Shown here: piece after piece, positions 1 to 64,000 of the stretch | Layout: every line of letters begins with the position of its first letter | Position numbering within the stretch: position 1 is the first letter of the stretch | NCBI RefSeq assembly: GCF_949628215.1 | Contig: NC_134285.1 | Span: 25,496,797-25,560,796 of the forward strand | Reading direction: 5' to 3' | Origin: Phalacrocorax aristotelis | Taxonomy: Eukaryota > Chordata > Aves > Suliformes > Phalacrocoracidae | Length of the DNA stretch: 64,000 nt | The notes under the pieces: model-generated | What the model was told of the DNA's origin: nothing | What the model saw: the letters and a program-made list of their open reading frames with translations, nothing else | The model's database searches: none | Program-made: the position numbers and the translations under genes

Positions 1-3000
1 ACTTGGCTGATTTAATTTCAATCTGCAAATTTCATTTTTAGAGGTTTTCAAGGAAAGTCATGAAGTCTTGATCATCATTAGCAGAATTTGTACAGACTTT
101 CTGGGTAAGGGCTTGGCCATTTGCCTCACCTTCATGAGGCATTACAAAATATTCAACTATTAAACCAGAAATACTTCTGAGTCATTTTCATGAGCTGTAA
201 AATCTGACCCTTCCACCCGTGATGTCTCAGGCTACTCAGGGCTGGATCAAACTACTAGGAAATGCTGTTTGCTCTCTTCTGTCAACCATTTAAGAAAAAA
301 AAATAAATACTCAATTCTATGAATCCCATTTGCAGAGCAGCTAATGTGAGCTTTTTACCATGAAAACCTTTGCAATTCACTAAAAACAGTCAAGGTAAGA
401 TTTCACACGCCACCATCCACACTAGCTCCACTGCTTCTGAGTGCCCAAATGCTACGGTTGAGCTCCAACCTCCAGGCTGCTACAGGGAGGATCTCAGATG
501 CCAGATTCAGGAGATCGTCCAGCCAAAGGTGATGTCCTCAGTCACAGCTTGGTTAGGTGAACAAGTTAGCAATACAAGAAAGTAAGCAAGGGGGTCTAAA
601 TGCTAGTGCACTGACAGCTACAGATTCCTGTGTTGCAGTAGGGCATCCATCCTTTGGCCTAGAACTTCTCTCCAAGATACTATCTTGGAGACATATGTCA
701 TAGCTGATTCTCCCCAAAATAGGTGCCATTAACTGCTGCTGTGCTACATTGGGTCCATGCTGCATGGACTGGGCAGGCATCAGGTCTGCCCCGAGTCCAA
801 GTCTGGTGTTCCTGGAATTGCCCTGCCTGATCTGAGCATGCCAGGGAGAAAACCACTGTCAATCTACATCCTTATCATCCCCATTTTTGCCTTATTAAGT
901 TTGCTAGAGGTGTTTCATTAACAGTCATCAAACCAGAGGTGTTTAGCTGCTTACTCATACCCTTTATCTATGAGCTCCAACCTTTAATAGCAGTGTCATA
1001 GAACCAGAAAAATTACAGATTCTTTGCTGAGACTACAGCTTCCTCTCTTGACAGATATTATGAGATTAGCTACCAAGAACTTACACAAAGACATTCTCCA
1101 TCCACCAAAGTACCAAAAGAAAGATCTACAAAACCTGGATGTACCAGTTGATTTCAGGGCTGGTTCAATTACAGGTTCATTTTCAGGTTCAATTACATAT
1201 TAAGATGTATAAGCCATTAACTGATTTCTGTTGATTAATGAAAAATATTAATAGCTGCTAACCTGCATTTTAGGCTGTTCAAGCTCTAGTTCACCACACC
1301 TCAATAAGGCTCTAGAAAAGCAAAATCTTTGTACCTTGCTGCTTAAAACAGGATTCCATAACAAGTTCGGTTTAGCCTGTAGCCTATGACTAAGGCATTC
1401 AGGTACGATGAGTTACTCATCCACCTCTGGTGAGAAACAAAAGAATGATTTCTGGATTGCAAATTAGACATTGCACATTTACTTTAATAGAAGATACAAC
1501 ACTAATTTTAGTTTGCATATAACCAAACAACATCCTCCCCTTAAAAAAGTACCTACCTGATCATTCTGGAAGATAAGTTCTTTATAAAACACTCTCAATT
1601 TTCTCCAGAAGTGCTTTCAGAGTTCACTTCGTATCTTTTTACTTCATTTTACATTCTCTAAAGCAATTGTTTATTTTAGAGGAAAGCTCTTCTCTAATGC
1701 TTTGCCATAAAAATATACCGTTAACCTTTTAATGTTTGCTATTAACAGCTCAGTAGAGTATCGATCATACAAACGATGCTCTAAATATGGCAACTCAGGC
1801 GGAGGACAACTGTAAGAGCAAGGTTATGTCTGTTGATTTTTTTCTAATGTGTTTGGAAATGGATATACTCCAAGACAAAATTAAGGTAATCCCTTTACAA
1901 AGCTTTTTTTAGTAAGATGTTAATTGCAGTTGCAGTGTTACAGAAGTGACTCCAACCATCCTTCAGGCAGCACTGGAACACCCTCCTCAGACATGGAAGA
2001 ATGGATTTTACACCACAAAAGCTGAACCTTAAAAACACCTCTTTCAGCAGCAGGTAGGGAAAACACTTGGTCTGCTGAACCCCAGAAGTCTTCAGTGCAG
2101 ATCTAAACCCCCTTCAACATCTCTACTCTTATATACAGAAGATGGGATCTCCCTCCATTAGGAAGCTGTTAGTCACCACCCCTCTGCACACCATCGTGTT
2201 TTTAATTCAGACGCCCATTCTTGTTCCATCCCTCCCTTCAACACTTGCACTGTTGAAGCACTTTTCACACTGTATCAACACCTACCAGCCCATAAAGCCT
2301 CCCTACACCACATATTAATAGCAAATGTATTTTTCCAGCGCAGCCCTGACTTTAATTTTTTTGAGCCTGCTTCTACATCCCCTTCCTACCCACCACGTCT
2401 CCTGCCATCGCCAGTGCAAGACACACAGCCCAGCACAATTCAGTGTCCTCCTGGTTATCAAGATTTGGATCTTATCACATTTTACTCAGCTCTGCTAAAA
2501 TGAGTAGCCACTACATCTACCAGCTTGTGCTCTTAACCAGCAACTCCTCCAGGAGCGGGACTGCAGGAGACCACACAATGTGAAATGCCCTTGTTTGAAG
2601 GATTCCCAGTAGGAATTGCTATAATGCCACCACAAAGCTTGTGTATAGTGTTAAGAAGAGAAAAGAAAAATCATGCAGACAGCACAATGGTAGCTGCTAG
2701 CATAAAATAACTCATCATCGCCCTGCCTTCGCTAAATTACACTGCTCCATCCTCTTCCACCTCAAAGCCGTCTGCTTCCAGCTTTGTGCAGTTCGTTAAC
2801 AGTACAGTTAGACACAAACCACCACACTTTAGCTGCTGAATTTTCTTCCTTCGATTATATTTTTTTTAGTGATATAGATGATTTTTAAGGAAAGTCAGCC
2901 ATGGCTAATTTAATAATACATATACCTAACATGCCATGTACTAAGGTAGCAATTTACTACCTACTAGGGTGTCTTTCAGAGCCCCTCCCTGCCGAAGCCC

Positions 3001-6000
3001 TAACATAACATGATAATGAACACGTAAATTAGTAATTATGCTCTCAGAAAGATGTTGGGTCATTTCGATCTTCCTTGCGTGGGTCACAAAAACCCTCCTT
3101 TTGTAGCTGTCAAAGCACAGATATTTTCACCACTTCAGTGAACCCCTGGAACAGCCATGGGTCACTCAATGCAATGAAGTTCATGAAAGAACTGAAGCAC
3201 GGTATTATTTTTAGCAACAAAAGCAGAATTATGAAGTGTTTTAAAGAGTTGTATGATACCGAACACATCCTCTAGAAAGGATGAATGCACCCTACCAAGA
3301 AGCAGAACTGTGTGGCTTAAAGACAGCATTACTTACTACATTTAACCACTTCCAGCTAATGATTTTAGAAGTCTGGGGTTTCACACTTATTCCCAGTATC
3401 TCACACAGAGGTCTTAAATTAGGAGACAGCACACAGACCCTGCAACATACGTGCTCCCCGGCAGTATACTGCTGATGGTATCAAGACACACCTCAGCCTT
3501 TATTCTGAGTTTCCTTGTTGCATTTCAGAGATGTTTTTGTGGTTTAATGAACCGAAACTAGACTCTGCTTCACTCTGTGCTTTGAGAACAGTTCAGGCTC
3601 CTGGTGCCATTTCAAGAGATCGCCTGGCTACAGAATACAGCCTGCTTACATGGTTCATTTGTTTCAAGAGCCCCAACTTCAGCAGTTCACTAATGAGGTG
3701 CAAATTTTGCAAACTCACTTCTGTTATACCACAACTTAAGCAAAAAATCTACTATAAAAGTTTACCTCAAGGCAATTGATGGAGGAATAAAGGCACTACG
3801 CTACTCTCCATCTCCCTGCTGTGCAGCACCAGAGCTGCTCAAGGCTCTTCCACCTGTACAACTCATCACTCCAGGCTACCCTTCAGGAAACATTTTATTT
3901 AAGCATCAGCTAAGGACTAAAAATGACCACAGGCTGAACACTACTGCATGGAACAGGCTATGGAGAGCCAGCAATGATAATCTGATTTCTCGAACGGGAT
4001 AAAGAGATCATCTTACCTGTAAACAGTGCCTGCTACACAAGTAGTCAGGCACCTTTTTGAATCCCTTAAGTATCTTATTTCTTAAATCTTCTTGTACAGG
4101 CAGGTTCAGCTAACCAGACTTCAGGTTTTAAGGTTGAACTTTGACTAATAGGCTCAAGTGTCTGAGTGTGATTCTTTCTAAACCAGTAACTCTTAATTGA
4201 CATAATCAAGTCCAGTACCCAGCCTGTTCTCCCTCAAGCATTTCACATTTGCTCTGCTGTTTACAAATGACAGTCATTACACTGAAACACTGCAAGCATA
4301 GGGCATTAAAATTCAACACCTAGAAATTCTCTAAGAAACCCACTGAAGGAATAAAATAGTCATAGCAAGCTGGCATACACAAAGTAAGGTTTAGACATGG
4401 CGCCATTACAAGCCACACTCTTGCTGGCTGTGACTCTGGTACTCTCCCAGAGTACAGAAGCAACTTGAACTCTCATCCAATGAAGTCTAGAAACTCATCT
4501 CTAAAGGGAACAGTTTTGCAATCTCAGCATTTCACCTCACCCCCTCCCTTTGCCAGGTTCCCCAGGATGTGCCACGCTTCAAAGGAGCCTGTGACACCTT
4601 GGAGGGATGTCCCGTCCCTTCTTGTAAGGTGATGCTTATGCAGGAGCTCTGGGACCTCAGTCACAGGGTACAAATCACTTCCCTTTTCTCTGCATAAGCA
4701 AATCTAGGCTTGCACAAACAGGACCCCAGGACTGGCCCACACAAATGCACGCAGCTTAACTCACTTTGAGGTAACACTTCCCCTGCCATTTTAGATGAAG
4801 TAACACGAGTTTTAAAAAGGCAGATGGGAAAAGGATCCCAAGACCATACTATTTTGGACGCAAGTATGTCGGGGGTGTGTATGTATTTGTGGAAGAAATA
4901 AAAAACTCCTTATAAAATCTGTAAAAATAAAAAGCCTTAAGAAAAACGCTTGCATCTTCTTACTCAAGTGGTCCAGAAGAATCAACAGATGAGAAAATGT
5001 AAAACGTATGTAAGAAAGGTACAAAGTATGGCCTTTTTAGTTGAAGTCAGTTTTAAAAAAACCCACACCTATCCTCAAGTTTTAACCCAGTCTTCCTACA
5101 AAGAACACTGTTACTGCTTTTACAGATGGATATTTGACATTTAAAAATGCTAAAAACCTTGCTTCTCACCACTTGTTTGGATGTGGCACACCTTTGACCA
5201 GAGGAAACTAGAAAAAAAATGCGTGATAGAAGTCGTAAACCTGGCATGCTTGCATATCAGCACTAAGCTGTCCAAGATGCATTAACAGATTCTTAAAAAC
5301 GCTTCTCAAACACCTTACTGTCTGCAAAGCCACAAATAAGCACTTATTTATCTCAACCTACAGGTAACTCACAATAATACCCAGACAAACACTCTGAATT
5401 GCAGTTGTTTGCAGTCCTAACTCAAGGAGTCTCTGAAAGTATGCACATATGCAGAGCTGGAAATGGAAAACACTAGGACAAGCAAAAAAGAAAGTGAATA
5501 TAAGAAGAAAACAATTATTCAGCATATTTCTTAAAGCAGCACTTCTATTCAGATGCAGCTCCATCTACAGAAAGGCAAATCCCCGCCGAGTTTTCAACTG
5601 CACTGACACATCCCAACTGCTCATTTTCCAGGTGGTTCTCCAACATCCACTTCTGCCTGGCAGGATTAAGCCCATTAGCTTGGGGAAAAACTCCCAACAC
5701 CAGACCACGCAAAGTGACATCAGTGCAAGGTTTATAGTAAACTCGGGAGAAGACTTATACCTTACCCAACATATTACACTGGCCAGACCTGATTTCCAGG
5801 GAGGTATGATTACAATATACAAAAATACAATATAAGACCCTCATCCCCATCAAAGAGGAGAAAAGAAGACTGATGTTGCAATTTTACTTACTGGCAAGAC
5901 CATTAAAACTTGTTTTGGGCATTTAAAAGTGTATAATGAAGCTATCAGGGACAACACCATGGGAATAACTCTGCAAGACCATTTCTTTTTTAATTGTAAA

Positions 6001-9000
6001 TGTTTCCAAAGGACAGCACATGCAGGAAGAACATCGAGTCCACTTAAAGAAAAAACAAGATGTTGGTATCTGCAATGCTTCTGCACTTTGGAATATTTCA
6101 CAACAGCAGCCTGCTTCTCACCCTTGCATCTCCTGCAGCTCTGGGGCAACCGTCTGGGAAAGGCTATCCTCCCTGGGACCAGGGGGCTCTGACAGGCTGA
6201 CACAGGGCTATCCCTCCCCGGGACCGGGGGGCTCTGATGGCCTGACACACAATTAGACTTTGGTCAACACGACCTGACCCACTTCATCACGCACCAGCAG
6301 GAAACAAGAAAAAGCAGCTGAAACTCTGCTGCAAGCTGCTGCAAAGCAGACTTTTCCTCCTCCGCCTTTCCCCACCACAACCTATTTCTCCTGGTCTCCA
6401 GGGTTGCTGGCAGGAGCAGAAGAGCAGCTGGTGCAGCCCTTGGACACGGATGGAAGCAGGAACAGCCTTGCTGCTGAGCACCCACCTCACACTTGCACAG
6501 AGATTACAACTATGGATCGCATCATCCTCCTCCTTTTTTTTTCCCCTCTATGTTTGCAAAAAGCAAGCCAAGGAACTGTAGAAAATTTAGGCCTCTCTCC
6601 AGAAGCAAAGGAAATGGGCAATGGTATGGGGTGGGGAGAGGGGGGAGACGACAAAAATCTAACCACTACAGAGCAGCTCTCTACTGTATCCCTTCCAGAC
6701 CTTGACTTTAAACACTGTTCTTTGACACCAGCTACTACTCCAGGAAAACAACCACTGAGACAAACTTCAGTGGAAGAAACTGCCCTCAATCCCAAAGAAA
6801 AGAACTAGCGGTATTGCAATGCAGAAGAAATCTGTTCTGTTTTTACGCATTGAAGTAGGAGAGAATCAACCAAGCAGAACACAGATTTTTCAGCAAGATA
6901 AACATGCCACTCTTTCCTCTAGAAGGCTGCATCCCCTGCCTTTATTGCTGACTTTGGCATCCTGACAAGCCAGTATACAAAACAGATGAGTACGCTCCTG
7001 TCTCAAAAGCAGGAACAAAAAGAAATCATGACAATCCCTCTTGGGAAGAAATTCACGGTGCAATTAAAGCCGTAATACAATATTAAGTCAAACTGCTAAA
7101 AATACACACACACTTGCAGACTCAGCCACAAACTAGGAGATGCTGAAACAAATAAAAGATAATTTGGGACATGAATGCAAGGAGCTGGGAAAAGGTAAAA
7201 CAAATGTAATTCTGGGCATGATCCCCATAGGAGAGGGATCAGGGAAGATTGGGGGGCAGAAATCAGGGCATTTGTGAAGTTGCTAAAAGAGCCTGAAACA
7301 CTTCAGGTAGAGTGACAGTTTCCTATCCTGATTTAAATAGAAAACAAGACACTAGATAAAGAAAGCAGTAAAAGGACATAAGGATGTGTGTGTAGGGGGT
7401 ACGGGTGGAGAAAGGTTATTTCACTGCAGAAACACCTTCTACAAACGTGAGGTGCTGCTGAGCCCAGGCTCAGACAAGCCACACCTTCCAGAGGACCCAG
7501 GTTCCTCAAGAAACCTCAGAGGCTGCCTGGATGAGTCAGCAACATCTTGAAATGTCACAATCAGCAGGGGGAAAAGCCAATTGCTATGCACTTTACCTCT
7601 AATAAATGGTATTCTGGGCATTTTATTTTGAAAACATTTTTTTTTATCCAGAAGCAGAATATTGCCATGTTAACACCTGGGATGCAGCAGTGACCCAAAT
7701 ACAAATATAGTTACTAACAGGAAATATCTGCTGACCGATAAAGGATAATGATTTGTAAGGATCTTAGGACACATTATTCTACCAAGCAGGTATCAGTCTA
7801 CACACTTTAAAGTTTTTTTATTATTATTATTTTGCATATATCAGCATCCTTTAAGAAATGTAATAATAGCAGCTCCTTCTCCCTGATCTAAATGGCAACA
7901 CCTAATAATGTGCATTAAAATAACCAGACTCCTCTGTGCTTTTAGGCACCTGCACTCTGAGCAATCTTTTTGCAGCACCAAACCCCACTGCATGAACTTA
8001 GCAATACATACCAGATTTTAATGCTTTTCTACTAAAATAATCCCAACAACCAATATCAGCTGATTGCCATGATCACCGTCTAGCAGAAAGAGGCCTTTAG
8101 AGCTAGTTTCATAAACCTTGAAGCTCAACGATTTTGTCTTAATAGCTGTCTGTCAGGAGACAGTGCAGCCTACATTTAGCTGTTTGGGTCTTTGAAATAT
8201 GGCACACAGACTTTAGTTATAGATCCTGAAATGTAGTATGTATAAACATTCCGCTAAATTATTTATTTTCTTCAGAGAAAAAGCTTTCATTCTGGGAGAA
8301 GCATCCTTAACAGCCACACCTGAGATCAGCTTTCCTGCTACAAACTCGGTTCTAATTCCCCTTTCTTCTAACTTCACCAAAAGCGACGCACAGGTTCAGC
8401 CTTCAGACAGGGCCAGCACAGACAGACGCTACTGCTGGGGCAGTCACACCAGGCAGAGCTGCCCACCCAGCCAGGCGCTGCACCATGCTGTGCTCTGCAG
8501 CTACGCAGGCTTTGAGCAGAACTAGTAAATATATGACACAGTTCACCAGCATGAAGTGTCAGGCCCCTTTTCTTGATTTAATAAAGCCGGGATAATACCG
8601 GGGCACAGAAAGTTACGACATTATTTGAAGGCCAAAAACGGAAGCCAGATGTTGGAGCCGAGGCTAGAACTTCAAAGTTCCTATTCTCTTGTTTCTCTAC
8701 TCAGAAGAGCAAGTCAGAATGGTTTTTAAAAGGGTTTACTTTTATTTTTAAACTATGTACTTTAAGAAGAAATACAGAAAGCTGACAGAACTTCACACTA
8801 CTACAACAGAGCAGTCTAGTTTTGATGCTGCACATCAGCCAGCAGCATCAGAGCAGGCGCTGCCTGGGGGCGGGTATGATACGCTCCAGCTCCCTCTTGG
8901 TCTCAAAAACCTCCAGTCAAGCAGAGGCCACTTCACCATGCGCAAGCGCTTCCTGCCTGCCACAGCACAGGCAGTATGCTCAGTGACAGCAAGCTTTACA

Positions 9001-9360
9001 ATCTTTTCCGTCTCTTGTTGTAGGAAGACATCCCCACAACTCTCCTGCTTCAGGACCAGGCAGCAGCAGCCCAAACAGGATTTAAGCGTCTCTGGTGCAA
9101 CGGGACAGCCAGGCAGAGGGTTTTTGCAAAAGCAAGAAGCTGCTTCTGCCTCCTGCCACAACGATGTCCTCAGCCACCTGCACAGTGGACATCAGGAGTG
9201 GGCCACAAACACAGGCTAGTTCACAGCCCACAGATTCAATCCAGCTTTAGGGTCACCAGCTCAGCTACACTGACATACATATTAAACGTGAGCTATTTCA
9301 GTAATTCAGCAGCAAGCTCCTTGGTAACCAAGGGTGCCAGAATAACCTATGGCTCACCAG
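1..9360. other. Non-coding DNA, probable long first intron of a minus-strand gene
   Basis: No exon could be supported on either strand. Open frames are short, lack flanking splice signals and show no recognisable protein. The stretch is AT-richer than the following 25 kb, with poly-A/T runs and short simple repeats such as the CA run near 7104. It lies downstream, on the minus strand, of the splice donor at 13844-13849, so it is read as intron 1 of the gene starting at the 13.6-14.7 kb CpG island. I looked for the N-terminal exons expected for exportin-6 and did not see them. Very short exons could be missed by eye. Confidence 0.5.
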
Positions 9361-9364
9361 CAAT

Positions 9365-10560
9365 ATAGAATCACAGGTTGGAAGGGACCTCAGGGATCCT
9401 CTAGTCCAACCTTTCTAGGAAGAGCACAGTCTAGACAAGATGGCCCAGCACCCTGTGCAGCAGAATCTTGAGTTTCCAACATGGCAGAGTCAACCACTTC
9501 CCTGGGGAGGTTATTCCAATGGTGACTGTCCTCACTGTGAAAAATTTCCCTTTCCTGTCCAATCGGAAAAGCAACTTGTGTCCATTCCCCCTTGTCCTAT
9601 CCAAGTGACTCTGTGTAAAAAGGGAGTCTCCGTCTTCTTTGTAGCTACCCCTTAAGTACTGGTACATGGTGATGAGATCCCCTCTGAGCCTCCTTTTCTC
9701 AAGGCTGAACAACCCCAGTTCTCCCAGCCTATCCTCATATGGCAGCTTCCCAGTCCTTTGTTCACCTTGGTGGCCCTTCTCTGGACCCCTTCCAGCCTGT
9801 CTACATTTTTTTTTTATAGTGGGGACCAGAACTGTACACAGTACTCCAGGTGTGGCCTGACAAGCGCTGAGTAGAACGGGGTAATGACTTCTTTATCTCT
9901 GCTGGTGATGCCCTTTTTGATGCAACCCAGCATCCTATTGGGCTTTTTGGCCGCAGCAGCACACTGTTTGCTCATGTTGAGCTTCCTGTCCACCAGGACC
10001 TCCAGGTCCATTTTGACAGAGCTGCTCTCCAGCCAGGTGGATCCCAGTCTGTGCTGCACTCCTGGATTATGTTTTCCCAGGTGCAAGACATCAGACTTCC
10101 CCTTGTTGAACTTCATAAGGTTCTTGCTGGCCCCCTCTTCCAGCCTATCCAGATCTTGCTGCTGACCAGCTCTCCCTTCTGGGAGTGTCTACTTCCCCAC
10201 TCAGCTTGGTGTCATCAGCAAACTTCATCAGGCTACACTTGATCCCAATATCCAGACCACTTAAAGATGTTTAATAATATCGGGCCCAATATCAATCCCT
10301 GGGGGACCCCACTTGTGACAGGCTGCCACTTTGAAAAAGAGCTATTTACCACCACCCTCTGGGTGCGGCCTGCCAGCCAGTTCCCCACCCACTGCACAGA
10401 GCACTTGCCTAGGCCATAACACATTAATTTCTCCAGGAGGAAGCTGTGGGGGACTGTATCAAAGGCCTTGGAGAAGTCCCGGTAGACAGTGTCCACTGCC
10501 CGCCCCATGTCAACCACACAGGTCACTAAGTACCTGGCTAGATATGTTGCAGTCCAGAGA
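9365..10560 (-). mobile_element. CR1 non-LTR retrotransposon, 5'-truncated and decayed
   Basis: This is a chicken-repeat-1 LINE in minus orientation. Its 3' end is at about 9365, where the plus strand carries the usual CR1 end (AATCACAGGTTGGAAGGGAC). Reading the minus strand from 10560 down, reverse-transcriptase blocks follow in order: [10 protein letters not shown] near 10460, SGVPQG near 10310, the catalytic FADD box near 10208-10228 in a shifted frame, then the conserved C-terminal blocks [10 protein letters not shown] (about 9890) and [11 protein letters not shown] (about 9690). These sit in at least three reading frames with stops between them, so the copy is dead. Endonuclease, ORF1 and the first half of the reverse transcriptase are missing, as is normal for 5'-truncated CR1 copies. 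No clear target-site duplication was seen. Confidence 0.95.
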
Positions 10561-10564
10561 CATA

Positions 10565-13500
10565 CTTTATTCCTTAGCAAACAGAAGGCTTAAACCATTG
10601 TCAGGTCTCCAAAGGAAGCTTTAAGCACAAGAAAATGACAGCACTTACTGCTAAAAAAAGTTTAAAAAATTGGAGGGTGATAATATGGGTTATAAAAGAA
10701 AATCTAGGAAGCTGCTGTGGAAAACTTAGAAAGATCCAAGCTACACACACCCGCTGCCTACTTCCATTTTTGCAAGCTATATTTGCTTCATGCAGAACAG
10801 GGACAGAAGCTTCTTTGGATCTGCTGCTGCTACTTCTATTGTCTGCTTCCCACTTTGCTACATGTTTTGAGGCCTACTGATAATATGAAAGAAGAGTGAC
10901 TTGTTTTGTAACTCAAGCCAACATGTTTGAGAAGCCTGTTTGCCATTCTGACTGAAGGGTTGACTTCGCCTTTAAATCTGCTACCTAACACAACAGCATT
11001 TCCTAGAAGTAGTCCCTTTTCCTAAGCTGTTCTTCTAGTTGCTGGCAGGATACAAATCCCAGATGATCAAAGAATCCATTTGCTAGGAGGTAATCACCTG
11101 TCTTCCAACATCACATGGGAGTTACCAATGCACTTGCCAGGTGACTGATATGGCTCAGGAGATCATAAATGAGCTCTGATGGCTTCAAAGGTGGCTCATG
11201 CTTGCTAGTGGAAGCAGAAATAAGGTGAAAGAATGAGTGATGAGACAAATGCATAGCTTATTTGGATGCAAAATGCAAATGCATTCAAGGACTAGCTCTA
11301 CAAACAGTATTTATTTTGAAGCTGTTCACTAAAATCATCTAGAAGGATCCCTAAAGTTGGCTAGGAAACAATATTAATACTTTCTGCTCTACTTTAGTAG
11401 AGAAAAGCTTGAAGAGTGTTTAGAGGTTAACTTGACTCCACAGAAGTCCGCTTGAGCAGCAGATTTTGCAAGAGCATTTTACAATACTCTGTTTTCTTTA
11501 CAAAGATATCACGACATCATCAACATTGACACATCTTTTTCACCGAAAACCACAAACTGGGTGCTGTATGAGAAGTATTTTGCAGACATGCAGCATGCAC
11601 CGATAGTCTGACATGCCACAAGCATGTACTACCACACATGATACGACAACCAGAAACTTTGACAGAGTAGGGCTGCTCCTTACGAATGCCTCAGCAAGCA
11701 GAAGAGTGATTCAAGCTTCCTGTGTAACTAAATAGCTTTTTAATGATGGCTTAAGATCTCTGAGCCATTAGCACCATCTCAGCACACATAACTGGCACCT
11801 GTTCTATGACGCATAATGTGCTCAGAAACTGTTCAAATCACTGGTTTCCCCTCCTGCCTTGCTGGGTGCTCTGACTTTACAACTTGCTGTTTCCAATATT
11901 CCTTCCCAGTTAATCAAGCTCTAACTCATTATAGCTCCCATTGCTTACTCTTCCATATCAACCCAATTCAACTTCAACTAAAAATCTGCTTCCATGAGTC
12001 TGTATTTCTGACAGCAGAGTTTAATTATGTTCTATTTGCCCCCAGTATGCCTTACAGCATCTCATCTTCACACTTTCCCACCGTTTCCAGGAAGGAGGGT
12101 ACACTAGCCGCAGAACATGCCCATCTGTAAGCTCCAAGGTAATGGGAACATAAGGAAAATCTTGCACAGTAATCATATGCTGAATTACAACAGTAAATTC
12201 TGCGGTATAGCCCAAAGATGGCTTCTCAACTTCCAAAGCCAGTACTCTGTTTGTAGCTGAACTAAATATTGGATGTTCAAGGAAAAAAAGAAAACAAGGC
12301 ATAATTCAGGAGGCTAAATGTTCATTTCTGCATGAAAGCAAGGGAAAAACCAAGAAGCCCTTCAGCCACATGCAATTATTAGAGTGTTGTGCTTCAGAGT
12401 GCGCACTAACCTCTTTCCACACGCAAAGCTACAGTTTGTTAGATACAACTGACCTACTGAATTATCTGAACTTAACCACAGTATTTATTCATGTCTGTGA
12501 ACCAGGGGTATTCACTAAAAAGAATCCACCTCAAAAATATCACCCTTTGTTCCAGCTTCAGCTGAAGCTAAATTCAGAAAGGCCGGTGACATTTGGCAGA
12601 CGAGTCAGCAGTCCATCCTGAGCAGGCAAGTACATGTCTGACTGATCAAGGTGCATGCAGACCCAGCGGTACCAGGCTGTACTTGTATTTATTGGGGAGA
12701 TGATCATATTCCACCCCCGCAGACGCTGTATGGAGTAGCAAAGCTTCTCAAAGGGACTAATGAAATTCAACTTAAATAGGCTCCAGAGAGCAAGGTTTCA
12801 ATAAACTAGCAATAGATGGTACCAGGAACACAGCAAACAACATGCAGATGTGACTATTTTGGCTCTTGGGTGAAGAAATTCACAACTGCAAACCAAAGTC
12901 CCAATTTCCTGAAGGGGTGCAAGGCCTTAGCCTAATTTATCTAAGACAGCTTAAGCTAGAACGTGGTTGAAAACTAGATCAGTAACTACTGCTTTTGCCC
13001 AGTGGGACTCTCTGGGTGAGACGGGGCAGGAGACAGTTTTCCGTGAGCAGATCCAGGGCTGCTGAACACATCTCCTTACTGATCAACTACAAAGTACATG
13101 CTTGTGGCTTTCCTTTATCAATCCAGCAAATTTGGGATGTAATGTTTCCCTGCAGGTAAAACAAGGCAAAAATAGGAACAGCAGCTGTTACTTAGCATAC
13201 TGCTGCCGGTGCTCAGTATGGTGACAGTGAGCAACATCACGATCCCCTGAAGACAGGTTTCCACCTACCAGCCCTGCAAGCCTGACTGCGTGCACCCAAT
13301 GGACTGAAGATGTCTCCTCTTGCTTGTTATCAAAAGAAAAAAAGATTGTGCAAATCAAAGCATGCTATATCTCAGCTCCCCATCTCTCGGTAGGATTGTA
13401 CATAGCTGCGACTGCCACTGCTGGAAGGCAGCTGAAGACCAGTATCTATGGCAAAATTAAATAATACTCTGCATGGAAAGGAACCCGGGTCATCTCTGCA

Positions 13501-13625
13501 GCTTCTCCAAGGCTAAACCGGAGGCAAAGCAGGCATGCTCACGGCTGGAATTGGAAATAAACCGGGACTCTCAGCACCCCCTGGCACTAATGCTCCCAGG
13601 CTGAATTTCTGCCTCCACATCTTGT
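10565..13625. other. Non-coding intronic DNA between CR1 and CpG island
   Basis: No supported exon, RNA gene or repeat family was recognised here. Short open frames on both strands have no convincing splice flanks or protein similarity. The segment is probably the promoter-proximal part of intron 1 of the minus-strand gene that starts at the adjacent CpG island. Confidence 0.4.
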
Positions 13626-13629
13626 TAAA

Positions 13630-14660
13630 ATTTGTCACCACGGCGGCTCAAGAGGGCGAGGGCCGCCCTTAGCACCCGCAGGCCCCTCGGGGCCCCAGAG
13701 GCCGGGCCGCTGCCCCGGCGGCTCCCCGCAGCAGGCCCCGGCCGCCCGCTGTCGAGGGCAGGCCCCGAGAGTTGGCGGGCCCGGGGCAGGCCGCAGCCCA
13801 CCCCTCGCCCCCGGGCCCGGTGGCGGCCCCACTCCCCGCCCGCACTCACCATGGCTGCCGGCGGCTCCCGGGAGCAGCTCTAGGCAGGGCCCCGCGCTCC
13901 GCTCATCTCACGGCCGGCGGCTGCCGGCGGTGGGGCCTCCCCGCCCATGCACCGGCGAGCCCCCGCCGGCCGCAGAGCCCCCGAGCACCGCTGGCGGCCC
14001 CACGCCAGGAGAGCCGCCGCCTCCCAGCCCCCGGGCCTCCCCCGGCCGGCGGGGACGGGGAGCCCCGGGGCGATGAGAAGGACCGACGGAGGGCAGGCCC
14101 TCGCGGGGCGGGAGGGCGCGGCGTTGGCCGGCGGAAGGGCCGGGACGGGAGTGAAGAAGAGGGAGCGGAGCGCGGCCCAGCGGGGTTCGGTCCGGCCCGG
14201 CGCGGCGGCTATCGGTGCAGCGGTGCCTACGCCAGGCGCATCCTGCCGCGCACCGGGGAGGCGGCTCCGCCGGTCCCGCCCCGCCCTCCCGCCGGAAGCT
14301 GTCGCCGGGCACCCGCTGCCAACCAGAGGCGAGGCGGTGGTGCATGCTCATGCGCAGCGCGCCGCGGATAAGCCCCCAGACGCCATCTTGGAGAAGGGCG
14401 CGGTGCCTCACGGTGCGGGGAGGGGGGAGGGCAGGTGCAGGCCCGGAGGTGCGCGTCGCCCCACCCCAGCGCGTCTGCGCATGCGCGAGAGGCTCTTCCC
14501 GCCCGGCAGGGAGCGGCGGCCGGGGTAGGGTACGTGCCCGCGCGTGTCGGTGGGGGGAAACGCCCTCTGGAGGCGGGGCTCCTCTTGTCCCCGCCTCCCG
14601 AAAGGCGGGGCTTGGGCGCTCCCCGTTGCCAGCCTCCGCCCACGGGAGAGGGGCACGCGT
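13630..14660. promoter_or_regulatory. CpG-island promoter, possibly bidirectional
   Basis: About 1 kb of very GC- and CpG-rich sequence rises abruptly from AT-rich flanks, and there is no TATA box. It contains a palindromic NRF1-type site TGCGCATGCGC at 14476-14486, a second ATGCGCA core near 14351, a YY1-type site CGCCATCTTGG at 14381-14391, and several GC boxes. This is the architecture of housekeeping promoters. On the minus strand it leads into a first exon that ends at 13850. No plus-strand exon was found, so bidirectional use is only a possibility. The long overlapping open frames here on both strands are by-products of GC content. Confidence 0.8.
13850..13920 (-). CDS. Candidate first exon (5' UTR plus start codon), possibly XPO6
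   Basis: On the minus strand the sequence reads GGCAGCCATG followed directly by GTGAGTGCGG. That is a good Kozak context, an ATG at 13852-13850, and a strong splice donor immediately after the ATG. An exon ending right after the initiator codon would give Met plus a phase-0 junction. Exportin-6 (nuclear export of actin-profilin) starts with Met-Ala and lies divergently next to SBK1 in human, so it is the best candidate by position. Nothing of the exportin protein itself is visible, because exon 2 would lie beyond the window or be too short to spot. The upstream limit of the exon is unknown. The plus-strand reading of the same ATG hits a stop after ten codons. Confidence 0.5.
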
Positions 14661-14671
14661 TGTCTAGCAAC
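14659..14671. promoter_or_regulatory. X-box-like RFX site beside the CpG island
   Basis: GTTGTCTAGCAAC is an imperfect inverted repeat with one mismatch to the RFX X-box (GTTGCC, spacer, AGCAAC). It lies at the edge of the promoter island. RFX binding is inferred from the motif alone. Confidence 0.4.
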
Positions 14672-14759
14672 GCGATGGGGCAGCCTAGGCGTAGGCCTGG
14701 ACCTAGGCCCACGCCTTGGCCCTCACCTCGACCCTCAGGGAGGACTGTGCTGCCTCTCG

Positions 14760-15600
14760 GCTCCTCTCAACCTCCCAAGAGAGTTACAAGGACACTACCT
14801 GTGGTTACTGGCTTTGTGCCCGTGTAACTAACTAAACAATTAAAATGAACTGGGAAGGGGGAACCCCCAACGCTGCAAGTCCTCGTCAGTAACAATAGCA
14901 AAGCTACATCACGTAGAAAACGGTCCCTAAACACCCATTTCCATACCCAGTTTTAACCAAACCTGGGGCTCTTTGTGGCCCTCAGTTTTCTGACGCCTGG
15001 TGCGGCCAGGAGAGATGATGTTAATGGAGAGATCCAGAACAGCGTGTGAATTTAAACACAGGAAATCCAGCCCCTAATTGCTGCCTGACAAAATTAAGAA
15101 GCTGGAACCAACTGGAGCCCCAAACCGATGAAGTTAATACAGATCAAAACACTTCTTATGGTTCCCAAACTCTCCCATGGCATTTGCTGTTACAAGAGAT
15201 TGCTGAAACCAGTAGCTTAATAGGCTTTAGAGGGGACAATATACGTATGGGGATATTGCAAATGCTTGCAGTTACATTAGAGGATTGAACAAGAGAGGGA
15301 GGAAAATAAACCCTCCATGGGGGTGTAACTAACCATGAGGCTCAACAAGAAGATGATGATTGAGCAGTCCCTTGTCTTTTCCATGGCAGATTTTCTTCCA
15401 CACTTTCTGCAGAGCAGTTCACCCCGATCAGGCTTTCCATGTGGATGGAAATGCTGTTCCTGAGCCATGCAGGCTGATAAAAACTCACCAAGAGGGAGAT
15501 GTGCAGCTTGCAGCTGAGCAGATGCTGCCTGGGTGTATAGGGGATACGTCTGTTACATGTGGTGAATTACTGTATGCATCCTCAGGCAGAGCACTATCTC
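14760..15600. other. Non-coding DNA downstream of the CpG island
   Basis: Base composition falls back to ordinary levels. I see no supported exon, repeat family or RNA gene between the CpG island and the 20-bp minisatellite. Confidence 0.4.
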
Positions 15601-15831
15601 CAAACTTACCTCTCCAGCATCTCCAAAACCTCTCCAACACCTCCAAAACCCCTCTACCACCTCTAAAATCTCCCCAACATCTCCAAAACCTCTCCAACCT
15701 TTCCAAAACCTCTTCAGCCTTTCCAAAACCCCTCTACACCTCCAAAACCCTTCCAACACCTCCAAAATCTCCCCAACAACTCCAAACCCTGCCCAGCACC
15801 TCCCAAACCCCTCTGGCACCTCCAAAATGCC
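15601..15831 (+). repeat. Minisatellite with 20-bp unit
   Basis: About eleven tandem copies of a pyrimidine-rich unit close to CTCCAAAACCTCTCCAACAC. The period is 20 bp almost throughout, with one 18-bp slip near 15738. The strand asymmetry is strong, with pyrimidines and A on the plus strand. Because 20 is not a multiple of 3, the frame through it is a repetitive chance peptide, not a gene. Confidence 0.9.
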
Positions 15832-15951
15832 AGGCTGAGCTGAGCTATGTGCCATGCCTGCCAGTGTGTTCAACAGAGGCTGGAACTGCCTTGAGACGCC
15901 ACCTCAGCGATGGTTACATCAAGAAACTGCAGCTGCGCTGGCAGAGGGCAG

Positions 15952-15965
15952 GTTACCATGGTGAC
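15952..15965. promoter_or_regulatory. Near-palindromic RFX X-box motif
   Basis: GTTACCATGGTGAC is a near-perfect inverted repeat with two half sites matching the RFX dimer consensus. There is no gene start immediately next to it, so its role is open. Confidence 0.35.
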
Positions 15966-17500
15966 TATTAAAAAGATAATCTTATTATTGCCATTTGTTA
16001 TTCCAACGGGATTGTTTGTTGACACGTGCTCTGAGGTGCAAATTGCCGGACAGGGAGAACCAGCTGCCAGACATGGACCGGTTGAGCCATGCACACCTTG
16101 CCTCCAAAGCCATGGAGAGATGCTTCGGCTGCTTCTGCATTTTTGGGGTTTATTTTTCTCTTTGCTCTCCAAAACTGAAGCAACTCCAGCTCCCTGGGCT
16201 GGGGTGGGAGGGATCTGGCATGCTGTGGACACAGGGCAAGCTGGTGGGGACCAAAATACAGAAGAGGAACCTTCCACCAAAGTGCTGGATCTTTACAGGG
16301 AGCTTTTCGCCTCTATTCCTAGTTCTCCTGCAAAACCCAAGGGGATGCAACACCTTTTAGCACAGCATTTGGGGCTGAGAGCGAGCTCTGTGCTTTGCAA
16401 GGCTTCAGCCCTGCTTTAGAAACATCTTCCCCAAGGCAAAGGAAGACGTCCTTATGCCTCGTATTGCTGTGGAAACAATGGGTCTCACACAGTCCTGGCT
16501 GCGACCTCGAGTTGTTGCTGATCTGGGAAAAAACTGGGTGCGAGGACCGCAGCTGCCACCAGCACCACTGGAGCATAAGGGGGAGCATGCCTGGGAATGC
16601 TGCTGTGCCAGACCCCCTGACTCCTTTATCCCCTTTCTGGGGCTCTGCTTATTGCTGGCAGGGCTGTTTGTTAAAGACAACAAATAGCCACCCTAACCAC
16701 TCACTGTCTGCAGCCCTTTTGTTTTAATTTGGGGCTCTTCCATCTGTTTCCTAACGAAGGAGGCAGCAAGGCTCAGACTATCAGCCCCAACATGGGAGAA
16801 GCCATCAACCTTTTTTCTCCCCCTAACTTTATGTTTGAAAAAAACAGAAGGAAGGGAGATACCATAGAGTTGAACAGCACCACTGGGAGACCAAGGGAAC
16901 AGAATCTGTGAAAATCATTTGTTACTGCATGCTTTATCCCTCAGCTTTTCGTGTAAACACACACAGAAATGCACTAGAACATGATTTGAAGCCCTTTTAT
17001 CAAAGCTTCTTGCACAGCTCCAGCCTTGATTCCAGCCCGTTCAATCACACATTCAAATATTCACCACATTTAATTGCTTTATTCCAGTTTTGCAGAGTTT
17101 GGGTTTTGCCTCCAGGGTTAGTCTGAGCCTAACCCCAACCCAGCAGCTGGCAACGCTTCACTTTGCATCCAGCCGCGTGTCTGTTTCCATCTCCTTTTAT
17201 TGTTTCTGCAACAAACTGAGCTGTGACTCATTCTGAATGCGATGTATAAATTAAAATCTTGCTGCCCTGCCACCTAATATAAAGTAATTTGATGAAAAGG
17301 GTTAAACCATATTTTATAAGTACAGTAAAGCAACTTCGAAATGCAAGGGCAAGTTTTCTGCAGCAAACCCCAACCACTCCCTGTGTCTTGCAAGTGGCTT
17401 GGCAGTAAGTTTGCTTGTTTAGCAAGCTATAAAAAATACAGCATGTAAAGGCTCTGAGTACAAATACCTGTGGAAAGTACAGATATGCATAATTAATTAA
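15966..17500. other. Non-coding DNA, partly AT-rich
   Basis: No supported exon. From about 17020 to 17490 the sequence is AT-rich, with many TAAT, ATTA and ATTCAAAT motifs in otherwise GC-rich surroundings. This pattern is often seen in conserved non-coding enhancers. Conservation cannot be tested here. Confidence 0.3.
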
Positions 17501-20173
17501 AAAATCTCACTGCAGCCCACTGCTCCGGGGAGGGGATTCTCCTGAGACACCTCTTCCCATGATGAGTGTCCTTCCTCCTCCACCGGCTGTCACTGGGAAT
17601 GGCTTCCCAGTGTCCAAACCACCCCTTCCAACAGCCTCAGACCCGGAGGAGCAGGGTGGGAGAGGGGCAGTGGGCAGCCAAGGCAGCTCACTCTCTCTTC
17701 TTCACAGGTGAAGGAGGAAGGACTAGTTTCGGGCTGTGGCTTTTTTTAAACCTACACAAAGCTCAGAGTTTGTCCCTGCCATCTTCCCAGACCTGAGAAA
17801 ATCACACAGGCAATGCATCTCTCCCTGTTCTCAGCCTCCCACAGTTTTGGAAGAGGACCGGCAGAGGTGCAGGTGGAGGAGGGTGCTGGAGTTTGGGCTC
17901 CCATGGGCAAGGTCCCACCTTGAGGGGTCCATCACCACAAGCTCCTGTGGGGCATCTGCCAGGAGTTGCATGGATTGGTGACCAGATGCTCGGTCCCACA
18001 CTTTTGTGGGCACTGGAAGGCAGCTAATGTTTTTTTATAGGTGAGGGGGGAGCGGGGTCCCATCAGCCAGGCGCCGCCGTGGACCGGCATGGTCTCCCCT
18101 TCTTCCAGGAAGCGTGGGGTGGAGTGGGCTGCGAAGCCAGAAGCCATTAGGGGCTCCCTGGGGCTGGGCACACTCGTCTCTTCCCTTACATGTCAGACCA
18201 TCCCTTTTCTCTGGGTTTCTGCTCCTCTCCGCTTGGCCCATTAGCCGAGGCATTAAATTTTAACATTTTTTGTTGCTCCTTGCAGTGTGTTCCTGATGAG
18301 TGGGTGCCTGGGTAGGTGCCAAGGCCCTGGCGCCACACCCAGGGGGCCTGTGGGACTATGGGAGCCTGGCTGTGGTGGGGGGTACCCGCCTGCACCCCGC
18401 GGGCTGGAGAGGGTCTTCCTCTGTGCTGGACACCTGTGGGATGCTGATGCTTCTCCCAGCTCCTAAGGACCAGCAGGGCAGCAGCACCCCTGCAAACACA
18501 CTGCACAGCCCCATCGTCCTGGACAGACATCCCTGCAAGCTTCCCACCTTGGAAGGGGGTGACAAGACAGCACCACCCCCACATCAGCCCAACGAGCCAG
18601 GCCAGCCAGGCAAGCACCCACAGCACGGCCAGCCTCAGGTGATGCTGCCTGCAACCCTGCCTGCTCGACATCACCTCTGGGATGGGCAACCATCCTATTT
18701 TCCAGCCCTGCAATTCCCTGTGACCTGCAGTAGCAGTCCCTGACCCCAGCTTCCCACCAGCTTCACCCCCTGCCCCTGCTGATGCCCCCAGCCCTTGCAA
18801 AACGCTCTGTGTAGGTAGGAAACCTGTAAACGGCAAGCATTGGTCGCAGGCACAGCCCATGGCTGCTGCTCCTGAGGTGGTTTTCACTGCTACCGAGGGG
18901 ATTTTTGCTGCCCTTGGTGCAAACCACCCCAAGGAGCATGCAAAGGGCACTCGCTTTCCCCACCCTGCAGCACAAGCTGTCCCCCAGCCCCTCTTTGCCA
19001 TAGGTCTCCAGCAAGCGTCTCGCAGGGTGAGCTCCAGTCGCCATGGGCAGGTCCAAGGATAACATGCGTCCTTGAAGTGCCTTGGGATAACAGACTCCAC
19101 TTAATGGCAAGAGAAATCCTCAGGCTTGAAATAGCTGATGGAATTGGATGGCTGGAGGACAAGTCCTGCTCTGAGTCACGAAGCTCCTGCTGCTCCTGGC
19201 TTTGCACACGCGTGTACATGGAGCTCAGCTATTCATGTGCCAACACACTGAGCGGAGCTGGGCATGCACTGAGCACAGCCACGCACATGTGCAGGTGTAC
19301 CCCAACTCCAGCCAGCCCCGCGTGTAAGCACACCCACATCATGGCAAGAGAGCACAGGCGCTGGGCTTCCTTCCCGTGCACCCCCAGGGGACATGTCTGC
19401 CCCATCCCAGGCAGCCACAGGCACTGGAGGCAGGTCCAAAGACTTGGCTGTGGGGCTGGGGTCTCTGCTGAGCCCCGGCCCCCATCCCCAATCAGAACGA
19501 TCACGGGGATGCTGAATCCCATCAGAGCTGTGAAGTGCAGGCACCTTGCAGCCTCGTGTGTGGGACCATCTAGCCCAGCACTCTTCTGGATGCACAGAAG
19601 GTGGTGATGGAAATGAGTTTGGGATAAACCACCTTACAGGTTCAGTCCCCTCTCTCCTGGGGCAGCTCTGCAGCAAGGCTGGGACGCTCAAGCAGCATGG
19701 CTGGGAGCTTTCTGGCCATGAGAAATGAAAAAGCCATTGATTTTTGCCATTAGAAGGGGTGTGGCTGGAGTAGATGCGTTGCAAGCAGAGCCACACACTG
19801 AATAATTCACGGCGAGAGATGACAAAGCCCATGGCCAGGCTGGGGAAGCCTCTCCACGTCCTCCTGCTGCTGACTCCCAAGGATGTGGCCTTTGCTTCTG
19901 CCCCAGGGTGTTGGATGTGGGCTGGGGTGAGGGACCTGTGCAACGCTCTGTCTCAGGGACCTCAGGAGCCTGCACTGGTCCCTGAGCTGGTCCCAACAGA
20001 TGGGGAACAGCAAGACTCCAGAGTTGCTCAGTGAGGGCATGTGGCCACATGGGCAAGGGGGCTCCTGACACTGCATGCTGCCCCCAAGGTGGCCCAGCTT
20101 GCCCCCCAGGAGTAGCCAGGCATCACTGGCACAGCTGCCCTGGCTTGCAGCGATGATGCAGATCCACCCCTTG

Positions 20174-20260
20174 TGGCGCAGGGACACCCATCATGGGGCA
20201 AAGATGCTGCTTGTGGGGCAGGGACACATGTTATGGGGCAGGGACACCCCTCACAAGGCA
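20174..20260 (+). repeat. Short 20-bp tandem repeat, about four copies
   Basis: Units close to GGGGCAGGGACACATGTTAT repeat at 20-bp spacing, with the second copy more diverged. Confidence 0.7.
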
Positions 20261-20849
20261 CCATGATGCTCCAGCTGTGCCCAGCCATGACTGGCATGCT
20301 GAGCCCTGCCATGCCCCACCATACCTGGCCATGCAGCGGGGAGCAGCCCCCCCGGAATGTCTCCCAGGCCACCTTCTCCACCATCAGCAGGGCGCTGGGC
20401 ACCCACAGGCACTCATGGACATGCAGGCTAAGACAAATCCTTTCCCTGGTTGTGCCATATGCCCTGTGCCAAGGGCTGGCCAGGGTACAGCCCAGCGAAG
20501 GGGAAGGATGGGGCACCAGGGGACAGAGCACGAGTCTCTCGGTGACACCTTGTATGCCAGGCGGGTGGGCTGAGTTTGCCAGGTCTCAGCTGCAGTGCTG
20601 GTGAGCCTCGAGGCAGCAGCCCGGAGCCAGGAGAGGGTGGCTGGAGCCTGGGCAGGGCTGGAGGCGGCAGCTGAGGAGTTAACTTCCCAGCCTCGCCGCA
20701 TGAATCTGGAGCTATTAATACTCGCATGCTGGTTTAGCTGTCAGAGCGAGCGGCTGCTCTGCCAGTGAGACAGCCCCGCGGAGCCACAGCTCGCCGACGA
20801 CACAACTTTTCTCCATGAGCGTGCAGGGCTCCCGGCCTGGCCGCCTGCT

Positions 20850-20902
20850 TGCTGGACCCTGCCAGACCCTGCTGGATCCTGCCAGACCCTGCCAGAACCC
20901 AC
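20850..20902 (+). repeat. Short tandem repeat of about 10 bp
   Basis: A run of imperfect copies of CCTGCCAGAC and CCTGCTGGAC, five to six units long. Confidence 0.6.
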
Positions 20903-21689
20903 CTGCTGCAAGCACCTGAGCTGGGGACACTTCCCGTGGCAGCACCGCGGGCACCGTCCTCTGCGCCTGCCAGTCCAGTGCTACATGGGCACTGGGCACC
21001 AGAGAGGGGCAGCCGCTTCCCCCAGCATCTGAAGCACTGCAGGGCTTGGCTGGGGCCTCATCCTGCCCTGCTGGACCCCTCGGCCCAGGCAATGCCACCC
21101 CAGTCCCCTGCCCACGTCCCCTGAGGAATGGTACTGCCTCCAGCCGGGCTGCGTGATGGGTGCTGGGGTGGCATTGGGCATTGCTTGCCCTGGAGCAAGG
21201 GTGACACAGGATGCTGCACAGCCCTGCGCTGGCTGCCTCCACGCGTGGTGAGCAGCCAGCTCTGGCACTGGCTGCGTGGAGGGCTCCCCAATGCCATGGC
21301 CCTGTGTGGGCAAGCGTGAGCCTCCAGCTGCCGACAGCACTGGCGAGGGGAAGGAAGATGACAACACCACTCTGGTGCTGCTTGGCCTGCGGTCCCCTTC
21401 GCCTGGGCACAGTTGCTGCCAGAGCTGAGCGATGGATTCCTTCTGCTTCGTCTGCTTCCAGAAAGAGGAGCTGCAACCCCTGCACCTGCACAGGTCAGTG
21501 CTGCAATGCCCGGCTGGGTGGCACGCCACTGGTGGGGACACGCTGCAAACCCATGAAGGGCATGGGAGCATGGCACTGAGCTGAGCTGGGGAACAATGCC
21601 TGGCATGAAAGCCGCCTGACTTGGCTGTGCCAAAGTTTGCCTTGGAGCAGGTGCATCCTCTCCTGGCTGGAGGAGAGCAGGACCCAGCA

Positions 21690-21840
21690 CTGTGCCATGC
21701 CATGCCATGCCAGGCCACGCTGGTGAGGGGCTGTGTGCACAGCACATGGGCACAGACAGCATGTGCTTCCCCAGCAGCAGCTCTCCAGGGCACGGGGCTG
21801 GGCATCCCATGCCATGCTGTGCCGTGCCATGCCGAGTGGT
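21690..21840 (+). repeat. Interspersed TGCCA pentamer clusters
   Basis: Two clusters of the 5-mer TGCCA and its variants, near 21692-21715 and 21807-21835, give a patchy short-period repeat in GC-rich DNA. Confidence 0.5.
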
Positions 21841-24719
21841 GCCAGTGTGCCCATGGGAATAGGGCTGTTGGCATCCTGGAGCCATCCTGCCCACTCCTGC
21901 TCACCTGAGCGGGGTCCCTGGACGAATGCTGCTCCAGGGCCTTGCTGCTGCCCCTGGGCCAGGGGCTGGCTGGAAAGACAGGGGCCAGGGCTGTTGGGGG
22001 GTCCCCAAGGAGGACCCATGGCTCCCCAAGGCCAACCCCTCTCAGCAGTGGCACCACCACTTGCCTCCCCCTTCCCCGAAAGCTCGTCTCCCATCCACAC
22101 TGCTGAGTGGCAGCCAAGGCAAATGTGTCGGTGCCGGAATTAGCCAGGCAGCCGGCAGGGATGCAAGGTGTGAACGCCAGCACATGTCATGCCCAACTGC
22201 TCCTCTGTGGCACCGAGCCACTGCCGTCTTCTGTCCCACACCACCATCCTTGGAGCAAAGCAGCTGCCCCGCCATGGCTGGGAGCCCCCCACAAGCACTG
22301 GCTGACCATGGTGAGGACCTGGGGGGCGGCGGTGCCATGTCAGTGGTGGTGCTGGGCTGGCAGCTAGGCAGGGCTATCAGCTGGGCTGTGGGCATGTGCC
22401 AGTCCAGGCAGTCTGTCCTTCCTCATGAATGTGCAAGAAGCCATAGGATTTGTTTTGGTGTAAATCATATTTTTTGGGGCCTCAGTTCCCGTGAGTTGTT
22501 GCCCACGAACTTAGTGCTGGTTGGGAAGGTGCTGGGAGATGGAGGGGGGGACCAGGATCCCAGGGATGGAAGACGGGCCTTGGGTGCGGGTGCTGCTGGT
22601 TGGAGAGGGGTGCGGAGCATCCCTCGGGCTCCCATCTTACAGCCCGACCAGAGGCACCCAGCCTGTGCTGCACCACAGGTGGCACGAGTTTGGCGTTCTC
22701 AGCCAGAGAGGGGAGCTCCCAGAGTAGCAGTGTGGTGGCCCGAGGTCCTGTGTGGTGGCCATGGGGACGACCCCTCCCTGCGTGGGGGGACAGATACCTT
22801 GTCACCAGGGACCTCTCCCAGTCCTGACCTGCTTCAAAGGGGGCTGTGGTGGGTGGGGCTCCCCATCCCCAAACACTCCCCTATTTGTCAACAAGCCTGT
22901 CCCCACCAGCCTTTCCCTGGGCCTGCCTCCAGCCCATGGGGACAGGGCTGTCACTGCCTGCCACCGTTGGCACAGCACCTACTGGGGTGGGCTGCCCCGG
23001 GCTTTTGCCTTGGGGTGCCGGCAGAGGGACCCACCGGGTGCTCCCCCTCTGCCACTGACCCACCATCCAGCCCTGGGCCCGTCACCCTGAGCCAGGGGGG
23101 TTGCGTGGGCCCACGCATGTGGGTGCTGGAGGCAGCGTGCCTATCCCCGCAGCCTCGCTAGATGGTGCCAGGAGAACGAGCTGCGAGCGGAGGCAGACAG
23201 CGGGTGTGCGGTGCCAAGCCAGCCAGGGTGCCGGGGCAGGGCCCATGGCTCTCCCCGTGCTCCCAGTTCAGTCCAGCTTGCTGCTTCGGCTCGGTTGGTG
23301 ACAGGATGGGAAATGCTGCAAGCAGGAGCTGCGGGCACAGCTGTGCCATGGCCCCAGGCACTGATTCAGCCACCGTCTGCGGCTGCAGACCTGGATGGGG
23401 GATGGGAGTGGGCCAGTGCCATGACTCCATTACACCCCCAAATCTCACCTCCCCCATGAATAAAGCAGTTGAGCTTCTTTTCAGAAGAAATCCATTCAAA
23501 GAAAACCTTTCTTTTTCCTTTCAACCCAGTAGCTGGATAGTCATCATTATGCTCCAGAATCAACACCACTTGGCAAGTCCCCTGCAAGTGGCTGCAGGCA
23601 GATGGTGCTGTAGGTCCTGACCCCCTGTGCTGGGGGGGCCAGCACGGAGGACGCTGTGCCCCCCACCTGGCTGGATCGGGTCCATCCTATGCCCCCCAGG
23701 AGCAAGGGACGGGGCCTAGGGGGGCTGCGGGAGGGGAGACAGCACCCTAACAGCTGCTGGCAGCAGCTCGGCGCATCCCCACCACACAGCTGAGCTGCAG
23801 GTTGTGCCCCACGGTGCCTGGGCTGTGTCTCCTCCCTGACCTTGAGAGCAGCTGCGGGAATCTTGTCCCTGCAGCCACAGCAGGGGATGGCAGCACACTG
23901 CGTGGGGGGACCACCAAGGTGGGGGACGCTTAACCTCCCACCCCAGTGCTCCAGGAATCAGCTCCCACCAGCCCCCTTTCCCTGTGAAATCCCAGGCCGG
24001 GCGCGGTCCCCAGGGACCGAGGGGACACCCAGTGCCCCAGCATGGGTCGTGCACCCCAGGCTGGTTGTGCAGAGGGGTGCTGGGCAAGCAGCCCTGGCTT
24101 CAGGAGACGGACAACGGGCAGCGAAGGTCATGCCAGTGCCTGCACCGAGTGGTGAGGCAGAGTGAAGGGCCAGCCCGAGTGTAGTAGTAGAGCAGGAGGT
24201 TTTGGAGCTTGGTGGATGCTATGGGGTCGTGGTGGGGTAACATCCAAATGCAGCTGGGGGACGCCACTGGCAGCTCCCCAGGCAGAGCGCGTCCCCTCCG
24301 CTAGCGCTGCGGCTCCCAGCGTGCTCTGCTCCCGCGTCACACTCCCTCCTTCTCTCCCCGCCTGCTCCTTCCCAGCATCCCTGCCAGCATCTTAAGGCAG
24401 GTTTTAGCTCATGTCACCAGAGCGTGATGGGCTGTGGATGGCCATGGCACCCCGGCCCATGTGCTATGCAGAGCACGGCCCCTTTGCTCCCATCCTGCCA
24501 GTGGGGATCAAGCAACGGCGAAGGGACGAGTGACCTTCTCAGTGAATTTGGAGGGGATCAGGCTTGCTAGAAATATTTTGGGCTTTTCAGGTCATTTCCC
24601 TGCCTCCCTCCCTGTCCAAGCACATCCCCCATGGCACGAGCTGGGATATTCCCTTTCTGAGCAGAAATCCTGGGGGCATTCATGGTCCCTTGCGGAGCCG
24701 TGGGCTCATCACATAGTTT

Positions 24720-24860
24720 GGTATCAAGCTAGGTGATAAACATGTTTGATCCGGCTCTTTTCATCTTGCTAATCTTAAATAGCTATTAATATTCTTTAAG
24801 TGCTTTGAAGACCATGAGCACAATGCAAACACTATTTGGTGCTATTGGTGTTACTATCAT
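24720..24860. promoter_or_regulatory. AT-rich block, candidate conserved regulatory element
   Basis: About 140 bp of complex AT-rich sequence with TTAAAT, TATTAATATT and TGCAAAC motifs stands out from surroundings of well over 60 percent GC. It has no coding potential and no repeat signature. Regulatory function is inferred only from composition. Confidence 0.25.
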
Positions 24861-24930
24861 TCAATCTGTGTGTGACCCACGTGCTGGTGATGTGCTGGTC
24901 TTCAGCCTGGTGGTCACAGATGAGCCACTG

Positions 24931-25150
24931 AGCCCCATGGAGCCCTGCCAAGACCCATGGAACCCCACAGAGCCCTACTGAGCCCCATGGAGGCCCACGG
25001 AGTCCTTCTGAGCTCCATGGAGCCCCGCTGAGCCCCGCAGAGCCCCATGGAGCCATGCTGAGCCCCATGAAACCCCATGGAGCCCCACCAAGCGCCACGG
25101 AGCCCCATGGAGCCCTGCTGAGCCCCACCAAGCCCCATGGAGCCCTGCTG
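24931..25150 (+). repeat. Minisatellite with 10-bp unit
   Basis: Twenty-two contiguous copies of a 10-bp unit close to AGCCCCATGG or AGCCCTGCTG, with substitutions but apparently no length changes. On the minus strand this reads as a repetitive Gly/Ser/Met-rich peptide within a chance open frame. Confidence 0.9.
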
Positions 25151-26059
25151 CAGCCCAGCTTGTCCCTCACCGAGAGCTCAGCCTCTGTGTACCTGGGGCA
25201 CAGCATAGCCCCATCCTCCAGCACTGGGGTGGTGACACCAGGAGCCAAGCCATGTGTGGGGTGTGGACATCGTCCCTGCAGCCCCCTACGGCCCCCGTGC
25301 AGGCTCCCTGGGCACTGGCGCTTCACGCCTGACCTAGAAACAGCCCAGAGCTATAAATAGGGTGAACCAAAGGAGAGCTCAGAGGCGCAGCTCAAAATGC
25401 CACAAGCAGGAGGCTGCAGGAGCCAGGGAGCTGCAGCCGGAGGTGGCACGGCAAGGGCAGGCAGGGGAAAGGGAGGGACAGGTGCCTTTTGTGGGTGCTA
25501 TGGGGAGGGACAAGGCTGGGCCTGCTCCACCCCCAGGGGCCAATGGAGAAGTGCATGCAAGGAAGGCTGCGGTGGCTTTTACCAGCCCATGTCCTGCTTG
25601 CGTGGCAGCACAGGAAGCACCCCAGCTCCGCCCTGTCTCCCATACTGTGCCCATTCCCAGCACCATTACCCCTAAGATAGTCTCCTGCCCTCTGCCTCCC
25701 CTTTCCCAGCCCCACAGCAGCTGGTCTGAGCACCCAACCAGCACCCATCCAGCACCCATCCAGCATGCCCCAGCTTGCTGGGTCCCTGGGCTCTGGTGAT
25801 GCAGGGGACAGCATTTCTCCTCTTGTGGCATGCAGATGCACCCATCCCACTGGGGATCATCCATACTTAGAGCATCCGAGCCATGAGCTGTGGCAGGGAC
25901 AGGTGAGTGGAGAGGGGATTGAGGGGACTGGCAAGCGCTTGTGAGCCACAGCTGCCTCTCCTGCTGCCCAGACCTGAGGCCGGTCGTGCCCCGCATGGCT
26001 GCCAGCTGTGAGAAGGGTGGCAAAGTCACAGCAGCGCCTGGCACCGAATAAAAGAGAAG

Positions 26060-26165
26060 TGTTGGAATGTGATTCAGCCTTTTGCTTTAAAGTCATTCAT
26101 AAAAAGACTAATTGCTCTGCGCTCTAAACTGGAAGCGGATTAGAGCCGCCAGTGAGTCAGTGGTG
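26060..26165. promoter_or_regulatory. Candidate conserved regulatory element
   Basis: A complex block with CTTTAAAGTCATTCATAAA and GACTAATTGC motifs ends in GTGAGTCAGTGG, an AP-1/MAF-like core. It lies about 1 kb upstream of the SBK1-side CpG island. There is no coding potential. The call rests on motif content alone. Confidence 0.25.
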
Positions 26166-26959
26166 ACAGCTCCCTGGTGGCGGGGGCTCTGGTAGCAGCA
26201 GGACGGCCCCAGTCCCGCTGGAGCAGGCACAGCTGGCTTGCACAGCCCACGCAGTGAGTGGGAACAACCCGCCATCACCCCTTGGAGCGCGGGGCAACCC
26301 CACGGCTGTGGGTCAGCTCAAAGCAGCATCGCAGGAACAAAGGGACCTGGCGCCCAGCTAAGAGGCAAGGGAGCCCCAAAGCAGACCATGACCTGTGCTA
26401 AAATGTCCCTCCTCAGCCCCGGTGAGCGCAAAAGGAAATCCAGAAAGACTAGATATGCACAGGGATGCTCCGAGGAGGAGCATGGTGCCTCCCCTTCGCC
26501 TTCCTCCAGGAGAGCTGCCACTGTCCCCTGGGCTGCAGGTGCCGGGGCCCTCCTGGTGCCGGGCTCTGGCATTGCTTGCTGAACGTGTTGCCAAACTTTA
26601 ACGAGGCTGAAAGGAAGCCCACGTGGCATGTCTGCCTCTGCCAGCTTTCCCTGGCTCGGCCCAAATGGTCCCACCATTCGTGAGTGTGTGTGGGGAAGCC
26701 ACACGTCTTGCACGTGTTTAGGAGTGGCGCTTCAGAGGGGCGGGTGGGCATCACCCATGCCAGAGGCGAAGAAATACAAAGTCTTGGAAGGCTCAGGGAG
26801 GGCAGGAGCCAGGGAAAGTGCCAACAGCGGGATGTGGCCCTGCATAAGGATGCTTCCAAGGCGTGGTGCCGGTGGACCCTGGGTGCTCCGGGCATCTTTC
26901 TTGCTGCACACAAGGACAAGTGGGGTGGCTGACATGGTCCATGCATGGGTAACCGAAGA

Positions 26960-28620
26960 GGTACCTGTCCCAGCCTCTGCTCACCTGCATGCCCTGCCCG
27001 TGGGGTGGTTCTGCCGGGCTGAACCCTGTAGGGTTCGGAGCTCCGGGGGGCCCCTGCCTCCTGCCCCGGGACAGCCCGCTGCTTCCCGCACCGAGCATCC
27101 CCGGTTCCACCCGACACAAACCCCACCCCCCGCAACCCCCGCGTGGGCCTGAGCTCCTGGGCTGGAGGGGTGCGGTTGTAGGGTGGGGAGCGTGGGAGCG
27201 GCGCGGATGGGGAGCGCTCCGCACCCCCGCAGCGCCGGGGGGAACGGCGGCGGACGGAGCCCCCACCGCATCCCGCTCCCCGGGGGCTGCGGGGCGGGGC
27301 GCGGGGCGGGGCGGGGGGGCGGTGCCGCCTGCACGGGGGGTTCCGGGGAGAGGAGGGGGATGCAGGGGGGCCGCCCTCCGCTCCGCTCCTCCGGTAGCGG
27401 CGGCGGTGGGGCCGCGGCATGAGCCCGGCGGTGCGGGAGGCGAGCTGCGCGGCGCGGCCCCGCACAGGGGGCGGGCGGCGGCTCCTCTGTCTCCCCGAGG
27501 ACGGGGCGCGGCCGCTCGTCCTACCGGTAAGGGGCGGGGGGCGGCGGGGAGGGGGCGGGGGGGGGCGCCGGTACCAACCTGCTCCTTTGTGGCGGGGCCG
27601 CCCTTTGTCTGCCCGCAGGGAGCGGGGCGGTGGCGGTGGGTCCCCGCCCGCCACAATAGCCAGTACGGTACAACCGGGTGATTTGAGGGCGGGGGGGTTC
27701 GCCTCCCGCCGCCCCCCGCAGAGCCGGGGGGGGGATCAGCGGGGGATGGGGGTGCTACCCCCCCGGGGGGCTCGGCCCCCTTCCCGGGAGGAGCGCGGGG
27801 TCCCTCCCCCGGCCACTGTCACCTGCGCCCCGGCCCTGCGGCTGCGGGGACAAACTCGGGGCCGCGGAGGGAAGCGGCGTGAGTCACAGTTGAAAGGAGT
27901 TTTGTGCCGGAGCGGGGCTGGAGCCGGGGGCTGGGGAGGCGCCTGGGGGGCCCTCTGCCTTCCACTTGCTCCGGAGCCGCAGGCGGGGCCGGTTTCAGAA
28001 GGAGAAAGGGGTCCCGGTGAATTTTGGGTGGGGGATCTGGAAGGATGCGCTGAGATGGAGGGCGGCTGGATGCCGGGGAAGGGGAGCAGGGAAGGGAGAG
28101 CGGGCCAGAGGTGGCCTCGGGGGCAGCTCAGGCCATCTCCCCATACCGTCTCCCCTCGCCGCCGGCGCGGTGCGGGAGCGGGAGCCGGCCTCCAGCCCGC
28201 ACCAGCCTCTCGCCGGCTGCAGCTCGGGAAGGGGGAGCGTGACCCACTTTCCTCCAGGTCCGGCCTCGCTGGCGCCGTGGCCGCGGGCAGGCGACGCCAG
28301 CCGGGAGTCCTGCCGCAGCTTGGGGACGGGTGAGCGGCGTGGGGGGCCGGGGCCGTTTGGTCTCGGCGCCCCTCGGAGCTGGGTCTGGCGCTGGGGTGTC
28401 GTCTGCTGGGAGGCGAAGCCTCGGAGCTGCGTGCCCGGGTGCCGAGCCCCTGACCCGCCTGGCGCTCGGCGTGACCGCGGCGTGTTTCTGTACCCTGCCC
28501 AGGATGCCGCGGGAGGAGGCTGCCCGGGGGGCTAGGGGGCAAAGGCGCGCAGGGGAGAGGCGGGAGCATGCCCCGCGGTGGGAGCCGGGGGCCACCGGGG
28601 CGATGCCCGTGCTGCGGGTT
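26960..28620 (+). promoter_or_regulatory. SBK1: CpG-island promoter, probable SBK1 promoter and untranslated exon 1
   Basis: About 1.6 kb of extremely CpG-rich DNA includes a GC-box cluster at about 27290-27325, and no TATA box was seen. It is the only CpG island upstream of SBK1 on its strand. The first SBK1 coding exon begins with a splice acceptor seven bases before the ATG, so an untranslated upstream exon must exist, and this island is the natural source. Candidate plus-strand donors are GTAAGG at 27527-27532 and GTGAGC at 28330-28335. Which one is used cannot be decided here. The long open frames across the island on both strands are composition artefacts. Confidence 0.6.
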
Positions 28621-30564
28621 TACAGCAACCCCACCGCATGTAAAGGCCGCGAAGCCCTTGGTGCAGAGATGGGGCTGGTTTTTGCAGCGGGGTGACGTGC
28701 CCCGCTGCCCCCCAAGAGCAATCGAGAGGGGCCGAGGGTCTGGCTGGCCCTGCCTGCGGGGAATGGGCGGGCGATGGGCAGGTGCCGCTCGGGGCGTTTG
28801 TCTTTGCAGATCCCAAACGTGCGATGCTGCCGGCGCTGGTGGAAGAGTTTTGGGAGGGAGATGATGACAGGTTGATGAAACCAATCAAACAATGAAGTAA
28901 TCATAAAACCCCGGTGCCAGCGGCGAAGGCGGGAGGAGCTGGAGGCTGGAGCAGCTGAGGTCCTAACGAAGCCATCCCGCTTGTCAAGAAAAACCCCGGG
29001 AGGCTGAAGTGCTGAAATTCAGCCAAGGTCCTGCCATCGGGGGCCAATGGACAGAGGCAGTGCGGTGCAGACGAGAGCAGGGAAAATCCTGCTGGCAGCT
29101 CCGGGAGAGCAGTGCAGAGGGCATGGAGGATGGTGGCGGGAGGGGAGAGCAGCAGCTCCCTGTGGAGTGGCACCGCCCGTCCCTTGGGAGGACAGCAAGG
29201 GCTGTTGGAGGAGAGAACCTAGGTGCTGCTTTATCTGCTCTTCCCAAATTTTTCTTGCGGAGGCTGTCTGTCAAACCTGAATCCTGGGACCAAAGGCTGA
29301 AGAAGCTTGTCATGGGCCTGTGGCTGGGATGGGAGATGGTTCCAGATACAGATGGGTGTGACGGGGCCTGACCCTGCCCCGCGGCTGAGACGTCCCCACC
29401 AGGAGAGCAGCTCCTGCCTGCTGGGACACCATGTCCTTCTGGGTGTTTGCCGGCTTTGCCAAAGCTGATCCTGGTGCTGGGCATTCTGCGCTGGTCCAGG
29501 CAAGGAGGTGATATGAGAAACTCTGGATAACTGGGAATTCAGTGCCATCGTGCGGAGAAGTGTCCCAAACTGGGAGCACTGGGAAGCCACTGTTGCTGCG
29601 GGTGCTTCCGTGGGGATTTGGTGCTGGTTCAGGTTCGATGAGCAAGCGGCACACAAGCACTTCCCAGTGCATTCGCACCGCCACAGAGCCAGCAAGGGGC
29701 GAGAGGATGTGGAGATGTGACCCATCCATTGCCTCTGTGGAGGATGGCCGCTTCTCCTGGGCTGTGGGATGCTGGCAGAGGGACCATTCCCAAAATGCTC
29801 CCTGCCTGCAGCTGCTGGCTGGTTTTCCTGTGCTGTGCATGTGCAGATGGCATGACCAGCCACCTCATGGATGGGCTCAGCTTGTCTTGAGCAGCTTTGG
29901 ATGCCCCTGGGGCAGCGCATGGGTGAAGGGACCCTCTCCCCATCCATATTTTACTGCTCTTGGGTGGGTGGGAGGTGGCTGCTGGCCCCAGTGGAGGGCG
30001 GTGCTGCCTGCAGGCAGCCCCCATGCCCAGCCTGAGGATGTCGGGATGCGGCGGGTACCGATGGCTCTGAGCCCCCATGAGACGCCTGTTTCCATCCCGT
30101 GCCCATAGAGACGTTGGCCTCATTAGGCGAAGGTGCCTTTGCGAGCCATCCCTGGATGCTGGCATGCTGCTGCCCCTGGGAAGTGCAGCTAATAATGCCT
30201 TGCACCAGTGCTCTGGTCCCAGCGGCACAGAGGAGATGAGAGGATGTCCCTGGAATGGGGTCATGCAGGAACAGGGGTGGCGGAGCCTGGAAATGAGCGG
30301 GGCTCTAGGAGGCAGTGGCTTGGTGCAGGGCACGGCTGAGGCACCGCTTGCCCCCCTCACTGACCGCCACGCAGGCAGCACCAGGGTGGTGCGGGAGGTG
30401 GGGGACTGGGAGCAGGGGTGGTCCCAGCAGGGCCAAGCACTTGCTTGGAAATTACTTTGCTGGCTCAGCAGGTGGTTTGGAGAAAATAGAGGAGGTGTGG
30501 GAGCCGGCTGGAGTGCAGAGGGAGTGAGCTCTGGGTGCCCTGGTCTCCAGCCTGCTGGGCTGGG

Positions 30565-30650
30565 GCTGAGTCAGTGTTACCCGCTAATAACTAAAGCCAA
30601 TTACATCATAATTAACGAGCATGCTGCTGTCTTAGAGAACGTTGCCGCGG
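30565..30650. promoter_or_regulatory. Homeodomain-motif-rich block in SBK1 intron 1
   Basis: TGAGTCAGTG is followed by CTAATAACTAAAGCCAATTA and CATAATTAACG. The block is dense in TAAT/ATTA cores and has an AP-1/MAF-like site inside GC-rich intron sequence. No coding potential. It is a candidate enhancer by composition only. Confidence 0.3.
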
Positions 30651-32659
30651 CGGGAGAGTTTGGGGATGGGGGGAAATCAAAGCTCTGCAAAATACACATG
30701 GTGCAGCCAGGGCATCCACAGCGGCAGAGCAGCATGTCCCTGTGCCTGCCCTGCTGCCAGGTATTTCTCATTTCTCCCCTCTCTAAAGAGAAATATGAGT
30801 CTTGTAGAGACCCTAACCCTGCCCCACATGGTTTTTCCCTTCATCTTCCCAATTCCTTGCCTCAGAGCAGCCCACAGTGCAAGTCCTGGTCCCTTGCCAG
30901 GCTTCCAGCATGCTGCCTCGCCGCAGAGACCCCTGTGTTGGGCTGAAACCCTTTTCCTTTGACACTGCTCAATAACCTGGTTGTTTTCCTGACCTGTCTC
31001 TGATGTGGCCAGAGGGTTTTTTTTCCCCTTTTCCCTCTTAATTTTCAAGCAGCCTCCTCTGCTGGGTGCCTGGGGCAGCTCTCCTGGGCAGCCTCTGCTC
31101 CTCTTGATGAGCTCTTGATGAGTTTGCAATTACTTGTTGGCAGAGCCGATGTGCCCAGGGCTGGCTGTGTAGTGGAGCAGCATGTGGAACAGGAGAAAGC
31201 ATCCCCTTGCAGGGAGCAGTGTTGGGGTGGGAGCAGGTTGGTGGTACCCGGTGAGATGCTGGGCTCTGGATATGGGATGCCGTCCTCCCAGGAGCTGCTC
31301 TGCGGTGTTAGGGATGGAGCCAGGGAGGTTTGGGGAGAGGAGCGGCAATTGCTGATGGGAGACGAGTGGCTGCCTATAAATACCTGCCAGGGAGCAAGGA
31401 AGAGGTGGGTGGATTATCCTCCTCACTCAATGAGATAAATGGTTCTGAAGCTTAAACACAGAACAATTTTAGTCTGAATAGTAGGAGAAATGGTTCAGGA
31501 TGCGGAGATGATGGCACAAACTGCCTGTGGTGAGCGGCGGGGTCCTGGTGCTGCTTGGCAGCATCTTTCCTGCCCCTTTGCCGTTGCCTGGGGTCTCGTG
31601 CTGTGGGGGCCTTCGCCGGGACTCAGCCAGGATGTGTGTTGTTCCTCCATGCCTCTAAAAGCTCCTTCTTCAAGAACACCTGAAACAACTGAGCTGGGGG
31701 ACCGTGCACTGGGAGGGCAGTTTGGGCTTCCTTTGGGCGCAGCGCTGGCTCCTCTCCCTGGGTGCTCTGGGGCTGTGCCAGGAAGGCGGGAGAGGAGCTG
31801 GTGTGCCAGGAAAAGGCCCCATTTCTGCTCTGGTTTGACCTGATCTGGCACATGGCTGCACAGGCAGTTGCGTCAGCATGACTGGCATAGGCACAGAAGG
31901 CAGCCAAGGACACAGGACCTCGACCCCGGCCATGCCAGGCTGGCAGCGTCTCTTACTGTGTTGGCACTGTCCCCCACTATGTCCCACTGTCCCCCCCATC
32001 CCCATGAGCGTCCAGAACCAGCTGGAAACAAGCCCTTGCTCCCTCTCCCCACTGCCACCCTGCTTCGCTGCTTACATCAAAACGAACCTGTTTTTAAAAG
32101 CATTTCAATTTTTAAGGAATACTTCTGCATTTATGCTGTTTTTGGCCTCAGTGCGCTGGTATTTTGGCCATCTCGCTGTTTGGTTTTCCCTGGCATTGGC
32201 ATTGGCTCTGTGCTCCTGTTAGCCTTCATGGGATGCGTCACACTGAGCCGGCAGGAATGGCGGCACTGCAGCAGGATCCCGGCAGTGCGTCCCTGGCAGC
32301 ATCCCTGGCAACACGGCCCCGCACCTGCCCTGCCAACCCACACCACAGCAGGTTTGCCTGCTCCATAAAGCACCGCAAATGCAGCAGCCACAGCCCTGGG
32401 GTGACTGCAGAAGCCTGGCATGCAGCAGGCAGACAGGCATGCAGCAGGCAGGGGATGTCATGTGCTGCGACACCCATTTCTGATGGGCGTTTCTCAGTTG
32501 CTGGTCGGAAAGGAGCTGCCTGGAAAACCCAACAGGTTTAGCCAAGAGGAAAAGCAAATAGCCTTTGACTTGGAGAGCCCTTTTAAGCAGCTGTCAGTTC
32601 TTTGTCTCCTCTATCCCATCCCACCAGCAGTTTTTTTTCTTCAAACCCCAACTTTGCTG

Positions 32660-32900
32660 ACTTGAATAATTGCATTTCAACACTGGTTAATTAAGAGACA
32701 TTGATGAGCATGATTGTAAATTCAAGTGTAGACAGAATTCTTGCAGGATGCTGGGAGCTGTTTTTAGTCATGCATCCATCGAGCTGCTGCACTGATCCAC
32801 CTCCACCTCCAGCACCCAGACGCTGAAATGGTGCTCCTCTTCCAGGAGGCCAATAAAACACTATGGAGATGAGCTGCTTTGGAGATCGTATGAGTCAAGC
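32660..32900. promoter_or_regulatory. AT-rich block in SBK1 intron 1, candidate enhancer
   Basis: About 240 bp of complex AT-rich sequence with TTGAATAATTGCATTTC, GGTTAATTAAG and CCAATAAAAC motifs, set in GC-rich DNA. There are no open frames or repeat signature. Confidence 0.3.
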
Positions 32901-33479
32901 CGTTACATTTTTGGAACATCATGATGGTGAAGTTCCTTTTCTATTTTTTGCCCAACTTCCAAGGGGGGGAAAAAAATGAAGAAGCTGAGCTCTGCTTTGG
33001 GATGAGAGGCAGCATGGCGGTGGGAAGAAAGGAGGGAGAGGTTGGAGATCAGGCTCAGCCTTGTTGGGAATGGACTGGAAGGATCCTCGTGCGTTGGGCA
33101 GGATTCTGACTCTAGGGTGGTGTGGGTGCTTGGTGGGTCCCTGTGGGGTGTCCAGCACCATTTGTGGTGGCTGTTATAGCCCTTCCATAGCCGTGGCATG
33201 GGGCTCAGCCCATGGGTGTCGCCTGGTGCACGTCCTCCGGCACAGCCGCTCTCAGCCTCCATCTTTCGCAGCCGTGGGCTCACCGCCTGCAAAACACCCG
33301 TACAGTGTGTTTCGCAGGTGGCGAGCCCACGGCTGCAGCCACTGAGCTCCTGCACCATTTCCCAAGCCGTCTGTGCTCCCGGCTCTGTCCCGGCACTGAT
33401 CAGACCCCCGGGTGCCATTGGTCCTGGAGGCAAGTGGGATTCATTTTGAGCAGGAGTTCCCCCCCTCCCCCGGTGAGAC

Positions 33480-33580
33480 GCTGCATTAGAAATCTAAATA
33501 TAAACCAGCGCTCGCTCGGCTGCTGTCCCATGATTTTTGTCAATCTGCTACAAAATCAAAAGCAGCCAGATTTATCTACT
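33480..33580. promoter_or_regulatory. AT-rich candidate regulatory block
   Basis: A short complex block with TCTAAATATAAACC and CCATGATTTTTGTCAATCTG lies about 1 kb upstream of the first SBK1 coding exon. It differs in composition from its flanks. Function is inferred only. Confidence 0.2.
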
Positions 33581-34595
33581 GAGGTCCCACCAGCCCTGGG
33601 GGGCCCATGTCCCCAGCTGGGGCTTGCTTTGCACAGGGCGGTCGTGCTGTGCTTGCAGCATGGGGTGGCTCAGCAAGGCACCAGGTTTGTCCTCTTGGGG
33701 GATGATGGAGGGTGATGCAGTGCCGTGAAGACATCAGAAGAGATCCTGGGGTGGTTTTGCTGCCGTGGTGGTGTGGCGGGTGAGTCCAAGCTCGGCTCTC
33801 ATTGCGGGGATGGCAGGGGTGAGGAAAAACTGCCGCCGGTTTGTTGGGAATGAGGAACATCAGTGCTGTCATCTGTGCACCACTGGCCAGGCTCTCCACC
33901 GGATAGTCCTGTGCCCTGGTAGGGGAAAGCCGAGAGTTGGTGCCGATGGATGATCAGAGGCATATGGCGGAGTGATTTGTTGCAGAGCCATTGTGTGCCA
34001 CTCAGTGCTAGCGGCATGGCCCTAGCCCTGCTCCAGACCATCGCTGGATTGCAGGCAGACTTGGTTCTGGAGGAGGCTCCAGTGTTCTGCAAAGGTGGGA
34101 GGGTGGAGGAGACAGGGCTAGGTCCTGGGGTCCCCACAGGGAACTGCAGCAGCCATGGGGAGCCCCAAAGTGCCTCGGATCCTGTCCTGTGTGGTGGCTG
34201 TGAACACACCAGGACTGAGGAAATGTGTGTTTGTGTGTGTGTTTGTGTCTCCACATCCCTGCTCTCCTGGTTCTGCCATGCCCCAAGCCCTCACTTTGCC
34301 CCCAGACACCCCCCAATGCCGGAGGTGCAGGGGCCACTGAACCTCTGGCCCTGCCCCACATGGCTGCAGCCCCTCTGGAGGCTGGAGCACCCTCTCCAGA
34401 GTCAGGGTCGGTGGCCCCTGGGGACAGAGGGGTGGCATGCAGCAGGTGTTGCTCAGCACCGCCCTGAGCAGCCCAGTGCACCTTTGCAAGGCCCCGTGGC
34501 TCCCAGCCCCAGGGATGGGATGGGATGGGACAGGGTGCGGTGGCTTTGCAGCAGCCACCGAAAGCGGTGACATGCCTCTGCCTTGCAGTGCAGCC

Positions 34596-34791
34596 ATGAG
34601 CGCGGGTTCGATTGAGCAAGAGCCATCGCGCAAGCTGGCCTGCTGCGGGGTGCCCCTCATCACTGAGGACATGCAGTCCCTGGCCATCCGCACCCTCTCA
34701 GGCACCGACATCAGCAAGCACTACGACCTCATCCGTGAGCTTGGCAAGGGCACCTATGGCAAGGTGGACCTGGTGTCCCACAAAAGCACAG
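34596..34791 (+). CDS. SBK1: SBK1 coding exon 1
   Basis: Encodes residues 1-65 plus the first base of codon 66, covering the N-terminal tail and the Gly-rich loop. The exon begins at 34589 after CCTTGCAG, and the donor is GTGAGG at 34792. The junction is in phase 1, splitting a glycine codon. A second acceptor AG five bases downstream (34592-34593) would leave the start codon intact. Confidence 0.95.
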
Positions 34792-36504
34792 GTGAGGGGA
34801 GCTGGGGGGGGGGGGGGCAGGGGACGCAGCTGTGCTGGGAGCAGGGTGCCTGGCACATCCCAGCTGTGCCCCAGGCTCACGCCTATCCCCTGCCCCCCGC
34901 AGGCACCAAGATGGCCCTGAAGTTCGTCAACAAGAGCAAGACAAAGCTGAAGAACTTCCTGCGGGAGTTCAGCATCACCAACACACTTTCCTCCAGCCCC
35001 TTCATCATCAAGGTCTTTGACGTGGTCTTCGAGACTGAGGACTGCTATGTCTTCGCTCAGGAGTATGCCCCTGGCGGGGACCTCTTTGACATCATTCCGC
35101 CACAGGTGGGAGCCCCCACACCTCTCATGGGAGCCTTTTTGGGCTGTGGGGGTCTGGGGACTCATTATTCCCAGGGCACTGCCGCTGTGCTAAGGTGGCC
35201 ATGTGGGAAGAGGCCCCATGTGCTGGGACAGGGTATCCCTGTATGACTAATCCCCCACCAAAAGAACCTACAAGCAAGTATGGGACCCATCAGCCATCCC
35301 CTGGGTGGCCTAAGAGTCATCAGCCATCCCTAGGATGACCTGGGACCCATCAGCCATCCCCTGGGTGGCCTGAGAGTCATTATCCATCCCTAGGATGACC
35401 TGGGACACATCACCTGTCCCTTGGATGGCCCGAGAGTCATCATCCATCCCTAGGATGACCTGGGACATATCACCTGTCCCTTGGATGGCCTGAGACCCAT
35501 CGCCTATCCCTTGGGTGGCCTTGGACCCATCATCTATCCCCTGGAGGTCCTAAGACCCATCACCCACCACCTATCTCCCTGCCACAGAGAGCACCCTAGA
35601 TGAAAGCAGCCGCAACTGTGTCGGATGTGTAATGACCTACAGATATGGTGGTTCCCAAGCTGGGTGGGATTACCACAGGGTTTGGTGGCGGGTGGCTGAT
35701 GCTGTGTCCCCACGCCCACAGGTGGGGCTCCCCGAGGATCTGGTGAAGCGCTGTGTGCAGCAGCTGGGCCTGGCCCTTGACTACATGCACAGCAAGAGCC
35801 TGGTGCACCGGGACATCAAACCGGAGAACGTCCTGCTCTTCGACCGTGACTGCCGCCGCGTCAAACTGGCTGACTTTGGCATGACCCGCAAGGTGGGCTG
35901 CCGGGTCAAGCGCATCAGCGGTACCATCCCCTACACGGCGCCCGAGGTCTGCCAAGCCGGCCGGGCAGAGGGCTTCACTGTGGACACCAGCATCGATGTC
36001 TGGGCTTTTGGGGTGCTCATCTTCTGTGTCCTCACCGGTAACTTCCCCTGGGAGGCCGCGGCAGCTTCCGACGCCTTCTTTGAGGAGTTTGTACGGTGGC
36101 AGAAGGGGCGGCTGGGGGGGCTGCCCTCGCAGTGGCGGCGCTTCACGGACAGCGCCCTGCGCATGTTCCAGCGCTTGCTGGCCCTCGACCCCGAGAAGCG
36201 CTGTCCTGTCAAGGAGGTCTTCTACTTCATCAAGTGTGACCTGATGGCCGAGGTGCGACGCCGACCCTCCTACCGCTCCCGCAAGCACGCCGGGGACAAG
36301 CTCCCGGCCGGTCCCCATCGCCACGAGGCAGCCGGCTCCTGCACCCCTGCCCCGCTCAAGAGGACTGTTCTGACTGAAGGGAGCGGATCCCACGGCTCTG
36401 AGCCAAGCGTGGCCCCCCCGGGGACGGCGAGCAGGACAGATGGACGGCAGGACAAAGGCAAAGGGCAGATGGTCCTGGCCACAGCAATAGAGATCTGCGT
36501 CTGA
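34596..36504 (+). CDS. SBK1: SBK1, SH3-domain-binding serine/threonine kinase 1 (spliced, three coding exons)
   Basis: Joining 34596-34791, 34903-35105 and 35722-36504 gives a 393-residue kinase with no internal stop. The order is: N-terminal tail; Gly-rich loop GKGTYGKV (50-57); ATP lysine in ALKFVNK (K72); alpha-C glutamate E87; HRD at 162-164 with catalytic D164 and [12 protein letters not shown] at 184-186; APE at 206-208; and a basic C-terminal tail ending [10 protein letters not shown]. All catalytic residues are present, so it should be active. The near-identity of the core and the C-terminus to mammalian SBK1, including the phrase [20 protein letters not shown], makes the assignment firm. 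As I recall the human protein (about 424 residues), the bird one lacks a short N-terminal insertion and the long Pro-Val repeat near the C-terminus. SBK1 is a cytosolic kinase expressed mainly in brain; its substrates are poorly known. The ATG follows the acceptor by seven bases. Confidence 0.97.
34804..34817 (+). repeat. Run of 14 G in SBK1 intron
   Basis: An uninterrupted G run sits 12 bases after the donor in the 111-bp intron 34792-34902. G runs near donors often act as intronic splicing enhancers, and this one could form a G-quadruplex in the RNA. Confidence 0.85.
34903..35105 (+). CDS. SBK1: SBK1 coding exon 2
   Basis: Encodes the rest of codon 66 to residue 133, with the ATP-binding lysine K72, helix C and the hinge ([17 protein letters not shown]). 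The acceptor is CCCCCCGCAG at 34902. The donor is GTGGGA at 35106, with phase 0 after Gln133. The reading frame runs on into the intron, so splicing is inferred from the matching acceptor at 35721 and from family alignment. Confidence 0.95.
35281..35570 (+). repeat. 60-bp minisatellite inside SBK1 intron
   Basis: Almost five copies of a 60-bp unit, each made of two related 30-bp halves. One half starts TGGGACCCATCAGCCATCCC; the other contains GAGTCATCATCCATCCCTAG. Register is kept exactly at 60 bp for four copies. It takes up nearly half of the 616-bp intron 35106-35721, so the intron length could vary between individuals. Confidence 0.93.
35722..36504 (+). CDS. SBK1: SBK1 coding exon 3 (last coding exon)
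   Basis: Encodes residues 134-393 and the stop TGA at 36502-36504. It follows the acceptor CACGCCCACAG at 35721. It holds the catalytic loop, DFG, activation segment, APE, the C-lobe and the tail. The tail keeps the [12 protein letters not shown] and [13 protein letters not shown] blocks, while the proline-rich stretch between them is reduced to a few prolines (VAPPGTAS). Confidence 0.96.
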
Positions 36505-37876
36505 CGGCGTCAGGGTGGCACGTGGTGGCCTGTCCCCCTGCCTCGGAGACAGGACTTGGGCGGGGGAGGGGTTGCTCCTGGTGGTGCTGCGAGCCAGGAC
36601 CAGGCTCCAGGTCTCCCAAAGCAAAAAATAGAGAAGAAACAAAAACGAAGAGGAAAAGGACAAAACTGGTTGCGCTCTGTAGCACCAAGGATGCTGATCC
36701 CCCCAACCCGGCTGGGCGAGGCCCGAGGCAGGAGCCCGGCCAAGGGCACCACTTGCTGCCAGGGAGGATGTTGGTGCCCCCGGCCCCTGCCACGGCCATG
36801 GTGCCCCCGGCCCCTGCCACGGCCATGCTGCTCCCTCCAAGGCTCCCACCATGGTGGCATGAAGAGGAGTCTCACAATACAGGGAGGAAGAGCCTGGGGG
36901 AGCTGTGTGGGTAGGGGCCACCGGGGCGAGGGAAGGCCGATGACCCCGCACCGTGGAGGAGGCCTTTGAAGAGATTTGCATGGGAGGTGATTTGCCCCCT
37001 TCCACAGGTCCCTGCCCTGCTGGTGGGGACTGGGAGGGGATGGGGAGACGGGTGCTGGGCCAGTGATGGAGAGCCAGGGGGTCGCCAGCAGCCCAGGACC
37101 CCTGCCTCCCTGCTGCGGGAGGTGCTGGCAGCCATCGATGTAGCAAGTGTCCCTGTCTGTGTGTCATTGTGCGTCCCTGCCACTGGCAGCCCCCGTCCCC
37201 CTGCCCTGCTCTGCTGGGCAGCTGTGTACCAGCCCCAGACCCCTGGCTGGAGGGACTGGTCTCCTCCCAGCCGGGAGCTGTGCTCCAGGCTCGGGCTGGT
37301 GGTCGCAGTGCCAGCTATCGAATGGGTTGGAAGCTCGGGGACGGGCTGGCTTTGCCATTGTGGCGTCCCCATGTCCCCTCTGCCGACTTTTTTACCCAGG
37401 GACTGGAAAAGTTGGTGGTGGCACATCTCCAGGGCAGGACCTGAGGAGCAGGTGAGGGGTCTTCAAGTGGCCTCCTGAAGGTCCCCATGGCTCTCTGTGC
37501 TGGCCCCATCACCCTCCTTGCTGTCACTCCTTCCCCAAACCCTGGTTCCTCTTGCCTGGGGGTGGCGGGGAGGAGGCAGTGGGGTAAATCGCCCCGGGGC
37601 TGGCTGCAGCGAGGGGGGGTGGTGGTGGTGGCAGGAGCCGCTGGTGGCCCCTTAGTGACAAGGTCATGGGCTGGGGGGGGTCACAACCCCCCCTCCTGGT
37701 TTTGGCACCCAGGGCAGCAGGGGTTCACCCCACTGCTGGGTTGGGGAGGCTGGGGGACACCCCAAGGCAGCAGCACCCAAGCCCTGGCACGGTTTGGGCT
37801 TCCCTCCCATTGGGTGGGCACCGTGGGGACCCCCCTTGTCCCCACAATTCCTCCACAAAGGGCTATAACGCTATTT

Positions 37877-37897
37877 CAGCAGCAGCAGCAGCAGTTT
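37877..37897 (+). repeat. CAG trinucleotide run in SBK1 3' UTR
   Basis: About six CAG triplets preceded by TTT and followed by TTTACACAGG. It is short and probably stable, and lies outside any supported coding frame. Confidence 0.8.
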
Positions 37898-38433
37898 ACA
37901 CAGGAGGCGGGCACCCGGCTGGACCCCCCGCCACCGCCGCTGCCCCCCCGTCCCCGTGGCACCCACCCCTGCCCGCTGCCCGCCCGCCATGCCAGGGCCG
38001 AGGGCTGGTTTTAGAAGTAGCATTGCCCCGATGTAGAGATGCTAGGCGTGGTTTTTTCTCCTTTTTGCCTTAGGTCCCTCAATGTCCTCAATCTTTCGTG
38101 CAATAATGTAGATAAGGGATCCCGACTGCCCCCAGGAGGGCTTGGTTGTACCTCTCCAGGCAGTCTGTCACGCAGCGGGGTGCCTGGGTGTGATTTCTGT
38201 TCCCGTCAAGGTTGCTGTGTCGGTAGGTTGTTGGGTTTTTATTTCCAGTTCCCTTGGCTGTTGGGTTTCGGACCTTCTTCCCGTAGGAGAAGCTGTAGTG
38301 TCACAGATGTTACCTCAGTTTGTCACTGTTGAAAATCATAAAAAAATCCCAAACCCTAAAACCGTAAAAAAATTACAAAATACATAGTTATAAAAGCAAC
38401 AAAAAAAATCTCAATGGCAAAGACTTTTTTTTT

Positions 38434-38444
38434 AATAAAATAAA
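38434..38444 (+). terminator. SBK1: Overlapping double poly(A) signal of SBK1
   Basis: AATAAAATAAA contains two AATAAA hexamers, at 38434-38439 and 38439-38444. A GT/G-rich stretch, GGGTGGGTGGGGGG near 38467-38480, lies about 30 bases on and fits a downstream element. Cleavage is expected at about 38455-38465. Confidence 0.8.
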
Positions 38445-38689
38445 TGTGATGCTGCTTGTGCAGCCACGGGTGGGTGGGGGGCACTGCCTTTGCTGCGCCA
38501 TGGCCTTGGGGCTCCCTCTCCCCCCACTTTCACACCATCCCTCGATGCCTGGCTGCTGTGGCACCCCAGGGTAGGAGGGAAGGGGAGCGTGGAGCAGCAC
38601 CCATGGGTGGGGGGAACAAAACCCCAGTCCGTGCAGCCCCCTCTAAACAGGCAGGGCTGCCTGATGCCAAATGTATTCCAGCCACATCC

Positions 38690-38770
38690 GCAGGCTAATT
38701 TCAATTTCCTGGTAATTATGCAAATGAATGTGGATTTAATTAAGGGCGGATTTCATTAAAGTATTCTTGG
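38690..38770. promoter_or_regulatory. Octamer and homeodomain-motif block downstream of SBK1
   Basis: An exact POU octamer ATGCAAAT at 38718-38725, next to GGTAATT and GGATTTAATTAAGG and followed by CATTAAAG, lies within 80 bp of AT-rich complex sequence about 250 bp after the SBK1 poly(A) site. It resembles conserved neural enhancers. Conservation is untested. Confidence 0.35.
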
Positions 38771-41275
38771 GGAAATGAGAACAGGGTGGGGGAGAGGAAC
38801 GAGGAGGAAGAGGCAGGGAAGGAGAGATGAAGGCAGCACCTGCCCTGGAAGATAAATGGCTGCAGGGGATGCCAATGGGCTGGCAACCCATTCCTTGGGA
38901 GCGGGGTCCTGCCTGCTCCCTGCCGTCGTCCCCCATGGTAGGAGGGCACAGGGTGCCCAGCCCAGAGGCAGGGGGCTGCGTGGGACTGGCGTGCGGTGTG
39001 GCTGGGGGCAGGACCTGGGATGGACCCCAGGAAGATGCAGCAGCAGCTCCTCCAGTGCATCTCTGTCCTCACTCCAGGGATGAGGGCAGCAGGCAGCAAG
39101 CCTTGTTCAGCTGCTGACTTCAGCAGCGAAGGCTTTCATCTCCTTTCCCTTCTCATCAGGGCAGGGAAAGCATTTCTTTATCGCATGATTTTTTTTTTTC
39201 TTCCTCCAGCTAAAAATACAGATTTGGCCATGTGAAAAGGTCTAGGAAATCAATGTCATTGTCACCAGGCACTGGCTGGAAGGACCCTCCCCTCCCTGAT
39301 CGCAGACAAAAAAGGAAACACTGCCATTTGACATCTTTGAAATGAACCGCTTGGGTTGCTTTCAGCTGAACTGTCTTTAATTCAAAGTGAAATGGCTAAT
39401 TTTATCCCAGCAAGGTTGGGGATGCTGAGAGCCCGTCAGTGCCGGGAGGGTGGGGGCTGCTTGTCTCCAGGTGAAACCTTCAGACCCAAAAAATCACGGC
39501 AAAAGCAGTGGCTCAGCAAAGCCATCACCTGCTCACGTCCCCTCTGAGTTTGGTACCGGCTTTGGCCGGGAAGGCGGCCACACCAGTGCTGCGGCTGCTG
39601 ACCTTGCGCAGTCCCCGAGAGATGGACAAGCAGCACAGGCACTGTTCTGAAAGAAAAGAACTAATAGATTTGTGCAGATCTTTGAGCCAGCCACAAGGCC
39701 CGAGGGAAGAGGCACAGGGTGCCAGGTGGGAAAGCAGTGTCAGTGCTGGATGCGGGATGGGTGCGGCAGGTCCATCCCCACCAGGGCCCCATAAAACCAG
39801 ATCCTTCCCAAGCTGGGAAGGCCAGGAGGCCCTGGCCGTAATACTCAGCAAAACCTGCCCACCTCCAATTTCATCCGGCTCTTAATTCCTGGACCTGAAT
39901 TTTGCCCACTTTTGCTTAGAGATGCTGAGTGAACCACTGCAGCCCCAGCTAAAATACTGGAGGTTGAGAGTAAAAATAACTGTGAATGATCTGCTTGTTT
40001 GGATCACAAGCAATCAATGACAAGCCAGCACTGCCAAAAAAAACCCCAACCCCAAACAAGCCCTTTAAAAGGAAGCATTTTGCCACCAAGATGCTGCCTT
40101 AGCACCCTGATGATTCAGGAGGGGCTGCAGGATGAGGCCCACTGCAGGTATTCCCATGCATCCTGAGCCAGGAGAGGAGCGCAGGGTCTGGGCTGCCGGC
40201 GGCTTCCCCATCTGCTGCACGGAGACATCAGGGGGACGCGAGCCCGATGTGGCAAGAGTATTCATTAAATGTGCTTCTTAGGGCTGATCCGCTTTCAAGA
40301 GTTTCCAAAAATAGCAACAACACCGAGCTGAGCTGGGCGTTGGAAGGAAATGTGACTCATGTGCTACCCAGCGCCTGAGCAAAATCGGACGAGCTGGAGG
40401 CCGCTGCACAAAACGAGCCACCTGAGTGAGAGCTTGAGCCGCTGCTCAGGGATGCTGCCGACAATGGCGTCTGCTTTAGGACACACGAGGGCATCCTGAT
40501 GCCCTTTCCGGCAGCTGCAGAGCTGCCTACAGAGGGGGTGCAGCTTGTGCTTGTCCCCTGCCTGTCCTCTCCACAGGGCCCCTCCACTGCCTGCGTTTAC
40601 AGCTGCCAGAGAGATGACGGACAGATGTCAGTCAAAGCCTGATGGCTTGAGAGGGCCCCTGCGGGTACAAGCTGCCAGAGCCAGGCAGCAAAAGCTGTCC
40701 TGAGGTGGGGAAGAATGCAGCCCCATGCCACGTGGGATGGTTCAGCAGGGCCATGGCTAGTGGCAGAAGGGAGAGGTGACCTTGTGTGGCAGATCCAGCC
40801 CCCTTTGGACAAAGGAAGAGCAGAGCTGGCTGCACCTCCCATCCCATCCCCTCTCCTGGGCAGGTCCCTTCTTGGTGGAAACAGCCCCATGAGCATCCCC
40901 CAGGGAACGGATCTGGGCCAAACTCTGCCAGGTGTCAACTGCCTTTACTCCAGCCTTAGCTGGCTGGGAAGATTCTGGCACAGGGTAGAGGAAGGCAGGA
41001 AGCTGCCAGCATCTCCAACTTGGCTGTGTGCTCCCTGCAGCAGGTTTGGACACATTTTTTCACCCAAAGGTGTTTCTTCCTGTGGAAAACCCAGTGTTTT
41101 TCACCAGGGTGTTTTTGCTGAAAAATGGGTGGGTTTGTCAGCTTTCTGATTGCAATTCTTGGGTACAGCGAGGTGCCAGGGCCCGGGGAGGTGACAAGGA
41201 GCACACCCAGCCCTGCACACCCCCCCGCCACCCGAATGGTTGGGAATTAAGGCTCTGGCTCCGCAGGCCTCCCAC

Positions 41276-41289
41276 GTTGCCATGACAAC
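41276..41289. promoter_or_regulatory. Strong RFX X-box motif
   Basis: GTTGCCATGACAAC differs by one base from the palindromic RFX consensus GTTGCCATGGCAAC. There is no known gene start next to it. Confidence 0.45.
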
Positions 41290-42284
41290 CGCAGCATCCC
41301 AGCCTCAGCAAGGATGGGAGATCTCTGCCGTCCCCACCACTGCTTTGCCCAGACATGGCTCAGGATGCCAGCACAGGCAGAGGAAGCACCTCTGCCCTCA
41401 GGCCCAGCTGCCAGCTCAGGGTGCCACGGGCAGCACCCCAAGCCCACGGCTGAGCATAAGGTTCTATTTACAGTGGCTCCTAGGTGCTAGTCCACGGACC
41501 TCCTGATTTAGGCCTTCCTTCACATTCCTCTGAAAGCCACAGGGCTGGTGGCGCCACGAGAAGCTTTTGTTTCTCACGTGAGGATCTGCCCACTCAAACA
41601 CCCTCTGCAGCCAAGCAGCGTGTGCTATACCCGAGCTGACACACAACTTGCACCGCTGCAGGCAGGTTTCTCCCCAGCCGCCTGGCTGCAAAGCTCCTGC
41701 CTGCTCTGGCTTGCCGGGTCCCAGCCCACAGAGCATCCTTCTGCTAGACACAACGTCCCCAGGCTTCCCCCAAACCCCTCCTGTCCTCCCTGGGGGGAAC
41801 AGGGTGGGTCGTGAGCTCCTGGATCCCTTCTCCCCCAGTCACTCCAGCTTTTGAGGCAGAGAAGCCACCAGAATCTTTGGGACCAGCGTTACCCCATGCT
41901 AATTAGAGCATCATCATGGGTGGCTCTTGCTCTTGGCAGCCTCGCAAGACCTCAGCTCTCAGACTGATGAGATCCTGAGCTAAACCCTCACTGACATCGG
42001 TAGCACTGGGCTGGGGAGAAATTAAGCTCCTCACCCCAGAGGCTGCTACACCTCCAGAAAGGTCTCATTTGAAAAGCATTAATACAAGATTAATAGAGGC
42101 TTTAACAAACAGTGAATCAACTGCTAATGGAGCCCAACTTGTAAGCCATCTGTAACACCTCAGGGGCTTAAAGCCATCCAGAACATGTCTGGAACATGCT
42201 TAAAATGGACGTTAAACACCTTGTAGCTCTGAAGACACCGCATTGGAAAGAAACTTTAGCATAAAAGATTGCAAGTGAGACAGG

Positions 42285-42420
42285 AAGACTGCCTCATCCC
42301 TCCAGCTTCTTGAGAGAGGGTTTAATTTACAGTCCCTCAACCTCCTCTTCTCCAGACTGAAGAAGGTCCAGCTCCCTCAGTCTCTGCTGGACTCACTCCA
42401 GCTTGTGATATGTGTGCAGT
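42285..42420 (-). mobile_element. Old CR1-like 3' fragment
   Basis: The plus strand reads CCTCTTCTCCAGACTGAAGA, then CCAGCTCCCTCAGTCTCTGCTGGACTC. This matches the reverse complement of the C-terminal RT region of CR1 (the [11 protein letters not shown] part). It is diverged and short. Confidence 0.4.
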
Positions 42421-43780
42421 CACTCAAGGGACTGACCCTTCCCCAGCCTGGTTGAGGAGCACTGCAAGGACCCTGTCCCAAGGACCAAGGCCTACTTTCA
42501 AAGCCTTGTTTCCTCCAGACAGGGCACCACGGTGTACTGCTCTGCAGAGCTCCTCGGCCACATCTGCCCTCATGGGCATTGCTTGCCAAGGCTGGCCAGG
42601 ATAACTTGTACATAGCAGGACTGACTGGCTGACCCACAAAGATGCCTGGGACACTCGCTTGGCTTCAAATCCAAGTGGCCTTCAATATTTGGAGGCTGCC
42701 AGACGTGCTGAGGCTGCCAAAGCTGAGGCTTTGGAGGCTGGGCATCAGGATATGGTCTGTGCTTGTCTGAGAAGTTCAGTAACAGATATCCAGAAGACAG
42801 TGGTAGTCTAGTGGTCTTTAATTTGCTTCCTAGAGCTACTGTTCAGTATGCTCAGGTCCATGTGTTTGGATATCTCCCCTTGGTGGAGAGGAGCAGCTCT
42901 GCAGTACTCAGGGACACTTTGATTGGCATTGGCTCTAGCTGCTTGAAGCAGACCAGGATTCTCTGCTTGCAGGGTCAGGAACTGAACATCTTGGCCGGCT
43001 TCCAGGCTTCCCAAGGGATGCTGGATCTTGTGGAAGGACAGGCATGGAGTCAGAGACTGGAACCAGCAGAACAGTCACATTAGCCTTCCAGCGAACTCCT
43101 TGCAGCATGAAGTATCCAGCTCTTAGTCATTACCCAGCTTTCAACTGGAGACAACCCACAGCCATTTTTGGGAGCCACTTGTTCATGCCAAAGTGTTCTC
43201 TGCTCTACCATGGAGTAAGCCCAGTCCACTGCAGACCAGATCTGCAGGTCCAAACAGCCGCTCCACAGCTCTCATGTTGACATTCACTCACCAGCCTGCT
43301 TTGGGAGAGCATCAGCATCTCAGTGCACAGCCACAAACAGCTCAGGATCTTCTACCAGAGCTCTGGAAAGGATGAGTCCCACATGCAAAGTCACTACTCA
43401 GAGCATAGAAACAAATCTATCTTGCAGTAAGAGCTTCACAGCCGTGTGAGTGCCTGCAGCTGTGTGGCATGAGCTAAATGCATTCTTCATGCTCCAGGCA
43501 ATGGCTGCCAGCTGAGGGCTAACATGCAGCTGAGGCAGAGGGGCAGGGACATCCATTCTGCCCTGCCCTGCTCCATCCTTCCCTCTCTAAGTCAGTTTAA
43601 GAAGTCTCCCATAATTCAGCCCCAGACAGGTCAGCCAGGACACTGCAGCACAGAGATCTCTGTTGGATCAGCACTAGCAGCATAAGAGGGTATGCAGACT
43701 GCACAGGTTGCTTCAGTCCAGAGTCAGCATACGTGGAGCATCACCCACAGCGGAGGGAGGTCTTGGGTAAACTGGTCACA
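42421..43780. other. Unassigned sequence between two LINE remnants
   Basis: No recognisable protein or splice structure. A 106-codon plus-strand frame at 42763-43083 shows no domain. The flanking LINE remnants suggest old repeat-derived DNA, but I could not assign a family. Confidence 0.3.
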
Positions 43781-43789
43781 AGCAGGTCC

Positions 43790-44060
43790 ACTGGAGCCAC
43801 CTGAGGGTCCCGATCAGCTGTGGCAAATTGGTGATCTAGCTGGAGACAAGATCTTTCATCTTCAAAATCATCTCTGAAAGCTCACAAAGACCTCAGGAGG
43901 CTCCTGATGTCTGGAAAATGGCAAACATCACACAGGTCTTCAAGGAGGAGGACTCCAGGGGGTCAGTTCAAGAGTTAATCTCATATATTCACCTGGCAAA
44001 GCAGCCAGGCCCAGCCCAAACAGATGTGGGGACCTCTCCTGTGGGACCTGGGGGTGTGAT
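43790..44060 (+). mobile_element. Decayed CR1-type LINE reverse-transcriptase fragment
   Basis: The plus-strand frame reads PDVWKMANITQVFKEED, which resembles the CR1 and related LINE RT N-terminal block (Pro-x-x-Trp-x-x-Ala-Asn-Val/Ile-Thr-x-x-Phe-Lys). A region like the following CR1 nucleotide sequence continues to about 44030 with frameshifts. Weak and old. Confidence 0.4.
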
Positions 44061-46280
44061 GGCTTTACATGCTGGAGTGAAGATGGATGAAGATAGACAC
44101 ACCGACCAACCCTGCAGCCCCTCTGCTGAGCTCCCCAGGAACTCTTGCAGCACCAGCAGCCCCCAGCTTAACCCTGGGCCACATGAAACCATCCAGACAG
44201 AGCCTCTGCCCTGCTGTAACAGAGCAAACCCATCCACTTTTTGGGACAGGGAGCTGTGTTGCTGTTGGGTCATGGCCACACCCGGGCCAGGTGAAGCCTC
44301 AGAAGGCATTGCCAGCGCCGGTCTCCTGCATGACCCACTTAGAGCAGTTCAAAGAGCTCCCAGTGCACCAGGCTGGTGTTTCTGCCTGAGCCATCCCCTG
44401 TTCCAACCAGTTTAATTACCCACATCTGAGTCATCCCCAGCCCTGCTTTATCAAAGCTTGCAGCCTTGCAGACAAACTGCCCTTTGTCCTCCTCCAGCCC
44501 TTGTTGATGGGGAATTGCCAAGCACCAATTAATCAGCAGCTCCTGCTGTGAGGGGCCTGGGAGATGGTGCCCCAGGAAGATAGAAATCAAGGAACAGAGA
44601 GGGGCCACTGCCTGCCTGATGGGACAGGGCTGGGACTAGAGCCTGGGTCCTGATCCAGCCCCAGGAAGGTGATGGGGAGGCACACGCTTCACCTGGCAAG
44701 GACCAGCCACCACCCCTGCCATACCCACATCCCGGTCACTGGCCTCACTAATTCCCAAAAACATTTCAGCTCTCTGACATGGCCAGTGGTGCAGTGGTCC
44801 ACCAAGCCCTCTAGATCCAGAGACACCTGGAAATCCAACAGTAGCAGCTCTCGGCCAAGAGGGAGGTGCTCACGGCTATGCCAGCTAAAGCCAGGCAAAT
44901 ATCTGTGGGCATGGGATCTGTGCGGACCAAGGTCATCCAGCCCGGCGAGGATGGCCAATCCAGCAACAGCTCCAGCAGGTCCATCAGCTCCTTCTGCTTC
45001 CCGAGCCAGCCATGGGCCTCCACGCCCAATTTCTAGGCCGTGTCTATGCAGTTCATAGGGAGGGCAGTAAATCCTGTTTGCCATGCAGTGATTTTCAGGC
45101 TGACAGGTCTGAGCGGTGAGGTGAGACATCCCTGGTGCTCAAGCAGGGCTTATGTGCATAGAGCTAGAGCAGAAACAATTTTTCTGAGTGAATGTAAGTG
45201 TTAAGAAAAAAAAAAAAAGAATAAGAATTATTCTGGCCCAAATCAAATCCACATGTTAGTGTTAGGGGGTTGTTTCAATTCCAGGTGTTGCTTGTTTTCA
45301 AACTTGCTTAATACAGCAGAACTAAGGTTGCTGTGGGACATAAAAGTGAAATACCCACAAGTTTTGCTTGATGATTAATTTTATTTTGGGGTTTTCCTTA
45401 ATTTGGGGAAGGGGGGGAGTGGAAGAGTCTGTTTGGCCAGATTGCAAAACCTCTGAGCAGCTGCTGAGTCTGCACTGGTGGCTGAAAGAGGCTTAGCAGA
45501 GACATGCCACCCACCTCTCCTGGCAGCGGCTGGATGACGACCCTGGCCCAGGGGTGCCTGGAGAAGGGCACAGCTGGTGCACACTCACCGGGGTTGAGCT
45601 CTGCTCCCCGGCAGAGCGGAGCGGCTGCCAGTTTTGCTCCTCCACCACTGAATTGCATGGTCACATGCATGCACCTTGCTTAGATAGAGCTGATAAGGGA
45701 ACCGTTATGGCCCTCCTCCGCTCACCTGACTTGGCATCTGTGTCCCAGGGCTGCTGCTGGCAGCCAGGTAGCGATTTCTAGGCCTAACTGATAATTAGTT
45801 AAATCTGTCCTTGGCACAAAGGGGAACGCAGTGAGCTAGAAAGCTACGGCATGAAAGCAGCTCTCCACTGCCTGTGCTTGTGAGAGGGAAGAGCACCCAG
45901 CACCTCTGCATCCTTTGGGACACTGATTTGCTGTAAGGCGGAGTGAAGGGCTCATGTGAGAGCTACCAAGCCCACCGTGCAGCAAATAAATGCAAGGTGC
46001 CCACACCCGATGGTGCTGGGTTCAGCAATGAGCTCTGCATGGGGTGAGGAGCTGCTCTGCACCCCGGGGCGCTTGCCTGTTGAAGGGAGGTGATGATCAG
46101 GCCAGAGCACACCAGGAAAATGGGAGATTGGCACCAGGCGCTGCGCTCCCATCTTTCTTATCACAGGAGCCTAACGAGTTAACACAAAATGCCACCTACT
46201 GTATTTTATCTCTCCTCCATTGAGGCAGCTCTGACACTGGCAGCAGAACAATGCTAAACTCTGATTAGCTCTGGTTTTCC
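44060..46280. other. Intergenic DNA without supported features
   Basis: Only chance open frames and a poly-A stretch at about 45204-45220 are seen. Confidence 0.35.
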
Positions 46281-46289
46281 AGCAAGAGG

Positions 46290-46540
46290 GGAGGCACAAG
46301 AGGGTGGGGAATTAATACTATTCTGCATAATTTTAAATCTAAATTCCATTTCTTTTCTTTTTTTTCTCTAGGAAGCAAACAATCTAGGGGGTTTTGTACT
46401 CAATTTCTTGCTTTCATAATCTAAATGAATTGTTTGCAAGTAGGAGCCAGCTGCAAAGCTGGCAATCTCTGATCAAATCTGCCTTTCTCCTAGTTCTGGC
46501 AATCATTAATTTGCTCCTCAGCTTTGATTAGCTAATCCTG
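46290..46540. promoter_or_regulatory. AT-rich candidate enhancer with palindromes
   Basis: A complex AT-rich block of about 250 bp holds a perfect 12-bp palindrome GATTAGCTAATC at 46526-46537 (paired TAAT cores), CATTAATTTG, GATCAAA (TCF-like) and a perfect hairpin GCCAGCT-GCAA-AGCTGGC at 46446-46463. It has no coding frame and no repeat signature. Of the candidate regulatory blocks in the window this has the densest motif set. Its function is inferred from composition only. Confidence 0.35.
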
Positions 46541-46917
46541 GCTGCCTTGTGGCAGTTTGCAGGGCAGAACAGTATGTGAGCTGCAGCTCCTTTTGACAGA
46601 GCTGGAGCTGGCAGTGGGGTGACGGGATTGATTTCTGCAGGGTCCGTGGTGCTCCTGTTTGTCAGCTCTCTGGAGAGGAGTGGGGTGCTCTGGGAGGAAA
46701 GGCTGGCGAAGTTATTTATGGAATCCTGGCATTTTGGAAATATCAGAGGATCATTCTTTCCCCTGCTCTGTGCAGGGCGTGCTAGTTTGTTACACTGAGA
46801 CTAATTAGCTGGGCTTTAAAATAGGAATCAAAGCCACTGCAGCAGCCTTTTGCTCAAAAATATCTGGGTGCTGCCCCATTTTTATGATGCTGCTGGTGTG
46901 TCTGGGGGATGTGGCAG

Positions 46918-46990
46918 AGCCATTACCTCTATTTCATGAATGGGAAACTGAGGCATAGGTCTTTGCATGTCAGTGGATGGAGGCTCACAA
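46918..46990 (+). mobile_element. Possible ancient MIR/L2-like 3' fragment
   Basis: CTATTTCATGAATGGGAAACTGAGGCATAGGT resembles the conserved tail shared by L2/MIR-type elements (GATGGGGAAACTGAGGCAC). Only about 35 bases match clearly. Confidence 0.3.
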
Positions 46991-49900
46991 AGAAGAGGCC
47001 TCAGCAGTGGGGCTGTTGGGCAGGAGATGTGGTACAGTGTGGCTTTTGGGCCAGGCCCTGGTTTATTATGTGGTGAATTAAGGGTCGTAGTCTCAACATC
47101 TGCTGCAAAGCTTGGAGAGTTCCCACCTGCTGGCAAGCACCGACTGGGCCAGGGGTGCCCGAACGGGATGTCACCTCCCCAGGCTGACTGTTGTCAGTCA
47201 CCAGAGCATCACCTCCTGATGTTTAGCTCCCCATGATCCCATTTTTCACAGATCCAAGGGCCCAGGCAAATTGGCTGCAGTGCTGATGGCCCACGTGTGC
47301 TATGCTGGCTGGGTGCAGGGCTGCTGCTGGCCCCGCGTGCCCCCTTCTTGCACATAGCTCTGCAGGCCTTGTGTTTCAGCTGCTATCTGGCTGCATTTTA
47401 TTCCAACACGCTCCTTTTTCAGATCAAATTCCCCAAGTGCTGGGGGTGGATCCTTTTAATTTTCATTTGTTTCAAAGCCATACATGGGTTAGAAGCATGA
47501 CAGAAATGCACCCTGGAGTGCAGGAAATGGCCTACTTAGCTGCAGGAGCAGAGCAGGCTTTTCCACCACTGCTGACTCCCAGGACCCCATCCCTCCGGGG
47601 GACCAGGACAGCTGCCTGCTTCTCTCATGGGTGTGTGTTTCTGGAGGCTCTTTTTGGGAGATGTTCGGACCCACCATAAAGCCCTCCTAGTCTGAAAGGG
47701 GACAGAGATCTGAGAAGTGTTGAGTTCTCACAGCTTGTGCAAGCTGATGGCTGGGGAGGAGGAGGACTTGCATCAGGCCCTCACAGAGGGAAAGGCAGGG
47801 CACAGAAGGGATTCACCCTGCCAGCAGCACCCAGGGGTGGGCTGCACACTGCTCTGCCTTAATACCACTTGAGAATGCACAGAGTCTGTTCTTGCTGTGT
47901 CTGCGATGTCTGGATCCGGATGCATGTGCCTATCTAAATCTTTGCCTTAGCAGGGCTAGCAGGAACATGAGGCCTCCTGGGCTGAGAAGTCTTCCCCAAA
48001 GGAGCTGAATTTGCCCAGTGGGTCCCAGGAAGACTGAGAACCTTCGTATTAAAGCCAGCTTACTTGCCAGAGAGCTCACAGAAAGGGCTCAGCCAAGGAG
48101 GAATTGCACCAGCACTAGCAGCTGTTATAGAAGGAAGAACAAGAAGCAGGGCTGTGTGCCCATGGGAGGGCAGTGAGCTAGGCAGAGAGAGTGCTAACAG
48201 GGCTGCTGGAGCAGAGGCAAGTGAGCATTAAGCCGTCCAGCTTTTAATCTTATTCAATGGCTCTGTTGGGTGTACTGAACTCTCCAGAGATCCAACCTTC
48301 TCTCAGACTTACTGTGGTTTTGCCTTTGGTTGAAAAAACACAGTAGCAGCAGAAAATGGAGTCTCTCCATAATGTCTTTGGGGCCTGGGGAAGGTGGAGT
48401 CCCCAGGCACCTGAGAGAAAGACAGCAGTGAACCCTGGCCCCTATTTACTTTACATCCTGAGTTTTTCCCAGCCAAACCTTGCTCCATGAATGCAAGCAG
48501 ATTGTCTCTGAATGTACTCCACTAGAAATCACATCTACAGTTCAGATTTGTTCTTGGGCACTGACCCTTCCTCCCACCACTCATTTATCTTACTGAGGCT
48601 AATACCATACCTTCAGACTTTATGTTTTAATGACAAATATCAGTGCTTGTAGAGGCTGGGAGTCCCCTGTGCGTCCATCTGCACAGATACCCGCAGTGGC
48701 ATCCATGCATGGGTTGCTTGGGGGCCTTGACCATCTTGGTTAGCAGTCCTGGGATTCAATTCAGTGGATGCTCTCAGATGTCAGGGAGTCAAAAAGGCAA
48801 CAGAGCAGCTCTTCAGCCTGGGAAGAAAAGAAAGAAGGGGTTGGGGGGAGAACTGTGATTTCTCTGCATCGCAAAGAAACTTCTTTTCAGAGGTAGGTTT
48901 CTCGTGTGTGCTGCCAGCAGGCAGCATAGTGAGGGTGTTTACCAGGTTGAATTAATCCCAGCACAGAGGTGGCTATGAGTGTCCCACAGCAGGGAAATGT
49001 CTGCTACTTGTAACCGTTGTTTGGCCATTCCCAAGATTCACATTTTCATGGAACTGAAGAAAACCAACAACATGCAACATGCCAGGTGGGAAATCTAACT
49101 CCCTCCCCCAGCTCTTCTGCCTCTCCTTCCCAAAACTCACTCCTGTGCAGCTCTATTGGCGTGGCTGCTTCAGAGATGGGGAGCCCAGCTTAGCACCAAG
49201 GGCTTCAGGACCAGTTTGTAACTCTGATTATGCTAGTGAACACCATGTTCCTGTAAAGCATTATACACGCTGTGGTGTCAGTCTGCTCCACACAGCCCTT
49301 GGGGCCCTCCTCCTGCCAGCACTCTGCTTCTCCTCGTAGGCTTTTAGTTCTCTTTTATAGGACTCCAGCCCTTCTGCGTGCTGCTGAGGGGCTAAGGATC
49401 ATGCCAAGGGCGGCTGGGATGTGGTTTCCCTGAGTTGCTCTGCTCCAGTCCCAGGTTTCAGCTGCCTCTGCAGGGAGGGAGATGCTGGAGCAGGCATTGT
49501 GGCTGCTGGCAACAGCTCAGGGCTCCAGGCAGAGTGGAGGGATTAGCTCTGCCTGCCAGTGGAGGTTCAAGTGCACATCTGTGGGATTTTACTGAGGAAT
49601 GGCTGTGCAGAGACCATGGCAGCTCCCTGCTCTGACCCGCTAACGGTGGCAGGTCAATGACATACTGCACCATCGCTGAGGGACAGCCACTCCAGCCTCA
49701 CGATCTCATCCCAGCATGCAAGGAGAAACTGTTCAGTCACAGGACATCCCAGTTGTGAGGCTGAGCACAGCACTCCCTGACAGCTCCCACATTGCTGGGA
49801 GATTCCAGCCTGGGTATGGCCCAGGTGCAGGGACATCTGCAACTGCCTCACACGGACCCTCGGGAAGTTCAACAGGCCCTTAACAGTGGCACCAACAAAA

Positions 49901-52900
49901 TGTGGCTCTATCGCTTCCAGATGTGAGCTGCTGTGTGTGCCCGAGCAAAGCCCGCATGGGTAGCTGGCATCTGCAGAATCACTGTCTGAGAATAAGGAAC
50001 TTTCAGTGTGAATTCAACTGCTCCTAAGGCAGGTGTTTCAAATAGGGCAGGTGAAAAGTGCTTTAGAAATGCTTGCTTCTCTCAGTGACTGCAGTGGGAG
50101 GCAAGACAACTATCCCTGACACAGATGCCAGCACTGAAAGAGTCTGAATTTGGAAAGCTGATTTTTCATCCTATTGCCTAGTCCCCGATCACCCAGGGAG
50201 CAAGTTTGAAATTCCTTTTCACTTCCATGGCTCGACTCCACCAGTAGACACTACAGCTCTGCTCAGACCATGAGGATTTGAAATCCATGTTCATTTAACC
50301 CTCCTGAACTTTGCCTAATATCGTGTTGCTCGTTAGCTTTGACCTGAAAAGCCTGGCTGACATTTCATAAACTCATTAGCAAGAGATCAGAGGATCAAAC
50401 ATTGCTTCTAGGGACATCTTTTGATGTACAGTTATTCCCTGGTGAGCTTGCTCTTCAGATCTTGCTCTGAGATTTCTAAACCTACCCTGAATTTCAGAGC
50501 AAAAGGCCCATTTGAAAATAAACATTACTTGCTGCTGTGCTTCTTGTAACCCACAATGAGGAATGCTGCACCCACCACTGTCCCAGGACTAGCCTCATGG
50601 TCTAAACTCTGAACTGCTGTGAGTAGCCCCTGCTTCCATCAGTGACAGAGGGATTTGATTCAGTGTCCCAGGCTTCCAGAAGCAGAGAGAAGGGCTGAGC
50701 ATATTTGCTTTTTACTCTTATTTATCACAGAAAGTACTACAAGCCTCTTTCTGATAGGTTGATTCCCCATAGCCATGAAGCAGAAGGGATTTTATGTCAG
50801 CCAGAGATGTGTAATGTCCTTTTCAAAGCAAATCAGAAGCCAGCCCAGACTTGCTGCCCTGTCACATTTCTTGGCAACAGCCTGGCACCCTGGAAGCAGT
50901 AAGCACTGTACTATGACAGCCTTGCAGCTATTGCAGAGCTGTGCAGGCAGACCTTCCCAGGCACTGCAGCACGTACAATCCCAGCTACGCCTGGGGAGGA
51001 TTTTACTGCGCCTTAGGGAAAGCTGCTGAGAACAGCAGCTGTATGACTTTTGGGAAGTTTGGAGTAGGTTTGCCTGTGTTAAAAGCAGGAACACAGACTT
51101 CAAAGAGGGCTCTGTGTCTTTTAAGGCTCAATCCTTAGAGCACTGGTACTGAAGGCAGCAGCTCTGATACATTATATGAGGTTACAAACACATCTCACTT
51201 TCCTGCTGGTTTTCTTGGGAAGCAAAAGGGATCCACAGGAGATGCTTGTCCATTTCCTGCTGTTTCTCATTCTCCCCAATTCTTTTACATCTCCTAGCTC
51301 TAACTCTTCAGGCACACCCTCCCATATCCAAATCTCTTGCTTGTTTTGTACTAAATTTTGATGATTACAGCCAGAGTTTTAAAGGTGTGCAGTTTATTCC
51401 CATTAGGTGCCCACATGTCTATAAAAACCTGGAGCTTAGTGTTTCCTTTCTTGCAATAAGCTACTGAGAAAATATTCAGCTAGCCCATCACTGGAATCGC
51501 TAATAGCTTAATTTCTCATCTTCCATTTGGTCTTCGGGTTCTGAAACACGACTTCCCAAACATAGGACAAGTGCCAGCTTGGCAGTAGGGCTGAATGAAC
51601 ATTGACAAGTTTTACAGATATCTTATGAAGTGTTGGTTCTTCATAAAAAGTAACTGACGTCTACAGAAAATATTAAATCTTTATCAAAGTCTCAAAATAT
51701 TTTGATTCAAAGTAGTGCCACTGGTGTAATATGGAAGACAGTTTGACAGGGTTTTGGTCCCACCTTCTACCATGTGCTGGGCTCTTAGTATAAGCCAAGG
51801 CTTGGGGCTGCCATGAGACACCACCTCTGTCGCATAGGAATTGAATTTTTTTCTAAAATTCAAACAATTTTGACAAGTTTCAATCATCACAGAGGCACAA
51901 CGGACACATATCTGTACCATAAACTTCTCTACTTGTCTGTTTCTCATTTGGGGGATAAAGGAGATGCCATGCAGTGTCCAGGACTGACTGCTTCTGCCAA
52001 CAGACACTGGGGGTAAAGGAAAATGGAAACTAGTGTTACTTTGTCATCTAAGCTGTCAGAGACTGCAGATGACCTGGCTTTGAGGAGCACTATGCTCTGT
52101 GCCAGCAGCTCTGGCCATGTGCATCTGTTACTGAACTTCTTTACACAGATAAACCCTGGGGTTTACAAAGCTTTGTATAAATGGATTTGGATCCTTAAAA
52201 CATAAGCCTTCAAACAAACAGTAATGACCCATTGCATAATGGGGTCTCTGGGGCAGTGGGAAATATGCATAAATGTAGATACATACCTCTGTGCAGGTTT
52301 TTTTTTCCTCAGCAAAGGTAATGTGCCTGTTTTTCCCAAACCCAGGACTTTCTAAGCTGCCTTCAGCAGTAGGGTCTGCTTCCTTAGACCTTGTTTTACT
52401 CTGGTCCACCTCAAGCCACACACAAGTTGACCACAAGACATATTCTAGAGAAATTCAAAGACAAGATAAAAATTTCAAAAGTGCCTTTTAAACTAACTCA
52501 ATACTCAAGAGTCTTAGGCTTGAAAACTCTCAAGAGGCTTTGGAAACCACTCCTTGCTCCCTGCCCCCATATCCAGGTATTGAGCTTCGCAACAGTTTTC
52601 CTCTCAGTGGTTTTCAACAGTGCCAAGATTTTACATCTCATGTGTTCATTTTTTGATTTCTACACCTCCTTTCCCTCCAAAGCTCCCAGAGATGAGCTTC
52701 CTGTAGGGATAACATCACTCCCTGCTAACAGCAATTAACACTTGGTAAGAATGTTTCATCAGAGAGAATAACATCCAGCTAAGTTCCTTAACACTTGACT
52801 TTTGTTCTGATTGCACTGAGTTGTCTAAAACCGGGAAGGTGTAAGGTGTAGCCTACACCCTGATTTTCTTCTGATGCAGCTAGGTTTTTGGTGTGCTTTA

Positions 52901-54340
52901 GTCAAACACTGCTTACTGAATTCAGTACAATGTCAACTAGGTGAGTTACTAAAGACCGTGCACAACATAGTTAGGTCGTAACAACCTCACGGGCATCTGA
53001 AAGTACATTTTAAAAGCTCAAATAACCATAGAGGAGTAATCACTATTAAATCAGTATCACCTATTAAGGTAGCTAAATCTAGTTTGTCATGCATAAAAAG
53101 CAGAGCATGCCTTTCTTCCAGTTGTTGCTTTGAACCTGCTTGTAAATTCTTCCCCCTGCAGCTAGGAAATCTGGCTGTAAAAACAAGTTATGACAGGGAA
53201 AATTCAAATGCTTTATACTGGAGATCCAGGCAGCCGGATGCTGACAGAACAAGAGAGGCAGGTCTCACATAGTTTTTCCTTGTCTGCAGATAGGATTGTG
53301 TCACCTCCTCCTCTGGATTCTCTCCCTGGTCCCCACTGCTCTTAGGCTGTGCTTCAGCTTCCCCACCTCTTCCAAACACTTACTTCACTCTGCCCTATGA
53401 GTTGCCCTTGGCACCTTCCCCAGTTCCTACTTTGGCTCCACTCTTGGCAGTCAGTCAAACTCACAGGCCGCTTTTGTGCCCCCACCTGCATAAATTTTGT
53501 CCCTTTCTCTGTTCTTCCTGCCCTTTGGTACAGAAATAATGCCTTCATAGATGTCCAGAGAACAGAGTGGGCACTGCTGCTGCTGAACAATGATCAGAGC
53601 GGGCACCACAGCTGCTGAACGATGATCACTACACATTTACGTGGGGCTGTGTCTGTCTTTAAGGCAACTGCTCGGCACAGCACATCCTCCAATGATTGAA
53701 TGTGTCTCCTTTGTGTGCCACTGCTAGAGCTGGCTTAGGAAAGCTTTAATAGGCTCTGAGCTACGAGCAGTTATACTAGCAAAGCCCGCATCGCTCCTCT
53801 CAACACCTGATTCCTACGTATCACAGCCCATCTCTGACATCATATCCTAGGCTTCCATACAGATGGCAATGTTTCTGCCTCTGGCACAAAGCCTAAGTAA
53901 CGTGGCTCAGCTGTGAATCAAATCCCAGGGCTGTAAAATAATCTCTTACACTGTGGTGCTTCAGCAATGCAGCTGAAAAGCAGGCCAAAACCTGTGCAGG
54001 TATCGGAATCCTGGGCTGTGCCGGTAAGAGTGAAATAAATGTACAGTGATTTACTCAGTACAAGAAAGGTCATGTGGTGTAATTCACCTCAGATATTAAT
54101 TTGAAATGTTTATAAACTAGGCAATGAATATATCTTAGCATGAAGTGTCCTTATAAGACAGTAGTTAAGTCAGGCTGGGTTTTCAAAGATATTTGCAAAG
54201 CTGATTTTAAACAGTATGATAGCTTATGGTACAATAAGGGTATGATTTTACTGTTGGCTAATGTTGATCTACCTGGGATCACTGCCCTTGGGCCCACCTT
54301 GTTGCCCCTCCCTTCCACAGGCATCATCGATCACGAAGGC
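46991..54340. other. Intergenic DNA between the old repeats and the minus-strand gene
   Basis: No exon chain could be built on either strand. Open frames stay below about 135 codons and carry no domain. A minus-strand poly(A) signal candidate ends the region. Distal exons of the minus-strand gene could lie here unrecognised. Confidence 0.35.
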
Positions 54341-54343
54341 AAA

Positions 54344-54349
54344 TTTATT
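54344..54349 (-). terminator. Candidate poly(A) signal of the minus-strand gene
   Basis: TTTATT on the plus strand is AATAAA on the minus strand, about 340 bases after the stop codon of the candidate terminal exon. It is useful only if that exon is real. Confidence 0.3.
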
Positions 54350-54687
54350 TTTTTTGTTAGAGCTGGATCATGCAGCCATTTAAACACTAGTTCTGTCACT
54401 GGAGTAAGAGGCAGAGTGAATCCTGCCATTTGGGAGTGCCTCCTAACAGCCATAATTCATGCACATGTATTCTGCAGATCAGCAAGGAAGTTTATCCTTG
54501 GTACAGACAGCCACACTGGGACAGACCAGGATGAGGAGTGAAAGACGCAGCTGAGACTGGCACCTCATCCTCTCCGCTTCATTCTCAGCCCCTTGGCTCA
54601 CTGTGAGCAGCAATGAGAATCCACTGCAAGGTTTGCTCTGGGGGTGCTGCCTTGAGACTGGCAAACTTAAAACTTACCAAGTTAAGC

Positions 54688-54874
54688 CTACAAAAGAGGG
54701 AAGCACTGGGTTGCAGCTGATCTTGTTATGCAGCACCCATGACTCTGATGAGCAAAACCCTGGGGAAAATAGAGATGTGGGGATCCTGTATTGGCTGACA
54801 GCTCTGCTGAGAGCCACTCTACCAGAACACCCTTCAGCAGTGATCTCTGTGGTTCCCTACAGCTCACTTTTTCT
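54688..54874 (-). CDS. Candidate terminal coding exon of the NDK-like gene
   Basis: On the minus strand a long pyrimidine tract (CCCCCTCTTTCCCTGGTTTA) precedes CAG at the 54874 boundary. The exon then supplies exactly the one base needed to complete the split codon left by exon e, and stays open for 61 codons to TAG at 54690-54688. Poly(A) signal AATAAA lies about 340 bases further. The peptide (start EKVSCREPQRSLLKG) shows no clear NDK C-terminal motif, so the assignment rests on splice phase and layout. A frame this long is not rare by chance. Confidence 0.3.
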
Positions 54875-56005
54875 CTGTAAACCAGGGAAAGAGGGGGAGA
54901 AAACTCCTTAAAAAGGTCTTGGATAACTTGCTCTTTGCTTCCTCTTAGTGTTGTACCTTGCAGGGTGAAAAGTTTGGGATGTGGCTCTCAAGGTTGTGAT
55001 TTTAAAATTAATGGGAGTAATGTCTAAATTTTCTTATTAGCTTAAAAGCATTTTTGAAAAGTTACTGATGAAATTTGTTCCAACCGTTCTTCCCTGGTGC
55101 GGCCTTGTGACCAAGCACCGCAATGTTTCATCAAAGTACGAGAACTCCAAGGTGTCTATCAGCTTGGGTGTTCAGGTTTGATCCCCTTGATGCTTGTAAA
55201 CTCCAGCATCCTTGAGTTCCTTATGCCTTTTCCATTGACAGTGTTATCTGGAAGTCCTCCAGATGGAACAGCCTAAGTCAAAACCAGTGTGGCTGCTGGA
55301 CTGCTCTCTGCCCAATGTGTCAGAAAAAAAGACTCTCCTGGCTTCCTTTCACAGAGGAAACCATGTGCATGAATTAGACATCACATTGCCAAATACCAGT
55401 CCCGGTGCAAGGAAACTTTCCCTCTAGGAAACAGTGGGTTAATTGGAGTGATAATCATCCTGTTTCACTAATCAGTCCCTGTAGAGGGATTTTGTTTGTT
55501 TTACCAGGCTTATACATCCTCTACCCAGCATTTCTGGCGACTTATTTAAGAGGCTAATTCTTGATTTTGCTCTCTGGTGATCATTTTAAGTGTTTTTTTT
55601 TTTTATAGCAAACATAGAATCTGCTAAGATATTTCTCCTAGGAATTTTACTGACTCAGCAGGTCTATTCCCAATGTGAGCCCTTATTTCAGAGAATTCCC
55701 TGTATTCGCGGAACCATGCCGCCAAGTCTCACAGGCACTCCAAGTCCTTAACAAACAACACAACTCAGTACTTAAGGTCCTGAGTATAGAACACATGACT
55801 TTGAAGCTGGGGAACACTCTGAGGTATTGACCTGTTAACAACATAACTTAGGAAGAATAGGTTGCCTTTGAGTGGCACCTGACCTCATGGGAGTCTGAAC
55901 TGGAAGTGAATTGCAGAGAGAAAAGTCAGCTGCCCTTCTTCAGATCACAAGCTCTCCAGCAGGGGGTTGAGACAGTGCTGTTAAAGCGATATTGTCCTCA
56001 CTTAC

Positions 56006-56091
56006 CTGTCTAGCAGGGAGTTGAAACAAATGACCGCATTGCCTCGCTGTGCTGCTAGCACCAGACACAAACCATGCATTAAGAGGGTACA
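56006..56091 (-). CDS. NDK-like gene, exon e
   Basis: 86 bp. The acceptor is TTCTTCCCTCTCTTGTAG, with an excellent pyrimidine tract, and the donor is a consensus CAG/GTAAGTG. Phase 0 in, phase 2 out. The 28 codons include CLVLAAQRGNAVICFNSLLD, which matches the NDK strand plus G-x-NAV helix start. The catalytic Arg/His positions are not evident, suggesting a structural, non-catalytic domain. Confidence 0.7.
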
Positions 56092-59000
56092 CTACAAGAG
56101 AGGGAAGAACAGAGCTTTGGTGTTGCTATCCTCTTAAATCTGTAGGCCTCACTGATGAACTGCTGACAGCACAGGTAACTGCTTGTGTGATGTGTGAGGG
56201 GATGAAAATCATAAAGCAACACACCCTTTCAAATTGAAAGAGTATCATGTAGGAACTGTTAGTTATCCCGCTCCTATGGCATACTATTATTCCTGTCCCC
56301 TTCTCTCAGAGTGAAAATAAGCAGATTACTTAGGTGTGTTAGTCACTAAGTCTGCTGGAAGCAGGAATACAGAGATAACAGTAAAGGTTTAGGTATTGTA
56401 GCAGAAACAGTTATTACTTGAAGGAACCCAACTCCTTTCTGGCAAGGGAAAGCAAATGCTGTAGTATTCACCTTTGGCTCAGCAGTGCCAGACCCTTCTG
56501 GAAACATGCCAGCTCTGCCCAGAGTAATTCATCTTTGACAGGAGGAAGTGTTTCCATGGCCAGGAGAGCAGTACCGCTGCCACAGCTCTCCCTCCTACAT
56601 GCTGATTCACTTTGTGCTTCCTAGAGAGCTGTGCATGTTCCCGTGTGTGGAGGGATGGCATCCTCAGGGGAACTGCAGGAGAAGAAAGTAGTGCTTAGAC
56701 TAATTGGATGCTAGACGTAATTGCTGTTCTGTACAGATGTACTTCAAAGGGATGCTGTCAGTTTAAAAAATCACAACCTGAAAAGATCTTACCTGTTCTT
56801 ATTACAGATAACACTCAAGACTCTTGCAACTGAAAGGCTGGGAGCATAAATGTTTGTCTGTATTTTTTCAGAGGGACTGCTGTGTGTCTCTGACAGCTTT
56901 TTGTTGATTGATACTTCCAGTATAAGTAGTTACCCCTCTTGTTTACTCTGAGCCCCGACAGCACTTTCTTGCATATTCTACCTTACTGCTTTACCCTAAT
57001 AAGGTTCCTGGAATGGTGGGCTTCTCTTACACCAAGTGCAAAGGGAAAAACAGTTTGGGCAGATACTTTGCTGGTGTAAAGCAATGCATCCACTATCCCC
57101 AGAAGTGCATGTCTTGATTAAGCCCCCTGAGCACTTGCTGAAACCCCATGCTGGACTGTGACTCGAGCTGTCAGCACCAACTAAGTGAGAAGCTAAATTA
57201 AATCTCTGTCCAGGACTCCAGGACACAGTCCAAAAAGTGGAAGGGTTATTTAACATTGTAGAAGAGGATTAATGGGGTGTGATTAGAGAAAAGGAAACAA
57301 ACTCTATTTATCTGGAAAAACAAGACAGGCTGCAGCAGCAGAACATACCTAATAGCAGCAGCTGCGCACTGATAGGTGAGTGGAATAAAACGTTTCACAG
57401 GGATGTGCCATTCACATTAAGGATCTGTTCATACATACTGATGTCAAGGTTAGGTGTCAGTGAGCTAGCGGAGATACAGGAACACAAGGTAGGGACTAGC
57501 GAGGCAAGGCACGTCGCCCACATTACTTAGCAGTGATATTACAGCACAGATGCAGTGCTGTGCTAATACTGCTACCAAAGCAAGTTTGCTCAGAGCTAGC
57601 CTGGATATCTTATCACAGCACGGCATTAAAAGGCTCTTCCTTTGTGCAAAAGCAGCAAAGCACAACTCCAGCGATTTCATACCTTTGCTGCAACACTGCA
57701 CTTTGCCCTGCTTAGCACCTCAGAGATGCAGTGAGCTTGTGGTGCATCCAGGACAGTGAGGCGTACTCCAGTCACTGTGAAATCTTTGCCAATAAGCTGA
57801 TCAAGCAGTTTGACATAAGGTAGGTACTCTGAACCCTGAAGAATTATCCCAGGCAATATCAAGCAAGTGGTTTGGCAGAAGTTATCAAGCAATGGCCGAT
57901 CTGATGGGAAAAGATCAAAACAAAACAGATGTTTATTTTATATCCACCCCCCCTCAACTGCTAGTCCTCTAAGTAATTCTTCTTTTCCACAGACAAGTAA
58001 CTGGAAGATCAGAAGAACTCAGGCATTGTCATATTGTTTGGGATGTTCACAGATGCAACTGCTCATCCTGAACTGTCAAAACTGCCGTATGCCTGCATGT
58101 ATGTATCTGGAGATCACAAGACAGCAGTAGTGACCTCATTTCAGGAGTCAGACGAGGACAGCTGCTGGTCTGCTACAGGAGATACTGTTCCATTTCATTT
58201 CTTCCAAGCAAAGAAATTTGTTAATGCAGCTGCTTTTATAATCCAAAATGTAATTCTGATCAGCATACATAAGACTTAATGTATCTCATATTTTCCTCAT
58301 GATAAATCTGTCTGTCCATTAGGCAGCAGCTTTGTGATAATTATTTGCTAAGAGGTTTATCTGTGTGCAAGAGCTACCTCTAGCGTTCAGATGAGACCAT
58401 AAAGTGAATGATGTGTCTGGCTTGCTGAAGGCACTTACTCTATTGTGCCTGACAGTTCAGGGATCACATGTACTTGCTTTTCCAGAACAGTAACTCTTTG
58501 AAATACATTTTCTGAGACACAAACATCAGGGCTGTGCACTGGTTTCCTTTTTACTCTGCTTAGACATCTTCAAAGCAAAAAAAGTCCTCATGCAGCAGGA
58601 AATCAGGGACACATATTTTGAAATTTGCTCCCAGCACTGCGCTGTACAAAGCTTGCAGAATACTTGTGCTCTCTCCACAACACTCATTTTATTTTATTTT
58701 CTGCAATCTCTTCTAAAAATCAAGAAGCACTTCAGTCACAGCAGACCTGTGCTACAGTGCTACAGGCCTGGTCCTTTCCCATCCTGCAGTAGGTTGTTGG
58801 GGCAAATACCCTGTCTGTCAGCAATAGCAACACAGGATACTTTGGACTGGGAACACCTGCAAGTCTTCTCTCACTGCAGCTTTGTACTCTGAACACAGCT
58901 TGAGCTGACATACCCCGCAAGAAACACAACGATGTGATCACATCTCTGCAGCTACCCAAATGAGAAGGTCAGACAGCTACATGCAGAACAGCCCAGTCGT

Positions 59001-62000
59001 CTCAAAAAGCTGCTGTTACATATGCACAATTGCCAGTCTCTTGTTTCAGGACTCATACAACAGCTTGGGAATGTCAGCTATATATTGAGACAGGCCTCAT
59101 TCCTCACCACAGGCATCAGTTAAGTCTTAAACCATCATGCAATCTCTGATGTATTAACGTACAATGTAAGAAAAGGTGCGTGCCTGTGGATTTGTGATTT
59201 TTGTAATGATCATGAAGCACGTGTAGCTAACACAAGACAGTGGAAAGAATTCATTGATAACTGCCTTAGGAAAAATCCTCCTTCAAAGACTCCCCCTACA
59301 CAGAAGTGACCTGGTGCCTACCAAGCAGCTATGCTGTCATTAAGGCAAAGGCCTCGACTTACCACCATCCTCCTTGCACCTGTTGGTATGAGGTCAATGC
59401 CCAAAAGTCCCATATCAGTAAGGGTTTAAGGTGGGAGGTGACAGTCTGTAATTCTGTAGAATTCTTCTGAGAGTCCACAAGAATCTTGTGGTTTTACTAC
59501 TACAATTAACAATAGCAGCAATCAGGTGTAGCACAGGAACATTTTCTCAGCTGCCCACCCTCCTACTTGCCAGTCACATTAGAACTCAAGCTACAGGAAT
59601 GAGAATGACCCGGTTCCAAACACATCTGCTCCCCGGTGAACACCACATGGATGCTTTACCTGGTCACTGTTTGTTTATAAAGGCTTGGGATCAGATCAGC
59701 CCACAATATCCCAACATGGAAGCGTCCCCACGTGTTAGTTACACCTCCTGATATATATGGTGCTGCATCACAGCCTGTATCATATACATGCCTATCAAGT
59801 AAAATCAACAGAAAAGGCCCAGAGAAACTGTAGGCATCTGAGGGAACTGACAGGCTTGCTAAAGCTTCAGCTTCAAATCAAAGTCAGACCAGTGATAACT
59901 GGAAGTCTTTTTCATCTGGCAGCTGTTCAGCAGCTAGTGGGAATTGAATGAGATCTCAAGTCCAGTTCCGAAGAGTTAGACGTCCACACTGCCAAAAGCA
60001 CTCCCTGCATAAACTGTTATTTATCTACTCACAGAACAAAACGTCTCATGATCACCCAACACTACGGTGCCTGGGCCTCTCCTGTGACAGGCTTTGAATG
60101 CACACGCAAACCACCGTGGCCAAGTTGGTGTTGAAACACATTGGACAAGTTCAGCAGAGAAACATGCACTATTGCTTACACTAGCTATATTGACAGTGTT
60201 TGTTCTTCTGCTGCTGCTAAGGTCAGCACTTCTGAGCAGCCCTGTATTTAAACCCATGAAAGCACTGGCATTGGAAATGTCTGGCAGGTAAACAGTTAAA
60301 TGGCTGGACTCCACTGGAACTGCTCTTTGCAGATTAGAGTTGTCTGTCTCTTCTGAAAGGACATCAATACCAAATCTTGCTGCCACCAGATGGTTTGCCT
60401 TGCTGTCCAATTAATCAATAACGGTCCCAATCTATAACAAGAGTTATGCATTTCCTTACTGAGGTGGCATGGTTGCTCAGAGCCCAGAAAATTCCGTTGC
60501 CCTCCCGTTTCACGTTTTATGCTCTTGCGCTGCTTGTTGATTTCCAAACTGTCTATGGGGTCACATTTTAGGTTATAGATCTGCAGGAGGGAAGGGAGGG
60601 AGAGAGGCAAGTCATGTGAACACTGTTACCTAATCAGAAAGGATAACACTTCTTAAGAATTGATTCAGGCAAGCTGTGAAGCTGTTGATGGTGTTGTGTA
60701 CTTCTGTAATTGCTGGCCTAGAAAACACCTGTTTGCCTGGAGATACAAGAACACTTTGCATGCATTTTTTCTTATTACTGAGGCTTAATTCAGTACAGCA
60801 TCTTGTCATCCTTTTAAAGGTCCTACACCCAGACATCTTTCTAAGTTTTCTGCTCACAGCTTTTCAAGGCCAGAAATTCAAGGACTGTGAATGTCTGACG
60901 ACTTTATCCAGTGCCACACTGGTGTGTAGCAGCTCCCTTCTGTCTCTGAATGGACTGGCACATCCACATGTCCCAGCACAATGCAGTCATGATGCTCCAA
61001 GACTGAGTTGCAGAGGGAGGGCATCCACATTAGTGAAGAATATTACAGATGTGGCTAGCTGCTTCCAGTCCCAGAGCTAATCTCATTGGACTAACTCAGC
61101 TGGGTCACCCCTGTGCCATGTGGACATAGCAATACTCAGAAAATTTCCATTCCTTCATTGAGCATAACCCAATCATTTCAGATTCCAGTTTTGAGAGGAA
61201 AATGGTCAGATTAGAAATGACATACAAAACTAGTTGAATCAGAAAGGCTTCTTGTTTCATTTTAGCCATTAGAAAATTACAGTGGTTTGAATCAGAGACC
61301 AGCAGCTACATAGTGTGAAGGTCCAGACGAGCAGGACCAGACCGCACCAGTACTGGTAGGCTTCTCAGCACTGCCTACAAGGCAAGCCAAGAGGCAAGCG
61401 TCTGAGTCTTTCTGCCTCTGTCTGCGGGCAGGGAAGGATGCAGGCACCCAGCAGCTCTGTAAACTGACTGTACTTTATAGCATAAGATGTCTTACAAAAG
61501 ACAACCCAACCGTTTTCATTGCTGAGGACTGGTACCTCTGCTAGCAGGTCACAAAGTACAACACCCTTGTCACACAAATAGGGCAGTGCTCCACACTGTT
61601 CGTGCATGGATGCATACAGACTTTGTGGGAGACATTCAGCAACCAGCAAGTTACATTATCTGCGGTCCCACTTCATCTCCATCCCTGAACACTACATGAG
61701 AAAAGCTGGTTAAAAAACCAGCCTCTGGGCCAACTGTGCCTCAGCAATCATCAGTGATGTCGGTGGCCCTCCCCATGACCTGCTTCCAAAGCGATGTTGA
61801 CTCTATCTGGGAACTTTGCTTTTAAAGTATAAGCCCCTGAGCCCTCCTGAATTAACAGCACAGGTTACTGAATAAACATATCTGAAAAAGCACTTTTCCA
61901 CTGACACTGCCTGGGTCAATACAAAGTTAGCGCATTGTGGTAGGAACACCCACGGAAGAAGGAAAACTTGGCAGCTGGTGAAACACAGCAAAAAAATAAA

Positions 62001-62198
62001 AAGCATTATCTAAAGCACAATAGGAAAGAAGTCACGGGATAACAGGGACAAAGCCATTGCTCTGAAACAGCAGGATACTTCTCAGGAAAGGGCAGAATCC
62101 TACCTCTTCCTCCTCTAATGTCTGACACTGAGTGCAGCACAGCCCTTCTGGGAAAAACAGCTTCATATCGCGGACAGCTATTTGATAGGATTTGGAGC
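56006..62198 (-). CDS. Unnamed multi-exon gene with NDK-like domains (partial; five exons)
   Basis: Exons 62198-62104, 60580-60460, 60379-60033, 57835-57683 and 56091-56006 on the minus strand all have consensus acceptors and donors. They join with matching phases (0, 1, 0, 0) into about 267 codons without a stop. Exon a resembles the end of a nucleoside-diphosphate-kinase fold (GSKSYQIAVRDMKLFFPEG, compare the HGSDS...FFP end of NME proteins). Exons b and c form a linker rich in Ser, Asn and charged residues. The end of c with d and e resembles an NDK fold from strand 1 (TVVLGD), through GKDFTVTGVRLTVLD, to LVLAAQRGNAV (compare the G-x-NAV block). The active-site NxxH region is not in the exons found. 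Tandem NDK folds occur in NME7 and TXNDC3-type ciliary proteins, but this is none that I can name. The 5' end and probably the true 3' end are not established. Confidence 0.7.
56472..56620 (-). CDS. Possible alternative exon between exons d and e
   Basis: 149 bp on the minus strand with acceptor GCTCTCTAG and donor GTGAAT. It is open for 49 codons in the frame entered from exon d (contains SGTALLAMETLPPVKDELLW) and ends in phase 2. It has the same entry and exit phases as exon e but cannot be joined to it, because exon e would then hit a stop at its fourth codon. It could be a mutually exclusive exon or a chance frame. Confidence 0.3.
57683..57835 (-). CDS. NDK-like gene, exon d
   Basis: 153 bp, exactly 51 codons, phase 0 at both ends. 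The acceptor is GATAATTCTTCAG and the donor GTATGA. The peptide contains YLPYVKLLDQLIGKDFTVTG and VRLTVLDAPQAHCISEVL. This is a helix, a hydrophobic strand and a helix, in the order of the NDK fold (compare the aGF.I...k...L..eqa.efy pattern). It is the clearest coding exon of the gene. Confidence 0.75.
60033..60379 (-). CDS. NDK-like gene, exon c
   Basis: 347 bp. The donor is GTGAGT after a phase-0 end. The chosen acceptor (GGTGGCAG at 60380) leaves an 80-bp intron and fits phase 1 from exon b. An alternative acceptor GGACAG about 20 bases upstream gives a different phase and was not preferred. The 115 full codons give a Ser/Asn-rich linker, then TPTWPRWFACAFKACHRR, and end RGPGTVVLGDHETFCS, which runs into exon d as the first strand of the second NDK-like domain. 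Confidence 0.6.
60460..60580 (-). CDS. NDK-like gene, exon b
   Basis: 121 bp. The acceptor is CCCTTCCCTCCTGCAG and the donor GTAAGG. Phase 0 in, phase 1 out. It encodes 40 residues of charged linker (begins IYNLKCDPIDSLEINKQRKS). It joins in frame after the acidic end of exon a. Confidence 0.65.
62104..62198 (-). CDS. NDK-like gene, exon a
   Basis: 95 bp. The acceptor is TTTACTTCTCAG before 62198 and the donor is GTAGGA at 62103. Phase 1 in, phase 0 out. It encodes 31 residues beginning SKSYQIAVRDMKLFFPEG, a typical NDK-domain ending, followed by a CxxC (CTQC) and an acidic run EEEE. The preceding exon, which must supply one base and probably the catalytic histidine region, was not identified between here and the window end. 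Confidence 0.7.
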
Positions 62199-64000
62199 CT
62201 GAGAAGTAAATACAATGAGAAGATTCTCTCAGGCCATGAATTAAACATTCTCTAGACTCACACTCATCTTTCTGAGAGATTGATGATGTGCAACTTACTG
62301 AAGTAATTGCTTTAAAGGCCAGCTGTTCTGTACAGTAATAGCAAACATTTAAAACCATTATATTTAGAATAGATCCATTCCTTCTTTATATTTTGATTCT
62401 GTCTTATTATCACTCAGCTTGTTCTTCATGTAAACAAGACTCCTTGTATTCCCTAACAGTGTAGTCAAGGAAATTGTGTTAAGGAGCGTGTGAAACTCTT
62501 CAATACCAGCTCCAATATCCTGCTGTTGCTTCCTTGCTTCTGGATCACTTCGGCCTGATCTTATGGAATGGGAAGGAGCTGCTCATTAGTAAATAAACCT
62601 GTGCTTAATTACAATAACGTAAGTCTCAAATATGCTGGGGGCTTTGGTTTACAACAGAAATAAAAATCAGTATGAGACATAGCAGTATATTTTTCTGTTC
62701 ACCTGTAGTCACAAAAGGTAAATTGAGACTGGAACAGGTACAAAGGAAGAATGCGAGGATCATGGAAACCATGGAGAATCATCTGAAGAGTTAAAACTGA
62801 AAGACCTTGGCTTCTTTGACCCAATATGACACAAAGCTGAGAAGGAATCTGGTTTCTGGTAAACACATCAGGGTGCAAAACGTCAGAGAAGAAAAAAGAA
62901 CTACTTAAAATTAAAGTACAGGTATTGGCACAGGAACAAATGGATGCAAACTGTATATGATGATATTTAAGTTTGAAATTGTGAGAAGATTTCTAGCTAT
63001 CACAGCAGTGAAGTTCTGTTAATTACCATCCAATTGGGGTGGGTGCTTATGAAAGGGAATACTTGATGTGGTTGACAGAGAGAATTAACTGAACTCAGTG
63101 ACTTGAGAGATCCCTTCAGGCTTAGCATCTAAATATTTCCCTATAAAGCAACAGCGTTATAAAGCACTACTCTAAATGTTTTGAGATTTGTGGGTGGAAA
63201 ATGTTAGAGAAGGAAAAGCTATTTCTATATAACTGGAGATCAGATATATTGTCAATGTGCTGGCACAGAGCCATACTCCTGGGATACAAACACACAAAAC
63301 TCAGATATCCTCTGAAATATTACCACCTTTGCAGGCTACCCATTCTTACTGCTCTTCGAGTACTCAGCCCTGTTTGAACTAACCAGGGTCCTTAATGCAG
63401 TAGTTTATAATCCTAAGACTGCATGAGTCACCAGTGTACAAGTTGTGCTGTATCCTTTATGTACCTCTATGACAAATCTTCCTCATTTAAATCATTGAGG
63501 CTGTTACAGAGGATACAAATGCTCCCAAAGCTAGCAACATTTTACTCTCACTTTGCTCAAGACTGTATAAGATGCATTTGCAAGAGCTTTTGGGTTCAAG
63601 AAAAAAGCAGTATACAATGACTTCATAAGAGCCAGAAGAAATGAGAGGAGTGCAGGTTTACCCCTGTAGCTGAGCCTCAGAGTATTAAAACTGCATTATT
63701 TGGTTTAACTGTATCACTGGGACCTGGTCTTCATCTTACCTGAATTTCCCCAGTCGCTTTGGAAAGAAACACACAGCTAGAATTTGCTCTACTTCAGCAA
63801 GATAGTGTTAACTAGAAATCTTCCTCAGCTGGAACAAAACTGAGGAAAGTTGGTATTCCCTCCTAGGAAAGGAAGATAGTCTTCCACAGTCCCCCAAATT
63901 ATTGCTCACACAATGATTAAGCGTGACTGCTTAACTTGTAGGTAAAGGTTTCACCCTTGTTGGAGGACAAGCTCTTGGAGGTGCAAGGGGTTATGAACAC
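62199..64000. other. Probable upstream intron of the NDK-like gene
   Basis: No exon could be tied in by phase. A strong minus-strand donor (TTCAG/GTAAGAT) lies at 63730-63737 and another (GTAAGT) at 62292-62297. Neither has an upstream acceptor and phase that fit exon a convincingly. The gene probably continues past the window end. Confidence 0.35.

Follow-up and report, generated by a model that had tools for sequence, protein, structure and literature searches.

Five minus-strand exons in a 64,000-nucleotide stretch of the Phalacrocorax aristotelis genome (hereafter the window) very probably belong to the 3′ part of the gene for the dynein axonemal assembly factor DNAAF8 (C16orf71/Daap1) and encode its C-terminal part. 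We read them in this way because exons matching the DAAP1 family lie upstream on the same strand, because ankyrin and SAM exons lie head to head with these, and because an NDK extension of this protein has been published. An earlier note, made from the letters of the window, had called the locus no named vertebrate gene; that judgement, formed on the last part of the gene only, is best replaced by DNAAF8, in view of the DAAP1 exons, the ANKS3-like neighbour and the published extension. An unrecognised gene now has a name, with a role in building cilia motors. That DNAAF8 carries an NDK extension in non-mammals was already known; what is new is that the extension contains two tandem NDK-like units, one of them secure and the other likely, with catalytic residues lost, along with a probable third unit and a tentative fourth.

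Structure of the terminal exons

The earlier note proposed five phase-matched exons without a stop, and this holds down to the outer limits of the chain (Table 1). All splice sites are AG/GT, the phases running 1-0, 0-1, 1-0, 0-2 and 2-stop, and the acceptor of exon e (54874), whose phase matches exon d, ranks in the best 0.8% of 1329 AGs. We looked for the longest in-phase chain with a terminal stop, though not blindly, since the thresholds were chosen with the weak donor of exon b already known. This returned exactly exons a–e, 696 nt in whole codons; the longest such chain on the plus strand was 507 nt, and a single one of 300 dinucleotide shuffles came up to 696 nt with a stop. Without the last exon the chain is 513 nt long, a length equalled in 4 of 300 shuffles. 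Under a stricter donor threshold exon b is lost, exon a falls into a different frame and 393 nt remain (equalled in 1 of 200 shuffles); elsewhere in the region, 4 of 48 stretches, some with other genes in them, yielded longer chains. The gene start is outside the window, and exon a is not the first exon.

Table 1. Features of the putative DNAAF8 locus and its neighbours (positions prefixed C10 are on the contig, all others in the window)
Feature	Position	Strand	Phase in, out	Splice scores	Content or remark
Exon a	62104..62198	−	1, 0	AG 4.8, GT 3.5	C-terminal end of NDK-like unit B (GSKSYQIAVRDMKLFFPEG) and linker
Exon b	60460..60580	−	0, 1	acceptor 5.8, donor 0.3 bits (weak)	Linker separating NDK-like units B and C
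Exon c	57683..57900	−	1, 0	3.3 and 4.0	Beta1-alpha1-beta2 portion of NDK-like unit C (TTCLILPGII... GKDFTVTGVRLTVLD)
Exon d	56006..56091	−	0, 2	acceptor 4.2, donor 8.7	Core of NDK-like unit C (LCLVLAAQRGNAVICFNSLLD)
Exon e	54688..54874	−	2, stop	acceptor 4.5	Last exon, 62 residues
AATAAA	54344..54349	−			Possible polyadenylation signal, 339 bases past the stop; found by pattern
Unit B exon	C10:25562609-25562807	−			Directly upstream of exon a, beyond the window
Unit A, candidate	C10:25577827-25578137				NDK-like halves split over two reading frames
Unit Z, candidate	C10:25594092-25594236 and 25591826-25591950		fitting		Two exons
DAAP1 match	C10:25640344-25640430	−			34.7 bits, cut-off 27
DAAP1 exon pieces					Model 2-22, 29.0 bits; 24-51, 37.7 bits; 286-322, 16.4 bits (under cut-off 27)
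Ankyrin and SAM exons	C10:25649542-25649835 and 25656034-25656315	+			Just beyond the DAAP1 exons
Protein-kinase ORFs, read as SBK1	34341..36501 (approximate)	+			Tail to tail with the DNAAF8 exons

A secure and a probable second NDK-like unit

The end of an NDK fold had been proposed in the first of the five exons, and joining exon a to the upstream exon bears this out: the joined peptide matches Pfam NDK (PF00334) with 33.2 bits against a cut-off of 27, and its 37 PDB matches comprise 35 entries named NDK/NME, plus TXNDC6 and CFAP67A, with a best E of 2.6e-9. The unit B exon ORF by itself falls under the Pfam cut-off (20.1 bits, E 6.1e-4); against a profile of NME exons from the bird's own genome it ranks first of 7667 ORFs (E 0.0079, next 3.9), none of the others standing out, and hhalign of unit B with NDK gives 95.8%. 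At the level of sequence, the NDK homology of unit B is secure.

The second NDK fold fared less evenly. Both PDB matches of joined exons c and d are NDK proteins (E 0.013 and 0.014), of 375 and 372 residues and hence NME7-like in size, and the matches are also NDK with exon e added (E 0.007-0.022 over both searches), whereas Pfam returned no match for joined exons a–d, nor for c+d+e. Among the 7667 ORFs, exon d and the unit B exon find one another as second match, after self (E 0.079 and 0.11). Against the own-genome NME profile 165 of 300 shuffles scored as well as unit C, and against the NME + B profile 110 of 300; the hhalign probability is 1%, and modelling exon c from its single sequence gave a structure (mean pLDDT 43) too poor for use. 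Exon e alone has no NDK likeness (equalled by 250 and by 278 of 300 shuffles), and no NDK similarity was found in exon b itself. We consider unit C a likely second, more diverged NDK-like unit in tandem with unit B, to judge from its sequence.

What has become of the catalytic residues? Alignments of unit B place V at H118, D at N115, I at R88 and E at T94, with R105 kept; K12 and Y52 are unreadable because the N-terminal half of this unit was not found. Unit C has L at K12 and N at R88, and its histidine position is unreadable because its C-terminal third, exon e, is without NDK likeness. The residues of an active NDP kinase (H118, K12, R88 and N115, in what we take to be NME1 numbering) were thus not found at the readable positions of units B and C, which look catalytically dead, and the suggestion of a divergent, perhaps non-catalytic tandem-NDK protein is probably right.

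A spliced profile search of our own making picked up the NDK genes at NME3-, NME5-, NME6-, NME7- and other NME-type loci; because the profile came partly from exons of those loci, this is no independent control. The search fused the NME1/NME2 pair, linking the first exon of one gene to the gene that follows. At DNAAF8 it found unit B only (31.1 bits, background about 15-20), and more than unit B once B and C had entered the profile. A MAFFT alignment of all units misaligned them and was left out of the results.

Probable assignment to DNAAF8

Among the matches listed, a genome-wide DAAP1 (PF15773) search points to one place, about 80 kb further upstream on the strand of exons a–e. Three of seven candidate DUF4701 exon peptides match DAAP1 in Pfam, in collinear order, the third of them matching another family, RHH_5, slightly better; the other four have no DAAP1 match in Pfam, nor do any of three longer ORFs (largest 193 aa). 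The order of DAAP1 exons, unit B and exons a–e along the minus strand was seen directly. Between about 133 kb and 66.0 kb of the region (reg positions) no secure exon was found, with candidates only at 97.4, 95.2 and 81.3 kb, so that we infer, rather than read off, that the DUF4701 part and exons a–e belong to one transcript. The ankyrin and SAM exons are presumably ANKS3, which we take to lie beside DNAAF8 in the human gene order as well. According to PMC7785291, all non-mammalian DNAAF8/C16orf71/Daap1 orthologs combine DUF4701 with a long C-terminal extension bearing an NDK domain, and human DAAP1 is without this extension.

Further candidate units upstream

The two NDK-like stretches of unit A are spaced 116 nt apart, not a multiple of three. 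For the frame-0 part, no shuffle of 300 was as good with the NME + B + C profile and 5 of 300 with NME only; for the frame-1 part, 5 and 12 of 300 were as good. The PDB, searched twice, gave 2 matches, none of them NDK, and hhalign gave P = 0.07. A single copy of the locus was found in the assembly. Unit A is a probable third NDK-like unit with an unexplained frame change; this may stem from an error in the assembly, or it may fall beyond the part of the exon that is used. The two exons of unit Z rank first and second among 161 candidate exons; plus-strand controls reached 22.0. Joined, they were equalled by 14 or 20 of 300 shuffles, and the second exon alone by 151 of 300 (NME only); the 5 PDB matches include no NDK, and hhalign gave P = 0.17. 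We list unit Z as a tentative fourth.

Alternative readings

Could the exons belong to a separate NDK-domain gene (NME7/NME9-like) between DNAAF8 and SBK1, unjoined to DNAAF8? The roughly 67 kb without a secure exon from the last DUF4701-like exon to unit B would suit such a gene, as would PDB matches closest to NME7-type proteins; we nevertheless think it improbable, since the NDK exons adjoin the DNAAF8 exons on one strand, loci of NME7, NME5, NME6 and NME8 type (named by likeness) exist elsewhere in the genome, and just such an extension is published for non-mammalian orthologs (PMC7785291). That the open frames arose by chance, with no gene at all, is scarcely credible: shuffles do occasionally yield chains of equal length, with or without the last exon, but the Pfam and PDB NDK matches span a predicted splice and collinear DAAP1 exons lie upstream.

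Two further readings accept DNAAF8 and differ on the state of its extension. It might be a decaying remnant in P. aristotelis, en route to the loss seen in mammals, as the frame change in unit A and the lost catalytic residues of B and C would allow; against this, reading frames stay open through the unit B exon and the five exons of the window, splice sites are in place, a stop and then AATAAA follow, and the frame change may have the other explanations given above. We judge such decay unlikely, if slightly less so than a separate gene. An active NDP kinase domain on DNAAF8, giving a local GTP/ATP supply, could appeal to the Pfam score of unit B and to its R105; with V at H118 in that unit, R88 lost in both units and K12 lost in C, it is very hard to sustain.

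Proposed function and comparison with known systems

On our preferred reading, DNAAF8 would begin next to ANKS3, some 82 kb outside the window, run along the minus strand as far as SBK1, and encode an N-terminal DUF4701/DAAP1 part followed by a long extension with tandem NDK-like units. Lacking the phospho-histidine and the ATP-site arginine and lysine positions, these units would not be expected to transfer phosphate; they may instead serve as modules for binding proteins and so keep outer-dynein-arm subunits, perhaps together with NME9/NME8, within the cytoplasmic assembly compartments (DynAPs) to which the DUF4701 part would bring the protein. In other words, we infer that they bind dynein. 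According to PMC7785291, Xenopus Daap1 interacts with Dnai2, Dnai1, Dnah9 and Nme9 and is required for ODA deployment, and DUF4701 alone is enough for DynAP localisation in Xenopus; the extension is therefore not needed for localisation. The earlier note pointed to the tandem NDK folds of axonemal proteins of the NME7/TXNDC3 type. The sequence is indeed closest to NME7-type NDK, whereas the same paper places Daap1 of frog and human in the cytoplasm, as a dynein-assembly protein, and not in axonemes.

A bolder proposal is that the end of non-mammalian DNAAF8 is an array of pseudo-NDK folds, three or four in number and all degenerate, acting as an outer-dynein-arm holding platform and replacing a missing NME8 or NME9, and that mammals dropped the whole array; we offer this as a possibility that we ourselves doubt. 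If the tandem, catalytically dead reading is true, the NDK part would serve DNAAF8 as a platform for binding and not for catalysis, and the lack of it in the mammalian protein would become testable in ciliated cells of frog or bird.

The P. aristotelis locus resembles published non-mammalian DNAAF8 in having DAAP1/DUF4701 exons followed by a long C-terminal extension of NDK type; the published protein (PMC7785291) has a single NDK domain, which resembles Nme8 and Nme9, whereas in P. aristotelis a secure unit and a likely one stand in tandem, closest to NME7 type and without the catalytic positions. NME7 (PDB 8i7r, 7rro, 7ung and others) likewise has two NDK domains, with two matched stretches in several entries, and supplies some of the best matches that unit B has in the PDB, but it is a separate gene, at C1:126.2 Mb in P. 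aristotelis (named by likeness). NME8/NME9 (TXNDC3/TXNDC6) are also ciliary proteins with NDK domains, TXNDC6 being the one among unit B's matches, but are thioredoxin-linked, with one such locus (again named by likeness) at C2:52.5 Mb; the NME7- and NME8-type loci are thus on other contigs. The NDK-domain protein Q22MS1 of Tetrahymena, likened here by description, could act in dynein-arm assembly or transport and is Tetrahymena-specific according to the review PMC12633730.

The neighbouring kinase gene

The tail-to-tail arrangement with SBK1 that the first reading of the window had described is supported by the plus-strand kinase ORFs. SBK1 is the name that we assume for this gene; its first exon piece has no Pfam match, and its second matches Pfam Pkinase with 109.7 bits.

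Identity of the gene

The earlier note recognised no named vertebrate gene at this position; the gene holding its five exons (a–e) is best read as an already known one, DNAAF8 (C16orf71, Daap1), because of a DAAP1 family match upstream on the same strand, the neighbouring genes and the published Daap1. When the whole genome (1.28 Gb, 352 contigs) was searched with DAAP1 (PF15773), one match was listed, above the cut-off, on the minus strand of contig NC_134285.1 (C10:25640344-25640430), ∼80 kb upstream of exon a. Three of the seven candidate exon peptides at this site match DAAP1 collinearly, two of them above cut-off; the other four, and three longer ORFs there, gave no DAAP1 match. Beyond the match lie plus-strand ankyrin and SAM exons, which we read as ANKS3, presumably the neighbour of C16orf71 in human as well, and on the opposite side of the gene lies a plus-strand kinase, read as SBK1. 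Daap1 is the subject of an eLife paper (PMC7785291), which describes an NDK-bearing C-terminal extension in non-mammalian orthologs; DNAAF8 is the approved name (PMC8754002). We infer that a single transcript spans the DAAP1 and NDK parts in this genome.

Exon chain and NDK-like units

The earlier note's five minus-strand exons in matching phases are confirmed: in a chain search, the longest stop-terminated in-phase chain within 54600-62400 is precisely exons a–e (696 nt, vs 507 nt on the plus strand), with compatible phases at every junction and an AATAAA at 54349, beyond the stop. With thresholds chosen with prior knowledge of exon b's weak donor, 696 nt was attained in 1 of 300 dinucleotide shuffles; without the last exon, the chain is 513 nt, and 4/300 shuffles did as well. 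Under a stricter donor threshold exon b is lost, exon a is misread, and longer chains occur in 4 of 48 other stretches.

Exons of the gene and its NDK-like units, secure or proposed (numbering of the window, which is C10:25496797-25560796, continued past 64000 for upstream features; adding 25496796 gives C10 positions)
Feature	Position	C10	Strand	Remarks
Exon a	62198-62104		minus	in-phase chain
Exon b	60580-60460		minus	in-phase chain; weak donor
Exon c	57900-57683		minus	in-phase chain
Exon d	56091-56006		minus	in-phase chain
Exon e	54874-54688		minus	final exon, stop at end
Unit B upstream exon	66011-65813		minus	upstream of window; Pfam NDK, PDB and hhalign matches when joined to exon a
Unit A	81341-81031	25577827-25578137	minus	NDK-like halves; good splice sites, 4.75 and 4.9 bits
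Candidate unit Z exon	97440-97296	25594092-25594236	minus	fitting phase, NDK-like look
Candidate unit Z exon	95154-95030	25591826-25591950	minus	fitting phase, NDK-like look

The NDK-fold end and most of a second NDK fold described in the earlier note stand much as claimed: on Pfam, PDB and hhalign matches exon a is securely the end of one unit (B), exon b is a linker, and exons c and d are likely, on PDB matches, most of a second, more diverged unit (C). The ORF of unit B's upstream exon gives 20.1 bits with Pfam NDK, under the cut-off; the exon ends in phase 1, giving an in-frame junction with exon a. Joined to exon a, it reaches 33.2 bits (cut-off 27), 95.8% by hhalign against seven NDK sequences from the same genome, and 37 PDB matches (best E 2.6e-9), of which 35 are named NDK or NME and the others are TXNDC6 and CFAP67A, which we take to be NDK-domain proteins. 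The splice into exon a is thus supported, since the peptide joined across the junction matches NDK. For unit C, both PDB matches of exons c+d are NDK (E 0.013 and 0.014), and c+d+e returned the same two entries (E 0.0068 and 0.022); joined exons a–d gave zero Pfam matches and five PDB matches at E up to 10, the top two NDK (E 0.019 and 0.023). Unit C was not significant by hhalign or with profiles built in this analysis.

We grade one NDK-like unit (B) as secure, a second (C) as likely, a third (A) as probable and a fourth (Z) as tentative. In searches of 7667 ORFs, exon d comes second, after self, for the unit B exon, and the unit B exon likewise for exon d. The unit A exon, found in single copy genome-wide, ranks fifth for the unit B exon; as query it places the unit B exon third and exon d sixth, and it is absent from the best six for exon d. 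Its frame-0 part ends in phase 1, as in unit B, and scores above 300/300 shuffles with a profile of NME, B and C and above 295/300 with an NME-only profile. One NDK-like half of unit A is out of frame with the other: the two are 116 nt apart, a spacing that should be divisible by three. This may reflect a frameshift, an assembly error or a misjudged exon. The likeness of the unit Z pair to a further NDK unit was not significant.

Catalytic residues and proposed role

The units are probably non-catalytic, judging from the unit B and C alignments (positions in what we take to be NME1 numbering). Unit B has V at the phospho-histidine position of NDP kinases, together with N115→D, R88→I and T94→E, and retains R105; unit C has K12→L and R88→N. 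For unit B, no N-terminal half was found, and the terminal part of unit C is unrecognisable as NDK. Binding is the likeliest remaining role: the extension would be a set of pseudo-NDK modules, and the best-supported mechanism is that these would retain components of outer-arm dynein while assembly proceeds in the cytoplasm. Among the open-access titles and abstract openings listed in literature searches (20 of 36, 4 of 4 and 10 of 31 papers), none describes the NDK units of DNAAF8 as tandem or as catalytically dead.

Other loci

By likeness, two NME1-4-type NDP kinase genes lie on the minus strand of C10, at distances of ∼47 kb and ∼350 kb from the window's left edge and outside it (25448793-25449338 and 25148146-25150252), and an NME1/NME2-type tandem pair lies on the plus strand at C16:14870922-14879111. 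The sole NME8/NME9-type locus (by likeness; a lower bound) in the Pfam NDK search is C2:52502231-52506238, minus, in line with the retention of just one of Nme8 and Nme9 by many vertebrates noted in PMC7785291. Within the window, minus-strand ORFs at 9434-10589 resemble, by eye, a CR1-type reverse transcriptase fragment.
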